Shown here one piece after another: positions 1 to 64,000 of a stretch of DNA of 64,000 nucleotides. The stretch covers positions 124,001 to 188,000 of the forward strand of contig NZ_FOCE01000003.1 of assembly GCF_900110025.1 (NCBI RefSeq). Direction: 5' to 3'. Under the pieces are notes generated by a model. The model did not search any database and was not told where the DNA came from. It worked only from the letters and a program-made list of their open reading frames with translations. How positions within the stretch are numbered: position 1 is the stretch's first letter; the number at the start of each line of letters is the position of its first letter. The DNA is from Gemmobacter aquatilis (GTDB lineage: Bacteria; Pseudomonadota; Alphaproteobacteria; Rhodobacterales; Rhodobacteraceae). Made by a program: the position numbers and the translations under genes.

Positions 1-742
1 AGGCCTGCCCCACCGTCGCCGCCTGCTGATCGCCCGCCACACCAAGGATCGGCAGCGCCTGCCCGAACAGCGCCGCATCGGTCACCCCGAACTCTGCCGC
101 GCAATCCTTCACCTCGGGCAGCACCGCCATCGGCACCCCGAACAGCGCACACAGATCGGCATCCCAGCGCCCGGCGCCGATGTCATACAGCATGGTGCGC
201 GCCGCATTGGTGGCATCGGTCGCATGCACCCGCCCGCCGGTCAGCCGCCAGATCAGAAAACTGTCCACCGTGCCAAAGGCCAACGCGCCCCGTTCGGCCC
301 GCGCCTTGGCGCCCGGCACAGTCTCCAGCAGCCAGCCGAGTTTGGAGGCCGAGAAATACGGGTCCAGCAACAGCCCGGTGCGGGCGGTCACCATCTCCTC
401 CATCCCCTCCGCCTTCATCTGCGCACACCGCTCCGCCGTGCGCCGGTCCTGCCAGACAATCGCGCGGTGCAGCACCTCGCCGGTCGCCCGGTCCCACAGC
501 AGGGTGGTTTCGCGCTGATTGGTGATGCCGATCGCCGCCACCGCCTGCCCGCCCGCCATCGCCTGCCGCCCGCAGGCCAGCACCGATTGCCAGATCTCTT
601 CGGCGTCATGCTCCACCCAGCCCGAGGCCGGAAAGTGCTGCGTCAACTCTCGCTGCGCCACCGATACCACCCGCAGCGCCGCATCGAACAGGATCGCGCG
701 GGTCGATGTCGTGCCCTGATCTATCGCCAGAATATGTGTCAT
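1..742 (-). CDS. glpK: Glycerol kinase (N-terminal part, cut by window start)
   Basis: Phosphorylates glycerol to sn-glycerol 3-phosphate with ATP in the cytoplasm, feeding GlpD encoded just upstream. The translation from the ATG at 742 opens with the FGGY-kinase phosphate-binding motif ([12 protein letters not shown], residues 6-17), followed by GWVEHD (41-46) and the glycerol-binding block ITNQRET (73-79). About 247 residues are visible, half of the usual 495-500; the C-terminal half lies beyond the left edge. The start lies 22 bp behind the glpD stop on the same strand, so the two are almost certainly co-transcribed. The reading frame has no interruption in the visible part. Confidence 0.95.
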
Positions 743-764
743 GCCGTCCTCCCTGCCGGGAAGC

Positions 765-2327
765 CTAGTGCCCCGCCATGTAACCTTCCAGTGCCGCCGC
801 CTGTTCCGCCGACACGCGCAGCCCCAGCTTGGACCGGCGCCACAGCACATCCGCCGCCGTCACCGCAAATTCCCGCGTCCTCAGCCAGTCCACCTCGCGC
901 GCGGTCAGCGTCGCGCCGAAATCCGCCCCCAGATCGGCGGCTTGCGCCGCATCGCCCAGCATCTGCGCCGCCTGCGTGCCGTAAGCCCGCACCAGCCGCG
1001 CCGCCCAGGCCTCGGTCAGAAACGGATAGCGCGCCCGCAACCCCGCCCGCAGCGCCGCCACCCCGTCCACCGGAAAATCCCCGCCCGGCAGCGCCACCCG
1101 CGCCGTCCAATCCCCCTTGGCCTGCGGAAAATACGGCGCGAGCTTGGCCAGCGCGCTTTCCGCCAGCCGCCGATAGGTGGTGATCTTGCCGCCGAACACG
1201 TTCAGCAGCGGTGCCCCGCCGGTGTCCAGCCGCAGCACATAATCCCGCGTTGCCGCCGTCGCGGACGAGGCCCCGTCATCATACAGCGGCCGCACCCCCG
1301 AATAGGTCCAGACCACATCCGCCGCCGTCACCGGCCGCGCGAAATACTCCGACGCGAAGGCGCACAGGTAATCCCGCTCCTCCTCGGTGCAATAAGCCGT
1401 GCCGGGGCCGCCGCGATGGTCCTTGTCGGTGGTGCCGATCAGGGTGAAATCCTGCTCATAGGGAATGGCAAAGATGATCCGCCCATCCTTGCCCTGAAAG
1501 AAATAGCAGCGGTCATGGTCATACAGCTTGCGCGTCACGATATGGCTGCCGCGCACCAGCCGCACACCATCTGCCGTGGCGATATGCGCCACATCGCGGA
1601 TCACCTCGGCCACCCATGGCCCGCCGGCATTGACCAGCGCGCGGGCAAACTGCACCGCCCGCCCCTCCGGCCCTTCGGTTTCCACCTGCCACATCGCCCC
1701 CACGCGCGCGGCCCGCACCACCCGCGTCCGGGTCAGGATGCGCGCGCCGCGATCTGCCGCATCGCGGGCATTCAGCGCCACCAGCCGCGCATCCTCCACC
1801 CAGCAATCGCTGTATTCAAACGCCTTGCGGAACTTCGGCTGCAACGCCCGCCCCGCCGCATCCTGCGTCAGATCCAGCGTGCGGGTGGCCGGCAGGATCT
1901 GGCGCCCGCCCAGCGTGTCATACAGAAACAGCCCCAGCCGGATCAGCCAGGCCGGGCGCCGCCCGCGCATCCACGGCATGCACAGCCCCAGCAGCCGCGA
2001 CGTGGGCGTGGCGCCTTCAAACCGCATATCTGCATGATAAGGCAGCACAAACCGCATCGGCCAACTGATATGCGGCATGGCGGTCAGCAGGGTTTCGCGT
2101 TCCTCCAGCGCCTCGCGCACCAGCCGGAACTCGAAATATTCCAGATAGCGCAGCCCGCCATGAAACAGCTTGGTCGAGGCGGACGAGGTGCCCTGCGCCA
2201 GATCGCCCTGTTCCGCCAGCACGACCGACAGCCCCCGCCCCGCCGCATCGCGCGCGATGCCGCAGCCGTTGATCCCGCCGCCGATGATGAACAGATCGGC
2301 CACCGCCGCGCTTTCGCTGCCCGCCAT
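765..2327 (-). CDS. glpD: Glycerol-3-phosphate dehydrogenase, FAD-dependent (aerobic)
   Basis: Oxidises sn-glycerol 3-phosphate to dihydroxyacetone phosphate and passes electrons to the quinone pool at the inner membrane. The N-terminus has the FAD-binding Rossmann motif [17 protein letters not shown], and the DAO fold continues with FHGGLRYLE and a late [12 protein letters not shown] segment typical of GlpD. Length 520 residues, usual for the family (about 500-530). I chose the ATG at 2327 over an upstream in-frame GTG at 2342 because a GGAGGG sits 7 bases before it. glpK follows 22 bp after the stop. The upstream gap of about 87 bp carries spaced TTCGT repeats that could be a GlpR operator. 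Confidence 0.95.
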
Positions 2328-2392
2328 GCCTGCACCCTCCACCTGAAGCTGCGGCGATTTTCGGCGTATATGCGCGAAAAGTCAAATTATGG

Positions 2393-2408
2393 TTTCGTAA
2401 ATATTCGT
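2393..2408 (-). promoter_or_regulatory. Candidate GlpR-type operator upstream of glpD
   Basis: The AT-rich gap before glpD has TTCGT at 2394-2398 and again at 2404-2408, exactly one helical turn apart (ACGAA direct repeats on the coding strand). DeoR-family GlpR repressors often bind TTTCG-type repeats. No glpR gene is in the window, so this is inference from spacing and context only. Confidence 0.3.
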
Positions 2409-2414
2409 TTTCCG

Positions 2415-3806
2415 TCAAACCAGCCGCTGCATCCAGCCCAGCAGCCGCCGCATCCGCGTGCCATAGGGGGCAAACAGCAGCGGCGCGGGCGACAGCCGGT
2501 TGCGCAACACCGCCTTGTCATGGCTGAAATCGCGGAACCCCGCCTCGCCATGCGTGGCGCCAATGCCCGACCCGTTCACCCCGCCGAACGGCAGGTTCGG
2601 ATGCGCGCTGTGCAGCAGCGTCAGATTGACCCCCACCGCCCCCGAGGAGGTTTCGGCGATCACCCGCTCCACCAGCGCGCGGTCCCGCTCGAACACATAC
2701 AGCGCCAGCGGCTTGGGCCGGGCATTGATCCGCGCGATCACCGCGCCCAGATCGTCATAGGCGATCAGCGGCAGGATCGGGCCAAAGATCTCTTCCCGGT
2801 CCAGCCCGCAATCCGGGGTCAGCGCCTCGATCACCGTCGGCGCGATGCGGCGCCCGCGCATCCCCCCGCCCGCCACGATCCGCGCGCCCTGCGCCAAAGC
2901 CTCGCCCAGCAGGCCCGACAGGCGCTGCGCATGGCGCGGGCTGATGACATCCGCCAGATCGGGCGAGGCCAGCCCCGCCGGATAGGCCCGCGCGATCGCC
3001 GCCCGCAGCGCCGCCTTGAACGGCGCGGCGACCGCGCTGTGGACAAACACATGGTCGGGCGCGACGCAGGTCTGCCCGGCATTGGTGAACTTGCCGAACA
3101 CCACCCAGCGCGCCGCCCGCTCCAGATCGGCCCCCGGCCCGATGAGGCAGGGCGATTTGCCGCCCAGCTCCAGCGTGACCGAGGCCAGCACCTTTGCCCC
3201 CGCCGCCATGACCAGCCGCCCCACCTCGGGGCTGCCGGTGAAGAAGATATGGTCGAAGGGCAGCGCCAGCAGCCGTTCCGCCACCGTCTTGTCCCCTTCG
3301 ATCACCGTCACCAGATCGGGCGCAAACACCTCCGCCACCAGATCCGCGATCAGCGCCGAGGTGGCGGGCGTCAGCTCCGACGGTTTCACGATGGCGCTGT
3401 TGCCCGCCGCCAGACAGCTGACCAGCGGCGACAGCGCCAGATTGAGCGGATAGTTCCACGGCGCGATGATCAGGCACACGCCCTTCGGCTCGGGCCGCAA
3501 CTGGGCCGAGGTGCCAAAGGCCGCCAGCGCAGGCCGCACCCGGCGCGGCCGCATCCAGCGCGCCAGATGGCGGTTTGCATGGCTGATTTCCTGCAATACC
3601 GGCAGGATCTCGGTCAGCACGGTTTCCGCGGCGGGCTTGCCGAAATCGGCCTGCAACGCCGCGATGATCTGCGCCTCGCGCGCCCGCACCGCCGCCCCCA
3701 GCCGGGCCAGCGCCGCGCGCCGGGCCGCCAGCCCGAAGTCCTGCCGCCGCACCGCCTGCGCCGCCCGCTGCCGCGTGAAGGCCGAAAGTTCCAGATCCTG
3801 CCGCAT
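2415..3806 (-). CDS. Aldehyde dehydrogenase family protein
   Basis: NAD(P)-dependent oxidation of an aldehyde to its acid; the actual substrate is unknown. Key residues are visible: IAPWNYP with the oxyanion Asn118, the general base Glu213 in LELGGKSP, and the nucleophile Cys247 in GQTC. At 463 residues with no N-terminal extension it resembles the class-3/YwdH/coniferyl-aldehyde dehydrogenase branch rather than the 490-500 residue class 1/2 enzymes; the C-terminal FGGVNGSGIGATHGEAGF stretch also fits that branch. Start ATG at 3806 has GGAGG 5 bases upstream. It lies 87 bp before glpD on the same strand, so it may be part of the glycerol operon, although glpD has its own possible operator in the gap. 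Confidence 0.88.
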   Translation of the reverse strand: MRQDLELSAFTRQRAAQAVRRQDFGLAARRAALARLGAAVRAREAQIIAALQADFGKPAAETVLTEILPVLQEISHANRHLARWMRPRRVRPALAAFGTSAQLRPEPKGVCLIIAPWNYPLNLALSPLVSCLAAGNSAIVKPSELTPATSALIADLVAEVFAPDLVTVIEGDKTVAERLLALPFDHIFFTGSPEVGRLVMAAGAKVLASVTLELGGKSPCLIGPGADLERAARWVVFGKFTNAGQTCVAPDHVFVHSAVAAPFKAALRAAIARAYPAGLASPDLADVISPRHAQRLSGLLGEALAQGARIVAGGGMRGRRIAPTVIEALTPDCGLDREEIFGPILPLIAYDDLGAVIARINARPKPLALYVFERDRALVERVIAETSSGAVGVNLTLLHSAHPNLPFGGVNGSGIGATHGEAGFRDFSHDKAVLRNRLSPAPLLFAPYGTRMRRLLGWMQRLV

Positions 3807-3963
3807 CGCATCCTCCGTTTGGACCCGAGTCTAGCCGACCCCGCGCCGCAGCGGCACAAGACGCAACGTCACCCCGCGCCGCCCGGCGATTCTGCCCCAC
3901 GCAAGCGGAATATTTCACGACAACGCCGCCCCCAGCCCGCTTCCGGGGCCGTCTTTTACAAAA

Positions 3964-3994
3964 CTGTCACACGAATCTTACATAGGGTTCACAG
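3964..3994 (+). promoter_or_regulatory. Candidate Pho box upstream of pstS
   Basis: In the 254-bp divergent gap before pstS I see CTGTCAC (3964-3970), CTTACAT (3977-3983) and TTCACAG (3988-3994). The last two have the 7-4-7 spacing of a PhoB box, and CTGTCA followed by CTTACAT also occurs in the Escherichia coli pstS Pho boxes. The first spacing (6 instead of 4) and the third half-site are imperfect. It lies about 70-100 bp before the pstS ATG. PhoB itself is encoded at the end of this operon, so autoregulation is plausible. Confidence 0.5.
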
Positions 3995-4060
3995 CGCGCG
4001 GCTACCCCACCGCCAAGGACGCCCGACGCGTCCCGAAAACGGACTTTGCAGGAGCAACCC

Positions 4061-5116
4061 ATGTCTGCCATGAAACTCACCGCGTCAGTGATCGCCATTG
4101 CCGCCGTCTCGGCCACCGCCGCGATGGCCCGCGACAACCTTCAGGTTGCCGGTTCCTCGACCGTGCTGCCCTATGCCACCATCGTGGCCGAAGCCTTCGG
4201 CGAAAACTTCGACTTCCCGACCCCGGTCGTGGAAGGTGGCGGTTCGGGCGCTGGCCGCAAGAAACTGTGCGAAGGCGTGGGCGAAAACACCATCGACATC
4301 GCCAACTCCTCCTCGCGCATCAAGCAGTCCGACATCGACCTGTGCAAGACCAACGGCGTCGAAGAGATCATGGAAGTCCGCTTCGGCTATGACGGCATCG
4401 TCTTCGCCTCGGATATCGCTGGCCCCGATTTCGCCCTGACCCCGGCTGACGTGTTCGGCGCGCTGGGTGCCACCGTTGCCAAGGACGGCGCGCTGGTTGC
4501 CAACGCCGCCAAGACCTGGGCCGATGTGAACGCCACCCTGCCCGCGCAGGATATCCTGGCCTTCATCCCGGGCACCAAGCACGGCACCCGCGAAGTGTTC
4601 GACGTCAAGCTGCTGGAAGAAGGCTGCAAGGCCACCGGCGCCTATGACCTGTTCCTCGCCGCCTCGACCGGCGCCGATGACGACGCCAAGAAAGAAGAAG
4701 CTGTCGACAACTGCCTGAAGGTCCGCACCGACGGCGCCTCGGTCGATATCGACGGTGACTATACCGAAACCCTGTCGCGCATCGCCGCCAACAAGAACGC
4801 CGTCGGCGTGTTCGGCCTGTCGTTCTACCAGAACAACACCGACAAGCTGAAGGTCGCCACCATCGACGGCATCGTCCCGACCACCGAAACCATCGCCGCC
4901 GGCGACTATCCGGTGTCGCGTCCGCTGTTCTTCTACGTCAAGAAAGCGCATATCGGCGTGATCCCCGGCCTGAAGGAATATATCGAGTTCTTCGTGTCCG
5001 ACGATATGGCCGGCCCGGACGGCCCGCTGGCCGCCTATGGCCTCGTGTCCGACCCGGAACTGGCCGCGACGCAGGCTGCCGTGGCCGCCGAAACCCCGAT
5101 GGCACCGCTGAAGTAA
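4061..5116 (+). CDS. pstS: Phosphate ABC transporter, periplasmic substrate-binding protein
   Basis: Captures inorganic phosphate in the periplasm and delivers it to PstCA. The first 23 residues are a Sec signal peptide ending in AMA; the mature protein starts RDNLQVAGSSTVLPYA, with the GSSTV phosphate loop typical of PstS, followed by VEGGGSGAG and later PGTKHGTRE. Length 351 residues. The ATG at 4061 is preceded by AGGAG with a 6-base spacer, so the in-frame TTG at 4046 is not needed. First gene of pstSCAB-phoU-phoB; a GC-rich hairpin separates it from pstC, a common arrangement for making more binding protein than permease. Confidence 0.95.
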   Translation: MSAMKLTASVIAIAAVSATAAMARDNLQVAGSSTVLPYATIVAEAFGENFDFPTPVVEGGGSGAGRKKLCEGVGENTIDIANSSSRIKQSDIDLCKTNGVEEIMEVRFGYDGIVFASDIAGPDFALTPADVFGALGATVAKDGALVANAAKTWADVNATLPAQDILAFIPGTKHGTREVFDVKLLEEGCKATGAYDLFLAASTGADDDAKKEEAVDNCLKVRTDGASVDIDGDYTETLSRIAANKNAVGVFGLSFYQNNTDKLKVATIDGIVPTTETIAAGDYPVSRPLFFYVKKAHIGVIPGLKEYIEFFVSDDMAGPDGPLAAYGLVSDPELAATQAAVAAETPMAPLK

Positions 5117-5127
5117 CCTGACCCCCA

Positions 5128-5154
5128 GGGGTGGCGCAGCTCCCGCGCCACCCC
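5128..5154 (+). terminator. Intercistronic hairpin between pstS and pstC
   Basis: GGGGTGGCGC pairs with GCGCCACCCC across a 6-7 base loop, 11 bp after the pstS stop, followed by a pyrimidine-rich TTCCCTTT without a clean T run. More likely a partial terminator or mRNA-stabilising structure than a full stop, because pstC follows on the same strand. Confidence 0.6.
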
Positions 5155-5179
5155 TTCCCTTTCATACGGACGCGAACAT

Positions 5180-6643
5180 ATGAGCGTTGGTCTCCTTTCC
5201 CTGATCGTCTTGGGCCTTGCCGTCCTTGGCTACCTTCTCGGGCGCCAACGGGCGCTTTCCGCCGTGAAGGGCGATCCGCGCGCCCTGCATTCGCTGCCGT
5301 CCTATTATGGCGCCTCGGTGGCGCTGTTCACCGCCGTGCCCGCACTGCTGGTGATGGTCGTCTGGCTGTTCCTCCAGCCCACGATCCTTGAAACCCGCAC
5401 CGCCGCGCTGATCCCGCAGGAAAACATCGCCGCTTCCGGTGGCAACATCAGCCTGGTGATGGCCGATGTGCGCCGCATCGCCGAAGGGCTGGATGCCGTC
5501 GCCGCCCGCGCCGGGCTGGACGAGGCAGGCATTCAGGCCATGCGCGCCGATCTGAGCGACATGCGCAGCCGTCTGGCCGAAGTGGGCGTGGCACTTGGCG
5601 CCAATGTCGATCCCGCCGTGTTCGAGGCGGCAAAGACCTATCGCAGCCTTGGCAACAGCCTGCACAGCGCCATGGCGCTGGTCGTGCTGCTGGCGGCGGC
5701 TTTGGGCTTTGCCTTCGCGCTGTGGCGCATTTCGCCGCAACTGCGCGCCCGCAATCTGGTGGAACAGTTCATTCAGGTGCTGCTGATCGCCTCGTCGCTG
5801 ATCGCCGTCGCCACCACCTTCGGCATCATCGCCTCGCTGGTGGTCGAAAGCTGGCACTTCTTCCGCCTGTATCCCGCTGGCGACTTCTTCTTCTCCACCA
5901 CCTGGAACCCGCAATTCCGCGGCGGCTCGTCGCTCGGGCTCTGGCCGCTGGTCTGGGGCACGCTGTATGTCAGCTTCATCGCCCTGCTGGTGGCAGCCCC
6001 CATTGGCCTGATGGCCGCGATCTACCTGTCGGAATATGCCGGCCCGAAGATGCGCGCCACGGCCAAGCCGCTGCTGGAAATCCTCGCCGGTATCCCCTCC
6101 ATCGTCTACGGCCTGTTCGCCCTTGTCACCGTCGGCCCCCTGCTGCGCGACTACTTCGCCCAGCCGCTGGGTCTGGGCGACAGTTCGTCCTCGGTGATGA
6201 CGGCGGGTGTGGTCATGGGCATCATGCTGATCCCCTATGTCTCGTCGCTGTCCGATGACATCATCAACGCCGTGCCGCAGGCCATGCGCGACGGCTCGTT
6301 CGGCCTTGGCGCCACGCAGTCGGAAACCGTGAAACGCGTGGTCCTGCCCGCCGCCCTGCCCGGCATCGTCGGCGCCGTGCTGCTGGCCGCCAGCCGCGCC
6401 ATCGGCGAAACCATGATCGTCGTCATGGGCGCAGGCGCCGCCGCCAAGCTCAGCCTCAACCCGTTCGAGGCGATGACCACCGTCACCGTGAAGATCGTCA
6501 GCCAGCTGACCGGCGATACCGAATTCGCCAGCCCCGAAACGCTGGTCGCCTTCGCCCTTGGCCTGACGCTGTTCTGCTTCACCCTCGCCCTCAACGTCCT
6601 CGCGCTCGTCATCGTGCGCAAGTATCGGGAGCAATACGAATGA
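5180..6643 (+). CDS. pstC: Phosphate ABC transporter permease PstC
   Basis: One of the two inner-membrane permease subunits of the high-affinity phosphate importer. The C-terminal half holds the BPD-type permease domain (GTLYVSFIALLVAAPIG, then the EAA-loop region and SRAIGETMIVV). The N-terminal 230 residues add two or more membrane segments with a periplasmic stretch in between, making 487 residues against about 320 in Escherichia coli; this extended form is known in alphaproteobacteria. The stop overlaps the pstA ATG (ATGA). The start at 5180 has only a weak ribosome-binding site, so expression may depend on readthrough from pstS. Confidence 0.94.
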   Translation: MSVGLLSLIVLGLAVLGYLLGRQRALSAVKGDPRALHSLPSYYGASVALFTAVPALLVMVVWLFLQPTILETRTAALIPQENIAASGGNISLVMADVRRIAEGLDAVAARAGLDEAGIQAMRADLSDMRSRLAEVGVALGANVDPAVFEAAKTYRSLGNSLHSAMALVVLLAAALGFAFALWRISPQLRARNLVEQFIQVLLIASSLIAVATTFGIIASLVVESWHFFRLYPAGDFFFSTTWNPQFRGGSSLGLWPLVWGTLYVSFIALLVAAPIGLMAAIYLSEYAGPKMRATAKPLLEILAGIPSIVYGLFALVTVGPLLRDYFAQPLGLGDSSSSVMTAGVVMGIMLIPYVSSLSDDIINAVPQAMRDGSFGLGATQSETVKRVVLPAALPGIVGAVLLAASRAIGETMIVVMGAGAAAKLSLNPFEAMTTVTVKIVSQLTGDTEFASPETLVAFALGLTLFCFTLALNVLALVIVRKYREQYE

Positions 6644-7986
6644 CCGACGCGACGCTGCACGGGGGCCACGCCGCCCCAAGGTCGCTGCTGGCCACCGACG
6701 CCCGCACCCGCCGCCGCAAGGCCGCCGAAACCCGCTTCCGTCTCTATGGCCTCACCGCGGTCGGCCTCGGCCTCGTGGCGCTGGTCTTCCTGATGTGGTC
6801 GATCCTCGGCAACGGCATGGGCGCCTTCCGCCAGACCTATTTCGAGATCCCGGTCGAACTGTCCGAAGCCACGCTCGACAAATCCGGCACCCGCGACCCG
6901 GCGGTGATGAAGAAAGTCACCACTGTCGGCTATGGCAAGATCCTGCAAAAGGCGCTGGAGGCGGAACTCGCCGCCCGCAACATCGACACCGGCACGATGA
7001 AGGCCAAAGACGTGATGGGCCTGCTGTCCAAGGAAGCCCCCGCCGATCTGCGCAACATGGTGCTGGCCGATCCCGCGCTGGTGGGCCAGACCATCACCTT
7101 CGAAGCCTTCGCCACCAGCCGGGTGGACGGATACTTCAAGGGTCGCGTCACCATGGAAAGTGCGGCGCGCGACAGCAACATCTCGCCCGAGCAACTCGCC
7201 GTGGCGCAGAAGATGGCCGATGCCGGGCTGATCACCACCCAGTTCAACCTCGGCTTCCTGTCGATGCCCGACGCTTCGGAACTCCGCCCCGAGGCGGCCG
7301 GTCTGGGCGTGGCGATCCTCGGCTCGGCCTACATGATGTTCATCGTGCTGCTGCTCGCCCTGCCGATCGGCGTTGCCACCTCGATCTATCTCGAAGAACT
7401 GGCGCCGAAGAACAAATGGACCGACATGATCGAGGTGAACATCGCCAACCTCGCCGCCGTGCCCTCCATCGTCTACGGCATCCTCGCGCTGGCGCTGTTC
7501 ATCAACTTCATGGGCCTGCCGCAATCGGCCCCCATCGTCGGCGGCCTCGTGCTGACGCTGATGACCCTGCCCACCATCATCATCGCCACCCGTGCGGCGC
7601 TGAAGGCGGTGCCGCCCTCGATACGCGATGCGGCACTCGGGGTGGGCGCGTCGAAGATGCAGGCGATCTTCCACCACGTCCTGCCGCTGGCCATGCCCGG
7701 CATCCTGACCGGCACCATCCTCGGTCTGGCCCGCGCCCTTGGCGAAAGCGCCCCCCTGCTGCTGATCGGCATGGTGGCCTTCGTGAAGGATTTCCCCGCC
7801 GCGCCGCCGGAAGGCCTGATGCAGCCCGCGACTGCCCTGCCCGTGCAGGTCTATCAATGGACGCAGCGCTCCGATCCGGCCTTTGTGGAACGGGCCTCCG
7901 GTGCCATCATCGTGCTGCTTGCCTTCCTTCTCATCATGAACGCGGTCGCCATCATCCTGCGCCGCCGCTTTGAACGCCGCTGGTAA
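6640..7986 (+). CDS. pstA: Phosphate ABC transporter permease PstA
   Basis: Second permease subunit of the phosphate importer. The C-terminal domain shows [14 protein letters not shown], the permease loop [25 protein letters not shown] (given as landmark: DAALGVGA) and [14 protein letters not shown]. As with PstC the protein is long (448 residues against about 295 in Escherichia coli) because of an N-terminal extension with one membrane segment and a soluble portion of about 150 residues before the core, matching the alphaproteobacterial PstA form with a DUF3333-type N-terminus. Start overlaps the pstC stop; its TAA shares a base with an ATG at 7986. Confidence 0.94.
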
Positions 7987-7997
7987 TGAGGCCCGCC

Positions 7998-8795
<798 letters not shown>

Positions 8796-8802
8796 GGAGA
8801 AG

Positions 8803-9540
8803 ATGATGATGAATACCGACAAGCACATCGTTTCGTCCTTCGACCGCGATCTGGAAGGCGTGCAGGCGCTGGTGATGAAGATGGGCGGCCTGGTCGAGGC
8901 CGCCATGCTGGATGCCGCCCAGGCGCTCGACACCCGCGACGAGGAACTGGCGCAGCGCGTGCGCGCCGGTGACAAGGCCATCGACGCGCTGGAAGAACAG
9001 ATCCATACCGAATGCGCCCGGCTGATCGCCCTGCGCAGCCCCACCGCCTCGGATCTGCGCACCGTGCTGACGGTGATGCGCATCGCGGGCAATCTGGAAC
9101 GCTGCGGCGATTACGCCAAGAACCTCGCCAAGCGCGGCACCCTGCTGGCCCAGATGACGCCGATCGAAGGCGCCACCGGCTCGATCCGCCGCATGACCAA
9201 GGCGGTGGTGCTGATGCTGAAAGACGCGCTGGACGCCTATATCCAGCGCGATGCCAGCGTCGCCGCCGACGTGCGCCTGCGCGACCGCGAGGTGGACCAG
9301 ATGTATAACGCGCTGTTCCGCGAATTCCTGACCCATATGCTGGAAGACCCGCGCAACATCACCCCCTGCATGCACCTGCATTTCATCGCCAAGAACATCG
9401 AACGCGTCGGCGACCATGCGACCGGCATCGCCGAACAGGTGGTCTATCTGGTGGAAGGCAAACTGCCCGAGGATGACCGCCCGAAGGATTCCGGCGTCAC
9501 CGCCCTTGCCGCCGCCTCCACCACCGGCACCGGGGCCTGA
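8803..9540 (+). CDS. phoU: Phosphate-signalling regulator PhoU
   Basis: Couples the Pst transporter to the PhoR/PhoB two-component system, repressing the Pho response when phosphate is plentiful. The protein is all-helical with the two PhoU repeats: residues about 15-110 with ERCGDYAKNLAKR and about 120-215 with ERVGDHATGIAE; the E-x-x-x-D metal-binding motifs are visible in both. About 245 residues. Three ATG codons in a row (8803, 8806, 8809) follow a GAGGAG, so the exact first residue is uncertain. Same operon as pstB and phoB. Confidence 0.94.
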   Translation: MMMNTDKHIVSSFDRDLEGVQALVMKMGGLVEAAMLDAAQALDTRDEELAQRVRAGDKAIDALEEQIHTECARLIALRSPTASDLRTVLTVMRIAGNLERCGDYAKNLAKRGTLLAQMTPIEGATGSIRRMTKAVVLMLKDALDAYIQRDASVAADVRLRDREVDQMYNALFREFLTHMLEDPRNITPCMHLHFIAKNIERVGDHATGIAEQVVYLVEGKLPEDDRPKDSGVTALAAASTTGTGA

Positions 9541-9543
9541 CCC

Positions 9544-10236
9544 ATGGCCTCGCAGGAACAGCCGACCGTGCTGCTGGTGGAAGACGAACCCGCGCAGCGC
9601 GAGGTGCTTGCCTATAACCTTGAGGCCGAGGGCTTCGCCGTCACCACCGCAGGCGACGGCGAAGAGGCGTTGATGCTGATCGACGAGGCCGCACCCGACA
9701 TCATCATCCTCGACTGGATGATGCCCAACCTCTCGGGGATCGAGGTCTGCCGCCGCCTGAAGATGCGCCCGGAAACCCGGGGCATCCCGATCATCCTGCT
9801 GTCGGCGCGGGCGGAAGAGGTGGACCGGGTGCGCGGGCTGGAAACCGGCGCGGATGACTATGTGGTCAAACCCTATTCCGTGCTGGAACTGATGGCCCGC
9901 GCCCGCGCGCAACTGCGCCGCGTGCGCCCCTCGACCGCAGGCGTGGTGCTGGAATTCAGCGACATCCGGCTGGACCCGGAAACCCACCGCGTCTACCGCG
10001 CCAACAATGTGCTGAAACTCGGCCCGACCGAGTTCCGGCTGCTGACCACCTTCATGGAAAAACCGGGCCGGGTGTGGAGCCGTGAGGCGCTGCTGGACCG
10101 GGTCTGGGGCCGCGACATCTATGTCGATACCCGCACGGTCGATGTGCATATCGGTCGGTTGCGCAAGGCGCTGTGCCAGTTCGGCGGCGACGACCCGCTG
10201 CGCACCGTGCGCGGCGCGGGCTACGCGCTCGGCTGA
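9544..10236 (+). CDS. phoB: Phosphate regulon response regulator PhoB
   Basis: Two-component response regulator that binds Pho boxes once phosphorylated by PhoR. Receiver domain (residues 1-120) with acidic pocket Glu13-Asp14, phosphoacceptor Asp57 in IIILDWMMP, Ser87 and Lys109; OmpR/PhoB winged-helix domain in the C-terminal 100 residues ending in RLRKAL...TVRGAGYAL. Length 230, the usual size. The ATG at 9544 is 3 bases after the phoU stop. No phoR histidine kinase is next to it; it must be elsewhere. Its 3' end faces a large palindromic repeat and a convergent operon. Confidence 0.95.
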   Translation: MASQEQPTVLLVEDEPAQREVLAYNLEAEGFAVTTAGDGEEALMLIDEAAPDIIILDWMMPNLSGIEVCRRLKMRPETRGIPIILLSARAEEVDRVRGLETGADDYVVKPYSVLELMARARAQLRRVRPSTAGVVLEFSDIRLDPETHRVYRANNVLKLGPTEFRLLTTFMEKPGRVWSREALLDRVWGRDIYVDTRTVDVHIGRLRKALCQFGGDDPLRTVRGAGYALG

Positions 10237-10249
10237 ACCGCAAGGCCGC

Positions 10250-10272
10250 CCGATCCTTCTGCGAAGGATCGG
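10250..10272. repeat. Small hairpin repeat (family 2, copy 1)
   Basis: Ten-base perfect stem CCGATCCTTC / GAAGGATCGG with loop TGC, 13 bp after the phoB stop. The same design with TT/AA replacing CC/GG in the stem occurs at 34320-34342. No T run follows, so it is not a classical terminator, although it may protect or end the phoB message. Confidence 0.6.
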
Positions 10273-10330
10273 CACCCCGCCCCGGCGGCAGTTCCCGATC
10301 CCCCCAGCCTTTCCCGATCCTGTCGTCGCC

Positions 10331-10484
10331 GGGGGCTGTCTGCCCCCGCCGCCCCGCCTGCGGCGCGGCGCCCCCGAGGATATTTGAAAACAGAAAATGA
10401 AGGGCAGACACGCCGTGCATTTTCTGTTCGGAAATATCCTCGGGGGGAGGCGCGCGCAGCGCGTCGGGGGGCAGACAGCCCCCC
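10331..10484. repeat. Large imperfect palindrome between convergent operons
   Basis: Nested inverted repeat. The outer arms are GGGGGCTGTCTGCCCCC (10331-10347) and its complement at 10466-10484. The inner arms are CCCCCGAGGATATTT (10371-10385) and AAATATCCTCGGGGG (10432-10446), then ACAGAAAATG (10390-10399) and CATTTTCTGT (10418-10427). The inner arms are an inverted pair of the GGRTATTT motif seen elsewhere in the window. Folded, it gives a long rod between phoB and the convergent permease gene and could stop transcription in both directions. Confidence 0.75.
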
Positions 10485-10521
10485 GCGACAGCGGCCACAG
10501 GGCGCGCCGCCCGGGCAGGGG

Positions 10522-11726
10522 TCACTGGTGGCGCAGCGCCTCGATCGGGTCCAGCCGGGCGGCGCGTCGGGCCGGGAAATAACCGAAGATCACCCCCACC
10601 ACCGCCGAGAACAGGAAGGCCAGTGCCACCACGGCGGGTGAGGGGGCAAAGGGGATCGACATGAACCCCGAGGCCAGCGCCGCCAGCGCCAGCCCGACCA
10701 CGATCCCCAGCACGCCGCCCGCCAGCGACAGCACCACCGCCTCGACCAGAAACTGCGTCAGCACCTGCCCGGAGGTGGCCCCCACCGACAGGCGGATGCC
10801 GATCTCGCGGGTGCGTTCGGTCACCGAGACCAGCATGATGTTCATGATGCCGATGCCGCCCACCAGCAGGCTGACCGCCGCGACGGAACTGAGCATCCCG
10901 GTCAGGATCGTGCTGATCCCCGACAGGGTGGCCGCGATCTGTTTCAGGTCGGTCACCTGAAAATCCTGTTCCGCCCCCGGCGCGATGCGGCGGCGTTCGC
11001 GCATCAGGCTTTCGATCTCTGCCACGCCGCGGGTGGTGGACACGCCATTGCGCAGCCCGATCGAGACGCTGTTCACATCCTGCGATCCGGCCAGCCGCCG
11101 CTGCACCGCGCGCACCGGCATCATCACCACATCATCCTGATCCTGCCCGAAGCTGGAGGCGCCCTTGGCCCCCAGCAGCCCGATCACCGTGCAAGAGACG
11201 TTCTTCACCCGCAGCGTCTCGCCCGTGGGGTCGGTATTGCCGAAGATCTTCTGCCGCACCGTCTCGCCCAGCAGGCAGACCGCCGATCCGCCGCGTTCCT
11301 CTGATTCCGTGAAGGCGCGGCCCTTGCGCAGGGTCCAGCCGCCGAGGCTCAGGTAATCGGCGCTGGTGCCGGTGACCGTGGTGGCGACGTTCAGGTTGCC
11401 CGCCACCACCGTCTGGCTGGTGGAAACGACCGGCGCCGCGACTTCGACCACCGGCAGCGCCTTGATCGCCGCCACATCGGTCAGCCGGAAGGCGGGTGCC
11501 GCCTCCCGCGTGCCCGGCCCCATGCTCTGCTTGCCGGGCCGCAGGATCAGCAGGTTGGTGCCCAGGCTTTCCACCTGCGCCGTCACCTGCGCCGATGAGC
11601 CCTGCCCCACCGTGACCATGGCGATCACCGCCGCCACGCCGATCACCACGCCCAGCACGGTCAGCAAGGACCGCATCACATTGCGCCGGATCGCCTGCAC
11701 CGCCAGCCGGATGGTTTCCCACAGCA

Positions 11727-11727
<1 letters not shown>
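10522..11727 (-). CDS. MacB-like ABC transporter permease (FtsX family)
   Basis: Membrane subunit of a tripartite MacAB-type exporter; substrate unknown (macrolides, peptides or lipids in relatives). The N-terminal membrane helix (about residues 15-40, SLLTVLGVVIGVAAVIAM) is followed by a large periplasmic MacB-PCD domain (about 45-250) and a C-terminal FtsX domain with three more helices and the conserved VTERTREIGIRLSVGA loop, ending PARRAARLDPIEALR. Length 401; here permease and ATPase are separate polypeptides, unlike the fused Escherichia coli MacB. Start overlaps the ATPase stop by one base. Confidence 0.9.
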
Positions 11728-12425
<698 letters not shown>

Positions 12426-12428
12426 CGC

Positions 12429-13679
12429 TCACTCCGCCCCGGTCTGATCGGTGATCACCAGATCGCCCTCGGCAATCTCGCCCTCGCGCAACTCGGTGCG
12501 CTTGCCGTCGCTGTCGCCTGCCACCACCGGCACTTCCACCGGCACGCCGCCGCGCAGCACCCAGACGCTGCTGCCCGCGCTGCCCGACGATTGCGCCCCC
12601 GCAGGCGCGCGGGGCATCAGCATCCCCAACAGCCCGCTGCCGGACCGCGATCCCGAGGTGCTGGCCGCCGTCTGCGGCGGCGTATAGCGCAGCGCGGCAT
12701 TGGGCACGCTCAACGCCGCCTCAACCCGCTTCACGGTAATATCCGCCGTCGCCGTCATGCCGGGGCGCAGCAGGCCTTCCGAGTTGTCGACCCGCAGCAC
12801 GCCCTTGTAGGTCACCACCCCGTCGGTTTCCTCGGGGGCATAGCGCAACTGGGTGATTTCGGCGGGGAACTTGCGGCCCTGATAGGCCTCGACCGTGAAG
12901 TCCGCCTGATTGCCCACCACCACCTGCCCGATATCGGCCTCGTCAATATCCACCTGCAATTCCATCCGGCTCAGATCCTCGGCCAGCGTGAACAGCACCG
13001 GCGCCGACAGCGACGAGGCGACGATCTGCCCCGGTTCCGCCGCCCGGTCCAGCACGATGCCACGGATGGGCGAGCGGATCGTGGCGGTTTCCAGATCGGC
13101 GCGCTGCAGCGAAAGATTGGCCTCGGCCAGCGTCAGATCGGCCTCGGCGCTTTGCAGCGCCGCCCTGGCCCGCGCATCCGTCGCCGACGCCGTATCAAGG
13201 CTGGTCTGGCTGGTGATGCCGCGCCGGTCCAGCTCCACCGCGCGCCGATATTCCGCCGCCGTTTCCTGCACCGTGGCCTGCGCCTGCGCCACCCGCGCCT
13301 TCGCCCCGGCCAAAGACGCTTCGGCATTGGCGACCTGCGCCTGCAGCTTGGTCGTATCCAGCTGCGCCAGAACCTGCCCCACCGCCACCGCGTCGTTGTA
13401 ATCCACCTCTACCGAGGCCAGCGTGCCCGACAGTTCGGACGACACCTCGACCTCGGTCGTCGGCTGCACCGTGCCGGTGGCCGTGACAATCACCACCAGA
13501 TCGCCCCGCTCCACCGCCTCGGTCGTATAGCTGACCGCGCTGTCCTGCCCGCCCAGCCACAGCCACAGGCCCAGCCCCGCCACCAGCACAAGGCCCAGCG
13601 CGGCGATCACCCAGCGGCGCCCGCGCTTCGGGGCAGCCCCCGCCAGCAGTTTCTTCATCGCTTCGGCCTGATCCGCCAT
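12429..13679 (-). CDS. MacA-like periplasmic adaptor subunit (HlyD family)
   Basis: Periplasmic adaptor that would bridge the MacB-like pump to an outer-membrane channel. One N-terminal membrane anchor (WVIAALGLVLVAGLGLWLWL), a barrel-sandwich lipoyl half-motif, a coiled-coil hairpin rich in Ala/Glu/Arg (about residues 105-215), the second lipoyl half (ATIRSPIRGIVL) and a beta-barrel domain. I chose the ATG at 13679 (416 residues) because AGGAG lies 6 bases upstream; an open frame to 13838 would add 53 residues of low-complexity sequence. First gene of the operon. No outer-membrane factor is nearby. Confidence 0.88.
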   Translation of the reverse strand: MADQAEAMKKLLAGAAPKRGRRWVIAALGLVLVAGLGLWLWLGGQDSAVSYTTEAVERGDLVVIVTATGTVQPTTEVEVSSELSGTLASVEVDYNDAVAVGQVLAQLDTTKLQAQVANAEASLAGAKARVAQAQATVQETAAEYRRAVELDRRGITSQTSLDTASATDARARAALQSAEADLTLAEANLSLQRADLETATIRSPIRGIVLDRAAEPGQIVASSLSAPVLFTLAEDLSRMELQVDIDEADIGQVVVGNQADFTVEAYQGRKFPAEITQLRYAPEETDGVVTYKGVLRVDNSEGLLRPGMTATADITVKRVEAALSVPNAALRYTPPQTAASTSGSRSGSGLLGMLMPRAPAGAQSSGSAGSSVWVLRGGVPVEVPVVAGDSDGKRTELREGEIAEGDLVITDQTGAE

Positions 13680-13864
13680 GCCCTGCTCCTGTCCTGCGGC
13701 ACCGGGTTGAATGCCGCGCCCTCTGCCGCCTCTGTCGAATTCTACGCAACCAGCGCGGGTTTCCGTCACCATAAGGCGCAGAAATGATTTGCCCATGACC
13801 AAAACCCCGCCCATGCTGCCACCCATTGCCGCAGCCAAAGGCCGGGCCCGCGCCCGATACCGCC

Positions 13865-14656
13865 ATGACCATGGACCACGACCGCGCCTATGCCAATGGC
13901 GCCTTCATCGCCGGGGCCGACAGCTATCCACCCCGGTGGGAGGCCGCCGCGCGCGCCTTTCGCGCCGCCCTTGGCCCCTGCGCCCGGCTTGCCCTGCCCT
14001 ATGGCCCGCAAGACCGCCAGCGGTTCGACCTGTTCCTGCCCGAAACCCAACCGCGCGGGCTGCTGGTCTTCGTCCATGGCGGCTACTGGATGGCCTTCGG
14101 GCGCGAAAGCTGGTCGCATCTGGCCGCCGGGGCACTGGCGCGCGGCTGGGCCTGCGCCATGCCCTCCTATACACTGGCCCCCGCCGCAACGATCCCGGCC
14201 ATGACGCAGGAAATCGCCCACGCCCTTGCCACCGCCAGCGCGCAAATGCCCGGCCTGCCGCTGGTCGTCACCGGCCATTCCGCCGGCGGGCATCTGGCCG
14301 CCCGCATGGGCTGCACCGATCTGTCGCTTGCCATACAACCCGCCCGCGTCGTGCCGATCTCGCCCCTGGCCGATCTGACGCCGCTGCTGCACAGCCGGAT
14401 GAACGACACGCTGGGCCTGACCCCGCAGGACGCCCGCGCCGAAAGCCCGGCGCTGCACGCCCTGCGCCCCGGCACATCCGCCCATATCTGGGTCGGCGGG
14501 CAGGAACGCCCCGCCTTTCTGTGGCAGGCCCGCGCCCTTTCGGAAGCGTGGGGCTGCCCGTGGACCGTCGCCCCCGGTCGCCACCATTTCGATGTGATCG
14601 ACGGGCTGGCCGATCCCGCCTCACCACTCTGCGCCGCCTGTTTCGACGGCATCTGA
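13865..14656 (+). CDS. Alpha/beta hydrolase, kynurenine-formamidase-like
   Basis: Serine hydrolase of about 264 residues. It carries HGGYW (the HGGxW oxyanion motif of eukaryotic-type arylformamidases) and the nucleophile elbow GHSAGGH; a late catalytic His is likely in GRHHFDVIDGL. This combination makes N-formylkynurenine formamidase the best guess, but HGG-type esterases share much of it and no tryptophan-catabolism gene is adjacent. Two in-frame ATGs (13865, 13871) and an earlier TTG are possible starts, none with a convincing ribosome-binding site. It is divergent from the MacAB operon and precedes the RND operon by 100 bp. Confidence 0.7.
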   Translation: MTMDHDRAYANGAFIAGADSYPPRWEAAARAFRAALGPCARLALPYGPQDRQRFDLFLPETQPRGLLVFVHGGYWMAFGRESWSHLAAGALARGWACAMPSYTLAPAATIPAMTQEIAHALATASAQMPGLPLVVTGHSAGGHLAARMGCTDLSLAIQPARVVPISPLADLTPLLHSRMNDTLGLTPQDARAESPALHALRPGTSAHIWVGGQERPAFLWQARALSEAWGCPWTVAPGRHHFDVIDGLADPASPLCAACFDGI

Positions 14657-14697
14657 CGCAAAGGCAGATCGGGCGGCAGATTTTCCGCCCTGCCCTG

Positions 14698-14741
14698 TTG
14701 CCAGATCGCCCGCTTTATTATATTCCAAATTATGAATGTGA
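14698..14741 (+). promoter_or_regulatory. AT-rich promoter region of the RND operon
   Basis: A strikingly AT-rich stretch (TTTATTATATTCC and following) in an otherwise GC-rich region, directly before the adaptor gene. It contains a loose inverted repeat ATTC/GAAT around CAAATTAT that could be a repressor site. TTGCCA at about 14698 could act as a -35. No regulator gene (TetR, MarR) adjoins the operon. Confidence 0.35.
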
Positions 14742-14756
14742 ATGAATGAGGGTCCC

Positions 14757-15740
14757 ATGCCGCTGCGCTCCCTGCTTTCCGCCTCTGTCCTTGCGGCGAT
14801 CCTTGCCGCACCGCTGGCCGCCCCTTTGGCCGCTGAACCGCTGGCCTATACCGAAATCCGCGACTGGAAGCCGGTCTATGGCCGGATCGAGGCGCGCGAT
14901 ACCCTGCCCGCCCGCGCCCGCATCGGCGGCACACTGATCGCGTTGTCGGTGTCGGAAGGTGACAGCGTGCAGGCCGGGCAGGAACTGGGCCGCATCGTCG
15001 ATGACAAGCTGGCCTTCCAGCTTTCGGCGGTTGATGCCCAGATCGCGGCCCTCACCTCCTCGCTGACCAATGCCCAGACCGAACTGAAACGCGGCGAGGA
15101 TCTGCTGGCGCGCGGCGTCGCCACCAAGCAATCCGTCGATGCCCTGCGCACGCAGGCCGATGTGCTGACCGGCCAGATCGCCGCGCAAACCGCCCAGCGC
15201 CGCGTGCTGGAACAGCAAACCGCCGAAGGTGCCATCCTCGCCCCGATCACCGGGCGGGTGCTGGATGTGCCGCAAGCCATGGGCGGCGTGGTGATGCCGG
15301 GCGAAACCGTGGCCACCGTGGGCGGCGGTGGCTTCTTCCTGCGCCTCGCCGTGCCCGAACGCCATGCCACCCACCTTGAACAGGGCGCCACCATCCCGGT
15401 CGAAATGCCGGGGGGCGAGGTGTCTGGCACGCTGGAGCGCATCTATCCCGCCATCGAAAATGGCCGCGTCGTGGCCGATGTCACCGTGCCCGACCTGCCG
15501 GATGCCTTCGTCAACGCCCGCGTCGTCGTCCGCCTGCCCGTTGCCACCCGTCAGGCCCTTCTGGTGCCTGCAAGCGCCATCTCCACCCGCTCCGGCCTTG
15601 ATTTCGTCACCGTCAAAGGGCCGGAAGGTGATACCGCCCGCCTCGTCGTGCCCGGCGCGCGAATGGAACTTGACGGCGTGGCCATGGTCGAAATCCTGTC
15701 GGGCCTGCAACCCGGCGATGATCTGGGGGCCGCGCAATGA
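14757..15740 (+). CDS. RND efflux periplasmic adaptor (HlyD/MFP family)
   Basis: Periplasmic membrane-fusion subunit for the RND pump encoded next. A signal sequence (residues about 1-25, cleaved near LAAEPLAY) is followed by the lipoyl half-motifs (GDSVQAGQELGRI and GAILAPITGRVL), a short coiled-coil hairpin between them, and a beta-barrel domain. Length 327 from the ATG at 14757, which has GAGG five bases upstream; ATG at 14742 is the alternative. Its stop overlaps the pump start (ATGA), so the two are translationally coupled. Confidence 0.88.
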   Translation: MPLRSLLSASVLAAILAAPLAAPLAAEPLAYTEIRDWKPVYGRIEARDTLPARARIGGTLIALSVSEGDSVQAGQELGRIVDDKLAFQLSAVDAQIAALTSSLTNAQTELKRGEDLLARGVATKQSVDALRTQADVLTGQIAAQTAQRRVLEQQTAEGAILAPITGRVLDVPQAMGGVVMPGETVATVGGGGFFLRLAVPERHATHLEQGATIPVEMPGGEVSGTLERIYPAIENGRVVADVTVPDLPDAFVNARVVVRLPVATRQALLVPASAISTRSGLDFVTVKGPEGDTARLVVPGARMELDGVAMVEILSGLQPGDDLGAAQ

Positions 15741-18700
15741 GCGAAAAGCTGGGCATTGCCGGCGGGCTGACCCGCAGCTTCATTTCCTCGGCGCTGACGC
15801 CGCTGTTCATCCTTGCCGCATTGGCGATGGGCCTCGTGGCGCTGATCTCGCTCCCGCGCGAGGAAGAGCCGCAGATTTCCGTGCCGATGATCGACATTCT
15901 GATCACCGCACAGGGCTTGAAGGCCGAAGACGGGGTGAAACTGGTCACCGAACCCTTGGAAACCATCGTCAAGGCGATCAACGGCGTCGATCACGTCTAT
16001 TCCCAGACGCAGGATGACGGCGCCATGGTCACCGCGCGCTTCCTCACCGGCACCTCTGCCGATGCGGCCATCCTGCGCGTGCACGAAAAGATCAACGCCA
16101 ATCTCGACCAGATCCCGGTCGGCATCCCCGAACCCCTCATCGTCGGGCGCGGCATTGATGACGTGGCCATCGTCTCGCTCACTCTTTCGCCCGAACCCGG
16201 GACCGAGGTTTCCCCCGCCGATCTGACCCGCATCGCCCGCGAATTGCGGTCCGAGGTCGCCAAGACCGCCGATGTCGGCCTCACCTATCTGGTGGGCGAG
16301 GCGACCGAGGCGATCCGCATCGCCCCCGATCCCGACCGGCTGGCGCTCTATGGCGTGACCCTGCAACAGCTTGCGGGCAAGGTGCAGGACGCCAACCGCT
16401 CGCTCAACACCGGCAAGCTGCGCCACGGCGGGCAGGAAATCGCGCTGGTCGCCGGGGAAACCCTCACCGCCCCGGCCGAGGTGGCAAACTTGCTGCTGAC
16501 CACCCGCGACGGCCGCCCCGTCTATGTCGCCGATGTGGCCGAGGTCAGCTATACCGGCAACACCTCTGACACCATCGTCTCGCACATCACCCGCGCCGAA
16601 GACGGCACGCTCAACCGCGCCCCCGCCGTCACGCTGGCCGTCGCCAAACGCGCCGGCGCCAATGCCGTGGTGGTGGCCGAGGCGATCCTGCACAAGGTCG
16701 AAAGCCTCGAAGGTCGGCTGATCCCCGAAGGCATCAAGGTCACCGTCACCCGCGACTATGGCGAAACCGCCAATGAAAAGGCCAACGAGCTGCTGTTCCA
16801 CCTTGGCCTCGCCACCATCTCGATCATCGGGCTGGTGCTGCTGGCGATCGGCTGGCGCGAATCCATCGTGGTGGCGATCGTGATCCCGGTCACCATCCTG
16901 CTCACGCTCTTCGCCTCCTGGGTCATGGGCTATACGCTCAACCGCGTCTCGCTGTTCGCGCTGATCTTCTCCATCGGCATCCTGGTCGATGACGCCATCG
17001 TGGTGATCGAGAATATCGCCCGCCACTGGGCGCTGGATGCCAAGCGCAGCCGGATGCAGGCCGCCATCGACGCCGTGGCCGAGGTGGGTAACCCCACCAT
17101 CGTCGCCACGCTGACCGTGGTCGCAGCCCTGCTGCCCATGCTGTTCGTGTCGGGCATGATGGGCCCCTACATGTCGCCGATCCCGGCCAATGCCTCGGCG
17201 GCGATGATCTTTTCCTTCTTCGTCGCGGTGATCATCACCCCCTGGCTGATGCTGAAAATCGCGGGCAAGGCCCCCGCCCATGCCCATGATGCCCCCGGCA
17301 CCATGCCCGGCGGCAGGCTGGGCGCCGGTTTCGCCCGCGTGGCCCGCCCGCTTCTGGCCACCAAGCGCCGCAGCCTGACCTTCCTTCTGGTCACCGCTGC
17401 CCTCTCCTTCGGCTCGCTGGGGCTGCTGTATACAAAGCACGTCACCGTCAAACTGCTGCCCTTCGACAACAAGTCGGAACTCTCGGTCACCATTGATCTG
17501 GCCGAGGGCGCCAGCCACGAAGCCACCGACCGCGTGGCGCAGGATGTGGCGCGCATCGTCATGGGCCTGCCCGAGGTTCTGTCGGTCGAAACCCATGCCG
17601 GGGCGGCGGCGCCGTTCAACTTCAACGGCCTCGTGCGCCACGCCTATATGCGCTCCGAACCGCATATGGGCGAGGTGCAGATCATGCTCGCCCCCAAGGC
17701 CGACCGCGACCGCGCCAGCCATGACATCGCGCTGGATATCCGCCAGCGCCTTGCCGCCCTGCCCCTGCCCGCAGGCACCGTGCTGAAAACCGTCGAACCG
17801 CCGCCCGGCCCCCCGGTCATGGCCACCCTTCTGGCCGAGGTGTACGGCCCCACCCCCGAAATCCGCCGCGAGGCCGCCACCAAGATCCGGCAGGCATTCA
17901 GCCAGATCCCCTATATCGTCGATGTCGATGACAGTTTCGGCGAACAGGCCAACCGCCTGCGCGCCACCATCTCCACCGATGATCTGGAGTTCTTCTCGGT
18001 GCAGGAATCCGATGTGTTCGACACGCTGGCCCTGCTCAATGCCGGGCAGACCGTCGGCTATTCGCATCGCGGTGACGGGCGGCAGGCGCTGCCCATCCTG
18101 ATCCAGCGCCCGAAATCCGACCGCGTGCTGGATGAACGCTTCCTCTCCACCCCCATTCCCGCCAATGTCCTGCCCGGCGCGCGCGGCGTGGTGGAACTGG
18201 GCGATGTGGTGCAGGTCGCCGCCGAAAAGGCCTCCTTCCCGATCTTCCGCCACAATGGCCGCGCCGCCGAAATGGTCACCGCCGAACTGGCCGGGGCCTT
18301 CGAGGCGCCGCTGTATGGCATGTTCGCCGTGGCCGACCAGATCGAACAAATGGACTGGCCCGAAGGCCAGAAACCCACCATCGCCTTCCATGGCCAGCCC
18401 GAGGATGAATCCGCCGTCACCCTGCTCTGGGATGGCGAATGGGAGGTGACCTTCGTCACCTTCCGCGACATGGGCGCCGCCTTCGGCGTGGCCCTGCTGG
18501 GCATCTACATCCTTGTCGTGGCGCAATTCGGCAGCTTCCGCCTGCCGCTGGTGATCCTGACGCCGATCCCGCTCACCTTCCTCGGCATCATGCTGGGGCA
18601 CTGGATCTTCGACGCGCCCTTCTCGGCCACCTCGATGATCGGCTTCATCGCGCTGGCCGGGATCATCGTGCGCAACTCGATCCTGCTGGTGGATTTCATC

Positions 18701-18928
18701 CGCCACACGCCCAGCGATCACGGCCCGGTGGAACTGCTGATCGAGGCCGGGGCGATCCGCTTCAAGCCGATCCTGCTGACCGCCGTCGCGGCGATGATCG
18801 GCGCGGTGGTGATTCTGGCCGACCCGATCTTCCAGGGCCTCGCCATTTCGCTGCTGTTCGGGCTGCTCAGCTCTACCCTGCTCACCGTGCTGGTGATCCC
18901 GGCGATCTACCGCGTGTTCAAGACCTGA
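15737..18928 (+). CDS. RND family efflux transporter, inner-membrane pump
   Basis: Proton-driven exporter of the AcrB/HAE1-like family, 1063 residues, with the expected two halves: a membrane helix at the N-terminus, a large periplasmic loop, a bundle of helices including the proton-relay LVDDAIVVIEN, a second helix before a second periplasmic loop, and a C-terminal bundle. The two adjacent Asp of the relay are intact, so it is probably active. Substrate cannot be told from sequence. Operon with the adaptor; no outer-membrane partner is encoded here. Confidence 0.9.
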   Translation: MSEKLGIAGGLTRSFISSALTPLFILAALAMGLVALISLPREEEPQISVPMIDILITAQGLKAEDGVKLVTEPLETIVKAINGVDHVYSQTQDDGAMVTARFLTGTSADAAILRVHEKINANLDQIPVGIPEPLIVGRGIDDVAIVSLTLSPEPGTEVSPADLTRIARELRSEVAKTADVGLTYLVGEATEAIRIAPDPDRLALYGVTLQQLAGKVQDANRSLNTGKLRHGGQEIALVAGETLTAPAEVANLLLTTRDGRPVYVADVAEVSYTGNTSDTIVSHITRAEDGTLNRAPAVTLAVAKRAGANAVVVAEAILHKVESLEGRLIPEGIKVTVTRDYGETANEKANELLFHLGLATISIIGLVLLAIGWRESIVVAIVIPVTILLTLFASWVMGYTLNRVSLFALIFSIGILVDDAIVVIENIARHWALDAKRSRMQAAIDAVAEVGNPTIVATLTVVAALLPMLFVSGMMGPYMSPIPANASAAMIFSFFVAVIITPWLMLKIAGKAPAHAHDAPGTMPGGRLGAGFARVARPLLATKRRSLTFLLVTAALSFGSLGLLYTKHVTVKLLPFDNKSELSVTIDLAEGASHEATDRVAQDVARIVMGLPEVLSVETHAGAAAPFNFNGLVRHAYMRSEPHMGEVQIMLAPKADRDRASHDIALDIRQRLAALPLPAGTVLKTVEPPPGPPVMATLLAEVYGPTPEIRREAATKIRQAFSQIPYIVDVDDSFGEQANRLRATISTDDLEFFSVQESDVFDTLALLNAGQTVGYSHRGDGRQALPILIQRPKSDRVLDERFLSTPIPANVLPGARGVVELGDVVQVAAEKASFPIFRHNGRAAEMVTAELAGAFEAPLYGMFAVADQIEQMDWPEGQKPTIAFHGQPEDESAVTLLWDGEWEVTFVTFRDMGAAFGVALLGIYILVVAQFGSFRLPLVILTPIPLTFLGIMLGHWIFDAPFSATSMIGFIALAGIIVRNSILLVDFIRHTPSDHGPVELLIEAGAIRFKPILLTAVAAMIGAVVILADPIFQGLAISLLFGLLSSTLLTVLVIPAIYRVFKT

Positions 18929-18945
18929 ACCGCAACCGCGCTGCG

Positions 18946-18976
18946 GCAAAGGGCGGGCCATGGGCCCGCCCTTTGC
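18946..18976 (+). terminator. Hairpin after the RND operon
   Basis: Thirteen-base stem GCAAAGGGCGGGC / GCCCGCCCTTTGC with a five-base CATGG loop, 17 bp after the pump stop. The downstream stretch (CTTTGCC) has only a short T run, so strength is uncertain. Confidence 0.65.
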
Positions 18977-19063
18977 CTTTGCCCCGCAAGGCCCTGCACC
19001 CTTTCCAGTTGTGCCGCGCAATGCTAGCCATCAGGCAGTCCCCCTGTTCAGGTTCCGCGTCCC

Positions 19064-21055
19064 ATGTGCACCCTCTGCTCAGCCCTGCGCCCCGATGATC
19101 TTGCCGCCGCCAGCGATCTGCACACCGGGGCAGGCACGGGTGCCGCCCTGCCCGTCTACTCGCTGGGCCAGATCGCCAGACAGTTGACCGAAGGGTATTG
19201 GGCCTATACCGGCCGCGACATGCGCGCCTTCGCGGTGGAAAACGGCGATACGCTGACCGTCGATTTCGGCCCGCTGTCGCAGGCCGAACGCGCCATCGCC
19301 ACCGCCGCCCTGCAAGCCTGGACCGATGTCACCGGCATCACCTTCACCGCTTACACCGGCGACGATCCGACCGTGATCGCCGAAACCACCGATGCCGCCA
19401 CCGGCACCGCCACCACCGCCACCCTTCCGGTGAACGGCGTGTTTTCCGGCGAGATCGACAGCACCGGCGATGCCGATTGGATCAAGGTCACGCTGCAAAA
19501 GGGCCAGACCTACCGCATCCTGCTGGAAAGCGCCGAGGATGCCGATGCGCTGGCCGATCCGCTGCTGGCGCTGCACGATGCCACGGGCGCGGTGATCGCC
19601 ACCAGCGATGACCGCAGCCGCGGCGATCTGAACAGCTTCCTGTCCTTCACCGCCGCCGAAACCGGCACCTATTACCTCTCTGCCGAAAGCGCCACCTCGG
19701 GCAGCGGCACCTATTACATGGGGCTGGTGACCGAAGCCGCCCACGGCGCCGACATCAGCTTCGACAACCGCGATTCCGGCGCCTATGCCTATTCCGACGT
19801 GGCCGGAACCCGCATCCTCTATTCCTATGTGAACATCGCCAGGAACTGGGACGCGTCGGACCTGTCGCTCAACAGCTACTGGCTGCAGACCTATATCCAC
19901 GAGATCGGCCACGCGCTCGGCCTCGGCCATGCCGGAAACTACAACACCACCGCCAGTTTCCCCACAGATGCCCATTACGCCAATGACTCGGTCACCAACT
20001 CGATCATGTCCTATTTCTTCCAGGGCGAGAATCCGAACATCGAGGCCGATTTCGGCTTCCTCGCCACCGTCATGCCCGCCGACATCCTGGCCATTCAGGA
20101 CCTGTACGGCAGCGATGTCACCACCCACGCGGGCGATACCACCTATGGGGCGAACAGCAACGTGGATGGCTATCTCGGCGCCATGTTCGCCCAGATCTTC
20201 GCCGAGGCGCCCGCCGATCCCGCCGTCTATCAGGGCGAAAACATGGTGCTGACCCTGTATGATACCGGCGGCCATGACCTGCTGGACCTCAGCCCCAGCC
20301 GTGGCCCGCAGGTGATCTCGCTGCTGGCCGAAACCTTCTCCTCCATCGGCGGCTACCTCAGCAACCTGACCATCGCGCGCGGCACGGTGATCGAGGATGT
20401 CATCGCAGGCGCTGGCGCCGATACCGTGCTGGGCAATGCCGCCGCCAACATGCTCGACGGTGCGGCGGGCAGCGACTGGCTGATCGGCGGCGCAGGCGCC
20501 GATACGCTGGCGGGCGGGCTGGGCAACGATCTGCTCAAGGGCGGCGCCGGGCGCGATACCGCCAGCTTCGCCACCGCCACCCGGGGCGTGATCGTCGATC
20601 TGGCGCTGACCACCGCCCAATCCACCGGCGCGGGCCAGGACCGCCTCACCGGCGTCGAGAACCTGACCGGCAGCGCCTTCAATGACGGGCTGGGCGGCAA
20701 CGGCGCCGCCAATGTGCTGGATGGGGTCGCCGGGCGCGACCTGCTGGTCGGGCGCGGCGGCAACGACTGGCTGCTCGGCGGCGCGGGGGCCGATACGCTG
20801 TCGGGCGGCCTTGGCCGGGATGCCTTCGTCTTTGCCGCAGGCGCCGATGTGGTGCTCGATTTCACCGATGATGAAGACAGTCTGGTCTTCAGCACCGCCC
20901 TGTTCCCCGGCGGCACCACCACCGCCGAAGAGCTTCTGGCCCGCGCCGCCGTTGTGTCGGGCGATACCGTCTTCACCTTCGCCCCCGGCATCCGCCTTAT
21001 CCTGTCGGGCTTTACCGACATTGCGGCGCTGGCCGATGACCTGCTGCTGATCTGA
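19064..21055 (+). CDS. Serralysin-like M10 metalloprotease with inserted PPC-like domain and RTX repeats
   Basis: Probable secreted zinc protease, 663 residues. The metzincin site HEIGHALGLGH (zinc ligands His279, His283, His289; base Glu280) and the Met-turn SIMSYF (about 313-318) are intact. Between the early catalytic-domain strand WTDVTGITF (86-94) and the later ADISFDN (229-235) sits a segment of about 110 residues (115-222, GEIDSTGDADWIKVTL to TGTYYLSAES) that looks like a bacterial pre-peptidase C-terminal (PPC) domain. The C-terminal third has glycine- and aspartate-rich RTX calcium-binding repeats and no Sec signal is present, both pointing to type I secretion. No type I secretion genes are adjacent. 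It stands alone, convergent with the RTX gene that ends 4 bp away. Confidence 0.88.
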   Translation: MCTLCSALRPDDLAAASDLHTGAGTGAALPVYSLGQIARQLTEGYWAYTGRDMRAFAVENGDTLTVDFGPLSQAERAIATAALQAWTDVTGITFTAYTGDDPTVIAETTDAATGTATTATLPVNGVFSGEIDSTGDADWIKVTLQKGQTYRILLESAEDADALADPLLALHDATGAVIATSDDRSRGDLNSFLSFTAAETGTYYLSAESATSGSGTYYMGLVTEAAHGADISFDNRDSGAYAYSDVAGTRILYSYVNIARNWDASDLSLNSYWLQTYIHEIGHALGLGHAGNYNTTASFPTDAHYANDSVTNSIMSYFFQGENPNIEADFGFLATVMPADILAIQDLYGSDVTTHAGDTTYGANSNVDGYLGAMFAQIFAEAPADPAVYQGENMVLTLYDTGGHDLLDLSPSRGPQVISLLAETFSSIGGYLSNLTIARGTVIEDVIAGAGADTVLGNAAANMLDGAAGSDWLIGGAGADTLAGGLGNDLLKGGAGRDTASFATATRGVIVDLALTTAQSTGAGQDRLTGVENLTGSAFNDGLGGNGAANVLDGVAGRDLLVGRGGNDWLLGGAGADTLSGGLGRDAFVFAAGADVVLDFTDDEDSLVFSTALFPGGTTTAEELLARAAVVSGDTVFTFAPGIRLILSGFTDIAALADDLLLI

Positions 21056-21059
21056 CGCC

Positions 21060-24000
21060 CTAGAAGATCGCGATCCCCGCCGCCAGTTCGGCGAGGCTCG
21101 CGATATCCTCGATCACCAGCCGCCCCGCCGCGCCGAAATCCAGCGCCACCTGCCCGCCCAGATCGACGCCCCAGCGCGCCACGATCCCCGCCGCATCCAT
21201 CCCGGCGATCTGGCGCAGCACCGCATCGTCCAGCGCGATGCGATCGCCCGCGCCGAAATCGCCGATCCGGTCGCGCCCGCCGTCAAACACGAACAGATCC
21301 GCCCCCGCCCCGCCAAACAGCGTATCCTCCCCCGCCCCGCCCACCAGCACATCCGCGCCAGACCCGCCCACCAGCAAATCCGCCCCGGCATCGCCGCGCA
21401 GCGTATCCGCCCCGCCACCCCCGCGCAGCGCATCATTGCCACCGCCGCCCGCCAGCCGGTTGGCCCCTGCATTGCCCGCCAGCCGGTCATTGCCGCCGCC
21501 GCTTTCAATCGCCTCGATCCCGCGCAGCACATCCGCCCCGAACGGCGTATCCTGCGGCCCAAGGATCGACAGCGACAGCGTGAGCGCCCGGTCCCCGCCA
21601 TAGACCACCGTATCAAACCCCTTGCCGCCGACCAGCCGGTCGTCGCCCATCCCGCCGATCAGCCGGTCATCGTCGCGCCCCCCCGCCAGCGTGTCGTCGC
21701 CCGCGCGCCCCTCCAGCCGGTCCGCCCCCGCCCGGCCCTTCAGCCGGTTGCCCAGCGCCGATCCCGCCAGCACATCCGCGCCAGCCCCCGCCACCACCCC
21801 CTCGATGCCGCCCAGCACATCGCGGCCCCAGCCCGTCTGCTGCGCCCCGTGCAGCGCCAGATCGACCCGCACCGCCACCGTGCCGCGAAACAGCACCATG
21901 TCGAACCCCGCGCCGCCCGCGATCACATCATCGCCCAGCCCGCCCTCCAGCACATCGCGCCCGCCGCGCCCGCCCAGCCGGTCATCCCCCTCGCCGCCGT
22001 TGATCCGGTTCGCCCCCGCATCGCCCAGCAAGGTATCGCCCTGCCATCCCCCCAGCAGGTTCTCGATCGAAACCAGCGTATCCACACCCCGCCCGCCGGT
22101 GTCCTGCACGCCCGCCAGCGCCAGATCGACCCGCACCCCCACCCGCCCCTCATACGAGGCCCAATCGCGCCCCGCGCCGCCCAGCAGCAGGTCGTCGCCA
22201 TTGCCGCCCTGCAATACATCGCCGCCGCTGCCGCCGCTCAGCCGGTCATCGCCATCGCTGCCCTCCAGCCGGTCGGCCCCGCCGCCGCCCGCCAGACCGT
22301 TGTCGCCCGCATCGCCGCGCAGCAGATCGCGGAACCGGCTGCCCTGCACCGCCTCGATCCCGCTCAGCCGGTCGCCCAAAGCCTCACCCGCCAGCCCCAA
22401 CCCCTGCGCCAGATCCACCTCCACCCGCCCGCTTGCCTGCGCATAGCTGGCCCAATCGCGCCCCGTGCCCCCAATCAGCCTATCTGCCCCCGCGCCACCC
22501 AGCAGCCTGTCGTCCCCCGCGCCGCCGTCCAACCGATCATCGCCGCCCCGCCCCGCCAGCCCATCGCCGCCACCCCGCCCCTCCAGCCGGTTCGCCCCCG
22601 CGTCGCCGCGCAGCGCGTCGCCAAAGCGCCCGCCCGCCAGCCCCTCGATCCCGTCATAGCGATCCCCCGCCGCCAGCCCGGCATTGGCCGCAGGCTCCGC
22701 CAGATCGGCCACCACCCGCCCGGTCGCCGCGCCATAATCCACCATGTCGAAGCCGCCGCCGCCCTCCAGCAGATCGTCGCCCGCCGATCCCAGCAGCGTA
22801 TCGTCGCCACTGCCGCCGCTTTGCGTCTCGCGCTGCGGCGTGCCCTCCACCTGCCGACCCGCCTCCACCGCAGGCGCCACCACATGCCACAGCCCGAAGA
22901 AATCCGCCGACTGGAACACATCCGGGTCGATATTGCGCCCGTCCGCCGTATAGACATACAGCGCCTCGTCGCCCCAGCGGATCACCACACAGCCGCTTCG
23001 CTCTGCCATCGGCAGCACCTCCACCGCATAGATCCGCCCCCAGCCCGACAGATCCAGCCGGTCCTTGCCCAGCTCAAAATCCAGAATCACATCGGTTTCC
23101 TGATCACCCGCCAGCACGAACACATCGGCGCCCAGCCCGCCGCGCAGCGTATCGGCGCCGCTGCCGTCGAACAGGATGTCCGCCCCCGCGCCGCCGTCGA
23201 TGCTGTCATTGCCGCCCCACCCGGCGATCAGATCATCGCGCGCATCGCCCGCCAGCGTGTCATCGCTGCTGCGCCCGGTGATCTGCGGCGCCGGGTCGCC
23301 CGGGTCATAGCGCAGGCGGATCACGCCTTCCCCCTCGCAGCCCAGGATCAGCTCGATCCGCCCGCCGCGCACCACCGCTTCCAGCGCGGTGACATTGTCC
23401 AGCGCCAGCGCCCCGGTGGCCAGTTGCAGCCCCGCCGCCACCAGCCGCCCGTCGGGCATCAGCACAAAGGCCTGCACCCCCTGATCGCCCCCCGCCGCAA
23501 AGACGAAGACCCGATCCCCCACCACCGCCGTTGCCAGCGCGCTGATGCCCTGAAACCGCGTGTCCAGCGTGTCGATCACATGGTCGGTCAGCCGCAGCCC
23601 GCCCTTGTCATCCAGCGCCAGCACCGAGATCGAGGATGACCCCGCCCCCGCCACCAGCACCCAGGTCAGGCCCTGCACCTGCACCACCTCCAGCGCCGAA
23701 GGCGCCGCGATCCCCAACCCGCCCGAGGCGCCGATCTTCGCCGTCACCTCCAGCCCGCCATCGCCTCGCAAGCGGCCCACCGTCAGCGCATCCTCCGCCG
23801 CCGAAAGCGCCAGCACGAAAGACGCGCCGCCCAGCCGCACCACCTCCAGCGCCGCCACGTCAAAGCCCTGCCCGGCGCTGCCCAGCAGCAGATCATCGGC
23901 CAGCGCCATCCGCCCCGCCTCGTCAACGCGCCAGACCTGCACCACCCCGCCCGAGGCCGGGGCCAGCAGCACGAACTGCGTGCCGCCCACCGTCGCCACC

Positions 24001-24377
24001 GCCTGCGCCGTCATCACCCCCGACGGCCCGCCGCCCAGCGTCACCACCGCGCCGATCCGCCCCTGATCGTCCAGCGCGTAACCGCCCGGGCTGCTCGCCC
24101 AGCCCCCGGTCCAGATCAGCACCGGCCCCCGGTCCAGCTCCAGCACCGCCACGCGCCCCGGCGCCGACAGCACCGCCCCCGCCGCGATCCCCTGCTGGTC
24201 GATCAGCGCCAGCCCGTCGCCGTCGCCCTCAAGCTCAAGCGCCACCAGCCCCCCCCCGGCCCGCGTCGCCGTATACACCTGCACCACGCCCCCCACGACG
24301 CGCGTGCAGATATCGGTAATGCCCGCCAGCATCTGCCCGGCGGCCCCCCGAAACGTCCCCAAGACCTCGAAGCCCAC
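21060..24377 (-). CDS. Large RTX calcium-binding protein with N-terminal propeller-like region
   Basis: Predicted extracellular protein of 1105 residues. Residues about 1-370 are repeats of roughly 50 residues alternating phrases such as VVQVYTATRAGG and FVLALSAAEDALTVG, suggesting a beta-propeller. From about 380 onward it is RTX nonapeptide blocks (GGxGxDxLxGG) interrupted by at least five copies of a 45-50 residue module of the form VRVDLAL...G.D.L..IE....G...D.L.GDAGANRL. No classical signal peptide, so type I secretion is likely. The start is probably the GTG at 24377 but is not secure. Function is unknown; adhesin, matrix or surface protein are possible. It lies tail to tail with the metalloprotease gene. 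Confidence 0.8.
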   Translation of the reverse strand: MGFEVLGTFRGAAGQMLAGITDICTRVVGGVVQVYTATRAGGGLVALELEGDGDGLALIDQQGIAAGAVLSAPGRVAVLELDRGPVLIWTGGWASSPGGYALDDQGRIGAVVTLGGGPSGVMTAQAVATVGGTQFVLLAPASGGVVQVWRVDEAGRMALADDLLLGSAGQGFDVAALEVVRLGGASFVLALSAAEDALTVGRLRGDGGLEVTAKIGASGGLGIAAPSALEVVQVQGLTWVLVAGAGSSSISVLALDDKGGLRLTDHVIDTLDTRFQGISALATAVVGDRVFVFAAGGDQGVQAFVLMPDGRLVAAGLQLATGALALDNVTALEAVVRGGRIELILGCEGEGVIRLRYDPGDPAPQITGRSSDDTLAGDARDDLIAGWGGNDSIDGGAGADILFDGSGADTLRGGLGADVFVLAGDQETDVILDFELGKDRLDLSGWGRIYAVEVLPMAERSGCVVIRWGDEALYVYTADGRNIDPDVFQSADFFGLWHVVAPAVEAGRQVEGTPQRETQSGGSGDDTLLGSAGDDLLEGGGGFDMVDYGAATGRVVADLAEPAANAGLAAGDRYDGIEGLAGGRFGDALRGDAGANRLEGRGGGDGLAGRGGDDRLDGGAGDDRLLGGAGADRLIGGTGRDWASYAQASGRVEVDLAQGLGLAGEALGDRLSGIEAVQGSRFRDLLRGDAGDNGLAGGGGADRLEGSDGDDRLSGGSGGDVLQGGNGDDLLLGGAGRDWASYEGRVGVRVDLALAGVQDTGGRGVDTLVSIENLLGGWQGDTLLGDAGANRINGGEGDDRLGGRGGRDVLEGGLGDDVIAGGAGFDMVLFRGTVAVRVDLALHGAQQTGWGRDVLGGIEGVVAGAGADVLAGSALGNRLKGRAGADRLEGRAGDDTLAGGRDDDRLIGGMGDDRLVGGKGFDTVVYGGDRALTLSLSILGPQDTPFGADVLRGIEAIESGGGNDRLAGNAGANRLAGGGGNDALRGGGGADTLRGDAGADLLVGGSGADVLVGGAGEDTLFGGAGADLFVFDGGRDRIGDFGAGDRIALDDAVLRQIAGMDAAGIVARWGVDLGGQVALDFGAAGRLVIEDIASLAELAAGIAIF

Positions 24378-24546
24378 AACCCCGATCCCCCAAGATACCC
24401 AATGTCACCCGGGTTCAGGATCGGCGCGCGTGCTTTGCAGGCCCTTAACGAAGCATGGCAAGACCCCCGCAAGACCTGCGGCAAGATCAAGGCATTTCCC
24501 GCCAATCGGCGCGACTGCCCCGCTTGACGCCCTGCAATTGTCATCG

Positions 24547-24577
24547 AATCAGAAACAGAACGGGAATCAGAAACAGC
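24547..24577. repeat. Tandem 13-base direct repeat
   Basis: GAATCAGAAACAG occurs twice in succession separated by four bases, just after the EamA stop codon (minus strand), in the 206-bp gap between the RTX and EamA genes. Apart from this and a likely promoter for the RTX gene I see nothing in the gap. Confidence 0.55.
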
Positions 24578-24583
24578 GGAAGG

Positions 24584-25492
24584 TCAGTCCCCTGTGGCAC
24601 CCGCAGCCGGAGTCACCACCCCGCGCTTCAACCGCGCCTCGCGCCAGGTGATATAGCTGATCGCGCCGATGATTACCCCGCCGCCCAGCAGCACGAACCC
24701 GTCCACGCCCTCGCCGAACACCAGCGCCCCCAGCAGCGTCGCCCAGACGAGTTGCAGAAACGTCACCGGCTGCGTCACCGTCAGCGGCGCCACCGCGAAG
24801 GCCCGGCTCATGCAGTAATGCGCCACCGTGGCAAACACCGCCACCAAGGCCAGCGCCGCCAGTTGCACCGGCGTCACCGGCACCCAGACCAGCAGCGCCA
24901 GCGGCAACAGGCCCAGCGTCACGAACAGGCTCATCATCGCCACCACCATGGCCGCGCCCTCGGTCTGGCTCAGCCGCTTGGCGAACAGATACGACCCGGC
25001 GAAACAGAAGGCCGCCCCCAACTGCGCCAACTGCCCCGACCCAAGCTCGCGCAGCCCCGGCCGCAGCACGATCAGCGCACCACAGATCGCCACGCCCACC
25101 GCCAGCACCCGCCGCAGCGCCAGCCGCTCGCCAAAGAACACCACCGCGCCCAGCGTCACCAGCACCGGGTTCAGATAGCCGATCGCCGTCACCTCGGCCA
25201 CCGGCAGCCGCGCCATGGCATAGAACCACAGCACCACCGCCACCGTATGCACCGCCCCCCGCCCGGCATAAAGCGGCAGCGTGCCCGGCGTGACCCCCCG
25301 CCGCACCCCCTGCCAGACCGAGGGCAGCAGGAACAGCAAGCCGAAGCCGAACCGCAGAAATGCCGCCTGCGGCGCCGGCAGATCGGTGCCCAGCCAGCGC
25401 ACCAACCCGTTGACGCCAACAAAGCTCGCGCCCGAGGCCAGCATCCACAAAACGCCCTGCACGGGCCGCAGTTCAGATCGCATCTCGCTCAT
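24584..25492 (-). CDS. EamA-type (DMT superfamily) membrane transporter
   Basis: Inner-membrane drug/metabolite transporter with about ten membrane helices in two EamA halves: first half to GAVVFFGERLALRRVLAVG, second half to GALVFGEGVDGFVLLGG. The E(R)L-type signature ends both halves. About 302 residues from the Met that begins MSEMRSELRP; the open frame reaches 25549 with another 19 unlikely residues. It follows the ArgO-like gene on the same strand after 75 bp and may be in the same transcription unit. Substrate unknown. Confidence 0.85.
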   Translation of the reverse strand: MSEMRSELRPVQGVLWMLASGASFVGVNGLVRWLGTDLPAPQAAFLRFGFGLLFLLPSVWQGVRRGVTPGTLPLYAGRGAVHTVAVVLWFYAMARLPVAEVTAIGYLNPVLVTLGAVVFFGERLALRRVLAVGVAICGALIVLRPGLRELGSGQLAQLGAAFCFAGSYLFAKRLSQTEGAAMVVAMMSLFVTLGLLPLALLVWVPVTPVQLAALALVAVFATVAHYCMSRAFAVAPLTVTQPVTFLQLVWATLLGALVFGEGVDGFVLLGGGVIIGAISYITWREARLKRGVVTPAAGATGD

Positions 25493-25567
25493 GCCGCGCA
25501 GCCAAACCCAAGCGCCCGCCCGCCGCAAGCCCGGCTTTGTGCCCCGCACAATCCGGGCCCTGCAACC

Positions 25568-26173
25568 TCACCCGCCCAGCGCCAAGCCCAGCGCCAGCGC
25601 CCACATCACGCAGCCCACCGCCACCTCCAGCCAGACCCAGGCCACCGGCCGTGCAAACACCGGCGCCAGCAAGCGCGCCCCGAACCCCAGCGCACTGAAG
25701 AAGCTCAGCGAGGCCAGCGACGCCGCCGCCCCGAACACCACCCCATGCGGCGCATATTGCGCCGAGATCGACCCGATCAGCACCACCGTATCCAAGTACA
25801 CATGCGGGTTGGCCCAGGTGAACAGCAGACACATCGCCACCACCCGCCGCAACGGCGCGGGCGCGCTGGCCGTCGGCAACAGCGCCTCGCCACCCTTCAG
25901 CGCCGCGCGAAAGCGCAACGCGCCATACACCGCCAGAAACCCCACCCCCAGCCAGCGCATCGCCACCGCGAACCACGGCGCCGCCGCACTGATCGCGCCA
26001 AAACCCGCGACCCCCGCCGCAATCAGCACCGCATCCGACCCGGCGCAAACCGCCACCACCACCGCCACATGCTCGCGCCGCAACCCCTGCCGCAACACAA
26101 AGGCATTCTGCGCGCCGATGGCCGCAATCAGGCTCAGCGCCACGAAATACCCCGCCACCGCCGCCTCAACCAT
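25568..26173 (-). CDS. argO: LysE/ArgO family amino-acid exporter
   Basis: Six-helix inner-membrane exporter, 201 residues, opening with the family hallmark GYFVALSLIAAIGAQNAFVLRQG and carrying WANPHVYLDTVVLIGSIS, the other LysE/ArgO signature. Relatives export arginine and/or lysine. Its ATG (26173) overlaps the end of the upstream ACT-domain gene by 8 bp, so the two are coupled. The divergent LysR gene at 26641 is of the ArgP/LysG type, the known activator of this exporter family, which supports the assignment. Confidence 0.88.
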   Translation of the reverse strand: MVEAAVAGYFVALSLIAAIGAQNAFVLRQGLRREHVAVVVAVCAGSDAVLIAAGVAGFGAISAAAPWFAVAMRWLGVGFLAVYGALRFRAALKGGEALLPTASAPAPLRRVVAMCLLFTWANPHVYLDTVVLIGSISAQYAPHGVVFGAAASLASLSFFSALGFGARLLAPVFARPVAWVWLEVAVGCVMWALALGLALGG

Positions 26174-26555
26174 GGCGCAGCGCCTCCAGCACCGCCAGCG
26201 CCCGCACGGCATCGGCGGAGGCCAGCAGGATATGGTCGTGATGGTAGCCCGCCACCATATTGGCACTGATCCCCGCCTGCGCCAGCGCCGCCGATACCGC
26301 CGCCGTCAACCCCACCGCCGCCAGAGACGAATGGATGCGCAGCGTGATGCGGGCAAACGGCCCCTGCACGTCGATCCCCGCCGCCTGCAATGCCGCAAAG
26401 GGCGCAATCACCGTCAGCCCCTCCGCCTCGCGGATCAACGCAAAGGGCACGATCCCGCCCGGCAGGTCCGCCACACAGGCATAGCCCCAGCTTTCCCCGT
26501 CCAGCTCGGGCGCCATGCCCTCCAGCAACCGCCCCAGATCCGTTTCGCCCACCAT
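26166..26555 (-). CDS. ACT-domain protein upstream of the ArgO exporter
   Basis: Small cytoplasmic protein of 129 residues with two ACT-like halves: WGYACVADLPGGIVPFALIREAEGLTVIAPFAALQAAG style N-terminal half (landmark GIVPFALIREAEGLTVIAP) and ITLRIHSSLAAVGLTAAVS with AGISANMVAGYHHDHILLA in the second. This matches the family of free-standing tandem ACT proteins that sense amino acids. Start ATG at 26555 has AGGAGG five bases upstream. It overlaps argO, so it probably senses or modulates the amino acid being exported; that role is inference. Confidence 0.75.
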   Translation of the reverse strand: MVGETDLGRLLEGMAPELDGESWGYACVADLPGGIVPFALIREAEGLTVIAPFAALQAAGIDVQGPFARITLRIHSSLAAVGLTAAVSAALAQAGISANMVAGYHHDHILLASADAVRALAVLEALRHG

Positions 26556-26640
26556 GCCCGCCTCCTGCTTTGGGCTTGACATAAACGCGCGGCGCCGGAT
26601 CAATCCAATTAATCTTTCTTTCTCCGATGAAGCACAGCTA
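26556..26640. promoter_or_regulatory. Divergent promoter region between ACT/argO and argP-like genes
   Basis: The 85-bp gap contains TTGACA at about 26577 reading toward the LysR gene and an AT-rich ATCAATCCAATTAATC tract suited to a LysR-type site with T-N11-A symmetry. Both transcription units must start here, giving the classic divergent LysR-target arrangement. Confidence 0.45.
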
Positions 26641-27513
26641 ATGCTCGATTATGCCCATCTGCAAACCCTCGCCGCCATCCACCGCCGCGGCAGCTTCGAT
26701 CTCGCCGCCGCGCAACTGGGCCTCACCCCCTCCGCCGTCTCGCAACGGCTGAAGGCGCTGGAGGATCGGATGGGCAGCCTGCTGATCCGCCGCGGCGCGC
26801 CCTGCACCGCCACAGAACCCGGCCTGCGCCTGATCCGCCATTTCGACGAGGTGACCCTGCTCGAAGCCGCCCTCGCGCAAGACCTGCCGCTGCCCGACAG
26901 CGGCCCGACCCCGATCCGCCTCGCCGTCAATGCCGACAGCCTCGCCACATGGATCATCCCGGCGCTGGCCGCCTGCGAGGGGATGCTGTTCGATCTGGTG
27001 ATCGACGATCAGGAATACAGCCAGGACTGGCTGCGCCGGGGCGAGGTGGCGGGCGCCATCACCGCCCATCCCGGCCCGCTGCAAGGCTGCGACACGCTGC
27101 CGCTCGGCCGCCTGCGCTATCACGCCACCGCCAGCCCCGAATACATGGCGCGCTGGCTGCCGCAGGGCACCAGTGCCGCCGCCCTGTCCCGCGCCCCGGC
27201 GCTGACCTATTCCGACAAGGACCGCCTGCAAGCCGACTGGCTCTCCCGCGCCTGCGGCCCGGCCTTCCCCTTCCCGACGCATCGCATGGCTTCCAGCCAG
27301 GCCTTCGTCGATGCCGCCCTTGCGGGCCTCGGCTGGGGTATGAACCCCGCGCCGCTGATCGCCCCGCACCTCGCCTCCGGCGCGCTGGTCGAACTGATCC
27401 CCGACACCCCGCTCGACGTGGCGCTGCACTGGCAATTCACCCGCCGCGCCGCCCCCGTCCTCGCCCCGCTGACCCGCGCCCTGCGCGACGCCGCCCGCGC
27501 CACCCTGCTCTGA
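26641..27513 (+). CDS. argP: LysR-type regulator, ArgP/LysG-like
   Basis: Transcription factor of 290 residues. The N-terminal helix-turn-helix (YAHLQTLAAIHRRGSFDLAA, TPSAVSQRLKALE) and the effector domain (RLAVNADSLATWIIPAL, residues about 88-105) match ArgP/LysG, which activate arginine/lysine export genes when bound to these amino acids. ATG at 26641 begins MLDYAHLQTL and gives the usual length; the open frame extends upstream through the promoter but without support. It is divergent from the ACT-argO-eamA unit, its probable target. Confidence 0.88.
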   Translation: MLDYAHLQTLAAIHRRGSFDLAAAQLGLTPSAVSQRLKALEDRMGSLLIRRGAPCTATEPGLRLIRHFDEVTLLEAALAQDLPLPDSGPTPIRLAVNADSLATWIIPALAACEGMLFDLVIDDQEYSQDWLRRGEVAGAITAHPGPLQGCDTLPLGRLRYHATASPEYMARWLPQGTSAAALSRAPALTYSDKDRLQADWLSRACGPAFPFPTHRMASSQAFVDAALAGLGWGMNPAPLIAPHLASGALVELIPDTPLDVALHWQFTRRAAPVLAPLTRALRDAARATLL

Positions 27514-27519
27514 CGTCCG

Positions 27520-27602
27520 CCCCTTCATCCTGGCAAAAATACTCATCTTCTGCCTTGCGCCAAGCCGCAGACGAAGATGGGTATTTAAGCAAAGAAGAAG
27601 GG
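27520..27602. repeat. Inverted pair of the GGRTATTT intergenic repeat
   Basis: Left arm (27520-27553) carries a reverse copy of the motif and the complement of the right arm's start: AAATACTCATCTTCTGC against GCAGACGAAGATGGGTATTT. The right copy (27579-27602) reads GGGTATTT, AAG, then CAAAGAAGAAGGG and matches the copies at 51338 and 59413 outside three variable bases. It lies between the 3' ends of the argP-like gene and yebC. Confidence 0.7.
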
Positions 27603-27622
27603 AAAGACCGGCGCCCGGCATG

Positions 27623-27645
27623 AAAAAGGGCCCCGCAAGGGGCCC
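27623..27645 (-). terminator. Intrinsic terminator of yebC
   Basis: On the minus strand GGGCCCC, loop TTGC, GGGGCCC is followed directly by TTTTT. It sits about 70 bp beyond the yebC stop. Confidence 0.75.
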
Positions 27646-27716
27646 CGATCCTGTGGCACAAGGGGTGAACGGCAGGTGCACCGGGGGTGTACCGATGTCA
27701 CCCCCCCCCTTTTGGC

Positions 27717-28460
27717 TCAGCCAAGCTGCGCCGCAACCTCGTCCGACATGTCGAAATTATGCGTCACGGTCTGCACGTCGTCATCTTCTTCCAGCATGTC
27801 GATCAGCCGCATCAGCTTTTGCGCGGTGTCCAGATCGACCTCGGTGCGCGATTGCGGCTTCCAGATCAGCTTGGATTCGGTGCTTTCGCCCAGCGCCTTT
27901 TCCAGCGCTTCCGACACTTCCGACAGCGCCTCGACCGGGCAATAGATCCAGTGGCCCTCCTCGTCGGATTCCACGTCGTCCGCGCCCGCCTCCAGCGCCG
28001 CCATCATCACCGTATCGGCATCGCCCGCGCTGGCCGGATAGGAAATTTCCCCAACGCGATCAAAGCTGTGCGCCACCGATCCGGTCTGGCCAAGATTGCC
28101 GCCGCATTTGGTGAAATAGCTGCGCACGTTTGATGCGGTGCGGTTCAGGTTGTCGGTCATCGCCTCGACAATGATCGCGATGCCATTGGCGCCATACCCT
28201 TCATAGCGGATTTCCGTGTAATCCGCCGCATCACCGCCCAGCGATTTCTTGATCGCCCGTTCAATGACATCCTTCGGCATCGACACCGCCTTGGAGGCTT
28301 TCACCGCCAGACGCAGACGCGGGTTCTTGTCGGGATCGGGGTCGCCCATCTTGGCGGCGACGGTGATCTCCTTCGCCAGCTTCGAAAACATCTTGGAGCG
28401 CAGCTTGTCCTGCTTGCCCTTCCGATGCTGGATGTTCGCCCATTTAGAATGGCCTGCCAT
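27717..28460 (-). CDS. yebC: YebC/PmpR family (TACO1-type) regulator
   Basis: Conserved cytoplasmic protein of 247 residues starting [18 protein letters not shown], the invariant opening of the family. Members have been described both as DNA-binding regulators and, more recently, as ribosome-associated factors that help translate proline-rich stretches; the sequence alone does not decide. Middle and C-terminal domains ([30 protein letters not shown]) are typical. In many genomes yebC lies beside ruvCAB; here it is about 28 kb away from them. It follows an SLC13 gene after 77 bp on the same strand. Confidence 0.93.
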
Positions 28461-28537
28461 GGCCTCACTCCAGTCCCAATTGCGGTAATGGGCCCCTCTA
28501 CACCACCGGGGCCGCCTGCGGCAAGCCCCGTCACCCG

Positions 28538-30331
28538 TTACGGGGCGACGGCGGTCAGCGGCCAGAAGATCGGGATCAGCGCCGAACAGACCAGCCAGCA
28601 GATGATGTTCAGCGGCAGACCGATCCGGGTGAAATCGAGAAACTTGTAGCCGCCCGGCCCGTAGACCATCATGTTGGTCTGATACCCCACCGGCGTGGCG
28701 AAGGCGAGCGTGGCCGAGAACATCACCGCCACCACAAAGGGCCGCGGATCAACGCCCAACTGCCGCGCCAGTTCGATGGCGATCGGCGTATACAGCACCG
28801 CCACGGCATTGTTCGACAGGAATTCCGTCATCACCATGCCCAGCAGATAGATCACGAGGATCACGCCAAAGGGTGGCAGTCCGCGCATCAAGGGCTCGAC
28901 ATGCGACACGATCATCGCCACCGCGCCCGATTGGTCCAGCCCCTCGCCCACCGCGATCATGGCAAAGATCATCGCCAGCAGCCGCCCGTCCACAAAGCCC
29001 AGCGCCTCGTCACTGTCGATGCAGCGGGTCAGCAGGATCAGGGCCACGGCAAAGAAGCCGAGCAGAAAGATCGGCGCCAGATCGAAGGACGACAGCGCCA
29101 CAACGGCAACCAGCGCCCCGATGGCAATCGGCGCCTTGCCGCGGCGATAGGCGCGCTGCTTGGGCTTGGAGACATCGACCATGTCCATGTCATCGGCCAG
29201 CCGCTTGATATCCGCCGCAGCCCCTTCCAGCAGCAGCGTATCGCCCACCTGCACCACCAGCTCGTCCAACTGCCGCCCGATATTCTGGCTTTTGCGATGT
29301 GCCGCAAGAACATAGACACCATACCGCCGCCGCAGACGCATCTCGCCCAGCGACCGGCCGATCATCCGGCAGCCGGGGGTGATCAGCACTTCCACCGTTT
29401 CGGTTTCCACCGAGGACAGCTTGTCCACGATCCGCATGTCGGTGCGGTTCTGCATCCCCAAGAGTTCCGACATTTCGGTGCGCAGCACCACGCGGTCGCC
29501 CGATTCCAGCACCGCCGCCTGCAGATCGCGGCGCAGCGACAGATCGCCGCGCAGCACGTCCACCACCCGCACGCCGCTGCGCTTGAACTGCTGCACCTCA
29601 AGGACCGGAGTGCCGATCAGCACGGAATCCTCGGGGATCGCAACTTCGGTGAAGTATTTCATGCGCTTGCGATCACCCAGCATCGAGGCCATCGACTGGC
29701 GGTCGGGCAGCAGGCGGCGGGCGAACAACGCCATATACAGGCCGCCGACAAGGGTGATCGCAATGCCCAGAGGCGCGATTTCAAACAGCGAGAAATGCTC
29801 CATCCCCGCATCATGCGCCGCGCCATCCACCAGCAGGTTGGTCGAGGTGCCGATCAGCGAGATCATCCCCCCCAGCACAGTCATATGGCTCAGCGGGATC
29901 AGCAGCTTGGACGGGGCGGAACCGATCCGCGCCGCGATCTGGATCACCACCGGGATCATCACCGCCACCAGCGGCGTGTTGTTCATCACCGAAGAGGCGA
30001 TCGCGACGAAGGCGAACAGCACGAAAACCGTCAGCTTGGGCCGGTTTCCCGCATGTTCCTCGGCATAGCCGATCAGCAACTCGACCGAGCCGGTCCGCAC
30101 CAGCCCCCCCATCACCATGAACATCAGCGCGATGGTCCAGGGCGCGGTGTTCGACAGCGCCGAGATCGCCTCTTTCTGCGGCAGGATGCCCAGCAGGATC
30201 ATCACCGCCGCCCCGCCGATGGCCGTCACCTCGACCGGAAAAGACTCTTTCACGAAGAGCACGAACATCACCAGCAAGATGCCGATGGCCACAAAGGGCT
30301 GGATGGATTGCGCCAGTTCGATCCCGAGCAT
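28538..30331 (-). CDS. SLC13 family transporter with two RCK-C (TrkA-C) domains
   Basis: Inner-membrane sodium-coupled anion transporter, 597 residues. The membrane part is split: helices at about 10-205 including [15 protein letters not shown] and [12 protein letters not shown], then two cytoplasmic TrkA-C domains (about 215-295 with [18 protein letters not shown] and 305-385 with [17 protein letters not shown]), then the remaining helices with the second signature [19 protein letters not shown] and [14 protein letters not shown]. The two NxT-type motifs at equivalent points of both halves are intact. Sulfate or dicarboxylates are the likeliest substrates in relatives; not decidable here. 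Confidence 0.85.
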
Positions 30332-30465
30332 GATGTCTCCGCAAATAAACTCGACCCATCTGGTAGATTATTATTCCACCCAAGGCAAAGGATTCCTGCA
30401 GTTTCTTCTCTTCAGCGCGCAAACGATGCAAAATTGGGCGGATCGACCGGCGATCCTGCCCGCCA

Positions 30466-31278
30466 TCAGGGGCGCGATTCTTCCAGCCGCCCGCCAATGC
30501 GGATCATCCGCACCCGCAGCGCCTTGCCTGTACGGTCATCCGTCTCGACATAAACCCCCGACAGGGTGGCGGGGCCATTTGCGGGCTGGAACCGCTCTTT
30601 CGGCATCCCGGTGATGAAGCGGCGCATCGGCTCCAGCGTCTCCATCCCGATGACCGAGTTGTAGTCGCCGCACATGCCGGCATCGGTCAGATAGGCGGTG
30701 CCGCCGTTCAGGATCTGCGCATCGCCCGTGGGCACATGGGTATGGGTGCCGACGACAAGGCTCGCCCGCCCGTCGCACCAATGGCCCATCGCCATTTTCT
30801 CCGACGTGGCCTCGCAATGCATGTCCACCACAATGGCCTGCGCCAGCCCGCCCAGCGGATGGGTTTTCAGCGCCGCATCAATGGCCGAGAACGGGTCGTC
30901 GAAGGGGCGCTTCATGAAGACCTGCCCCAGAACCTGACAGACCAGCACCTTGCGCCCGCGCGCATCCGAGAACAGCCGCGCCCCGCGCCCCGGTGCCAGC
31001 TTGGCAAAGTTCAGCGGGCGGATGATGCGGTTTTCCTGCTCGATGAAGGACAGCATGTCCTTCTGATCAAAGGCATGATCGCCCAACGTCAGGCAATCGA
31101 CCCCGGCCTTGAGCAGCAGTTTCGCGTGCTCGCCCGTCAACCCCGCGCCAGACGAGGCATTCTCGCCATTGACCACAACGAAATCGAGGCCCCACTCGGC
31201 CCTCAGGCCCGGCAGCCGCTCCAGGATGGCCGCGCGCCCGGCACGCCCCATCACATCGCCAAGAAAAAGCAGTTTCAT
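30466..31278 (-). CDS. YmdB-like metallophosphoesterase (TIGR00282 family)
   Basis: Calcineurin-type phosphoesterase of 270 residues; Bacillus YmdB is a 2',3'- and 3',5'-cyclic-nucleotide phosphodiesterase that affects RNA decay and biofilm decisions. Metal ligands are visible in order: FLGDVMG (Asp8), NGENAS, GDHAFDQ, DMHCEATSEK and the late GTHTHVPTGD. Length is the family's usual size. A 134-bp gap separates it from the SLC13 gene downstream; upstream is the large palindrome at 31332-31460 and the divergent helicase gene. Confidence 0.88.
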   Translation of the reverse strand: MKLLFLGDVMGRAGRAAILERLPGLRAEWGLDFVVVNGENASSGAGLTGEHAKLLLKAGVDCLTLGDHAFDQKDMLSFIEQENRIIRPLNFAKLAPGRGARLFSDARGRKVLVCQVLGQVFMKRPFDDPFSAIDAALKTHPLGGLAQAIVVDMHCEATSEKMAMGHWCDGRASLVVGTHTHVPTGDAQILNGGTAYLTDAGMCGDYNSVIGMETLEPMRRFITGMPKERFQPANGPATLSGVYVETDDRTGKALRVRMIRIGGRLEESRP

Positions 31279-31331
31279 GCCCCAGCACTAGGCAGCCACC
31301 GCCGCCGCTGCAAGAGGAAGAATACCACCCG

Positions 31332-31460
31332 CCTTCATCTTGGCCTAAATATCCTGGGGGTCCGGGGGCGAGCCCCCGGATGCCAGCCGCCGCCCCAAGC
31401 GGCACCTGTGGACCGGGGCGCTGCCCCGGACCCCGGGATATTTATACCAAGATGAAAAGG
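31332..31460. repeat. Large inverted pair of the GGRTATTT repeat
   Basis: Arms TTCATCTTGG (31335-31344) / CCAAGATGAA (31448-31457), AAATATCC / GGATATTT, and GGGGTCCGGGGC / GCCCCGGACCCC pair over about 37 bases each side. The space between holds two smaller self-complementary hairpins (TCCGGGGGC/GCCCCCGGA near 31361-31380 and CCGGGGC/GCCCCGG near 31414-31429) that could compete with the long fold. It fills the divergent gap between the phosphoesterase and helicase genes. Confidence 0.75.
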
Positions 31461-31501
31461 CCGGGCCTTTCCCGGGGCGGGATTGTGGCTATCTTTGCGG
31501 G

Positions 31502-33895
31502 ATGAGTGCCCTGCCCCCTTCGTTGTCCGACTGGTTTGCCGCGCAGGGCTGGCAATTGCATCCGCATCAACAGGCCATGCTGGCGCGCGCGGCGGCACGT
31601 TCGACCTTGCTGATCGCGCCGACCGGGGGCGGCAAGACGCTGGCGGGGTTTCTGCCCAGTCTGGCAGAACTTGGGGCTGCTCCGAAGGCGGGGCTGCATA
31701 CGCTCTATATCTCACCCCTGAAGGCACTGGCCGCTGACATCCGGCGCAATCTGCGGCGGCCGGTCGAAGGCGCCGGGCTGGCGATCCGAATCGAGGATCG
31801 CACCGGCGATACAACCTATACCCAGCGGCGGCGGCAGCGGGCCGACCCGCCCCATATCCTGCTGACCACGCCGGAAAGCCTGGCGCTGCTGCTGAGCTAT
31901 GAGGATGCGCCGCGCGTCTTTGCCGGCTTGCAGCGGGTGGTGGTGGACGAGATCCACGCGCTGGCCGAAAGCAAGCGCGGCGATCAATTGATGCTGGCGC
32001 TGGCGCGGCTGGAGGCGCTAGCGCCGGGGCTGCGGCGGGTCGGACTGTCGGCGACAGTGGAAGACCCACCCGCGCTGGCGCGATTTCTGGCGCCGGGCAC
32101 CGAGGTGCTGGAGGCCGATCCGGGGCCTGACCCCGACATCCGCATGTTGCTGACCGAGGCCGCGCCCCCCTGGGCGGGCGGCGGCGGGCGCTATGCCATT
32201 CCGGCGATTCTGGACGCGGTGCGCCGCCATCGCACCACGCTGATCTTTCACAACACCCGGGCGCAGGCCGAGATCTTCTTCCGCGATCTGTGGCTGGCCA
32301 ATACCGATGATCTGCCGATCGGCATCCATCACGGCAGTCTGTCGCGCGAGGCGCGCGAACGGGTGGAACAGGCGATGACCGAGGGGCGGTTGCGGGCGGT
32401 GGTCTGCACCGGCACGCTCGATCTGGGGATCGACTGGGGCGATGTGGATCTGGTGATCCAAGTCGGCGCACCGAAGAACGTCAAGCGGCTGGTGCAGCGC
32501 ATCGGGCGGGCCAATCACCGCTACAACGCGCCGTCAAAGGCACTGCTGGTGCCCGCCAACCGCTGGGAGGTGGTGGAGTGTCACGCCGCCCTGCAGGCCG
32601 TCCGCGCCCGGGCGCTGGATGGCGAGCCGCGCGGGCCGGGGCCGCGCGATGTGCTGTGCCAGCATATCCTCGCCACCGCCTGCGCCGGGCCATTCGAGGC
32701 GGCGGCGCTGTATGACGAGGTGACAAGCGCCGGGCCCTATACCGGGTTGAGCCGGGCGGAATTCGACGCCTGTCTGGATTTCGCGGCAACCGGCGGCTAT
32801 GCGCTGCGCGCCTATGACCGCTGGCAGCGGCTGATGCTGCGCGACGGGCGCTGGCAATTGCGCGACCCGCGCGCGGCGGCGGTGATCCGGCAGAATCTGG
32901 GCACGATCATCGGCACCGAAACGCTGAAGGTGCGGCTGCGCGGCCGGATGGGTGGGGCGCCGCTGGGCGAGGTGGAGGAAGGCTTTGCCGCCACGCTGAC
33001 GCAGGGCGATACCTTCCTGATCGGCGGCGAGGTGGTGCGCTATGAAGGGCTGAACGAGTTGACGGTGGAGGTGACACGCCAACCGGGGCGCGAGCCTAAA
33101 GTGGCAGTGTTCGGCGGCACCAAATTCGCCACTTCCACCCAATTGTCGGACCGGATTCTGGACCTTCTGCAGCAAGATCGCTGGCCCGACCTGCCCGACC
33201 ACACCGCGCGCTGGCTGGCCCTGCAGCGCGAAGTGTCCGCCCTGCCCCGCCCCGACCGCCTGCTGTGCGAAAGCTTTCCGCATGAGGGGCGCGAGCATCT
33301 GTGCATCTATGGTTTCGCCGGGCGCAATGCGCAGCAGACGCTGGGCCTGCTGGTGACCAAGCGGATGGAGGAAACCGGGCTGGCGCCGCTGGGTTTCGTC
33401 TGCACCGATTACGCCACGCTGATCTGGGGGCTGGAGCCGGTGCTGGACATCGGGCCGCTGTTCGACATTGCGGCGCTGCGGGCTGGGTTGGAGACCTGGC
33501 TGGCGGGCAATGCGGTGATGAAGCGCACCTTCCGCGATGTGGCGATCATCGCCGGGCTGATCGAGCGGCAGCATCAGGGACGGCGCAAATCCGGGCGGCA
33601 GGCGACGTTCTCGTCGGATATCCTGTATGACACGCTGCGCCGTTTTGACCCCGACCATCTGATGCTGCAGATCACCCGCGACGCAGCGATGCGTGGCATG
33701 GTGGATTTCGGGCGCATCGAAGAGCGGCTGGCGGCAGTGGCCGGGCGGATCGAGCTGCGGCGGTTACGCAGCGTCACACCTTTGGCCGCGCCGCTGCTGC
33801 TTGAGCCGGGGCGCATCCCTGTGCAGGGTGCGGGACGCGAGCGACTGGCCGAGGCTGCGGCAGCGCGGTTGATGGCGGCTGCGGGGCTCGGCTGA
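31502..33895 (+). CDS. Lhr-like, ligase-associated DExH-box DNA helicase
   Basis: ATP-dependent 3'-5' DNA helicase thought to act in bacterial DNA repair. Superfamily 2 motifs in order: Walker A APTGGGKT (about residues 40-47), TTPESL, DEIH box, SAT, GIHHGSLS, TGTLDLGIDWGDVDLV and QRIGRANHR, followed by a winged-helix and the Lhr-type C-terminal region. At 797 residues it is the short 'ligase-associated' form (Lhr proper is about 1500). In this family the helicase often travels with an ATP-dependent ligase, an exonuclease and PdeM; here only pdeM follows, with a thioesterase between. Codon use contains more mixed third positions than neighbours but is not foreign. Confidence 0.92.
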   Translation: MSALPPSLSDWFAAQGWQLHPHQQAMLARAAARSTLLIAPTGGGKTLAGFLPSLAELGAAPKAGLHTLYISPLKALAADIRRNLRRPVEGAGLAIRIEDRTGDTTYTQRRRQRADPPHILLTTPESLALLLSYEDAPRVFAGLQRVVVDEIHALAESKRGDQLMLALARLEALAPGLRRVGLSATVEDPPALARFLAPGTEVLEADPGPDPDIRMLLTEAAPPWAGGGGRYAIPAILDAVRRHRTTLIFHNTRAQAEIFFRDLWLANTDDLPIGIHHGSLSREARERVEQAMTEGRLRAVVCTGTLDLGIDWGDVDLVIQVGAPKNVKRLVQRIGRANHRYNAPSKALLVPANRWEVVECHAALQAVRARALDGEPRGPGPRDVLCQHILATACAGPFEAAALYDEVTSAGPYTGLSRAEFDACLDFAATGGYALRAYDRWQRLMLRDGRWQLRDPRAAAVIRQNLGTIIGTETLKVRLRGRMGGAPLGEVEEGFAATLTQGDTFLIGGEVVRYEGLNELTVEVTRQPGREPKVAVFGGTKFATSTQLSDRILDLLQQDRWPDLPDHTARWLALQREVSALPRPDRLLCESFPHEGREHLCIYGFAGRNAQQTLGLLVTKRMEETGLAPLGFVCTDYATLIWGLEPVLDIGPLFDIAALRAGLETWLAGNAVMKRTFRDVAIIAGLIERQHQGRRKSGRQATFSSDILYDTLRRFDPDHLMLQITRDAAMRGMVDFGRIEERLAAVAGRIELRRLRSVTPLAAPLLLEPGRIPVQGAGRERLAEAAAARLMAAAGLG

Positions 33896-33906
33896 GGGAG
33901 GGAACC

Positions 33907-34314
33907 ATGGACGCGCGTATCCGCGACAGTTTCGGGCGGCAAAGCCTGATGCAGACCTTTGGCGCCGAAATCACCGGGATCGGCGCCGGAACCGTGACGA
34001 TCGAGGCGCCGATCCTGCCCGGATCGTGCCAGCAGCATGGCGCGGGCCATGCCGGGCTGACCTTCGCGCTGGCCGACAGTGCAGCGGGCTATGCGGCGCT
34101 GACGCTGATGCCCGAGGGCTGCGAGGTGATGACGGTGGAAGCGAAGATCAACCTTCTGGCCCCTGCCATCGGCGAGAAACTGATCGCGCGCGGCGAGGTG
34201 GCCAAGGCGGGGCGGCGGCTGACGGTGTGCCGGGCCGAGGTTCACGCGTTGCGCGCGGGCAAAGAGGTCTGCGTGGCGCTGCTGCAGGCGACCATGATCC
34301 CGGTCGAGCCCTGA
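33907..34314 (+). CDS. PaaI-type hotdog-fold thioesterase
   Basis: 135-residue single hotdog domain, likely an acyl-CoA thioesterase. The helix and loop CQQHGAGHAGLTFALADSA carries the HGG-like stretch and the Asp expected for the PaaI branch, followed by EAKINLLAP on the next strand. It begins 11 bp after the helicase and is 76 bp before pdeM. This helicase-thioesterase-pdeM order is one I recognise from other Rhodobacteraceae; any link of the thioesterase to DNA repair is unproven. Confidence 0.85.
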   Translation: MDARIRDSFGRQSLMQTFGAEITGIGAGTVTIEAPILPGSCQQHGAGHAGLTFALADSAAGYAALTLMPEGCEVMTVEAKINLLAPAIGEKLIARGEVAKAGRRLTVCRAEVHALRAGKEVCVALLQATMIPVEP

Positions 34315-34319
34315 CCCGC

Positions 34320-34342
34320 CCGATTTTTCTGCGAAAAATCGC
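34320..34342. repeat. Small hairpin repeat (family 2, copy 2)
   Basis: Nine-base stem CGATTTTTC / GAAAAATCG with loop TGC, directly after the thioesterase stop. It matches 10250-10272 in loop and outer stem while the central pairs are T-A here and C-G there. It lies in the gap before pdeM. Confidence 0.6.
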
Positions 34343-34390
34343 TGCGGATCGCCCGTTGCCCTTGCCCACCGGCTCGGGCACATCTGGCGC

Positions 34391-35083
34391 ATGAGCGCCT
34401 ATCGTTTCACCCTTGCCGGATGCGATCTGACCGCCCTGCCCTCGGGCGGGCTGTTCTGGGCCGAGGCCGGGCTGCTTGTGGTGTCGGACCTGCATTTCGG
34501 CAAATCGACGCGGCTGGCGCGACGCGGCGGGGCCTTGCTGCCGCCCTATGAAACCCGCGACACCTTGCTGCGGCTGGACGCGGATCTGACGCAGACCGGC
34601 GCGACCGAGGTGATCTGTCTGGGCGACAGTTTCGACGACGTGGCGGCGGCGGACGAAATGGAGGCGGCGGACCGGCAGGCGCTGGCGCGGCTGCTGGAGG
34701 GGCGGCGCTGGACATGGATCGCGGGGAACCATGATCCGGCACCGGGCGGTCTGGGCGGCCACCATGCGGCAGAGCATCGGCAAGGCGCGCTGACCTTTCG
34801 CCATATCGCGGAACCGGGGGCTGTGGGCGAGGTGTCCGGCCATTTCCACCCCAAAGCGCGGCTGGCCGGGCAAAGCCGCCCGTGTTTCCTGCTGTCGCCC
34901 GGCGCACGGCTGATCCTGCCCGCTTATGGCTGCTATACCGGCGGGCTGTTCTGCGCAGCACCTGAACTGGCCGCGCTGATGGGTCCGGGGGCGCTGGCGA
35001 TCCTCACCGGACGGGTGGCGCGGGCGATCCCCTATGCGGCGGCGGCTCAGACCAGCCCGCGCGCCTCGACGGTGGGGCGATAG
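34391..35083 (+). CDS. pdeM: Ligase-associated DNA-damage-response endonuclease PdeM
   Basis: Metallophosphoesterase of 230 residues tied to the bacterial Lhr-like helicase/ligase system. Metal-binding motifs are complete: SDLHFGK, GDSFDD, GNHD and SGHFHPKA. The family is annotated as an endonuclease by association with ligase and exonuclease genes. The last 37 bp overlap the 3' end of the convergent LytTR gene, so its terminal residues (after about 218) may be less constrained. No LigB-type ligase or exonuclease gene is in the window. Confidence 0.88.
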   Translation: MSAYRFTLAGCDLTALPSGGLFWAEAGLLVVSDLHFGKSTRLARRGGALLPPYETRDTLLRLDADLTQTGATEVICLGDSFDDVAAADEMEAADRQALARLLEGRRWTWIAGNHDPAPGGLGGHHAAEHRQGALTFRHIAEPGAVGEVSGHFHPKARLAGQSRPCFLLSPGARLILPAYGCYTGGLFCAAPELAALMGPGALAILTGRVARAIPYAAAAQTSPRASTVGR

Positions 35084-35820
35084 GTGCGGCTGACCGGCAC
35101 CGGGGCTGCGCCCTGCAGATGCAGCAGCACCTTGCCACCCGCTTTCTCGGCCCGTTCCACCGCCCACCACGCCACCCAATGCGACCGATGCACCTGCGCG
35201 CCCGGCTCGTCTTCCGCCTCGACCATGGCATCGGCAAAACGGATCAGCACGCTGCCCCGCCCCGCCGTGGTGATAACATCGACATAGTGGTCGCGCACTG
35301 TCATCGAGATCAGGCGCCCCTGCATGCCGGGGTCGAGCCGCTGCACGATGCGGGGGTGCAGGGGGGCAGGATCCTCCGCCTCCGCCGCAGGGTTGGGTTC
35401 GCCTTGTTGGCTTTGGGGGGGATCGAACGAGGCGTAGAAGGCCCCTGTGGCCAGCGAGGTGGCGAAGATGAACACCGCGACCTCGAACAGCGCGGGATGT
35501 GTCGTCGGCGCCGAGATCTGGTTGGTCAACGCCTGCAACGGCCAGCTGAGGATCAGCGCCGTGCAGAAAGCGGTCAGAAAAACCGTGCGGCGAGTCTCGC
35601 TCAGATCCGGGTGGCGCCGCAGCGCGCCGCGCAAGACCATGGCCAACAGCGTCGCCACCGCTGTTACCGCCCCCCAGAGCACCAGACGACGGGGGAAACC
35701 CAGTGCTTCATAGCTGCCGAACGGCCCTGACAAGGCGAAGACCAGGCTCAGCACAGACCATGACACAAACGGAAAGGCCACGCGGACATCGACCCCGAGC
35801 CTTTGAAGAAACTGACGCAT
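35047..35820 (-). CDS. Membrane-anchored LytTR DNA-binding protein
   Basis: 257 residues with four predicted membrane helices in the first 135 (FVSWSVLSLVFALSG, LVLWGAVTAVATLLAMVL, VFLTAFCTALILSWPLQAL, LFEVAVFIFATSLATGAFYAS) and a C-terminal LytTR domain of about 95 residues (MTVRDHYVDVIT, VHRSHWVAWWAVE, VPVSRTYRP). A membrane-tethered transcription factor with no receiver domain; targets and signal unknown. Its 3' end overlaps pdeM, convergent. The short gap behind it contains only its own promoter. Confidence 0.82.
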   Translation of the reverse strand: MRQFLQRLGVDVRVAFPFVSWSVLSLVFALSGPFGSYEALGFPRRLVLWGAVTAVATLLAMVLRGALRRHPDLSETRRTVFLTAFCTALILSWPLQALTNQISAPTTHPALFEVAVFIFATSLATGAFYASFDPPQSQQGEPNPAAEAEDPAPLHPRIVQRLDPGMQGRLISMTVRDHYVDVITTAGRGSVLIRFADAMVEAEDEPGAQVHRSHWVAWWAVERAEKAGGKVLLHLQGAAPVPVSRTYRPTVEARGLV

Positions 35821-35930
35821 AAGCTTCGGATACCGTTACCAACCAATATCTTAGGCATAGTCAGAAAGCTCGGGGCGTGCAATCGGCCATTGCTGTGCAA
35901 CCGCAAATATTGCTGCGGCTGCACTGGATC

Positions 35931-36821
35931 TCAGGCGGTCAGGCCCTTCGGCTCGGGCAGGCCATGGCTGCGGCAGCAGGCGGTCAGCGTATTGGCCAGC
36001 AGGCAGGCGATGGTCATCGGCCCCACGCCACCCGGCACCGGCGTGATGGCGCCGGCCACGGTGCTGGCCGAAGCGAATTCCACATCGCCTACCAGCTTGG
36101 TCTTGCCGTCGCGTTCGATCCGGTTGATGCCCACGTCGATCACGGTGGCACCGGGTTTCACGAAATCGCCGGTGATCATCTCGGGCCGACCCACGGCGGC
36201 GACGAGGATGTCGGCCCCCCGGCAGACAGCGGCCAGATCGCGGGTGCGGCTATGCGCGATGGTCACGGTGCAGCTGTCGCCCAGCAGCAGTTGTGCCATC
36301 GGCTTGCCCACGATGTTGCTGCGCCCCACCACCACGGCATTCAGCCCCGACAGGCTGCCGTGATGGTCGCGCAGCATCATCAGACAGCCCAGCGGCGTGC
36401 AGGGCACCATGCTTTTCTGCCCGGTGCCCAGAAGGCCGACGTTGGAAATGTGGAACCCGTCCACATCCTTGGCCGGGTCGATCGAATTGATCACCAGTTC
36501 CGAGTTCAGATGCCCCGGCAGCGGCAGTTGCACAAGGATACCGTGGATCGAGGGGTCCGTGTTCAGCCCGGCGATCAGCGCCAGCAGATCGGCTTCCGAC
36601 GTATCGGCGGGCAGCTTGTGTTCCACCGATTTCATGCCGACCTCGACGGTCTGCTTGCCCTTGGCACCGACATAGACCTGGCTCGCAGGGTCTTCGCCCA
36701 CCAGCACCACCGCAAGGCCGGGCTGCAGCCCCTGTTCCTCTTTCAGCCGTGCCACATGGGCGGCGACTTCGCTGCGCACCTTGGCCGCAAAGGCCTTGCC
36801 GTCGATGATCGTGGCGGTCAT
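35931..36821 (-). CDS. folD: Methylenetetrahydrofolate dehydrogenase/cyclohydrolase FolD
   Basis: Bifunctional cytoplasmic enzyme interconverting 5,10-methylene-, methenyl- and 10-formyl-tetrahydrofolate. Catalytic residues align residue for residue with the Escherichia coli enzyme: Tyr50 and Lys54 in YVGAKGK, Gln98 in GILVQLPLP, Asp121 in KDVDGFH; the nucleotide site shows GRSNIVGKP and the end [10 protein letters not shown]. Length 296 from the ATG at 36821; the open frame reaches 36860 but that overlaps the upstream gene. Last gene of the fhs operon; the upstream folD paralogue ends 22 bp away. Confidence 0.94.
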
Positions 36822-36843
36822 GTCGTCTCTCTTTTCAAGGGTT

Positions 36844-37722
36844 TCAGCGTTCCACCGCAAAGGCGGCAGCGTAATGATCCATCTGCATCCGCGTGGCCAG
36901 CACGGCGTTTTTCAACAGCGTGGCCACCGTCACCGGGCCGACACCGCCCGGAACCGGGGTGATCCAGCCCGCCACCTCGGCGCAGCTGGCAAAATCGGCA
37001 TCGCCCACGGTGCGGCCATCCACGCGGTTGATGCCGATGTCGATCAGCGCGGCGCCGGGTTTCAGCATCTCGCCGGTCACGAGTCCGGGCCTGCCCACGG
37101 CGACAAAGACCGCATCGGCGCGGCGCGAATGCACGGCCACCTGGCGGGTCATGTGGTGGCACACCGTCACCGTCGCCCCCAGCCCCATCATCAGGAAGGC
37201 GATGGGCTTGCCGACGATCTCGCTATGGCCGATCACGCAGACATCCAGCCCCTCGATGGTCAGCGGCAGGGTTTTCAGAATCTCCACCGCCGCCACGGCG
37301 GTACAGGGGCCAAGCGCCAGATCGTTATAGACGATATTGCCGATGCTGGCCGGGTGCATCCCTTCGACATCCTTCAGCGGATGCACGGCTTTTTGCAGTG
37401 CCTTCACCGGGATATGGGCGGGCAAGGGGCGCTGGATGATGATGCCGTTCACCCGCGGATCGGCGTTCAGACCCAGCAGAACGCCGGTCAACTGCTCCAG
37501 ACTGATCTCGGCAGGATAATTGCGCGCCTCGAAGGCCACGCCTGCCGATTCCGCCTGTTTCTGTTGATTGCGCACATAAAGCTCGGCTGCGGCCACGTCG
37601 CCGACCGAGATCGACACCAGCCGCGGCTGCCAGCCCTTGGCGGCAAGCACCCCGGCTTCGGCCCTGATTTCTTCGCGCATCCGGGCGGCAATGGCGCGCC
37701 CGTCGATTTCCGTTGCCGTCAT
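36844..37722 (-). CDS. FolD paralogue lacking the catalytic lysine
   Basis: 292-residue FolD-fold protein in tandem with the true folD. It keeps Tyr49, Gln97 (GIIIQRPLP), the Rossmann GHSEIVGKP and the closing [10 protein letters not shown], but the lysine expected four residues after the tyrosine is Gln53 (YVRNQQK) and the conserved folate-binding Asp is Glu120 (KDVEGMH). The equivalent lysine in the human and bacterial enzymes is needed for the cyclohydrolase step, so this protein may be a dehydrogenase only, or act on a modified or different folate. Gene lies between a chorismate-mutase-like gene and folD, all minus strand with gaps of about 20 bp. Confidence 0.85.
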
Positions 37723-37740
37723 GCCATTCCCCCGCCGGGG

Positions 37741-38034
37741 TCAGGCCCCCAGCACCTTTTCTTCGCGGTCGATCGACCAATCGACTATCCGCCGCCACAA
37801 AGCCTCGACCAGATCGGCATCCAGACTTGCGGCCACCGCCTTGGCCCGCACATTGGCGACCACGGCTTCCACCCGGTCGTCGATGCGGGCCGGCAGGCCC
37901 TCGGCCGGTTTCAACTCGGCGGCACGGTCGATATACCGCACACGTCGTGCCAGAAGGGCGACGATTTCGCCATCCAGCGCGTCAATCTCGACACGCAGCT
38001 CAGCCATGTTGCGGCAATCGGCGGGGAGCTTCAT
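37741..38034 (-). CDS. AroQ-fold chorismate mutase, PchB-like
   Basis: 97-residue all-helical protein close in length and pattern to PchB (isochorismate pyruvate lyase): it starts MKLPADCRNMAELRVEID, where PchB has a near-identical opening, and has the helix-1 Arg14, LLARRVRYIDRAAELK with an Arg and the loop Lys42, and the C-terminal WRRIVDWSI helix. It should rearrange chorismate to prephenate or eliminate pyruvate from isochorismate; sequence does not settle which. RBS AAGGAG is 7 bases from the ATG. It is oddly placed inside the C1-folate operon, 18 bp before the folD paralogue. Confidence 0.75.
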   Translation of the reverse strand: MKLPADCRNMAELRVEIDALDGEIVALLARRVRYIDRAAELKPAEGLPARIDDRVEAVVANVRAKAVAASLDADLVEALWRRIVDWSIDREEKVLGA

Positions 38035-38101
38035 TGCAAATCTCCTTGAACCCTGCCCGCGAGGTAGCCGCTTGGAAGCGCAAGTTCAAGCCGTTGCCGC
38101 G

Positions 38102-38130
38102 CTGCGGCGCCAGGGTGCCCGGCGCCGCAG
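38102..38130 (-). terminator. Hairpin just after fhs
   Basis: CTGCGGCGCC / GGCGCCGCAG, ten perfect pairs and a nine-base loop, begins 6 bp past the fhs stop. No T run follows on the minus strand, so it is more likely an mRNA-stabilising or attenuating hairpin inside the operon than a full terminator. Confidence 0.55.
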
Positions 38131-38136
38131 GATTGC

Positions 38137-39813
38137 TCAGAACAACCCTTCGACGAAACCCTGATCGTTCAGCCGGATCACCTCGGCACTGGGAACCTTG
38201 GGCAGGCCCGGCATCGTCATGATCTCGCCGCAGATCACCACGACAAACCCCGCCCCGGCCGAAAGCCGCACCTCGCGCACCGGCACCGAATGGCCGGTGG
38301 GTGCGCCGCGCAGGTTGGGATCGGTCGAGAAACTGTATTGCGTCTTGGCCATGCAGACCGGCAAATGGCCATAGCCCGCCAGTTCCCAAGCCTTCAACTG
38401 GTCACGGATCGCCTTGTCGGCCAAGACGGCATCGGCGTGATAGATGCGCTTGGCGATGGTTTCGATCTTCTGGAACAGCGGCATGTCATCGGGATACAGC
38501 GGCGCAAAATGCGCGGCGCCACTTTCGGCCAGACTGACCACCTTGCGCGCCAGATCCTCGATCCCTTCCGAGCCTTTGGCCCAGTGCTGGCACAGGATCG
38601 CCTCGGCCCCCTGCCCCGCGACGTAATCCTTCACCGCCTGCACCTCGGCCTCGGTATCGCTGAAGAAATGGTTGATCGCCACGACCACCGGCACGCCAAA
38701 GCCCTTCACATTGCCGATATGGCGGCCAAGGTTGGGGCAGCCTTTTTTCACCGCCTCGACATTCTCGGCCCCCAGATCGGCCTTGGCCACGCCGCCATTC
38801 ATCTTCATGGCGCGCACCGTGGCCACAATCACCGCCGCCGCCGGTTTCAGCCCTGCCTTGCGGCATTTGATGTCAAAGAACTTCTCGGCGCCAAGGTCGG
38901 CACCGAAACCTGCCTCAGTCACCACATAGTCGCCCAGCTTCAGCGCGGTCTGGGTGGCGATGACCGAGTTGCAGCCATGGGCGATATTGGCAAACGGCCC
39001 GCCATGCACGAAGGCAGGGTTATTCTCCAGCGTCTGCACGAGGTTGGGCTGCATTGCATCCTTCAACAGCACGGTCATCGCGCCATCGGCCTTGAGATCG
39101 CGGCAATAGATCGGCTGCTTGTCGCGGGTGTAGGCCACCACGATGTCGCCCAGCCGCTTTTGCAGATCTTCCAGATCTTTCGACAGGCACAGGATCGCCA
39201 TGACCTCGGACGCCACGGTGATGTCGAACCCGGTCTGCCGCGGAAAGCCGTTCGACACGCCGCCAAGGCTGACCACAATGTCACGCAGCGCGCGGTCGTT
39301 CATGTCCATCACCCGGCGCCACATCACGCGGCGTTCGTCGATGCCAAGGGTGTTGCCCCAGTAGATATGGTTGTCGATCAGCGCCGACAGCAGGTTATGG
39401 GCGCTGGTGATAGCGTGGAAATCGCCGGTGAAGTGAAGGTTCATCTCCTCCATCGGCACCACCTGCGCCATGCCACCGCCTGCCGCGCCGCCCTTCATGC
39501 CGAAGTTCGGGCCAAGCGAGGCCTCGCGGATACAGATCACCGCCTTCTTGCCGATGCGGTTCAGCCCGTCGCCAAGGCCCACGGTCGTGGTGGTCTTGCC
39601 CTCGCCCGCAGGGGTCGGGTTGATCGCGGTCACCAGGATCAGCTTGCCGTCAGGGCGATCCGCCAGCGAGCGGATGAAGCTCTGGCTGACCTTGGCCTTG
39701 TCATGGCCGTAGGGCAGCAGATGTTCCGCCGGAATTCCCAGCGCGGCGCCGATTTCCATGATCGGCTTTTTCCGCGCATCGCGGGCGATTTCGATATCCG
39801 TCCTGAAGGCCAT
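38137..39813 (-). CDS. fhs: Formate-tetrahydrofolate ligase
   Basis: ATP-dependent formation of 10-formyl-tetrahydrofolate from formate; works with the FolD pair downstream to move C1 units between formate and methylene-folate. 558 residues beginning [19 protein letters not shown], the usual start; the P-loop [16 protein letters not shown] and [15 protein letters not shown] follow. ATG at 39813 has a GGGAGAGAG before it; the open frame extends upstream another 53 residues with no support. It heads an operon fhs - chorismate mutase - folD paralogue - folD. The 200-bp upstream gap carries repeated GGAA/TTCC palindromes. Confidence 0.94.
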
Positions 39814-39929
39814 GTCTCTCTCCCTTGGGTGTGGCACCCATCTTTTGTTTTGCTGAGACGATAGCCGCGGTTTTGCCCGCTGCGAGGCGCATTTCCGACT
39901 CCGGTGGTGAAAATTTTGCCAGTGTTTGT

Positions 39930-39995
39930 TTCCAATCGGAAAAAATGGAATGCATTGGTAGAATTTTTCCACTTATGGAATTTTAATTCCAATGC
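39930..39995 (-). promoter_or_regulatory. Cluster of GGAA/TTCC palindromes upstream of fhs
   Basis: In an AT-rich island 120-180 bp before fhs I see TTCCAATCGGAA (39930-39941), GCATTGG (39952-39958) facing CCAATGC (39989-39995), and TGGAATT-TT-AATTCCA (39976-39991). Several overlapping dyads sharing the same half-site suggest cooperative binding of a dimeric regulator. The adjacent genes are fhs and, tail-on, tam. Regulator unknown. Confidence 0.45.
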
Positions 39996-40014
39996 TTGCG
40001 CTGGCCTGCGCGAA

Positions 40015-40794
40015 TCAATCAGACCGCCGCAGCAGCAGAAACAGGCGGCGAAAGGGCATCAGCGCGCCACCATCGGCCAGACGGGGATAGGCCTGTTCCA
40101 GCGCCGCGTCATAGGCGGCGCGAAACCGGGTCTGCTCGTCCGCATCCATCTGCGCCAGAAATGGCCGCATCGCGGTGCTTTCGGTGAAGGCGCGCACGGG
40201 ATGGCCCTCTGCCACCGGGCCAAGGTGTTGCAGGTATTCGCTCTCCCACAGGGTCACATCGCCCAAGGGCGCGAGGCGCTGCCAATAGGCGGCAGGCGAC
40301 GCGACCGGCGGCACATAGGCCGAAAAATCGAACCGGTCGGGAAACAGCCGCTGCGCAAGTTGCCGCAACAGCAGATGAGAGGGCGCGTCGAACTGCCGGG
40401 GCATCTGCACCGCCAACGTGCCGCCCGCAGCAAGGCAGCCCACAAGTTGCGGCAACAGCGCGGTGTGATGCCCCAGCCAATGAAGGGCCGCGTTGGAAAA
40501 GATCAGTGCGGGCGGGGCCTCGGGCTGCCACGCGGCGATTTCGGCCAGTGTGGTGGCGTCATAGCCCTGCGCCTCGGCCAGCATGGCGGGCGAATTGTCC
40601 ACCCCGATCAGGCACCGATAGGGGAAACGGGTGCGCAAGGCGCCCGCTACCGCGCCATTGCCACAACCAAGGTCGATCACATCCCCGGCAGGCAGATCAC
40701 CAACCTGCGCCAGAAGATCCAGCGCCGGGCGCAAACGCAAACCCCGGAACCTTGCATAGGCCCCGGGGTTCCAATCTGTTGCAGGGCCGGCCAA
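40015..40794 (-). CDS. tam: Trans-aconitate 2-methyltransferase
   Basis: SAM-dependent methyltransferase of 259 residues that methylates the TCA-cycle by-product trans-aconitate. The opening WNPGAYARFRGLRLRPALDLLAQV, the SAM motif VIDLGCGNGAV and VDNSPAML, plus SNAALHWL and the AVQMPRQFDAPSH block are characteristic of Tam. It starts 3 bp after the ftsH stop (minus strand) and so is probably read through from ftsH, although the functional link is not evident. Confidence 0.9.
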   Translation of the reverse strand: MAGPATDWNPGAYARFRGLRLRPALDLLAQVGDLPAGDVIDLGCGNGAVAGALRTRFPYRCLIGVDNSPAMLAEAQGYDATTLAEIAAWQPEAPPALIFSNAALHWLGHHTALLPQLVGCLAAGGTLAVQMPRQFDAPSHLLLRQLAQRLFPDRFDFSAYVPPVASPAAYWQRLAPLGDVTLWESEYLQHLGPVAEGHPVRAFTESTAMRPFLAQMDADEQTRFRAAYDAALEQAYPRLADGGALMPFRRLFLLLRRSD

Positions 40795-40797
40795 GGG

Positions 40798-42705
40798 TCA
40801 GGCCATCGGTTCGGGCTCAAGCCCGCCTTCAGGCTTGGCCACCTTCGGCTTGGTCTTGGGGATCGAGATCACCGACCCCCCGTCGCCCGACGATCCGCTG
40901 TTGTCATCGCCGCCCAGAACCTCGCCCGCGATCACCCGGCGGATTTCATCGCCGGTCAGCGTTTCGTATTCCAGCAGGCCCTTGGCGAGCCGTTCGAACT
41001 CTTCCGCCTTGTCCAGCAGCACCTGACGCGCGGTGTCATAGCCTTCGTCGATCAGGCGCTTCACCTCGGATTCGATCAGCTTCTTGGTTTCCGCCGACAC
41101 CGAGAAACCGCCGGTATTGCCCTGATAGCCCTCATGCGCTTCGGCATAGTCGATATTGCCGACCAGATCCGACATGCCCCAGCGCATCACCATGGCGCGC
41201 GCAAGGCTGGAGGCTTGCTGAATATCGCCCGCCGGGCCGGAGGACACGCCTTCCTCACCATATTTGATGATCTCGGCCGCCTTGCCCGCCATGGTCATGG
41301 CGATCTTCTGCTTGCCTTCGTCCTTGTGCATGTTCAGCCGGTCCATCTCGGGCAGGCTGACGACCATGCCAAGCGCGCCGCCGCGCGGGATGATGGTTGC
41401 TTTATACACCGGGTCGCATTTCGGCATGTTCATACCGACGATCGCATGGCCCGCCTCGTGATAGGCGGTCTTTTCCTTCTGGTCCTGCGTCAGCACCATC
41501 GACCGGCGCTGTGCCCCCATCATCACCTTGTCCTTCGCATTTTCGAAGTCTTCCATGGTGACGAACCGGCGGCCCACGCGGGCGGCCATCAGCGCCGCCT
41601 CGTTGACAAGGTTCATCAGATCGGCGCCCGAAAAGCCCGGGGTGCCGCGCGCGATGGTGCGCAGATCGACATCTGGGCCAACCGGCACCTTGCGGGCGTG
41701 CACGGTCAGGATCTTCTCACGCCCCTTGATGTCGGGGTTCGGCACATGGATCTGGCGGTCAAAGCGGCCGGGGCGCAGCAGCGCCGGGTCCAGCACGTCC
41801 TTGCGGTTGGTGGCGGCGACGATGATCACACCCTCGTTCGCCTCGAACCCGTCCATTTCGACCAGAAGCTGGTTCAGCGTCTGTTCGCGTTCGTCATTGC
41901 CGCCACCGATGCCCACGCCACGGGCGCGGCCCACGGCGTCGATCTCGTCGATGAAGACGATGCAGGGGGCGTTTTTCTTGGCCTGTTCGAACATGTCGCG
42001 CACGCGAGATGCACCCACACCCACGAACATTTCCACGAAGTCAGAGCCGGAGATGGTGAAGAACGGCACCCCGGCCTCGCCTGCGATGGCGCGGGCCAGC
42101 AGGGTTTTACCCGTGCCGGGCGGGCCGACCAGCAGCGCGCCTTTCGGGATCTTGCCGCCCAGACGGCTGAACTTCTGCGGATTGCGCAGGAATTCAACGA
42201 TCTCTTCCAGCTCTTCCTTGGCCTCGTCGATCCCGGCCACGTCATCAAACGTCACGCGGCCATGCTTTTCCGTCAGCAGCTTGGCGCGCGATTTGCCAAA
42301 GCCCATGGCGCCGCCTTTGCCGCCGCCCTGCATCCGGTTCATGAAGAAGATCCAGACGCCGATCAGCACAAGGAACGGCAGCCACAGCGAGATCAGCGAC
42401 AGGAAGCCCGATTGTTCCTGCGGTTCGACCCGCACTTCCACGCCCTTGCCGATCAGGCGGGTGGCGATCTCTTCGCCCTCGGGCTTCACCGTGGCGTAGG
42501 TATTGCCATCCTTGCCACGCACCAGAACACGTTCGCCATCCAGTGTGACGCTGGCCACCTGGCCCTCGTCGACCCGCGAGACGAAATCGGAATAGGACAG
42601 GTTGCGCGAGGCGGAGGTGGTGGTCCCGCCGCTGAACATGTTGAACAGGGCAAGGATCAACAGGAACAGAACGACCCAGAAAGCGATATTTCGTGCGTTA
42701 CCCAC
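40798..42705 (-). CDS. ftsH: ATP-dependent zinc metalloprotease FtsH
   Basis: Membrane-bound AAA+ protease that degrades misfolded membrane proteins and short-lived regulators. 635 residues: two N-terminal membrane helices ([15 protein letters not shown] and about 105-120), AAA domain with Walker A GPPGTGKT, Walker [12 protein letters not shown] and SRH, then the zinc site HEAGH. Start is a GTG (valine codon read as Met) with AAGGAG seven bases before. The upstream gap holds a TTGAAC/TATTTT promoter-like pair overlapping the tilS stop. Confidence 0.95.
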
Positions 42706-42783
42706 GCGGGAACTCCTTGGCAGCAGGCGCGCACCCTCTGGACACGCGGCGTTGCGCTTAAAATAGACATTAGCGGCTCGGGT

Positions 42784-44028
42784 TCAATGCGATAAGATGA
42801 ACATTCCGAACGAGGGGCTGAGTGTTGCCTGCCATTCTGCGCCCTTGCCTGCAAGTGGCGCGGCAATCAGCCGCTGCCCCTGCCAGATTGCGGGGGTGGC
42901 CAGCAGGGTTTCGTGCCCCAGTCCGGTGGCCCGCCAGTCCGGGCAGGCGGCAAGTCCGCCAGCCCCCAGCGCGCCGATCCGCAGGTCTGGTGCGTGCGGG
43001 CCGTGCAGGCGCCAGCGGTGATCCCAAAGGTCGGTGGACGCGACAGGTGGCATGACGGCACGCGGCTCGCGCTGGATCAGCAGGGCATCACCCTGCGGGC
43101 GAAAGCGCAGCCCGGCCAGCGTCGCCGCACGGCCTTCGGCCAAGGCCAGGCCCAACCGCGCCACCTGCGTCGCGCGGGGGGGGTAGTCGGCACCGCCGAA
43201 CCACAGAAGGGCCGCGAGCAGCAGGCGGCGGCGCAACTCGTCCGGCAGGGCGAAAAACCGCGCCGGATCAAGACGCAGCGCCCCGTCCTGTTCCGTGACA
43301 CAGACCTCGGCGGCCTGCGCCGTGGCCAGCACCAACGCGTCCCGTGCCGCCGTCAGATTCCGGGCCGAGGCCGCAATGCTTTCCGCCGTGATGCCCAAAG
43401 GCGCCAGCGCTTGCAGCGCCCGGCGGGCCTTCACACGGGTGAAGCGGGGGTTTTCATTGCTGGGATCGTCAATCCAGCCGATACCTTGGGCGCGCAGATA
43501 ATCGCGCAGCGCTGCGCGGCTGTGCCCCAGCAGCGGGCGCGCCCAACGAATACCCTGATCCGTCCAGGCCAGACGCATCGCCGACAGCCCGTCGAGCCCG
43601 GCCGCCCGGCCCAGATTCATCAGAAAACTTTCCGCCTGATCATCCGCCGTATGCCCCAGCGCAACATGGCCGATTCCCCGCGCCCGCGCCCAATCGGCGA
43701 TCAGCTGGGCCCGGGCACGGCGGGCCTGATCCATCAGGTTGCCTGCACCTTCAGGCCGGTGCCAGTGCAGGGTAGAATGGGGAATACCATGCATTGCGCA
43801 GAAATCAGCCACAAACAGGGCCTCATCTGCCGCCTCGGGGCGCAATCCGTGATCCACCGTCACCGCCTCGACCACCCAGCCGGCCCATGGCGCCACGGCG
43901 CCCAGCAGATGCAGCAGCGCCATGGAATCGCCGCCGCCGGACACCGCAACACCGATCCGATGCGGAGTATCCGGCGCGAAGGCGGCCCGCGCATCCTGCG
44001 ACAGCCGATCTCCCGCAGCAGCCGTCAC
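42784..44028 (-). CDS. tilS: tRNA(Ile)-lysidine synthase TilS
   Basis: Adds lysine to C34 of tRNA-Ile(CAU) so that it reads AUA. The N-type ATP pyrophosphatase motif SGGGDSM, followed by VDHGLRPEA and ALGHTADDQAE with NLGRAAGLDG, identifies the family. About 414 residues from the GTG at 44028; a TTG at 44046 is another possible start and both overlap or abut the cpoB stop. No strong ribosome-binding site is seen, which fits translational coupling to cpoB. Confidence 0.9.
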   Translation of the reverse strand: MTAAAGDRLSQDARAAFAPDTPHRIGVAVSGGGDSMALLHLLGAVAPWAGWVVEAVTVDHGLRPEAADEALFVADFCAMHGIPHSTLHWHRPEGAGNLMDQARRARAQLIADWARARGIGHVALGHTADDQAESFLMNLGRAAGLDGLSAMRLAWTDQGIRWARPLLGHSRAALRDYLRAQGIGWIDDPSNENPRFTRVKARRALQALAPLGITAESIAASARNLTAARDALVLATAQAAEVCVTEQDGALRLDPARFFALPDELRRRLLLAALLWFGGADYPPRATQVARLGLALAEGRAATLAGLRFRPQGDALLIQREPRAVMPPVASTDLWDHRWRLHGPHAPDLRIGALGAGGLAACPDWRATGLGHETLLATPAIWQGQRLIAAPLAGKGAEWQATLSPSFGMFILSH

Positions 44029-44032
44029 GCGG

Positions 44033-44857
44033 TCACTGGCACGCAAGCCCGGCCAGCACCGTGCCTGCCTCGGTCGCCGCTGCCGTGCCGGGAAAACGCG
44101 TGCCGACCTCTTGCAGCGTAATGCAGGCCTCGCTGACCTGTTGCAGGTCGGCCAGAGCGCGGCCCAGCTTCATCAGCGCATCGCCTGCCATACTGCCCTC
44201 GGGCTGCCCCGAAAACGCATCAAGATAGGACCGCGCCGCATTCGCCGTGTCGCCGGTCTGTTTCAGCGCGTCGCCGCGCAGAACCAGCGCCTCCTGCATC
44301 AGGGGGCTGCCCGGGTAGGACGTGGCAAAGGTCGCAAACTTTTCCGCGGCGGTTCGAAAGTCACCCTGACCGAGCACCTCCTTGGCCCGGTCAAAATCCT
44401 CCTGTTCGCCGACGGCAAGTTCGGCTCCCCCAGAGGTCGGGGCGGTTGCAAGGGGGGCGGCAGCCGGGGCTGCGGCGGTGGTATCACCGCCCAGCGGCGC
44501 CGTGGGAGCCATGGCGCCGACATCGCCGCCTTCCAGTTCCACCACCCGGAACTCCAGATCGCCCAGCCGGTTGGTGCCGTCCGACACCACCCGGTTCAGT
44601 TTCAGCTCGATCTGTTCGGTATTCGCGGTGAGGCGGGTCAGCGCCGCCTCGATCGCATCCAGCCGTTGTAGCGCCGATCCCCCGGCCACGCCGGAGTTGA
44701 CGCCACCCGTAGAGATCAACTCTTGCTTCAACGCGGTGAATTCGGCGTTCAACGCGCCGATTTCCGCCTTGATATCCGCCAGCGTCTGCGCCCGGTCCTG
44801 ACCGAAGGTCAGGCCCGGAACCAGCATCAGCGCCAGCGCGAAGACGCTTGCGCGCAT
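44033..44857 (-). CDS. cpoB: Cell division coordinator CpoB (YbgF)
   Basis: Periplasmic tol-pal accessory protein that links envelope constriction to peptidoglycan synthesis. Signal peptide from MRASVFALALMLVPGLTFG, an N-terminal coiled-coil (about residues 25-95, DIKAEIGALNAEFTALKQEL and following), an Ala/Pro-rich linker, and a C-terminal run of TPR repeats (DFRTAAEKFATFATSYPGSPL, DALKQTGDTANAARSYLDAF). Start at 44857 gives 274 residues; the frame is open to 44959 but would overlap pal. Last of the tol-pal genes before tilS. Confidence 0.9.
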   Translation of the reverse strand: MRASVFALALMLVPGLTFGQDRAQTLADIKAEIGALNAEFTALKQELISTGGVNSGVAGGSALQRLDAIEAALTRLTANTEQIELKLNRVVSDGTNRLGDLEFRVVELEGGDVGAMAPTAPLGGDTTAAAPAAAPLATAPTSGGAELAVGEQEDFDRAKEVLGQGDFRTAAEKFATFATSYPGSPLMQEALVLRGDALKQTGDTANAARSYLDAFSGQPEGSMAGDALMKLGRALADLQQVSEACITLQEVGTRFPGTAAATEAGTVLAGLACQ

Positions 44858-44861
44858 GGGA

Positions 44862-45398
44862 TCAGGCCCCCGCGCCCATCGACAGCACGGTGACCGCGCG
44901 ACGGTTCTTCGAGAAGCAGGCCTCGGACGAGCAAACCTCGACCGGACGTTCCTTGCCATAGGAAATGGTGCGCATCCGACCCGCCGAAACGCCCTGCGAA
45001 ATCAGATAATCCTGCACCGCGCTGGCGCGACGGGCGCCAAGGGCGAGGTTGTATTCGCGGGTGCCCTGTTCGTCGGCATGGCCTTCGATGATGATGGCGT
45101 AATCGGGGTTCTGTTGCAGCCACTGCGCCTGACGGGTCAGCACGCCGCGCGCCTCGTCGCCAAGGGTCGATTGGTCAACGGCGAAGAACACACGGTCGCC
45201 CAACGTCTGCTGGAAATAGGCGATGGAGGTCGGATCGCTCGGCCCGCCCAGGCCCTGACCGTTCACGCCGCCGGCGCCATAGCCATTGCCACCGGCGCCA
45301 CCGGCCCCTGCGCCCCCGGCGCCGTAACGGTCAGGGTTGTTGCAGGCTGCAAGGCCCAGAACGGCGACGAGAAGCAGCGCCTTCGAAACATACGCCAT
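44862..45398 (-). CDS. pal: Peptidoglycan-associated lipoprotein Pal
   Basis: Outer-membrane lipoprotein that holds the outer membrane to peptidoglycan and to TolB. Lipobox LAAC at residues 16-19, then a glycine-rich linker of about 30 residues (GAGGAGAGGAGGNGYG), then the OmpA-like domain with the peptidoglycan-binding GHADEQGTREYNLALGARRA block. 178 residues. cpoB follows after 4 bp; tolB is 87 bp upstream, with a weak GC hairpin in the gap. Confidence 0.94.
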   Translation of the reverse strand: MAYVSKALLLVAVLGLAACNNPDRYGAGGAGAGGAGGNGYGAGGVNGQGLGGPSDPTSIAYFQQTLGDRVFFAVDQSTLGDEARGVLTRQAQWLQQNPDYAIIIEGHADEQGTREYNLALGARRASAVQDYLISQGVSAGRMRTISYGKERPVEVCSSEACFSKNRRAVTVLSMGAGA

Positions 45399-45485
45399 GG
45401 GAATTATCCTTCTTGATGCTGGCTCGATGGGCCAGAGCTTAACAGGTTTGCGCCGCCGGGGGAATCGACGGCGCCGTGAGGTTTG

Positions 45486-46808
45486 TTACGGCAGCAAAGG
45501 CGACCATGCCGGGTCGGATGCGGCGCCCTGCGTCGGAATGCGCTTCAGGTTGCGGCCCGTCACATCGACCGAATACAGCATCGGATCGCCGCCCGGTTCC
45601 TGCCGCGCGAACATGATCACCCGGCCATTCGGCGCCCAGGTCGGGCCTTCGTCGATGTAAGAGGCGGTCAGCAGCTTTTCCTCAGAGCCATCCACCAGCA
45701 TCACGCCGATATGGAAGCGGCCCGCATTCTGCTTGGTGAAGGCGATATAGTCGCCGCGCGGGCTCCAGACCGGGGTGCCATAGCGCCCGGCGCCACCGGA
45801 CACCCGGCGCGCCTCGCCGCCGCCTGCCGACATGACATATATCTGCTGGTTGCCCGAACGGTCGCTTTCGAACACGATCTGGCTGCCATCGGGGCTGAAC
45901 GAGGGGGCCGTTTCAATCGCGGGCGAATTGGTCAGCTGTTGCAACCCGCCGCCATTGATGTTCAGCGAATAGATATCGGTATTGCCGCCACGTTCCAGAC
46001 TGAACACGACCGTCTGCCCATCGGGCGAGAAGCGCGGCGCGAAGGTCATCGTGCCGGGCTGTTCACCGAGGCCGCGCACCGACAGCGAGCCCACATCCAT
46101 CACATAGATCTGCGGGAAGCCTGAGGAATAGGAGGTGAACAGGATACGGTCGCCCGAGGGCGAGAAGCGCGGCGCCAGCACGATCGAGGCGCTATCGGTC
46201 AGATAAGAGGTATTCGCCCCGTCATAATCCATCACCGCCAGCCGCTTCTGGCGCTGGTTCTTCGGCCCGGCTTCGGACACGAACACCACACGGCTGTCGA
46301 AATAGCCGCTTTCGCCGGTGATCCGGCTGTAGACGGCATCGGCCACCTTGTGCGCCACACGGCGCCAGCTGCCCTTGTCCCCGGCGAATTGCAGGCATTC
46401 GCCCAGCGTACCATTGGCGAACACGTCATGCAGGCAGAACTTCACCGCCACCTGCCCGCCGCCGCCTTGCACCGCGCCGGTGATCAGCGCCTGTGCATTG
46501 ATCGCCTGCCAGTCGGGATAGGACACCGCCGCGTCGAACGAGGTGATGTTCTGGATATAGGCGTTTTGCGGGATCTGCTCGAACAGCCCGGTTCCGGCCA
46601 GATCGGCGGCGATGACGCCGCTGATTTCCGCCGCCATGTCGCCTGCGCCGCCTTCGTCCACGAAGCGCGGCAGCGCGAAGGGCATCGGTTCAACGACCGG
46701 GGTGCCCAGTTCGATGCGCAGCGGTTCGGCCTGCAGCGGCGCGCCGGTCACGGCGCCAAGCGTTGCCGCCGCCAGCGCGGCGGAAAGGAGGTAGCGGAGA
46801 CGGCTCAT
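45486..46808 (-). CDS. tolB: Tol-Pal system periplasmic protein TolB
   Basis: Periplasmic partner of Pal and of TolA. Signal peptide ([21 protein letters not shown]), an N-terminal domain of about 150 residues, and six WD40-type/PD40 propeller blades marked by repeated SPDG(Q/S)xIVF phrases ([33 protein letters not shown]). 440 residues, usual size. It precedes pal on the same strand; the TolA-like gene lies upstream after 112 bp. Confidence 0.94.
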
Positions 46809-46920
46809 CTGACCCTCGTTCCTGTTGTTGCGGCGGCGCCCAAAGCGCGTGCCGCCGCGTTCATGCCAAAGGGGAAAGGCGCGCGGCCCTTCCCCGGTTC
46901 CCGTGCCAGGTTGCCCCGGC

Positions 46921-47394
46921 TCATTGCGTGGCCCCCGACGCGGCGAAGACCAGTTCCAGCTCGCGCCAGGCCTCGTATTTTTCTGCGGGCAGCGGAAAGC
47001 CCCGCCGCCCGCATAGCAAGATGGCTTTGCGGGCTGCCTCGTAAGCCTGTTGAACAGCGGCCTCGGAACCGCCCTTCGCCTCGACCAGGCGAAGGGAGTC
47101 CGCCACCGGCTTGCGGTCCGGCCCGATGGTCAGACCGATAACCATCGTCACATTCACCGCTTCGTCCGAAAGGGCTGCGGTGTTCCAGCATCGCTCGACC
47201 GCCACGGTAAAATCCTTGCGGGTCTTTGCCGAAAGCTCTTTGCCGGACACTCGCCAGACAGAATACAAAGCCGTGCTGGAAACGGGTTTGACGGCTTCGG
47301 CCCAAGCCAGCCCGGTTGCGCCCGGCAAGACGGCGCCGACCAAAGCCGTATACGCCAACAGCGCGCCGGTCTTGATGGCATGAAGAATCCGCAT
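46921..47394 (-). CDS. Free-standing TolA C-terminal-domain protein
   Basis: 157-residue protein: a signal-like N-terminus ([22 protein letters not shown], residues 11-32) and a domain almost the same as the last 95 residues of the TolA encoded just upstream. Hand alignment gives about 58 identities in 94 positions, including [14 protein letters not shown] and GFPLPA, and both cysteines (Cys69, Cys128). It lacks TolA's membrane anchor and long linker, so it would be a soluble periplasmic TolA domain III. ATG overlaps the tolA stop (ATGA), so the two are translationally coupled. Confidence 0.85.
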
Positions 47395-48782
47395 CACAGA
47401 CCCACCCCTTTCGAGTCGAAGACAAGCTCCATCTCTTTCCAAGTGTCGTATTTGTCGGCGGGCAGCGGGAATCCGGCGCTGCCGCAGCGCAGGATCGCGC
47501 GGCGGGCAGCTTCATAGGCTTGGCGGGCCGAGGCATCGGTGCCGCCGCTCGCCTCCACCATGCGGATCGAGGTGGCAACCGGCTTGCGATCCTGCCCTAC
47601 CGTCACGCCCACGACAACCTTGGTGCGCACTGCTTCGGTGGACAGGGTCGAGACGTTCCAGCAGCGCTCCACCGCAACCCGCATCGCATCCTTCTCGCCT
47701 GCCGACATCGGCGGGCCATTCGCGGCGATGGAGCCGCCCTTGGCCGCTGCAGGCTTGCTGTCGGCCGCCTTGCTGGCCGCAGGCTTGCTTTCGGCAGGGG
47801 CATCGCTGGCGGCACCAGCCAGTTCCGCCGCCAGCGCCTCGGCCACCGCGTCATCGGTGGCGCTGTCGCTTGCGCCTGCGGAATCCGACGCGCTGTCAGA
47901 CGCCTTGGCCGCCGGTTTCGCAGCGGGCTTCGCCGCCGGTTTCTCGGCGGTTTTGGCGGTGCTGGCCTCGGCAACAGCCTCCTCAGCCGGTTCGGCGGCG
48001 GGGGCAGTGCGTTTCGGGCGCGACTGCGGCTTGCGGCTGGAGGTCGGCGCCAGCGTCGGCGCGTCTTCCTGCGGCGTGGCCTCGGTCACGATTTCGGTCG
48101 TGGCTTCCTCGGGGGCGGCGGCCTCGGTCTTTTCCTCCACCACCGGGGTTTCCGGGGTGGGCGTGTCGCTGACCTCGGGCTTGGCCTCTTCGGCCACTTT
48201 CACCGGCTCTTGCGGCGCTTCCTGCGGCACCGGGGCCACGCGGGTCGCGGGGCGCGGGCGCGGCATTTTGGAGGTGTTCGGCACCGGCACCGGCTGCGCG
48301 ACCTCTGCCACCGGGGCGGTGGGTTCGGGCACGGGTTCCGGCTGCGGCACCGGCTCCACCGGCAGCGTTTCCGCCAGTTCGGCGGGTTTCGGCGGCGGCG
48401 CGGGCGTGGGTTCGGGTTCGACCACAGGCTCGGGCTCCGGTGCGGGCTCGGGCTCGGCCGGGGCCGGAGGCTCCGGTTTTGCCGGGGGCGGCTCGGGCTT
48501 GGGCTGTGGCTTCACGCTGGGCGCAGGATCGGGCTGCGGTTCGGCCGCAGGCTGTTCCACCGGCTCGGCAGCCGGTTCTGCTGCAGCCTCGCCCGCCTCG
48601 GCGGCAGGCGTCGCTTCGGGGCTGGAGGCCACCATTGCGTCGAACTCTGCCGAACTGAGCAGGGAAACCTCGGTCACGGCAGGCTCCGGCGGCTCACTGG
48701 GGCTGAACAGGAAATCGCCCAGAAGCACCCAGAGGATCAGGCAGATATGCCCGATGCCGGAGATGATGACGCCTTTGTCCAT
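47394..48782 (-). CDS. tolA: TolA, inner-membrane-anchored periplasm-spanning protein
   Basis: Energy-transducing link between TolQR and the outer-membrane Pal/TolB. One N-terminal membrane helix (VIISGIGHICLILWVLLG), then about 330 residues of low-complexity Pro/Glu/Ala/Lys linker (EPxPEPEP runs, AKPAAKPAAK), then the C-terminal domain with VERCWN and ILRCG cysteines. 462 residues from ATG 48782, which has GAGG eight bases before; a GTG six codons earlier is possible. Its stop overlaps the start of the TolA-domain-III protein. Confidence 0.92.
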   Translation of the reverse strand: MDKGVIISGIGHICLILWVLLGDFLFSPSEPPEPAVTEVSLLSSAEFDAMVASSPEATPAAEAGEAAAEPAAEPVEQPAAEPQPDPAPSVKPQPKPEPPPAKPEPPAPAEPEPAPEPEPVVEPEPTPAPPPKPAELAETLPVEPVPQPEPVPEPTAPVAEVAQPVPVPNTSKMPRPRPATRVAPVPQEAPQEPVKVAEEAKPEVSDTPTPETPVVEEKTEAAAPEEATTEIVTEATPQEDAPTLAPTSSRKPQSRPKRTAPAAEPAEEAVAEASTAKTAEKPAAKPAAKPAAKASDSASDSAGASDSATDDAVAEALAAELAGAASDAPAESKPAASKAADSKPAAAKGGSIAANGPPMSAGEKDAMRVAVERCWNVSTLSTEAVRTKVVVGVTVGQDRKPVATSIRMVEASGGTDASARQAYEAARRAILRCGSAGFPLPADKYDTWKEMELVFDSKGVGL

Positions 48783-48792
48783 GGCACCGGCC

Positions 48793-49296
48793 TCAGCCAC
48801 CCGTATTGGCGGGTGCTGCGGCCCCGCCGACAGCGCCGCCCATCAGCGGCCCGTTGCTGTCGGTCACCAGACCGATGTTGCGGAAGCCCCCGGCATTCAG
48901 CGCGCCCATGACCTGCGCCACCCGCTCATAAGGAATGGCACCGTCGGCGCGCAGGAACACCTTGTCCGAGGCGCGCTCGGACGCGATGGCGGACAGTTTC
49001 GGGATCAGATCCACCTCGGACACTTCGCTGTTCATGATGAACAGCTTGCCATCGGCGGCGATGGTGATCGCCAGCGGCTCTTCCTGTTCCGACGGCAGCG
49101 AGGCGGCGGCGGTTTCGGGCAATTGCACCGGAACCCCCACCGTCAGCATCGGCGCGGCCACCATGAAGATGATCAGCAGCACCAGCATCACGTCCACGAA
49201 GGGCGTGATGTTGATATCGGCCATGCTGGCAGACGAGCCGCGGCGCCGACCGCGCCGCCCCCCGCCACCGCTTTTCTTGACGACCCCGGCCCCCAT
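48793..49296 (-). CDS. tolR: TolR, biopolymer-transport (ExbD-like) subunit
   Basis: Inner-membrane protein that forms the TolQR motor. One membrane helix with the key ADINITPFVDVMLVLLIIFM stretch (proton-path Asp in TPFVDVML), preceded by a Gly/Arg-rich cytoplasmic tail, and a periplasmic domain to residue 167. Follows tolQ after 3 bp. Confidence 0.94.
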   Translation of the reverse strand: MGAGVVKKSGGGGRRGRRRGSSASMADINITPFVDVMLVLLIIFMVAAPMLTVGVPVQLPETAAASLPSEQEEPLAITIAADGKLFIMNSEVSEVDLIPKLSAIASERASDKVFLRADGAIPYERVAQVMGALNAGGFRNIGLVTDSNGPLMGGAVGGAAAPANTGG

Positions 49297-49299
49297 GGC

Positions 49300-49995
49300 T
49301 CAGGCGTCCAGCTGGCGCGAGAGGATCGTGGCGAATTCGTCGGCGAACGCCTCGTAGCCGCCAAGGATGCGTTCACTGTCGGCGTTGAGCTTGTTGTAGA
49401 ACACCACCGCCGGAATGGCGGCGACAAGGCCGATCCCCGTGGCCATCAACGCCTCGGCAATACCCGGCGCGACGGTGGCAAGATCGGTGTTCTTGGTGGC
49501 GGCGATCTGGGTAAAGGCGTGCATGATGCCGTAGACCGTGCCGAACAGCCCGATGAACGGCGCGGTGGAACCGACTGTGGCAAGGAAGCTCAGGCCGCCA
49601 TTCAGCACTTCGCTTTCGCGGGAAATCGCCACATCCATCGCCCGGTCGATACGCGATTGCGCCCCGGCGATCAGCCCGCCATCCTGCCGGTGGCTGCGGC
49701 GCCATTCCAGCATCCCGGCGGCGAAGATCTTTTCGCTTTGCCCATCCGGCTGCGGACCCAGCTTTTCAAACAGCTCGTCCAGCGGCTCGCCCGACCAGAA
49801 GGCCCGGTCGAAGATCGAGGCTTCCAGCCGCGCGGCCCGATACATGATGTGTTTGCGCACGATGATCGCCCAAGACCAGAAGGACATCGCCAGAAGGCCG
49901 ATCATCACCACTTTCACGGTGAGGGTTGCGCGCGCGAAAAGGGCCAGAAGCGAGAAGTCAAGCTCCTGCGCCATCGCAAGGGTTTCGGTATTCAT
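49300..49995 (-). CDS. tolQ: TolQ, proton-channel subunit of the Tol motor
   Basis: 231 residues with three membrane helices: about 15-40, about 133-155 (FLATVGSTAPFIGLFGTVYG) and about 173-195 (ALMATGIGLVAAIPAVVFYN). Signatures of the MotA/TolQ/ExbB family are clear. First gene of the tolQRA unit; a good promoter (TTGGCA, 18 bp, TAGAAT) lies 54-83 bp upstream. Confidence 0.94.
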   Translation of the reverse strand: MNTETLAMAQELDFSLLALFARATLTVKVVMIGLLAMSFWSWAIIVRKHIMYRAARLEASIFDRAFWSGEPLDELFEKLGPQPDGQSEKIFAAGMLEWRRSHRQDGGLIAGAQSRIDRAMDVAISRESEVLNGGLSFLATVGSTAPFIGLFGTVYGIMHAFTQIAATKNTDLATVAPGIAEALMATGIGLVAAIPAVVFYNKLNADSERILGGYEAFADEFATILSRQLDA

Positions 49996-50048
49996 TACGC
50001 CTGCTCTTATTTTGCCGGGCCATTGTTCCGACCCGCTCTTTAGCGGTG

Positions 50049-50078
50049 ATTCTATCCTGATTTTAGAGGGAATGCCAA
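50049..50078 (-). promoter_or_regulatory. Predicted sigma-70-type promoter for tolQRA
   Basis: On the minus strand TTGGCA (50078-50073) and TAGAAT (50054-50049) are separated by 18 bp, in the 142-bp gap between ybgC and tolQ, pointing at tolQ. It separates ybgC from the tol genes, which in Escherichia coli are one unit. Confidence 0.55.
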
Positions 50079-50137
50079 CACATCCTCGTCACCGGCTGAA
50101 AGGTGCCCATATGCCGGGGGGTTGGCGCCGCCTCCGC

Positions 50138-50530
50138 TTACCCTTCGCTCAGCAACGCCCGGATTTCGGGCGGCAGACGCGCGGCGCGGCCATCCTCGCC
50201 CAGACAGACCAGCGTGACGGCGGCGGTGAACAGCGTCTCCTCGCCCCGCAGCACGGTTTGCCACAGGTCGATCCGGGCACCACCCAAGGCGCGCAGTTCG
50301 GTCGTGGCGGTCAGCAGATCGTCGAACCGCCCGGGGCGCAGATAATCGGCATCGACCTTGCGCACGGCAAAGACGATGCCGGTTTCCGCCTTGAGCCGCC
50401 CCTGATCGACCCCGCGCGCGCGCACCCATTCGCTGCGGCTGCGTTCGATGAATTTCAGGTAATTGGCGTAATAGACGATCCCGGCAAGGTCGGTATCTTC
50501 GTAATAGACGCGGATCGGGTGGCGGTACAT
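50138..50530 (-). CDS. ybgC: YbgC family acyl-CoA thioesterase (tol-pal associated)
   Basis: 130-residue hotdog thioesterase starting MYRHPIRVYYEDTDLAGIVYYANYLKF, with the catalytic Asp in YEDTD and the N-terminal hotdog helix. In Escherichia coli this is the first gene of the tol operon and acts on phospholipid-linked acyl-CoA. Its start abuts the stop of the upstream hypothetical gene by one base, so those two are coupled; tolQ follows after a promoter-bearing gap. Confidence 0.92.
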   Translation of the reverse strand: MYRHPIRVYYEDTDLAGIVYYANYLKFIERSRSEWVRARGVDQGRLKAETGIVFAVRKVDADYLRPGRFDDLLTATTELRALGGARIDLWQTVLRGEETLFTAAVTLVCLGEDGRAARLPPEIRALLSEG

Positions 50531-50531
50531 C

Positions 50532-51158
50532 TCAGATTTCCTCACGCTGGGTGCGGGCGAACAGGCGCAGGGCGTGGCTGGGATCCTGCGCCACGGGCGG
50601 CAGAACGGGGTCATAGGCCGCGCGGATCAAGGCGCCGATCTCGGGGCGCAGGATCACGGTTTCCCTTACCCGCGCCAAGGCCGAACGGTCGGCAAAGGCG
50701 CGGTCGGACCACAGAAGGATGACCTGCACCGCCTGATTGAGCGCCAATGTATCGGCGGGCACGGCAGAGAGTTCCTCATCCATGCGCAAAAACACGAAGG
50801 CCGCCTTGATCGCGCCCGTGGCATCGAAGCGGAACAGCCGATACTGGTTCGCCCCTACCGCCGCCAGCCGGGCGCAAAGCGGCGCCAGATCGGGCACCAG
50901 CCGGTCGAGATTGGGCACCTCGGGCAGTTCGGCCCAGTCGCGGAAGAAGAACACCATGAGGTTGGCGCCGAGTTCCGGGTCGGTTTCGGCCATGCGATGA
51001 CCGGCCAGCACCACCACCGCCTCTATCGCGCCCTTGACGATGGCAAGCGTGGCATCCTCGACGCCAAAGACCACCGGCACGATGGGGCGGCCCCAGCGGG
51101 CAAACAGAAATTCGCCCGAAGCCCGCGTGAACAAAGCCTGCACCTCTGCCGGGTCCAT
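50532..51158 (-). CDS. Hypothetical protein coupled to ybgC
   Basis: 208-residue soluble-looking protein of unknown function starting MDPAEVQALFTRASGEFLFARWGRPIVPVVFGV. It has no signal peptide or membrane helix and no motif I recognise; the second half is leucine- and arginine-rich (NQAVQVILLWSDRAFADR). It lies one base before ybgC on the same strand, so it is co-translated with a tol-pal enzyme and probably belongs with envelope maintenance. I suspect it is a Rhodobacteraceae-conserved family. Confidence 0.7.
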   Translation of the reverse strand: MDPAEVQALFTRASGEFLFARWGRPIVPVVFGVEDATLAIVKGAIEAVVVLAGHRMAETDPELGANLMVFFFRDWAELPEVPNLDRLVPDLAPLCARLAAVGANQYRLFRFDATGAIKAAFVFLRMDEELSAVPADTLALNQAVQVILLWSDRAFADRSALARVRETVILRPEIGALIRAAYDPVLPPVAQDPSHALRLFARTQREEI

Positions 51159-51240
51159 CCGTCTCTCCCTGCTGGCGGTTTCTGCGGCGGCAATAGGCGG
51201 TTTCGTGTGGAGGCTCAACCATATTGCCTGAAAAGAGCTG

Positions 51241-51361
51241 CCGCCCGGCGGGCATCGAGCCCCGCCGGGCGGCATTGCCATGGATTGCGACACGGGTGGC
51301 GCGAAGATGGACTACATGGAATGCGGTCAGGACGGCTGGGTATTTAGACAAAGAAGAAGGG
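51241..51361 (+). repeat. Two-copy hairpin element, copy A (candidate structured RNA or mobile repeat)
   Basis: Starts with a 12-bp stem (CCGCCCGGCGGG against CCCGCCGGGCGG) closing an ATCGA-containing loop, continues with GGCATTGCCATGG, and ends with the GGRTATTT motif (51338-51361). The ATGG at 51280 and the GGGTATTT at 51338 are 58 bases apart, exactly as in copy B at 59314-59436, while the stem sequence is quite different yet still pairs. Copy A lies in the gap before the MFS gene at 51424, reading in the same direction. Confidence 0.6.
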
Positions 51362-51423
51362 AATTGTGGCGGGAACAATTCCAGCCTCGTCTGTGCGGGC
51401 GGGCGGCGCTAGAAAGGATCATG

Positions 51424-52665
51424 ATGAAGCGCACCCTGCCCCTTTCCGACGCGCAATCCCTGCCGCTGTGGCGCAGGCCGATTGCGCTGCTGTTCCTGAT
51501 GGCCGCCGCCATGCCGCTGGCCTTTTCCACCTGGACGGCGCTGCTGAACAATTTCGTTATCGAGAAGGCCGGGTTTACCGGGGTCGAAATCGGCTGGCTG
51601 CATACGGTGCGCGAGATCCCGGGGCTGCTGGCGGTGGCGGTGATCGCCATTCTGCTGCTGTTCCGCGAACAGGTGCTGGCCGGGGTGATGCTGATCCTGC
51701 TGGGGGTTTCCACCGCCGTGACGGCGTGGTTTCCCACATTGGGCGGCATCATGGCGGTGACGCTGCTGTCCTCCATCGGCTTCCATTATTTCGAGACGGT
51801 GAACCAGTCGCTGCAATTGCAGTGGATCGACCGCAAGGCCGCGCCGAAGACCATCGGCTGGATCGTGGCCATCGGATCGGGCGCCTCGCTGCTGGCTTAC
51901 GGCGCGATCATGCTGACCTGGAAGGCACTGGGGTTAAGCTATAACAGCGTCTATCTGGTGTCGGGCGGTCTGTGCGCCGCCATCGCCGTATTTTGCCTGA
52001 TCGCCTATCCGCAGTTCGAGGCGCCGCATCCGCAGCGCCGCTCCATCGTGCTGCGCCGCCGCTACTGGCTGTATTACGCGCTGCAACTGATGGCCGGCGC
52101 GCGGCGGCAGATCTTCGTCGTGTTCGCCGCCTTCATGATGGTGGAGAAGTTCCATTTCGGGGTAGAGAAGGTGACGGCACTGATGCTGATCAACTTCGTC
52201 GCCAACATGATCGCCGCCCCCTATCTGGGCCGGTTCATCAGCCGCTTTGGCGAACAGAAGGCCATGCTGGTGGAATATGCCGGGCTGTTCTGCGTCTTCC
52301 TGTGCTATGGCGGGCTGTATTGGTATGACTGGGGGGTCTGGGTGGCCGCCGTGCTCTATGTCGTGGATCACCTGTTCTTCGCCATGTCCTTCTCGCAGAA
52401 GACCTATTTCCAGAAGATCGGCGATCCGGCGGACATGGCGCCCACCGCTGCCGTGGCCTTCACCATCAACCATATCGCGGCGGTGTTCCTGCCAGCGGGC
52501 CTTGGCTACCTGTGGATCATGGCGCCCGGCTCGGTGTTCGGGCTGGCGGCGGGCATGGCGGCGATTTCGTTCCTGCTGTCGCTGCTGGTGCCGCGCCACC
52601 CTTCGGCGGGCAACGAGACGCGGTTGACCGGGGGCGACCGCTGGGCGCAAGTTCCGGCAGAGTGA
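51424..52665 (+). CDS. MFS transporter
   Basis: Major facilitator protein of about 413 residues with twelve predicted helices (first pair LLFLMAAAMPLAFSTWTAL and LLAVAVIAILLLF; cytoplasmic mid-loop with RRSIVLRRRYWLYY). No signature fixes the substrate. The ATG at 51424 has AAGGA five bases before it; the frame is open through the repeat element to 51280 but nothing suggests translation there. It stands alone, followed by msrA after 51 bp on the same strand. Confidence 0.8.
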   Translation: MKRTLPLSDAQSLPLWRRPIALLFLMAAAMPLAFSTWTALLNNFVIEKAGFTGVEIGWLHTVREIPGLLAVAVIAILLLFREQVLAGVMLILLGVSTAVTAWFPTLGGIMAVTLLSSIGFHYFETVNQSLQLQWIDRKAAPKTIGWIVAIGSGASLLAYGAIMLTWKALGLSYNSVYLVSGGLCAAIAVFCLIAYPQFEAPHPQRRSIVLRRRYWLYYALQLMAGARRQIFVVFAAFMMVEKFHFGVEKVTALMLINFVANMIAAPYLGRFISRFGEQKAMLVEYAGLFCVFLCYGGLYWYDWGVWVAAVLYVVDHLFFAMSFSQKTYFQKIGDPADMAPTAAVAFTINHIAAVFLPAGLGYLWIMAPGSVFGLAAGMAAISFLLSLLVPRHPSAGNETRLTGGDRWAQVPAE

Positions 52666-52716
52666 TTGGACGCGCGGCGCCGCGCGCCTATATTGAGCCC
52701 AGCACAGGAGGCGCCG

Positions 52717-53370
52717 ATGTTCCAGATGTTCCAAAGCGCGAAGACGAAGATGGTGGACCCGCAAGAGGCCCTGCCGGGCCGCCCCACCCCGCTGCCGCTG
52801 ACCGAGCCGCATTTTATCAGCGGGCTTGACCTGAAATCCCCGGTGCCCGCAGGCTTTGCCGAAGCGATGTTCGGCATGGGCTGTTTCTGGGGGGTAGAGC
52901 GGAAGTTCTGGCAGGTGCCGGGGGTTTGGCTGACCATGGTGGGCTATGCGGGCGGCTATACCCCGAACCCGACCTATCAGGAAACCTGCACCCAGTTGAC
53001 TGGCCATAACGAGGTGGTGCGGGTGATCTTCGACCCTGCAAAGGTCAGCTATGCGGCGCTGCTGCAGCTGTTCTGGGAAAACCACGACCCGACGCAGGGG
53101 ATGCGGCAGGGCAATGATGTTGGATCGACCTACCGCTCTGGCATCTATGTGTATACACCGGAGCAGCAGGCGGCGGCGCAGGCCTCGAAAACCGCCTATC
53201 AGGCAGCGCTGACAGCGGCAGGCAAGGGCACGATCACAACCGAGATCCGCCCTGCCCCGATCTTTTACTATGCCGAGGACTATCATCAGCAATATCTGGC
53301 CAAAAACCCCAATGGCTATTGCGGCATCGGCGGAACGGGTGTGAGCTGCCCCGTGGGCTTGGGCGTCTGA
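52717..53370 (+). CDS. msrA: Peptide methionine sulfoxide reductase MsrA
   Basis: Reduces methionine-S-sulfoxide in oxidised proteins. Catalytic Cys56 in GMGCFWG, the substrate-shape motif NPTYQETC and the [19 protein letters not shown] blocks, and a C-terminal resolving-cysteine region ([12 protein letters not shown]) are present. 217 residues; the extended N-terminus before GCFWG is usual for alphaproteobacterial forms. ATG at 52717 follows a strong AGGAGG. Confidence 0.93.
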
Positions 53371-53391
53371 TCCCGGGTTCGGGAGGGAACG

Positions 53392-54006
53392 ATGGCCAGC
53401 GCATTGGAAGACATCCGCAAGCACCTTGCCGAACTGCGGGCGCGGCTGGACGAGGATCTGGATCACGCGCAGGCGCGGCTCAACTACCGGCTGGACCATG
53501 GCCGCGCGGTGTTCGATGCCGAAGTTCTGGCCCGGCAGCGGGCGCTGCGGGTGCGTCTGGGCACCTTCCTACGCCAGACCCGCCCGCTCGTGGTGCTGAC
53601 CGCGCCGGTGATCTATGCGCTGATCCTGCCCGTTGCGCTGCTGGATCTGGCTGTCAGCCTGTATCAGGCGATCTGCTTTCCGGTTTATGGCATCGCGAAA
53701 GTGCGGCGGCGCGATCACCTTGTGCTGGATCGCCACCTGCTGGCCTATCTCAACCTGCTTCAGAAGCTGAACTGTCTCTATTGCGGCTATTGCAATGGCG
53801 TCATTTCCTATGTGCGCGAGGTCGCGGCGCGAACCGAGCAATACTGGTGCCCGATCAAACATGCCCGCCGCGCCGAGGGGCTGCATGAATGCCATGCCGA
53901 TTTCGCCGATTATGGCGACGCGGAAGACTGGCTGGCCCGCCTGCCAGACCTGCGCGCAGCCCTGCGCCCTCAGGCTGACGAGACGAGACACCGCCCCGCG
54001 CCGTGA
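53392..54006 (+). CDS. Hypothetical membrane protein with a cysteine cluster
   Basis: 204 residues: an N-terminal helical, charged coiled-coil-like segment (about 1-55), two membrane helices (VVLTAPVIYALILPVALLDL and VSLYQAICFPVYGI, about 70-105), then a cytoplasmic part with a clustered C-x2-C-x2-C (CLYCGYC), a further CPIKHA and HECH, suggesting a metal or disulfide site. I do not recognise the family. It sits 21 bp after msrA in the same direction, which makes a redox role possible but unproven. Confidence 0.75.
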   Translation: MASALEDIRKHLAELRARLDEDLDHAQARLNYRLDHGRAVFDAEVLARQRALRVRLGTFLRQTRPLVVLTAPVIYALILPVALLDLAVSLYQAICFPVYGIAKVRRRDHLVLDRHLLAYLNLLQKLNCLYCGYCNGVISYVREVAARTEQYWCPIKHARRAEGLHECHADFADYGDAEDWLARLPDLRAALRPQADETRHRPAP

Positions 54007-54091
54007 GGGCGCCCCACCCCAGCATGTCTGCGCCTTGACGGCGCGGGTCCGCCTGTCTATCGCGGCCTGAACCAGCAGAGGATCCCCACCG

Positions 54092-54964
54092 ATGTCTACC
54101 TTTTCCGCTCTGACCACCCTGACGGGCGAAGACGCCGCTGAATCTCTGGCCGCCGCCATCGAGAAGCTGGACCCGGCGCCCGTCGGCGTGGGCGTGTTCG
54201 AGATCGAGGATGACAGCGGGCTGTGGGAAGTCGGCGCCTATTTCGTGGAACAGCCGAACGAGGTGATGCTCGACGTGCTGGCGCTGGCCTTCGGCGCAAA
54301 GCCTTTCGTGATGTCGGATGTGCCGGATATCGACTGGGTGGCGCATGTGCGCCGCGAGCTTTCGCCGGTGGAGGCGGGCCGGTTCTTCGTCTTCGGCAGC
54401 CATGACGCCGACAAAGTGCCCGAAGGCCGGGTTGCGTTGCAGATCGAGGCGACGGTGGCCTTTGGGACCGGCCACCATGGCACCACGCTGGGCTGCCTGC
54501 GCGCCTTCGACCGGCTGATGGATGCGGGCTTCCGCCCGGCCAAGGTTGCCGATATCGGCTGCGGCACGGCCGTTCTGGCCATGGCGGCGGCATCGGTGCT
54601 GCCCGACGCGCTGGTCATCGCCTCGGATATTGACGAGGTTGCCGTCGATGTTGCCTTGGCGAATGTGGCGATCAACGGGCTGGAAGGCCGGCTGGAATGT
54701 CTGGAGGCTGCAGGTTTCGACGCCGCACGCCTGCAGGAAGCCGGGCCTTATGATCTGGTTTTCGCCAATATCCTGAAAGGCCCGCTGATCGAACTGGCGC
54801 CCGACATGGCCACCCATGTCGCGCCCGGTGGTCTTGTGATTCTGTCGGGCCTGCTGGTGGTGCAGGCCGAGGCAGTGACGGCGGCCTATGAGGCGGTCGG
54901 CTTTACGCTGGAGTCCCGCGAAGATCTTGGCGAATGGTCCGCACTGGTGCTCAAACGCGCCTGA
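54092..54964 (+). CDS. prmA: Ribosomal protein L11 methyltransferase
   Basis: SAM-dependent methyltransferase of 290 residues. Characteristic PrmA blocks: FGTGHHGTTLGCLRAFDRL with the FGTGxHxTT motif, VADIGCGTAVLAMAAA, ASDIDEVAVDVA and the catalytic VFANILKGPLIELA. Target L11. A TTGACG/TATCGC promoter-like pair lies in the 85-bp gap after the preceding hypothetical gene. Confidence 0.92.
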   Translation: MSTFSALTTLTGEDAAESLAAAIEKLDPAPVGVGVFEIEDDSGLWEVGAYFVEQPNEVMLDVLALAFGAKPFVMSDVPDIDWVAHVRRELSPVEAGRFFVFGSHDADKVPEGRVALQIEATVAFGTGHHGTTLGCLRAFDRLMDAGFRPAKVADIGCGTAVLAMAAASVLPDALVIASDIDEVAVDVALANVAINGLEGRLECLEAAGFDAARLQEAGPYDLVFANILKGPLIELAPDMATHVAPGGLVILSGLLVVQAEAVTAAYEAVGFTLESREDLGEWSALVLKRA

Positions 54965-55068
54965 TCGGGTGCAGAAAGACGGCTGAACTGGGGCGCACGC
55001 CCTAGTTTTGCCACATTTTAGCCCCAAAAGTGATACTTGGGTGGGGGCTGTATCGTGGAGTAATCGGT

Positions 55069-55410
55069 ATGGCCGGGCAGGATCTGTCTGAATTTTACGC
55101 GCGGCTTGCGCGTATCGAAGATGCACGCGCGAAGGGGCATGGCTTCGAGGCCGACGGCACCTTGGGGCGATCTTATTACACAAAACCATCTCGCAAGCGC
55201 AGTCGTCTGATCGGGCCTCTGCTGGTCATTCTCGCCTGTGGCACCGGCTTGAAAGCGTCGATGTACTACCAGATCGGGTCCGCCTCCTACCTTGATCGCG
55301 TGGAACGGATGCGGGAAAGCGAAGGTTTCGCGCGTCTGGGCGGGTTTCTGATGCAGGCCGATCCTGTCACGGTTCAGACCTCCGCCTTGATCGACCGACT
55401 GCTGCATTGA
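55069..55410 (+). CDS. Hypothetical single-pass membrane protein
   Basis: 113 residues beginning MAGQDLSEFYARLARIE with one membrane helix (about 47-65, RLIGPLLVILACGTGLKASMY) preceded by a basic KPSRKRSR that should orient the N-terminus inside, and a short periplasmic tail. Unknown family; size, gene position and topology resemble small division- or envelope-associated proteins of Rhodobacteraceae, but that is impression only. GGAG lies eight bases before the ATG. It follows prmA by 104 bp. Confidence 0.65.
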   Translation: MAGQDLSEFYARLARIEDARAKGHGFEADGTLGRSYYTKPSRKRSRLIGPLLVILACGTGLKASMYYQIGSASYLDRVERMRESEGFARLGGFLMQADPVTVQTSALIDRLLH

Positions 55411-55462
55411 ACACGGGGCTTGGCACCAATCCTGCCCGTCCGTCATCCGCACCAGATACCAG

Positions 55463-55493
55463 AAAGGCCGCCCCCCTTGCGGAGTGCGGCCTT
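55463..55493 (-). terminator. Terminator-like hairpin of the DUF1127 gene
   Basis: AAGGCCGC (55464-55471) pairs with GCGGCCTT (55486-55493); on the minus strand it is followed by TTTC. It is about 55 bp past the DUF1127 stop. Confidence 0.6.
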
Positions 55494-55548
55494 CGGCATC
55501 GGAGTGGAATATTCTGCGGGGCATTCTGCGCCCCATCGGGATGACAGA

Positions 55549-55764
55549 TCAGACGCGGGCTTTCGCCCCGATCAGATCAATGTCACCGCGGCAAAGCCCG
55601 ATATCGTCAAGCTCGCGATCCGACAGCTTTTCCAGCGTGTTACGGGTCACGCGCGCGTCGTTCCATTCGGCGACGGCAGCAACGATGTTGCCCACGAACT
55701 GGATGAAGCGGAAAGTCGCGATAGCGCCGAAGGGCGCCGTCCGGGTAGTCTCATAAGCGGCCAT
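55549..55764 (-). CDS. DUF1127 small protein
   Basis: 71-residue protein ending in the DUF1127 block TLEKLSDRELDDIGLCRGDID, preceded by a helix with FIQFVGNIVAAVAEWND. Such proteins are abundant in alphaproteobacteria; one in Rhodobacter (CcaF1) binds RNA and affects its turnover, others affect phosphate metabolism. ATG at 55764 is preceded by GAGGA; the frame is open nine codons further. The 305-bp gap upstream has palindromes (see the next entry). Confidence 0.85.
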   Translation of the reverse strand: MAAYETTRTAPFGAIATFRFIQFVGNIVAAVAEWNDARVTRNTLEKLSDRELDDIGLCRGDIDLIGAKARV

Positions 55765-56069
55765 GGCGGTCCTCGTTTTCAAACTGCTCACATCGAAGGC
55801 GTTCTTGCCTTCGCAACGTCAGATAATCGGGCGCAGTATGTATCGCAAGCAAAGCCCGCGCATGTCGCACTTGCAGAAACTGCATGGCTCATCGCCTTTT
55901 GCGTCATATTGGTTTCATCCCGCAATGCCCCCGCAAGCTTGTGTCGCTTGCGACACGGGAAGGGTCGGAAACGATACTCCGGCGCCGCACCTGACCCGGC
56001 TGAAATTGCCGTTGGCCCCTCTTAACCTTTCGTGCTAGCGTGGGGCAAACCAAGAACAAAGGGTCGCGG
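55765..56069 (-). promoter_or_regulatory. 305-bp gap between DUF1127 and ruvC with two dyads
   Basis: No gene is visible here. CGAAGGC / GCCTTCG (55794-55813) forms a seven-base hairpin in the DUF1127 leader about 30-50 bases before its start, and GTGTCGCTTGCGACAC (55941-55956) is a perfect dyad suited to a dimeric regulator. Both the DUF1127 and, in the other direction, ruvC must start here. A stress-type promoter is plausible for the former; I did not find a clean sigma-32 match. Confidence 0.45.
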
Positions 56070-56588
56070 ATGCGGGTGATGGGCATTGATCCGGGGTTGC
56101 GTAACCTCGGATGGGGGGTGATCGACGTGCAGGGCGTGCGACTCACCCATGTCGCCAATGGCATCTGCCATTCCGCCCCCGGCGAAGGCGACGGCGATCT
56201 GGCGCAGCGCCTGCTGAGCCTGCACAGCCAGTTGACCGAGGTGTTGCGCCTGTGGCAGCCCGATACGGCGGCGGTGGAACATACCTTCGTCAACAAGGAT
56301 GCGGTGGCGACGCTGAAACTGGGCCAGGCGCGCGGCATCGCGCTGCTGGTGCCCGCGCAATTCGGGCTGACGGTCGGGGAATATGCGCCCAACGCGGTGA
56401 AAAAGACGGTGGTCGGTGTGGGTCATGCCGCCAAGGTGCAGATCGACCATATGGTGCGCCTGCATCTGCCGGGGGTAAAGATCGCAGGGCCGGACGCGGC
56501 GGATGCGCTTGCGATCGCGATCTGCCACGCGCATCACACGCAAAGCAGCACGCGGCTGCAAGATGCGCTTCGGAGGGCGGCAGGATGA
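56070..56588 (+). CDS. ruvC: Holliday-junction resolvase RuvC
   Basis: 172-residue endonuclease that cuts Holliday junctions. Four acidic active-site residues are in place: Asp7 (GIDPGL), Glu70 (AAVEHTF), Asp142 and Asp145 (GPDAADALA). The ATG at 56070 ([10 protein letters not shown]) gives the right length; the open frame starts at 56040 but adds only ten residues. Its stop overlaps the ruvA start. Confidence 0.94.
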
Positions 56589-57262
56589 TCGGCAAGATCT
56601 CGGGGCGGATCGACCATCGCGGGTCGGATCATGTGCTGATCGACGTGCGCGGCGTGGGGTATATCGTGCATGTGTCAGACCGGACACTGGCCGCCCTGCC
56701 CGGTGTGGGTGAGGCTTGCGCGCTGTATACAGAACTGCTGGTGCGCGAGGATCTGCTGCAACTGTTCGGCTTCCCCACCCTGCTGGAAAAGGAATGGCAC
56801 CGCCTGCTGATGACTGTGCAGGGCGTGGGTGCCAAGGCCGCGATGGCAATCCTCAGCGCGCTTGGCGCCGAAGGGGCCGCGCGGGCAATCACGCTGGGCG
56901 ATGCGCGCGCCATTCAGGCCGCCCCCGGCGTCGGCCCGAAACTGGCGCAGCGCGTGGTGCTGGAGCTGAAGGCGAAGGCGCCCGGCGTCATGGCCAAGGG
57001 CGCCAGCCTGCTGTCGGACCCCGTGCTGGATGAGGTGATCGAGGCGCCCTCCCCCCCCACCGCCAGGCCAGCCGCGAAACCCGCCCCCAAAGGCGCCGCC
57101 CGCGCAGCCTATAGTGCCGATGCACTGTCGGCGCTGCTGAACCTGGGCTATCAGCAAGGCGATGCGGCGCAGGCCGTGGCCACGGCAGCGGCAGAGGCGC
57201 CCGAGGCCGATACCGCAAGTTTGATCCGCCTGTCGTTGAAACTGCTGATGCCCAAGGCTTGA
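56585..57262 (+). CDS. ruvA: Holliday-junction DNA-binding protein RuvA
   Basis: 225-residue branch-migration subunit that holds the junction for RuvB. Starts [21 protein letters not shown] with the OB-fold, then two helix-hairpin-helix motifs ([37 protein letters not shown]), an Ala/Pro/Lys linker and the C-terminal RuvB-contact domain. ATG overlaps the ruvC stop. The next gene is htpX, not ruvB. Confidence 0.94.
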
Positions 57263-57305
57263 GGCCGGGCTTGCCCCCGCCCATATCCGGGGCAGGAGGT
57301 GCCAG

Positions 57306-58214
57306 ATGGTGGGTTATGTGAAAACGGCAATGCTGATGGCGGCGATGACCGCGCTGTTCATGGGGATCGGCGCGTTGATCGGCGGCAGTTCGGGGGCGGT
57401 GATCGCGCTGGTTCTGGCCGGGGCGATGAACCTGTTCACCTATTGGAACAGCGACAAGGCGGTGCTGCGGATGAACGGCGCCCGCGCTGTCGATGACCGC
57501 ACGGCGCCGGATTTTGTGCGTCTGGTCCATGATCTGGCCGACCGGGCCGGGATGCCGCGCCCGAAGGTCTATCTGATCGACACCGATCAGCCCAACGCCT
57601 TTGCCACCGGCCGCAACCCGCAAAACGCCGCCGTGGCGGCCACCACCGGCCTGCTGCGCCGCCTGACCCGCGAGGAAATCGCGGGCGTGATGGCGCATGA
57701 GCTGGCGCATATCCAGAACCGCGATACGCTGACCATGACGATCACCGCGACCATGGCGGGTGCAATCTCGATGCTGGCTAATTTCGCGTTCTTCTTCGGT
57801 GGCAACCGCGAGCGGGAGGGCGGGGTTCTGGGTGGCCTTGTGGTGATGATCTTCGCCCCCATGGCGGCGGCGCTGGTGCAGATGGCAATCTCGCGTTCCC
57901 GAGAATACGAGGCGGACCGGCTTGGCGCCGCAATCTGCGGCCAGCCGCTGTGGCTGGCGGCGGCACTGGCCAAGATCGACGCCTTTGCCAAGGGCATCGA
58001 CAACCCGGCAGCCGAGGCGAACCCGGCCATGGCGCATATGTTCATCATCAACCCGCTGCATGCCCATGCGCGCGATGCGCTGTTTTCCACCCACCCCGCC
58101 ACCGCGAACCGCATCGCGGCGCTGCAAGCGATGGTGGGAAGCGCGGCGCCGCAAACCGCCCGGATGGCCCGCAGCTCCATCCCGCGCGTCAGCCGCAAGA
58201 GGCCGTGGAGCTGA
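57306..58214 (+). CDS. htpX: HtpX-like M48 membrane metalloprotease
   Basis: Heat-shock membrane protease, 302 residues. Two N-terminal helices (about 5-45), zinc site HELAH (His131, Glu132, His135) and a third ligand Glu in [10 protein letters not shown], two further helices between ([21 protein letters not shown] and [15 protein letters not shown]). AGGAGG precedes the ATG. It is inserted between ruvA and ruvB and ends 46 bp before ruvB, so it is likely co-transcribed with the ruv genes. Confidence 0.9.
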
Positions 58215-58260
58215 CGCTTCGCGCTTGCCAAATCGGCCACGTTCAGGGATTGTTCCGCCC

Positions 58261-59289
58261 ATGAGCCAGTCCGATCCCACCCTGCGCCCGGAACGTCTGC
58301 CGGAAGATACCGACCGCGCCCTGCGCCCGCAGGTGCTGGCGGATTTCGTGGGTCAGGCCGAGGCGCGCGCCAATCTGCGCATCTTCATCGAAAGCGCCAA
58401 GATGCGCGGCGAGGCGATGGACCACACGCTGTTCCACGGCCCGCCCGGCCTTGGCAAGACGACGCTGGCACAGATCATGGCGCGGGAACTGGGGGTGGGG
58501 TTCCGCATGACCTCTGGCCCGGTGCTGGCGAAGCCGGGCGATCTTGCGGCGATCCTGACCAATCTGGAACCGCGCGACGTGCTGTTCATCGACGAGATCC
58601 ACCGGCTTTCCCCCGTGGTGGAAGAGGTGCTGTATCCGGCGATGGAGGATTTCGCGCTGGATCTGGTGATTGGCGAAGGCCCTGCCGCACGGACGGTGCG
58701 GATTGAATTGCAACCCTTCACACTGGTCGGCGCCACCACGCGCCTTGGCCTGCTGACCACGCCGTTGCGCGACCGGTTCGGCATCCCCACCCGGCTGCAA
58801 TTCTATACCGAAGACGAGCTGGACCTGATCGTGAACCGTGGCGCCCGGCTGCTGGGGGTGGAACCCACGGCAGAGGGCACGCGCGAGATTGCCCGCCGCG
58901 CCCGCGGCACCCCGCGGATCGCCGGGCGGCTGCTGCGCCGCGTGGTGGATTTCGTGACGGTGGAAGGCGACGGGCGGCTGACTCAGGCAATCTCTGACCG
59001 GGCGCTGACGCGGATGGGGGTCGATCTGCTGGGCCTCGACAGTGCAGACCGCCGCTACATGTTGCTGCTGGCAGAAAATTACGGCGGTGGGCCGGTGGGG
59101 GTGGAGACGATTGCCGCCGCGCTGTCGGAAAGCCGCGATGCAATCGAAGAGGTGATCGAGCCCTATCTGTTGCAACAGGGCCTGATCCAGCGCACCCCGC
59201 GCGGGCGGATGCTGGCGGCCAAAGCCTGGCGCCATATCGGGCTGGAGCCGCCCAAGGCCCCCGCACAGGCCGGGTTGTTCGACCTTTAA
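58261..59289 (+). CDS. ruvB: Holliday-junction branch-migration helicase RuvB
   Basis: AAA+ motor of 342 residues that drives branch migration with RuvA. Starts [16 protein letters not shown], then [20 protein letters not shown], Walker A GPPGLGKT, Walker [11 protein letters not shown], sensor [15 protein letters not shown] and the C-terminal winged helix with [16 protein letters not shown]. Right behind its stop lies copy B of the hairpin element. Confidence 0.95.
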
Positions 59290-59313
59290 GGCAAGCGCCT
59301 GTCAGACAGGGGC

Positions 59314-59436
59314 GCCTTTCTTGGGGGCATCGAGCCCCCGCGAAAGGCATTGCCATGGGCAGCGGCGCGGGCTGTGCAGCGGCCCAATGGCAGCCTTGCG
59401 GCTCGGTCGCATGGGTATTTGGGCAAAGAAGAAGGG
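59314..59436 (+). repeat. Two-copy hairpin element, copy B
   Basis: Stem GCCTTTC-TT-GGGGGC / GCCCCC-GC-GAAAGGC around the loop ATCGA (59314-59348), then GGCATTGCCATGG, then GGGTATTT at 59413 with the 24-base motif ending immediately before the priA stop codon. The loop, the GGCATTGCCATGG block, a TGCGG block and the motif match copy A at the same spacing; the stem bases do not, yet pair. It lies between the ends of convergent ruvB and priA. Confidence 0.6.
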
Positions 59437-61626
59437 TCAGAGAAAGCTCTGCGGATCGATATCCACCGCGATGCGCAGATTGGCCGGGGGTTTGAGTTGC
59501 GCCAGCCATGCGGCGATGGCGGGCTGGATCGCGGCGGCCTTGTCGGCCTTGATCAGCAGGCGCACGCGGTGGCGGCCGCGCACCCGGGCGATGGGGGCCG
59601 GGGCGGGGCCGTAGAGCTGGGCGCCGATGCGCTGCAACGGGCCGTCGCGGCGGGCGAGTTCGGCGCCGAATTCGAAGACCTGCGCGACATCCGGGCCGGA
59701 CAGGATGACCCCGGCCATGCGCCCGAAGGGCGGCACGCCTGCGGCGCGGCGCTCGGCCGCCTCGGCCCGCCAGAACGCCTCTTCATCGCCGCCCAGAATG
59801 GCGCGGATCACCGGATGTTCCGGCTGGAAGGTTTGCAGCAGGGCAAGGCCGCGCCGTTCGCCGGTGCGCCCGGCCCGGCCCGCCACCTGACGCATCAGTT
59901 GGAAGGTGCGTTCCGCCGCCCGCAGGTCAGAGCCTTGCAGCCCGAGATCGGCGTCGATCACTCCCACCAGCGTCAGCAGCGGGAAGTTGTGCCCCTTGGC
60001 CACGATCTGCGTGCCGATGATGATTTCGGCGCCACCTGCCGCGATCAGCTCGATCTGTTGCTTCAAGGCCCGGGCAGAGCCGAACAGATCAGAGGACAGC
60101 ACGGCCAGCTTCGCCTCGGGGAAGCGCGCGGCGACCTCTTCAGCCAGCCGTTCGACACCGGGGCCGACCGGGGCCATCTTGCCTTCCACCCCGCAGCTTG
60201 GGCAGGCCGTGGGCACGGGTTTGGTGGCGCCGCATTGGTGGCAGACCAGCCGCTTGAGAAAGCGGTGTTCCACCATCCGCGCATCGCAATGATCGCAGCC
60301 GACCTGCGCCCCGCAGGCCCGGCACAGCGTCACAGGCGCAAAGCCCCGGCGGTTGAGGAACAGCAGCGACTGTTCCCCCAGCTTGCGGCGCGCCTCGACC
60401 GCACGGGCCAGCGGATCGGAGATCCAGCAATTGGCCGCCAGCTTCTGCGCCCGCATGTCGATCGCCCGCATCTCGGGCAGTTCGGCGGTGCCGTAGCGGG
60501 CGCCCAGTTCCAGCCGCGTATACTTGCCCTGATCGGCATTGACCCAGCTTTCCAGCGAGGGCGTGGCCGAGGCCAGCACCACCTGACAGCCGCAGATCGC
60601 CGCGCGCAGGACCGCCATGTCGCGGGCGTTATAGAGAACCCCTTCTTCCTGCTTGTAAGAGGTATCGTGTTCCTCATCGACCACGATCAGCCCAAGGTTC
60701 TGGAACGGCAGGAACAGCGCCGACCGCGCGCCGACCACCATCTGCGCCTGCCCCTGCCCTACCATCTTCCACAGCCGCCGCCGTTCGGTCTGCGTCACGC
60801 CCGAATGCCATTCTGCAGGGCGGGCGCCGAACCGCGCCTCGACCCGGGTCAGAAACTCGGCCGTCAGCGCGATTTCCGGCAGCAGCACCAACGCCTGCCG
60901 CCCCATGCGCAGACATTCGGCCACCGCCTCCAGATAGACCTCGGTCTTGCCCGATCCGGTGACGCCTTTCAGCAACGTGGTGCCATAGCCGCCCTGCGCC
61001 ACGGCGGCCACCAGCGCATCGCCCGCCGCCACCTGATCGCCCATCAGCCGCGCCCCGCCCGCCGGGTTCAGCGGCGGATAGGGCAGATCGCGCGGCGCGT
61101 CTTTTTCGGCCACCACACCGATCTTCACCAGCCCCTTGACCACCGAAGCGGTGCAGGCCGCCGCCTCGCACAATTCGCCCAGCGTTACCGCAGCACCGCC
61201 GAAATCGCGCAGCGCCTCGATCACCCGCAGCCGGGCATCGGTCAGCTTGTTGGGCGCAGGCCCGACCATGCGATAGATGCGCCGCGTGCTGGCCGCCTCG
61301 CCCAAGCCCGGCGTGCGGGTGGCCAGCCGCAGCATCGCGGCCAGCGGCGTCAGCGTGTAATCGGCGGCGCGGGTCAGGAAGGCGCGCAATTCGGCGCGCA
61401 TCGGCCGGGCGTCCAGCACCCGCCCCACCGGACGCAGCTTCGCCATGTCGAAACTGCCCTCGCCCGGCCCCCAGACAACCCCCAGCACCCGGCGCGGGCC
61501 CAGCGGCACCTCGACGAAATCGCCCATGCCGCAGCCGCCTTCGGGCGCGCGGTAATCAAGCACCCGGCCCAAAGGCTCGGTCGTCAACACCCCGACCCGC
61601 TCGCCCTCGCCGAAAACCCGTTCCAC
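59437..61626 (-). CDS. priA: Primosomal replication-restart helicase PriA
   Basis: 3'-5' DNA helicase that reloads the replisome at stalled forks. 729 residues. N-terminal DNA-binding domain, Walker [16 protein letters not shown] box (VVDEEHD), the eight zinc-finger cysteines ([13 protein letters not shown] and CHQCG...CPSCG), and the [12 protein letters not shown] / QVAGRAGR helicase motifs are in the right order. The start is a GTG at 61626 with GAGAGG six bases before; the longer open frame to 62301 runs into the divergent transaldolase gene and is spurious. Confidence 0.93.
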
Positions 61627-61716
61627 CGCCCGCCTCTCTTTCCCCTGACGCCCCTTTGGGCTAATACGACCCCGAGAGCGCCTGCAACCCTGCATCGAAC
61701 CCAGAGGACTGCCCAG

Positions 61717-62370
61717 ATGAAATTCTTCGTCGATTCCGCCGACGTGGCCGCCATTGCCGAACTCAACGACCTCGGCATGGTGGATGGCGTCACCACCAAC
61801 CCCTCGATCATCCTGAAATCGGGTCGCAACATCCTCGAAGTCACCAAGGAAATCTGCTCGATCGTCTCGGGCCCGGTTTCCGCCGAGGTCGTGTCGCTGA
61901 AAGCCGACGAGATGATCGCCGAAGGCCGCAAACTGGCCGAAATCGCCCCCAACATCACTGTGAAAGTGCCGCTGACCTGGGACGGGCTGAAAGCCTGCAA
62001 GGTGCTGTCGGGCGAAGGGAAAATGGTCAACGTGACCCTGTGTTTCAGCGTCAATCAGGCGCTGATCGCGGCCAAGGCCGGGGCCACCTTCATCAGCCCG
62101 TTCATCGGGCGGCTGGATGACATCAACCTGGATGGCATGGACCTGATTTCCGACATCCGTCAGGTCTATGACAATTACGGCTTTGAAACCCAGATCCTTG
62201 CCGCCTCGATCCGCACGCTGAACCATGTCACGCAATGCGCGCTGGTCGGCGCCGACGTGATGACGGCGCCGCCTTCGGTGATCAAGGGGCTGGCCAGCCA
62301 TGTGCTGACCGACAAGGGCCTTGACCAGTTCGTGAAGGACTGGGCGAAAACCGGCCAGTCGATCCTCTGA
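61717..62370 (+). CDS. tal: Transaldolase (TalC/FSA subfamily)
   Basis: Small 217-residue class I aldolase of the fructose-6-phosphate aldolase/transaldolase subfamily. The Schiff-base lysine is Lys83 in TVKVPLT; Glu57 (SAEVVS) and Phe129 (ISPFIGR) stand where the residues that favour transaldolase are known, rather than the Gln/Tyr of true FSA. I therefore predict transfer of dihydroxyacetone in the pentose-phosphate pathway. ATG at 61717 follows GAGGA. Starts 90 bp from divergent priA; a strong terminator follows. Confidence 0.85.
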
Positions 62371-62384
62371 TCGGACCCGTGCTG

Positions 62385-62414
62385 AAACGGCCCGGCCCCG
62401 TGCCGGGCCGTTTT
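62385..62414 (+). terminator. Intrinsic terminator of the transaldolase gene
   Basis: Twelve-base stem AAACGGCCCGGC / GCCGGGCCGTTT, five-base loop, followed by a T run (TTTT). It is 15 bp after the stop codon; symmetrical enough to work in both directions. Confidence 0.85.
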
Positions 62415-62493
62415 CACATTTACGATAAAAAGATGAAGAAAACCGCGCAAATCGCTGCTAATCTTGCGCAACAAGAACAACGGGCAGCCTGAC

Positions 62494-63186
62494 ATGATCG
62501 AACCCGACCTGCGCGACCGCATCATGGCGGCGCCGGAAGTCATCCTTGAAGACCAGGATCTGATGCGCGCGCTCATCGGGGCCAATGAACGCGCGATGGG
62601 CAGCAACATCGTCGATCTGCGCGGCATTGCCATGGAACGGCTGGAACACCGGCTGGAGCGGTTGGAGGATACCCACCGCACCGTGATCGCCGCCGCCTAT
62701 GAAAATCTGGCCGGCACCAATCAGGTGCATCGCGCGATCCTGCAAATGCTCGATCCGCTGTCGTTCGAGGATTTTCTGAAAAGCCTGTCCTCCGATGTGG
62801 CGGCGACGCTGCGGGTGGATTGCATCCGGCTGGTGCTGGAATCGGTGCAAGAGGCCGAAGACCCGGCGCTGCGTCGTCTGGGCGATGTGCTGTGCGTGGC
62901 CGAACCGGGCTTTACCGCCGATTATGTCAGCGGCGGGCGCAATGTTTCGTTGCGGGCAGTGACACTGCGTCAGACCGTGCCCACTTCGGAACTGATCTAT
63001 GGCGAACGGGTTGGCTGGATCCGGTCCGAGGCGCTGATGCGGCTGGATTTCGGCAAGGGGCGGCTGCCGGGGCTGCTGGTGATGGGGTCGGAAGATCCGC
63101 ATCACTTCAAACCCACCCATGGCACCGATCTGCTGGCCTTCTTCGCCGGGGTGTTCGAGCGGACGATGCGCCGCTGGCTGTCATGA
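62494..63186 (+). CDS. DUF484 family protein
   Basis: 230-residue protein of the DUF484 family, usually found just upstream of xerC, as here. Start MIEPDLRDRIMAAPEVILEDQDLMRALIG; the N-terminal half is helical and the C-terminal half is GAF-like (LRAVTLRQTVPTSELIYG, SEALMRLDFGKGRLPGLLVMGS). Function unknown; the conserved position suggests a part in chromosome processing. Its stop overlaps the xerC start. Confidence 0.8.
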   Translation: MIEPDLRDRIMAAPEVILEDQDLMRALIGANERAMGSNIVDLRGIAMERLEHRLERLEDTHRTVIAAAYENLAGTNQVHRAILQMLDPLSFEDFLKSLSSDVAATLRVDCIRLVLESVQEAEDPALRRLGDVLCVAEPGFTADYVSGGRNVSLRAVTLRQTVPTSELIYGERVGWIRSEALMRLDFGKGRLPGLLVMGSEDPHHFKPTHGTDLLAFFAGVFERTMRRWLS

Positions 63187-64000
63187 CCCTTGCCATCTCG
63201 CCTGCGGCCCGTGCCGCCATGGCGGAATGGCTGACCCATCTGCGCGCATTGGACGGGCGGGCCGATCTGACGGTCAAGGCCTACGGCGCCGATGTCGCGG
63301 GCTATCTGAGCTTTCTCGCCCATCATCGTGGCGGCACCGAGGGGCTGGCGGCGCTGGCGCAAGTGCCGCTGTCAGACCTGCGCGCCTGGATGGCGCATGA
63401 ACGCGGGCGCGGTGTGGCACCCCGCTCGCTGGCACGGTCGCTTTCGGCGGTGAAGGGCTTTACCGGCTGGCTGGCGGAACGCGAAGGGGTGGATGCCACT
63501 GCCGTTCTGTCCGCCCGCGCCCCGCGCTTTCAGAAGAAACTGCCCCGCCCGCTGAGCATCGACGCGGCAGCCGATGTGCTGGACAGCGTGGGCGACGACG
63601 CGCGCAGCCCATGGGTGGCGGCGCGCGATACCGCCGTGGTCACGCTGCTGTACGGCTGCGGCCTGCGGATTTCCGAGGCGTTGGGGCTGACCGGCGCCGA
63701 CCATCCGCTGGCGCAGGTGCTGCGCATCCGCGGCAAGGGCGGCAAGGAACGGCTGGTGCCGGTGCTGCCCGCCGCCCGCGCCGCCGTGGCCGAATATGCG
63801 CGGCTCTGCCCGCATGACCTGACCGCCACCGCACCGCTGTTTCGCGGCACACGCGGCGGGCCGCTGAACCCGCGCCTGATCGCAGCGGCGATGGAGCGGA
63901 CACGCAACCGGCTTGGCCTGCCCGCCACCGCCACGCCCCACGCGCTGCGCCACAGCTTTGCCACCCATCTTCTGGGCGCGGGCGGTGACCTGCGGGCGAT
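63183..64000 (+). CDS. xerC: Tyrosine recombinase XerC (cut by window end)
   Basis: Resolves chromosome dimers at dif together with XerD. N-terminal SAM-like domain (LSFLAHHRGG region), catalytic Arg in LLYGCGLRISEAL, Lys in RGKGGKERLVP and the HALRHSFATHLL box with His and Arg are seen. The last His and the nucleophilic Tyr lie beyond base 64000, so activity cannot be judged. 272 residues are visible. ATGA overlap with the DUF484 gene. Confidence 0.92.
   Translation, partial: MTLAISPAARAAMAEWLTHLRALDGRADLTVKAYGADVAGYLSFLAHHRGGTEGLAALAQVPLSDLRAWMAHERGRGVAPRSLARSLSAVKGFTGWLAEREGVDATAVLSARAPRFQKKLPRPLSIDAAADVLDSVGDDARSPWVAARDTAVVTLLYGCGLRISEALGLTGADHPLAQVLRIRGKGGKERLVPVLPAARAAVAEYARLCPHDLTATAPLFRGTRGGPLNPRLIAAAMERTRNRLGLPATATPHALRHSFATHLLGAGGDLRA

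Follow-up and report, generated by a model that had tools for sequence, protein, structure and literature searches.

Two intergenic stretches in the 64-kb window, the whole stretch of DNA analysed here, belong to a family of small folded elements that has apparently not been described before. Its fold is kept on one strand, the reverse complement of that folded in the preliminary description. The assignment of the strand is a new result. We refer to the folded part as the head and to a conserved motif found near some heads as the tail.

Two copies in the window

Both copies were found in place, and in each the distance from ATGG (counted from its A) to GGGTATTT is 58 bases, as had been claimed. 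The main hairpin starts at 59314 in copy B and at 51240 in copy A, one base before the start given previously. Codon-usage gene calling placed neither copy inside a gene, in agreement with the earlier non-coding assignment: copy A lies between a gene ending at 51158 and one beginning at 51421, and copy B between genes ending at 59289 and beginning at 59437. The proteins neighbouring copy B were assigned the names PriA and RuvB; the protein of the 51421 gene, noted earlier as MFS, had no match in NCBIfam. Whichever strand was used, both copies folded better than 200 of 200 shuffled sequences, with z between −3.55 and −4.74; on the minus strand the values were −4.74 for the copy A head and −4.16 for the copy B head. 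The head pattern gave nine exact matches compared to none in the control. Read on the folded (minus) strand, copy A consists of CC, the mini-hairpin RY(GGCA)RY, the main hairpin and the NCC side.

Table 1. Coordinates of head and tail features in the window, with matches to the head covariance model (R1).
Feature	Position	Length (nt)	Strand	Match to model R1
Copy A, whole head element	51235..51283	49	-	60.4 bits, G000:C23:175235-175283
Copy A, main hairpin; loop ATCGA at 51254-51258 (UCGAU on folded strand)	51240..51273		-	
Copy A, mini-hairpin flank ATTGCCATGG; pairs 1-8 and 2-7 around TGCC	51274..51283		-	
Copy A, tail motif GGGTATTTNNNCAAAGAAGAAG	51338..51359		+	
Copy B, whole head element	59309..59358	50	-	71.7 bits, G000:C23:183309-183358
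Copy B, main hairpin; loop ATCGA at 59329-59333	59314..59348		-	
Copy B, mini-hairpin flank ATTGCCATGG	59349..59358		-	
Copy B, tail motif, ending 2 nt before the priA stop codon	59413..59434		+	
Third exact tail motif, no head seen alongside	27579..27600		+	

Size, spread and novelty of the family

The element had been taken for a two-copy one. The covariance-model search proposed at that time instead recovered many copies with compensatory changes: 12 in the same genome and up to 19 in one relative, with carriers in Gemmobacter and other Rhodobacteraceae genera. Once duplicate sequences were removed, 169 distinct heads had been collected, and the family has a working covariance model. From 63 stretches, 18 were set aside; these came from other bacterial groups and were by eye chance matches, most of them coding-looking. 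Stem sequences vary from copy to copy within the genome of the window, and 32 of 81 locus groups span at least two genomes. Named neighbours include metK, purK, truB, ruvB, priA, uvrA, alr, fabF, an FAA hydrolase and a hisN-like gene. No common pathway was seen among the neighbour proteins (20 queries, 19 different proteins), two of which had no match.

No Rfam 15 family matched the window. When 10 + 10 loci were searched at E ≤ 1, only tRNA and two SAM/SAH riboswitches reached the cut-off, all off the heads; matches far below it overlapped a single head (L064; PyrR204, 23.8 of 71 bits) and a single pair of tails (L040). A literature search, which covered open-licence papers only and is therefore weak, turned up no account of either module in titles or abstracts. 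In IMG/VR, the exact head pattern occurred in no contig and the exact tail pattern in one, and a link to phages was dropped. Whatever its function, the family is well defined and structured: its loops are conserved, compensatory changes occur at shared loci, its strand is clear and it has no match in Rfam 15.

Head fold and covariation

The main stem of 15 pairs covaries strongly, with scores of 0.278 compared to 0.080 in shuffled alignments (54 sequences) and 0.478 compared to 0.160 (81 sequences). Alignment A3 omits 17 of 98 model matches for length or identity. The main hairpin comprises a 7-pair lower stem, a 2x2 site, a 6-pair upper stem and the loop UCRAU, and is followed by NCC. The 2x2 site holds tandem G.A or Watson-Crick pairs in about half of copies. 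The flank ATTGCCATGG forms a second hairpin of two pairs that change together: 96.9% of cells are paired, with two main pair types per pair. Compensatory versions were found in place at shared loci after truB, metK and ruvB. One-sided wobble changes were rare, with 31 cells compared to 254 in which both sides had changed. The covariation bears out the earlier reading of a selected structure; the strand then chosen does not hold, since it is the reverse complement that keeps the pairing.

The loop is taken as UCRAU because the outer two bases of YUCGAUG act as a pair. A mimic of the tRNA T-loop, which has this sequence in the T arm, was rejected on the same behaviour. The closing pair was C-G in 67, U.G in 13 and another pair in 1 of 81 sequences, counted in an alignment without a loop filter; the loop filters of the strand counts fix the closing-pair bases, so that contrasts at this pair in those counts carry no weight. 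By eye, G-C versions of the closing pair were seen at L306, L272 and L275. After the hairpin, the folded strand reads N-C-C, with C in 97/110 and 92/110 at its two C positions; on the strand described earlier, the hairpin is followed by RYTGCCRYGG. No U-run directly follows the hairpin on either strand, and the head is therefore not an intrinsic terminator.

Which strand keeps the fold

The strand was assigned from mismatches within the stem. On the complementary strand, core-pair mismatches were G.U in 36 and A.C in 9 cases, and G.A (central G.A included) outnumbered C.T by 140 to 4; these counts cover 137 usable elements of 169, the other 32 being left out for arm length or loop. The contrast was 28 to 3 in the first set and 16 to 5 in the 64 elements outside it. 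The closing pair, with 13 U.G cases in the unfiltered alignment, fits the same strand. Among the 81 locus groups, G.U exceeded A.C in 22, the reverse held in 5 and 54 were tied; G.A exceeded C.T in 45, with 1 reversed and 35 tied. The preference persisted in convergent and both tandem contexts, and was also seen in 33 elements whose folded strand is antisense to both neighbours (G.U 8 and A.C 3; G.A 17 and C.T 1). Two central stem positions, however, contradict the trend (A.C 17, G.U 4), and among the 64 elements outside the first set these positions likewise point the wrong way, by 7 to 2. Elements between divergent genes (11 usable) showed no G.U and one A.C, yet 11 G.A to 0.

Genomic position

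Heads often lie close behind stop codons. In the direction of the preliminary description, the distance from the stop of the upstream same-direction gene to the start of the head is at most 15 nt in 78 of 114; on the opposite side a stop lies within 15 nt in 6 of 110. The contexts of 165 elements were convergent (72), tandem (41 and 38 in the two orientations), divergent (13) and open end (1), compared to 4 convergent, 20 tandem and 7 divergent among 31 window spacers of at least 60 nt. Eight head pairs lie less than 600 nt apart: six are inverted with one polarity, two are tandem and none has the other inverted polarity. Ahead of the hairpin, on the putative RNA strand, C exceeded G in 102 of 130 elements, the opposite was seen in 25 and the difference was zero in 3.

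Relation of head and tail

Head and tail had been described as one element; they proved to be separate modules. The tail motif is commoner, with 31 exact copies in the genome and none of the reversed pattern, and it mostly occurs without a head. At up to three mismatches, the window holds four tail matches compared to a shuffle mean of 0.00. No tail was found for 73 of 118 heads. In the other 45, the tail often lies about 57 nt from the head, and the distance from head end to TATTT was 50-62 nt in 29. The 58-base spacing, exact in both window copies, is thus typical of the family and not fixed.

Proposed function

We propose, with a probability of roughly 40%, that the head acts in one direction as a transcript-end element: RNA polymerase would be halted there, probably with the help of Rho, before a head-on run into a gene end. 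The family, its covariation, its strand and its position are shown here; the RNA nature of the head, its action on transcription, the part of Rho and the purpose are inferred. The RNA would come from the strand opposite that folded previously and would carry the mini-hairpin and then the long hairpin. The C-rich tendency ahead of the hairpin would let Rho load, and the hairpin would pause the polymerase and/or shield the new 3' end. In most placements, an RNA heading for a gene 3' end, be it that of a convergent neighbour or spurious antisense RNA, would be stopped just short of the stop codon; in the others, the element would stop ordinary sense read-through.

Several observations count against a transcript-end element. 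The central stem positions point the wrong way, as do the G.U and A.C counts in divergent contexts, and some mini-hairpins are unpaired (e.g. L298, L301). An excess of C points to Rho only weakly. At four truB loci (L068, L080, L108, L116), the next same-direction gene begins only 18-64 nt past the element, so that a further transcript would hardly fit. On the strand described earlier, a hairpin resembling a terminator, noted by eye, follows the head near metK, and there the sense mRNA would cross the element too. The conserved loops suggest a specific partner, for which a simple terminator would have no use.

A DNA site, single-stranded or cruciform, that folds on one strand and is bound by a protein (for chromosome handling or repair, or a recombinase) is possible but somewhat doubtful. 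The strand preference is independent of gene orientation, the rarity of one-sided wobble changes fits DNA pairing, and the mismatch types agree as well, since G.T and G.A are better mismatches in DNA too. In two genomes of seven contigs each, all model matches lie on the dnaA contig (19/19 on C1 in G246; 15/15 on C4 in G094), but core genes likewise favour the main chromosome. The Y1 transposase (PF01797) is absent from the genome of the window and from 6 of 7 other carriers (five in G244), and transcription would explain the placement close behind stop codons more naturally. Orientation to replication was inconsistent: by a hand count, with dnaA taken as the origin and the terminus opposite, 15 of 19 elements were co-directional in G246 and 8 of 15 in G094. 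A replication-oriented site was rejected as a general explanation.

The transcript-end reading has a more specific form, which we regard as speculative: lineage-wide one-way RNA "stop blocks", with a conserved two-hairpin fold facing outward from gene 3' ends, would recruit a specific partner (the polymerase or another RNA-binding protein) to cut short convergent and antisense transcription. If so, they would correspond, in an inherited and sequence-defined form, to the scattered iRAPs (inhibitory RNA-polymerase aptamers) of E. coli. A dedicated, recognisable RNA fold would then guard gene ends against head-on transcription, and control of antisense transcription would become testable element by element.

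Small RNA genes read from the complementary strand and carrying the two-hairpin module at their 3' end are rather less probable. The strand preference in convergent and both tandem contexts fits them, as do the fairly constant distance to the tail where present and the copy number, which resembles multi-copy sRNA families; an inspection by eye of three ortholog groups showed no conserved promoter and no conservation of the head-tail interval, and heads and tails mostly occur apart. It is improbable that the head belongs, as a 3'-UTR hairpin or as a terminator, to the gene whose stop precedes it on the strand described earlier. The position behind that stop and the apparent intrinsic terminator downstream on the same strand near metK agree with this, but the mismatch types favour the other strand, tandem sites split nearly evenly between orientations and a U-run is absent. 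A REP-type mobile palindrome, now inactive, is highly improbable: the intergenic, convergent-biased location, several copies per genome and mostly inverted close pairs fit it, but the copies share no stem sequence, RAYT is absent from the genome of the window, many locus groups are shared between genomes and IMG/VR held no exact head match. The mobile palindromic repeat, one option in the preliminary description, is unlikely as an active RAYT-type repeat given the missing Y1 transposase, the differing stems and the shared loci.

Comparison with known systems

REP/BIME palindromes are associated with a RAYT transposase. The head shares with them its intergenic location, rarity between divergent genes, some inverted pairs and a strand-specific hairpin with a short conserved flank; it differs in lacking RAYT in its genome, in stems that vary and covary beside a conserved loop and flank, and in far fewer copies. 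Intrinsic (Rho-independent) terminators are likewise GC-rich hairpins close behind stop codons, but the head has no U-run on either strand and carries a conserved loop and a second hairpin.

The E. coli iRAPs are described as elements of nascent RNA, many of them antisense, which work together with Rho and hold down antisense transcription (PMC7858274, PMC5865726); they were found by binding and have no single common motif (PMC5865726). The resemblance would lie in the proposed working only: the head family has one conserved fold between genes, and its binding to polymerase is putative. The HRC-8-4 motif is likewise described as a hairpin restricted to Rhodobacterales with conserved nucleotides at the tip; it is found mainly between the cco operons, and as a rule a U-run closes it (PMC8632094). 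On this description it differs from the head, which has many unrelated neighbours and no U-run.

Copies of the head in the host and its relatives

Inspection of the sequence showed both copies of the element, A and B, to be present as first noted, with a spacing from ATGG to GGGTATTT of exactly 58 bases in each. Each consists of a head of about 50 nt, made up of a main hairpin and a flanking mini-hairpin (the flank), and a separate downstream tail that contains TATTT. Both lie outside coding genes, as had been proposed; gene calls in the window came from a purpose-written caller based on codon usage. The genes flanking copy B are RuvB and PriA in NCBIfam, and those adjoining copy A gave no match there. 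On either strand, folding of copies A and B beat 200 of 200 shuffles (z -3.55 to -4.74). The description as a two-copy element did not hold: the head pattern GGCATCGAGCC..ATTGCCATGG has nine exact copies in this genome and 12 with covariance model R1.

Coordinates of features in the window and of riboswitches in two loci with a head
Feature	Location	Position
Non-coding stretch with copy A	window	51159-51420
Non-coding stretch with copy B	window	59290-59436
Tail motif	window	27579-27600
Tail motif	window	51338-51359
Tail motif	window	59413-59434
SAM/SAH riboswitch (RF01727)	locus L173	2735-2783
SAM/SAH riboswitch (RF01727)	locus L098	4723-4770

An exact-pattern scan of GTDB genomes for the head returned 63 stretches, of which 18, from other groups, were judged by eye to be chance matches and excluded. 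The 45 kept came from Gemmobacter, Pseudorhodobacter, Tabrizicola, Pseudotabrizicola, Cereibacter changlensis, Fertoeibacter, Fuscovulum and other Rhodobacteraceae. Covariance-model searches of the host and relatives likewise found further paired homologues: R1 matched 27 of 121 relatives (E<=0.001), and with the wider model R2 there were matches in 33 of 292 genomes, from 21 of 112 genera (E<=0.0001); lone weak matches in these counts may be chance. In two genomes, G246 (contig C1) and G094 (contig C4), all R1 matches lay on the dnaA-bearing contig; by hand count, G094 had 2 of its 15 heads within about 0.46 Mb of dnaA and G246 had none.

Structure and covariation

The preliminary description took the pairing of divergent stems as a sign of selected structure, and the alignments bear this out. 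Among 54 sequences, 11 of 15 stem pairs changed on both sides, and stem covariation was 0.278; shuffles gave 0.080, and slid versions no more than 0.099. In this set the search pattern dictated loop core and flank, whose constancy is therefore no evidence; the R1 and R2 searches were less constrained. In sequences from the model searches the flank varies as a hairpin, RY-TGCC-RY. Across 81 sequences, flank pair 3-10 was AU in 43, GC in 35 and other in 3, pair 4-9 was UA in 55, CG in 24 and other in 2, and covariation of the full structure, main hairpin plus flank, reached 0.478 versus 0.160. The folded-strand loop was UCGAU in 156, UCAAU in 8, and UCGAA and UUGAU in one each, among the 166 of 169 elements passing the loop filter. 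Six type-2 heads (L010, L207, L212, L214, L215, L216) carry an additional inner hairpin; inspected by eye, the folded strand of all six retains a tandem G.A site.

The folding strand

A G.U pair on one strand is an A.C mismatch on the other, and G.A likewise becomes C.T. A first group of 103 elements came from the exact pattern and from R1, a model built on the strand of the preliminary description (the first-read strand); core pairs on that strand were A.C in 28 cases and G.U in 3. In 64 elements outside that set the complementary strand had 16 G.U to 5 A.C and 56 G.A to 0 C.T. With all elements pooled (137 usable of 169), the complementary strand had 36 G.U to 9 A.C at core pairs, and 140 G.A to 4 C.T with central G.A included, although R2 was built on that strand and may slightly favour its wobble pairs; two central positions ran opposite (A.C 17, G.U 4). 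Because related copies are not independent, we recounted by locus group: G.U exceeded A.C in 22 of 81 groups, with 5 reversed and 54 tied, and G.A exceeded C.T in 45, with 1 reversed and 35 tied. The closing pair in the 81-head alignment was C-G in 67, U.G in 13 and other in 1; loop filters in the strand-count scripts constrain this pair, and no contrast at it was drawn from those scripts.

Raw folding energy favoured the complementary strand in 80 elements versus 30. Relative to fully paired versions, that strand came out ahead in 81 of 110 elements and behind in 17. Mismatch types and folding energies together show that the complementary strand is under selection to fold.

This preference does not follow gene orientation, which rejects the element as a mere part of a neighbour's mRNA. 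With both neighbours on the first-read strand (33 usable), the complementary strand still had G.U 8 to A.C 3 and G.A 17 to C.T 1; between divergent genes (11 usable), G.A outnumbered C.T 11 to 0, with G.U 0 and A.C 1 too few to read. The folded molecule is therefore an RNA made against the neighbouring genes, a separate RNA, or DNA.

Placement beside stop codons

Called genes did not cover 165 elements: 72 of these sat between convergent genes, 41 and 38 between tandem genes in the two orientations, 13 between divergent genes and 1 at an open end; the 31 window spacers of at least 60 nt comprised 4 convergent, 20 tandem and 7 divergent. For 114 elements, taken in the first-read direction, the upstream gene ran the same way; 78 of them began no more than 15 nt from that gene's stop codon, counted with a 5-nt flank included. 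On the opposite side 6 of 110 lay within 15 nt of a stop. Eight element pairs were less than 600 nt apart: six inverted with one polarity, two tandem and none of the other inverted polarity. The six inverted head pairs (L154, L269, L270, L282, L305, L310) were 117-310 nt apart.

By single linkage, in which a large group can merge different genes, 32 of 81 locus groups spanned at least two genomes and 13 at least three. Shared loci after metK, purK and truB were verified by protein identity. After metK, ten loci in different genomes had flank GTTGCCAC (6), ATTGCCAT (2), GCTGCCGC (1) or an unpaired flank (1); the loci with SAM/SAH riboswitches also have a head after metK. After purK, flank ATTGCCAT was imposed by scan design on the eight loci of the first list, and four more of the second had ATTGCCAT, GTTGCCAC, an unpaired and a shortened flank, one each. 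The six loci after truB had ATTGCCAT (4), GCTGCCGC (1) and ACTGCCGT (1). The copy B site after ruvB is common to G246 (flank ATTGCCAT) and G073 (flank GTTGCCAC), and priA adjoins it in the host genome only. Since the ruvB site is kept while the other neighbour differs, the element is tied to the gene whose stop codon it follows.

Proposed role

The best-supported single account is that the element may be a one-way transcript end on the complementary strand. Read on that strand, a C-rich region (C>G ahead of the hairpin in 102 of 130 elements) precedes two hairpins and then the end of the head-on gene, and a complementary-strand RNA would terminate at the element, with Rho. This reading accounts for why elements sit close to stop codons and favour convergent spacers, why they do not depend on the other neighbour, and why inverted pairs face outward. 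Excerpts of two papers (PMC7858274, PMC5865726) describe the iRAPs of E. coli as working together with Rho and limiting antisense transcription, and theirs is the nearest known activity.

A serious rival is a DNA site rather than an RNA. One-sided wobble changes are few (31 cells versus 254 two-sided in the 81-sequence alignment), which fits DNA pairing, and the strand preference disregards transcription. An intrinsic terminator was rejected, the element being without the U-run, as was a mobile repeat of the REP/RAYT type, since the host genome has no RAYT. No Rfam 15 family matched at its cut-off, and no description of the element was found in the open-licence literature, the scope of that search.

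The tail as a separate repeat

The tail is by itself a repeated motif, spelled differently from genus to genus. In the 3.96-Mb host genome GGGTATTTNNNCAAAGAAGAAG has 31 exact copies, 40 allowing up to one mismatch, and none of the reversed pattern. By eye, about 10 of the 40 come after a head and the remainder after other, mostly GC-rich, sequence. When as many as two mismatches were allowed, the spelling GAGTATTTNNNCAAAGAAGAAG matched in 15 of 41 genomes of the order, ten of which have 14 to 103 copies each; inverted tail pairs about 40 nt apart occur among the places listed in that scan. A tail was identified for 45 of 118 heads, and in 29 of these 45 the distance from head end to TATTT was 50-62 nt. 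In the host, 27 tail copies point at the stop codon of a gene on the opposite strand, and nine of these lie 2-9 nt from it. At three loci (L027, L034, L040) intergenic tail motifs form inverted tail-to-tail pairs, which are possibly bidirectional ends.
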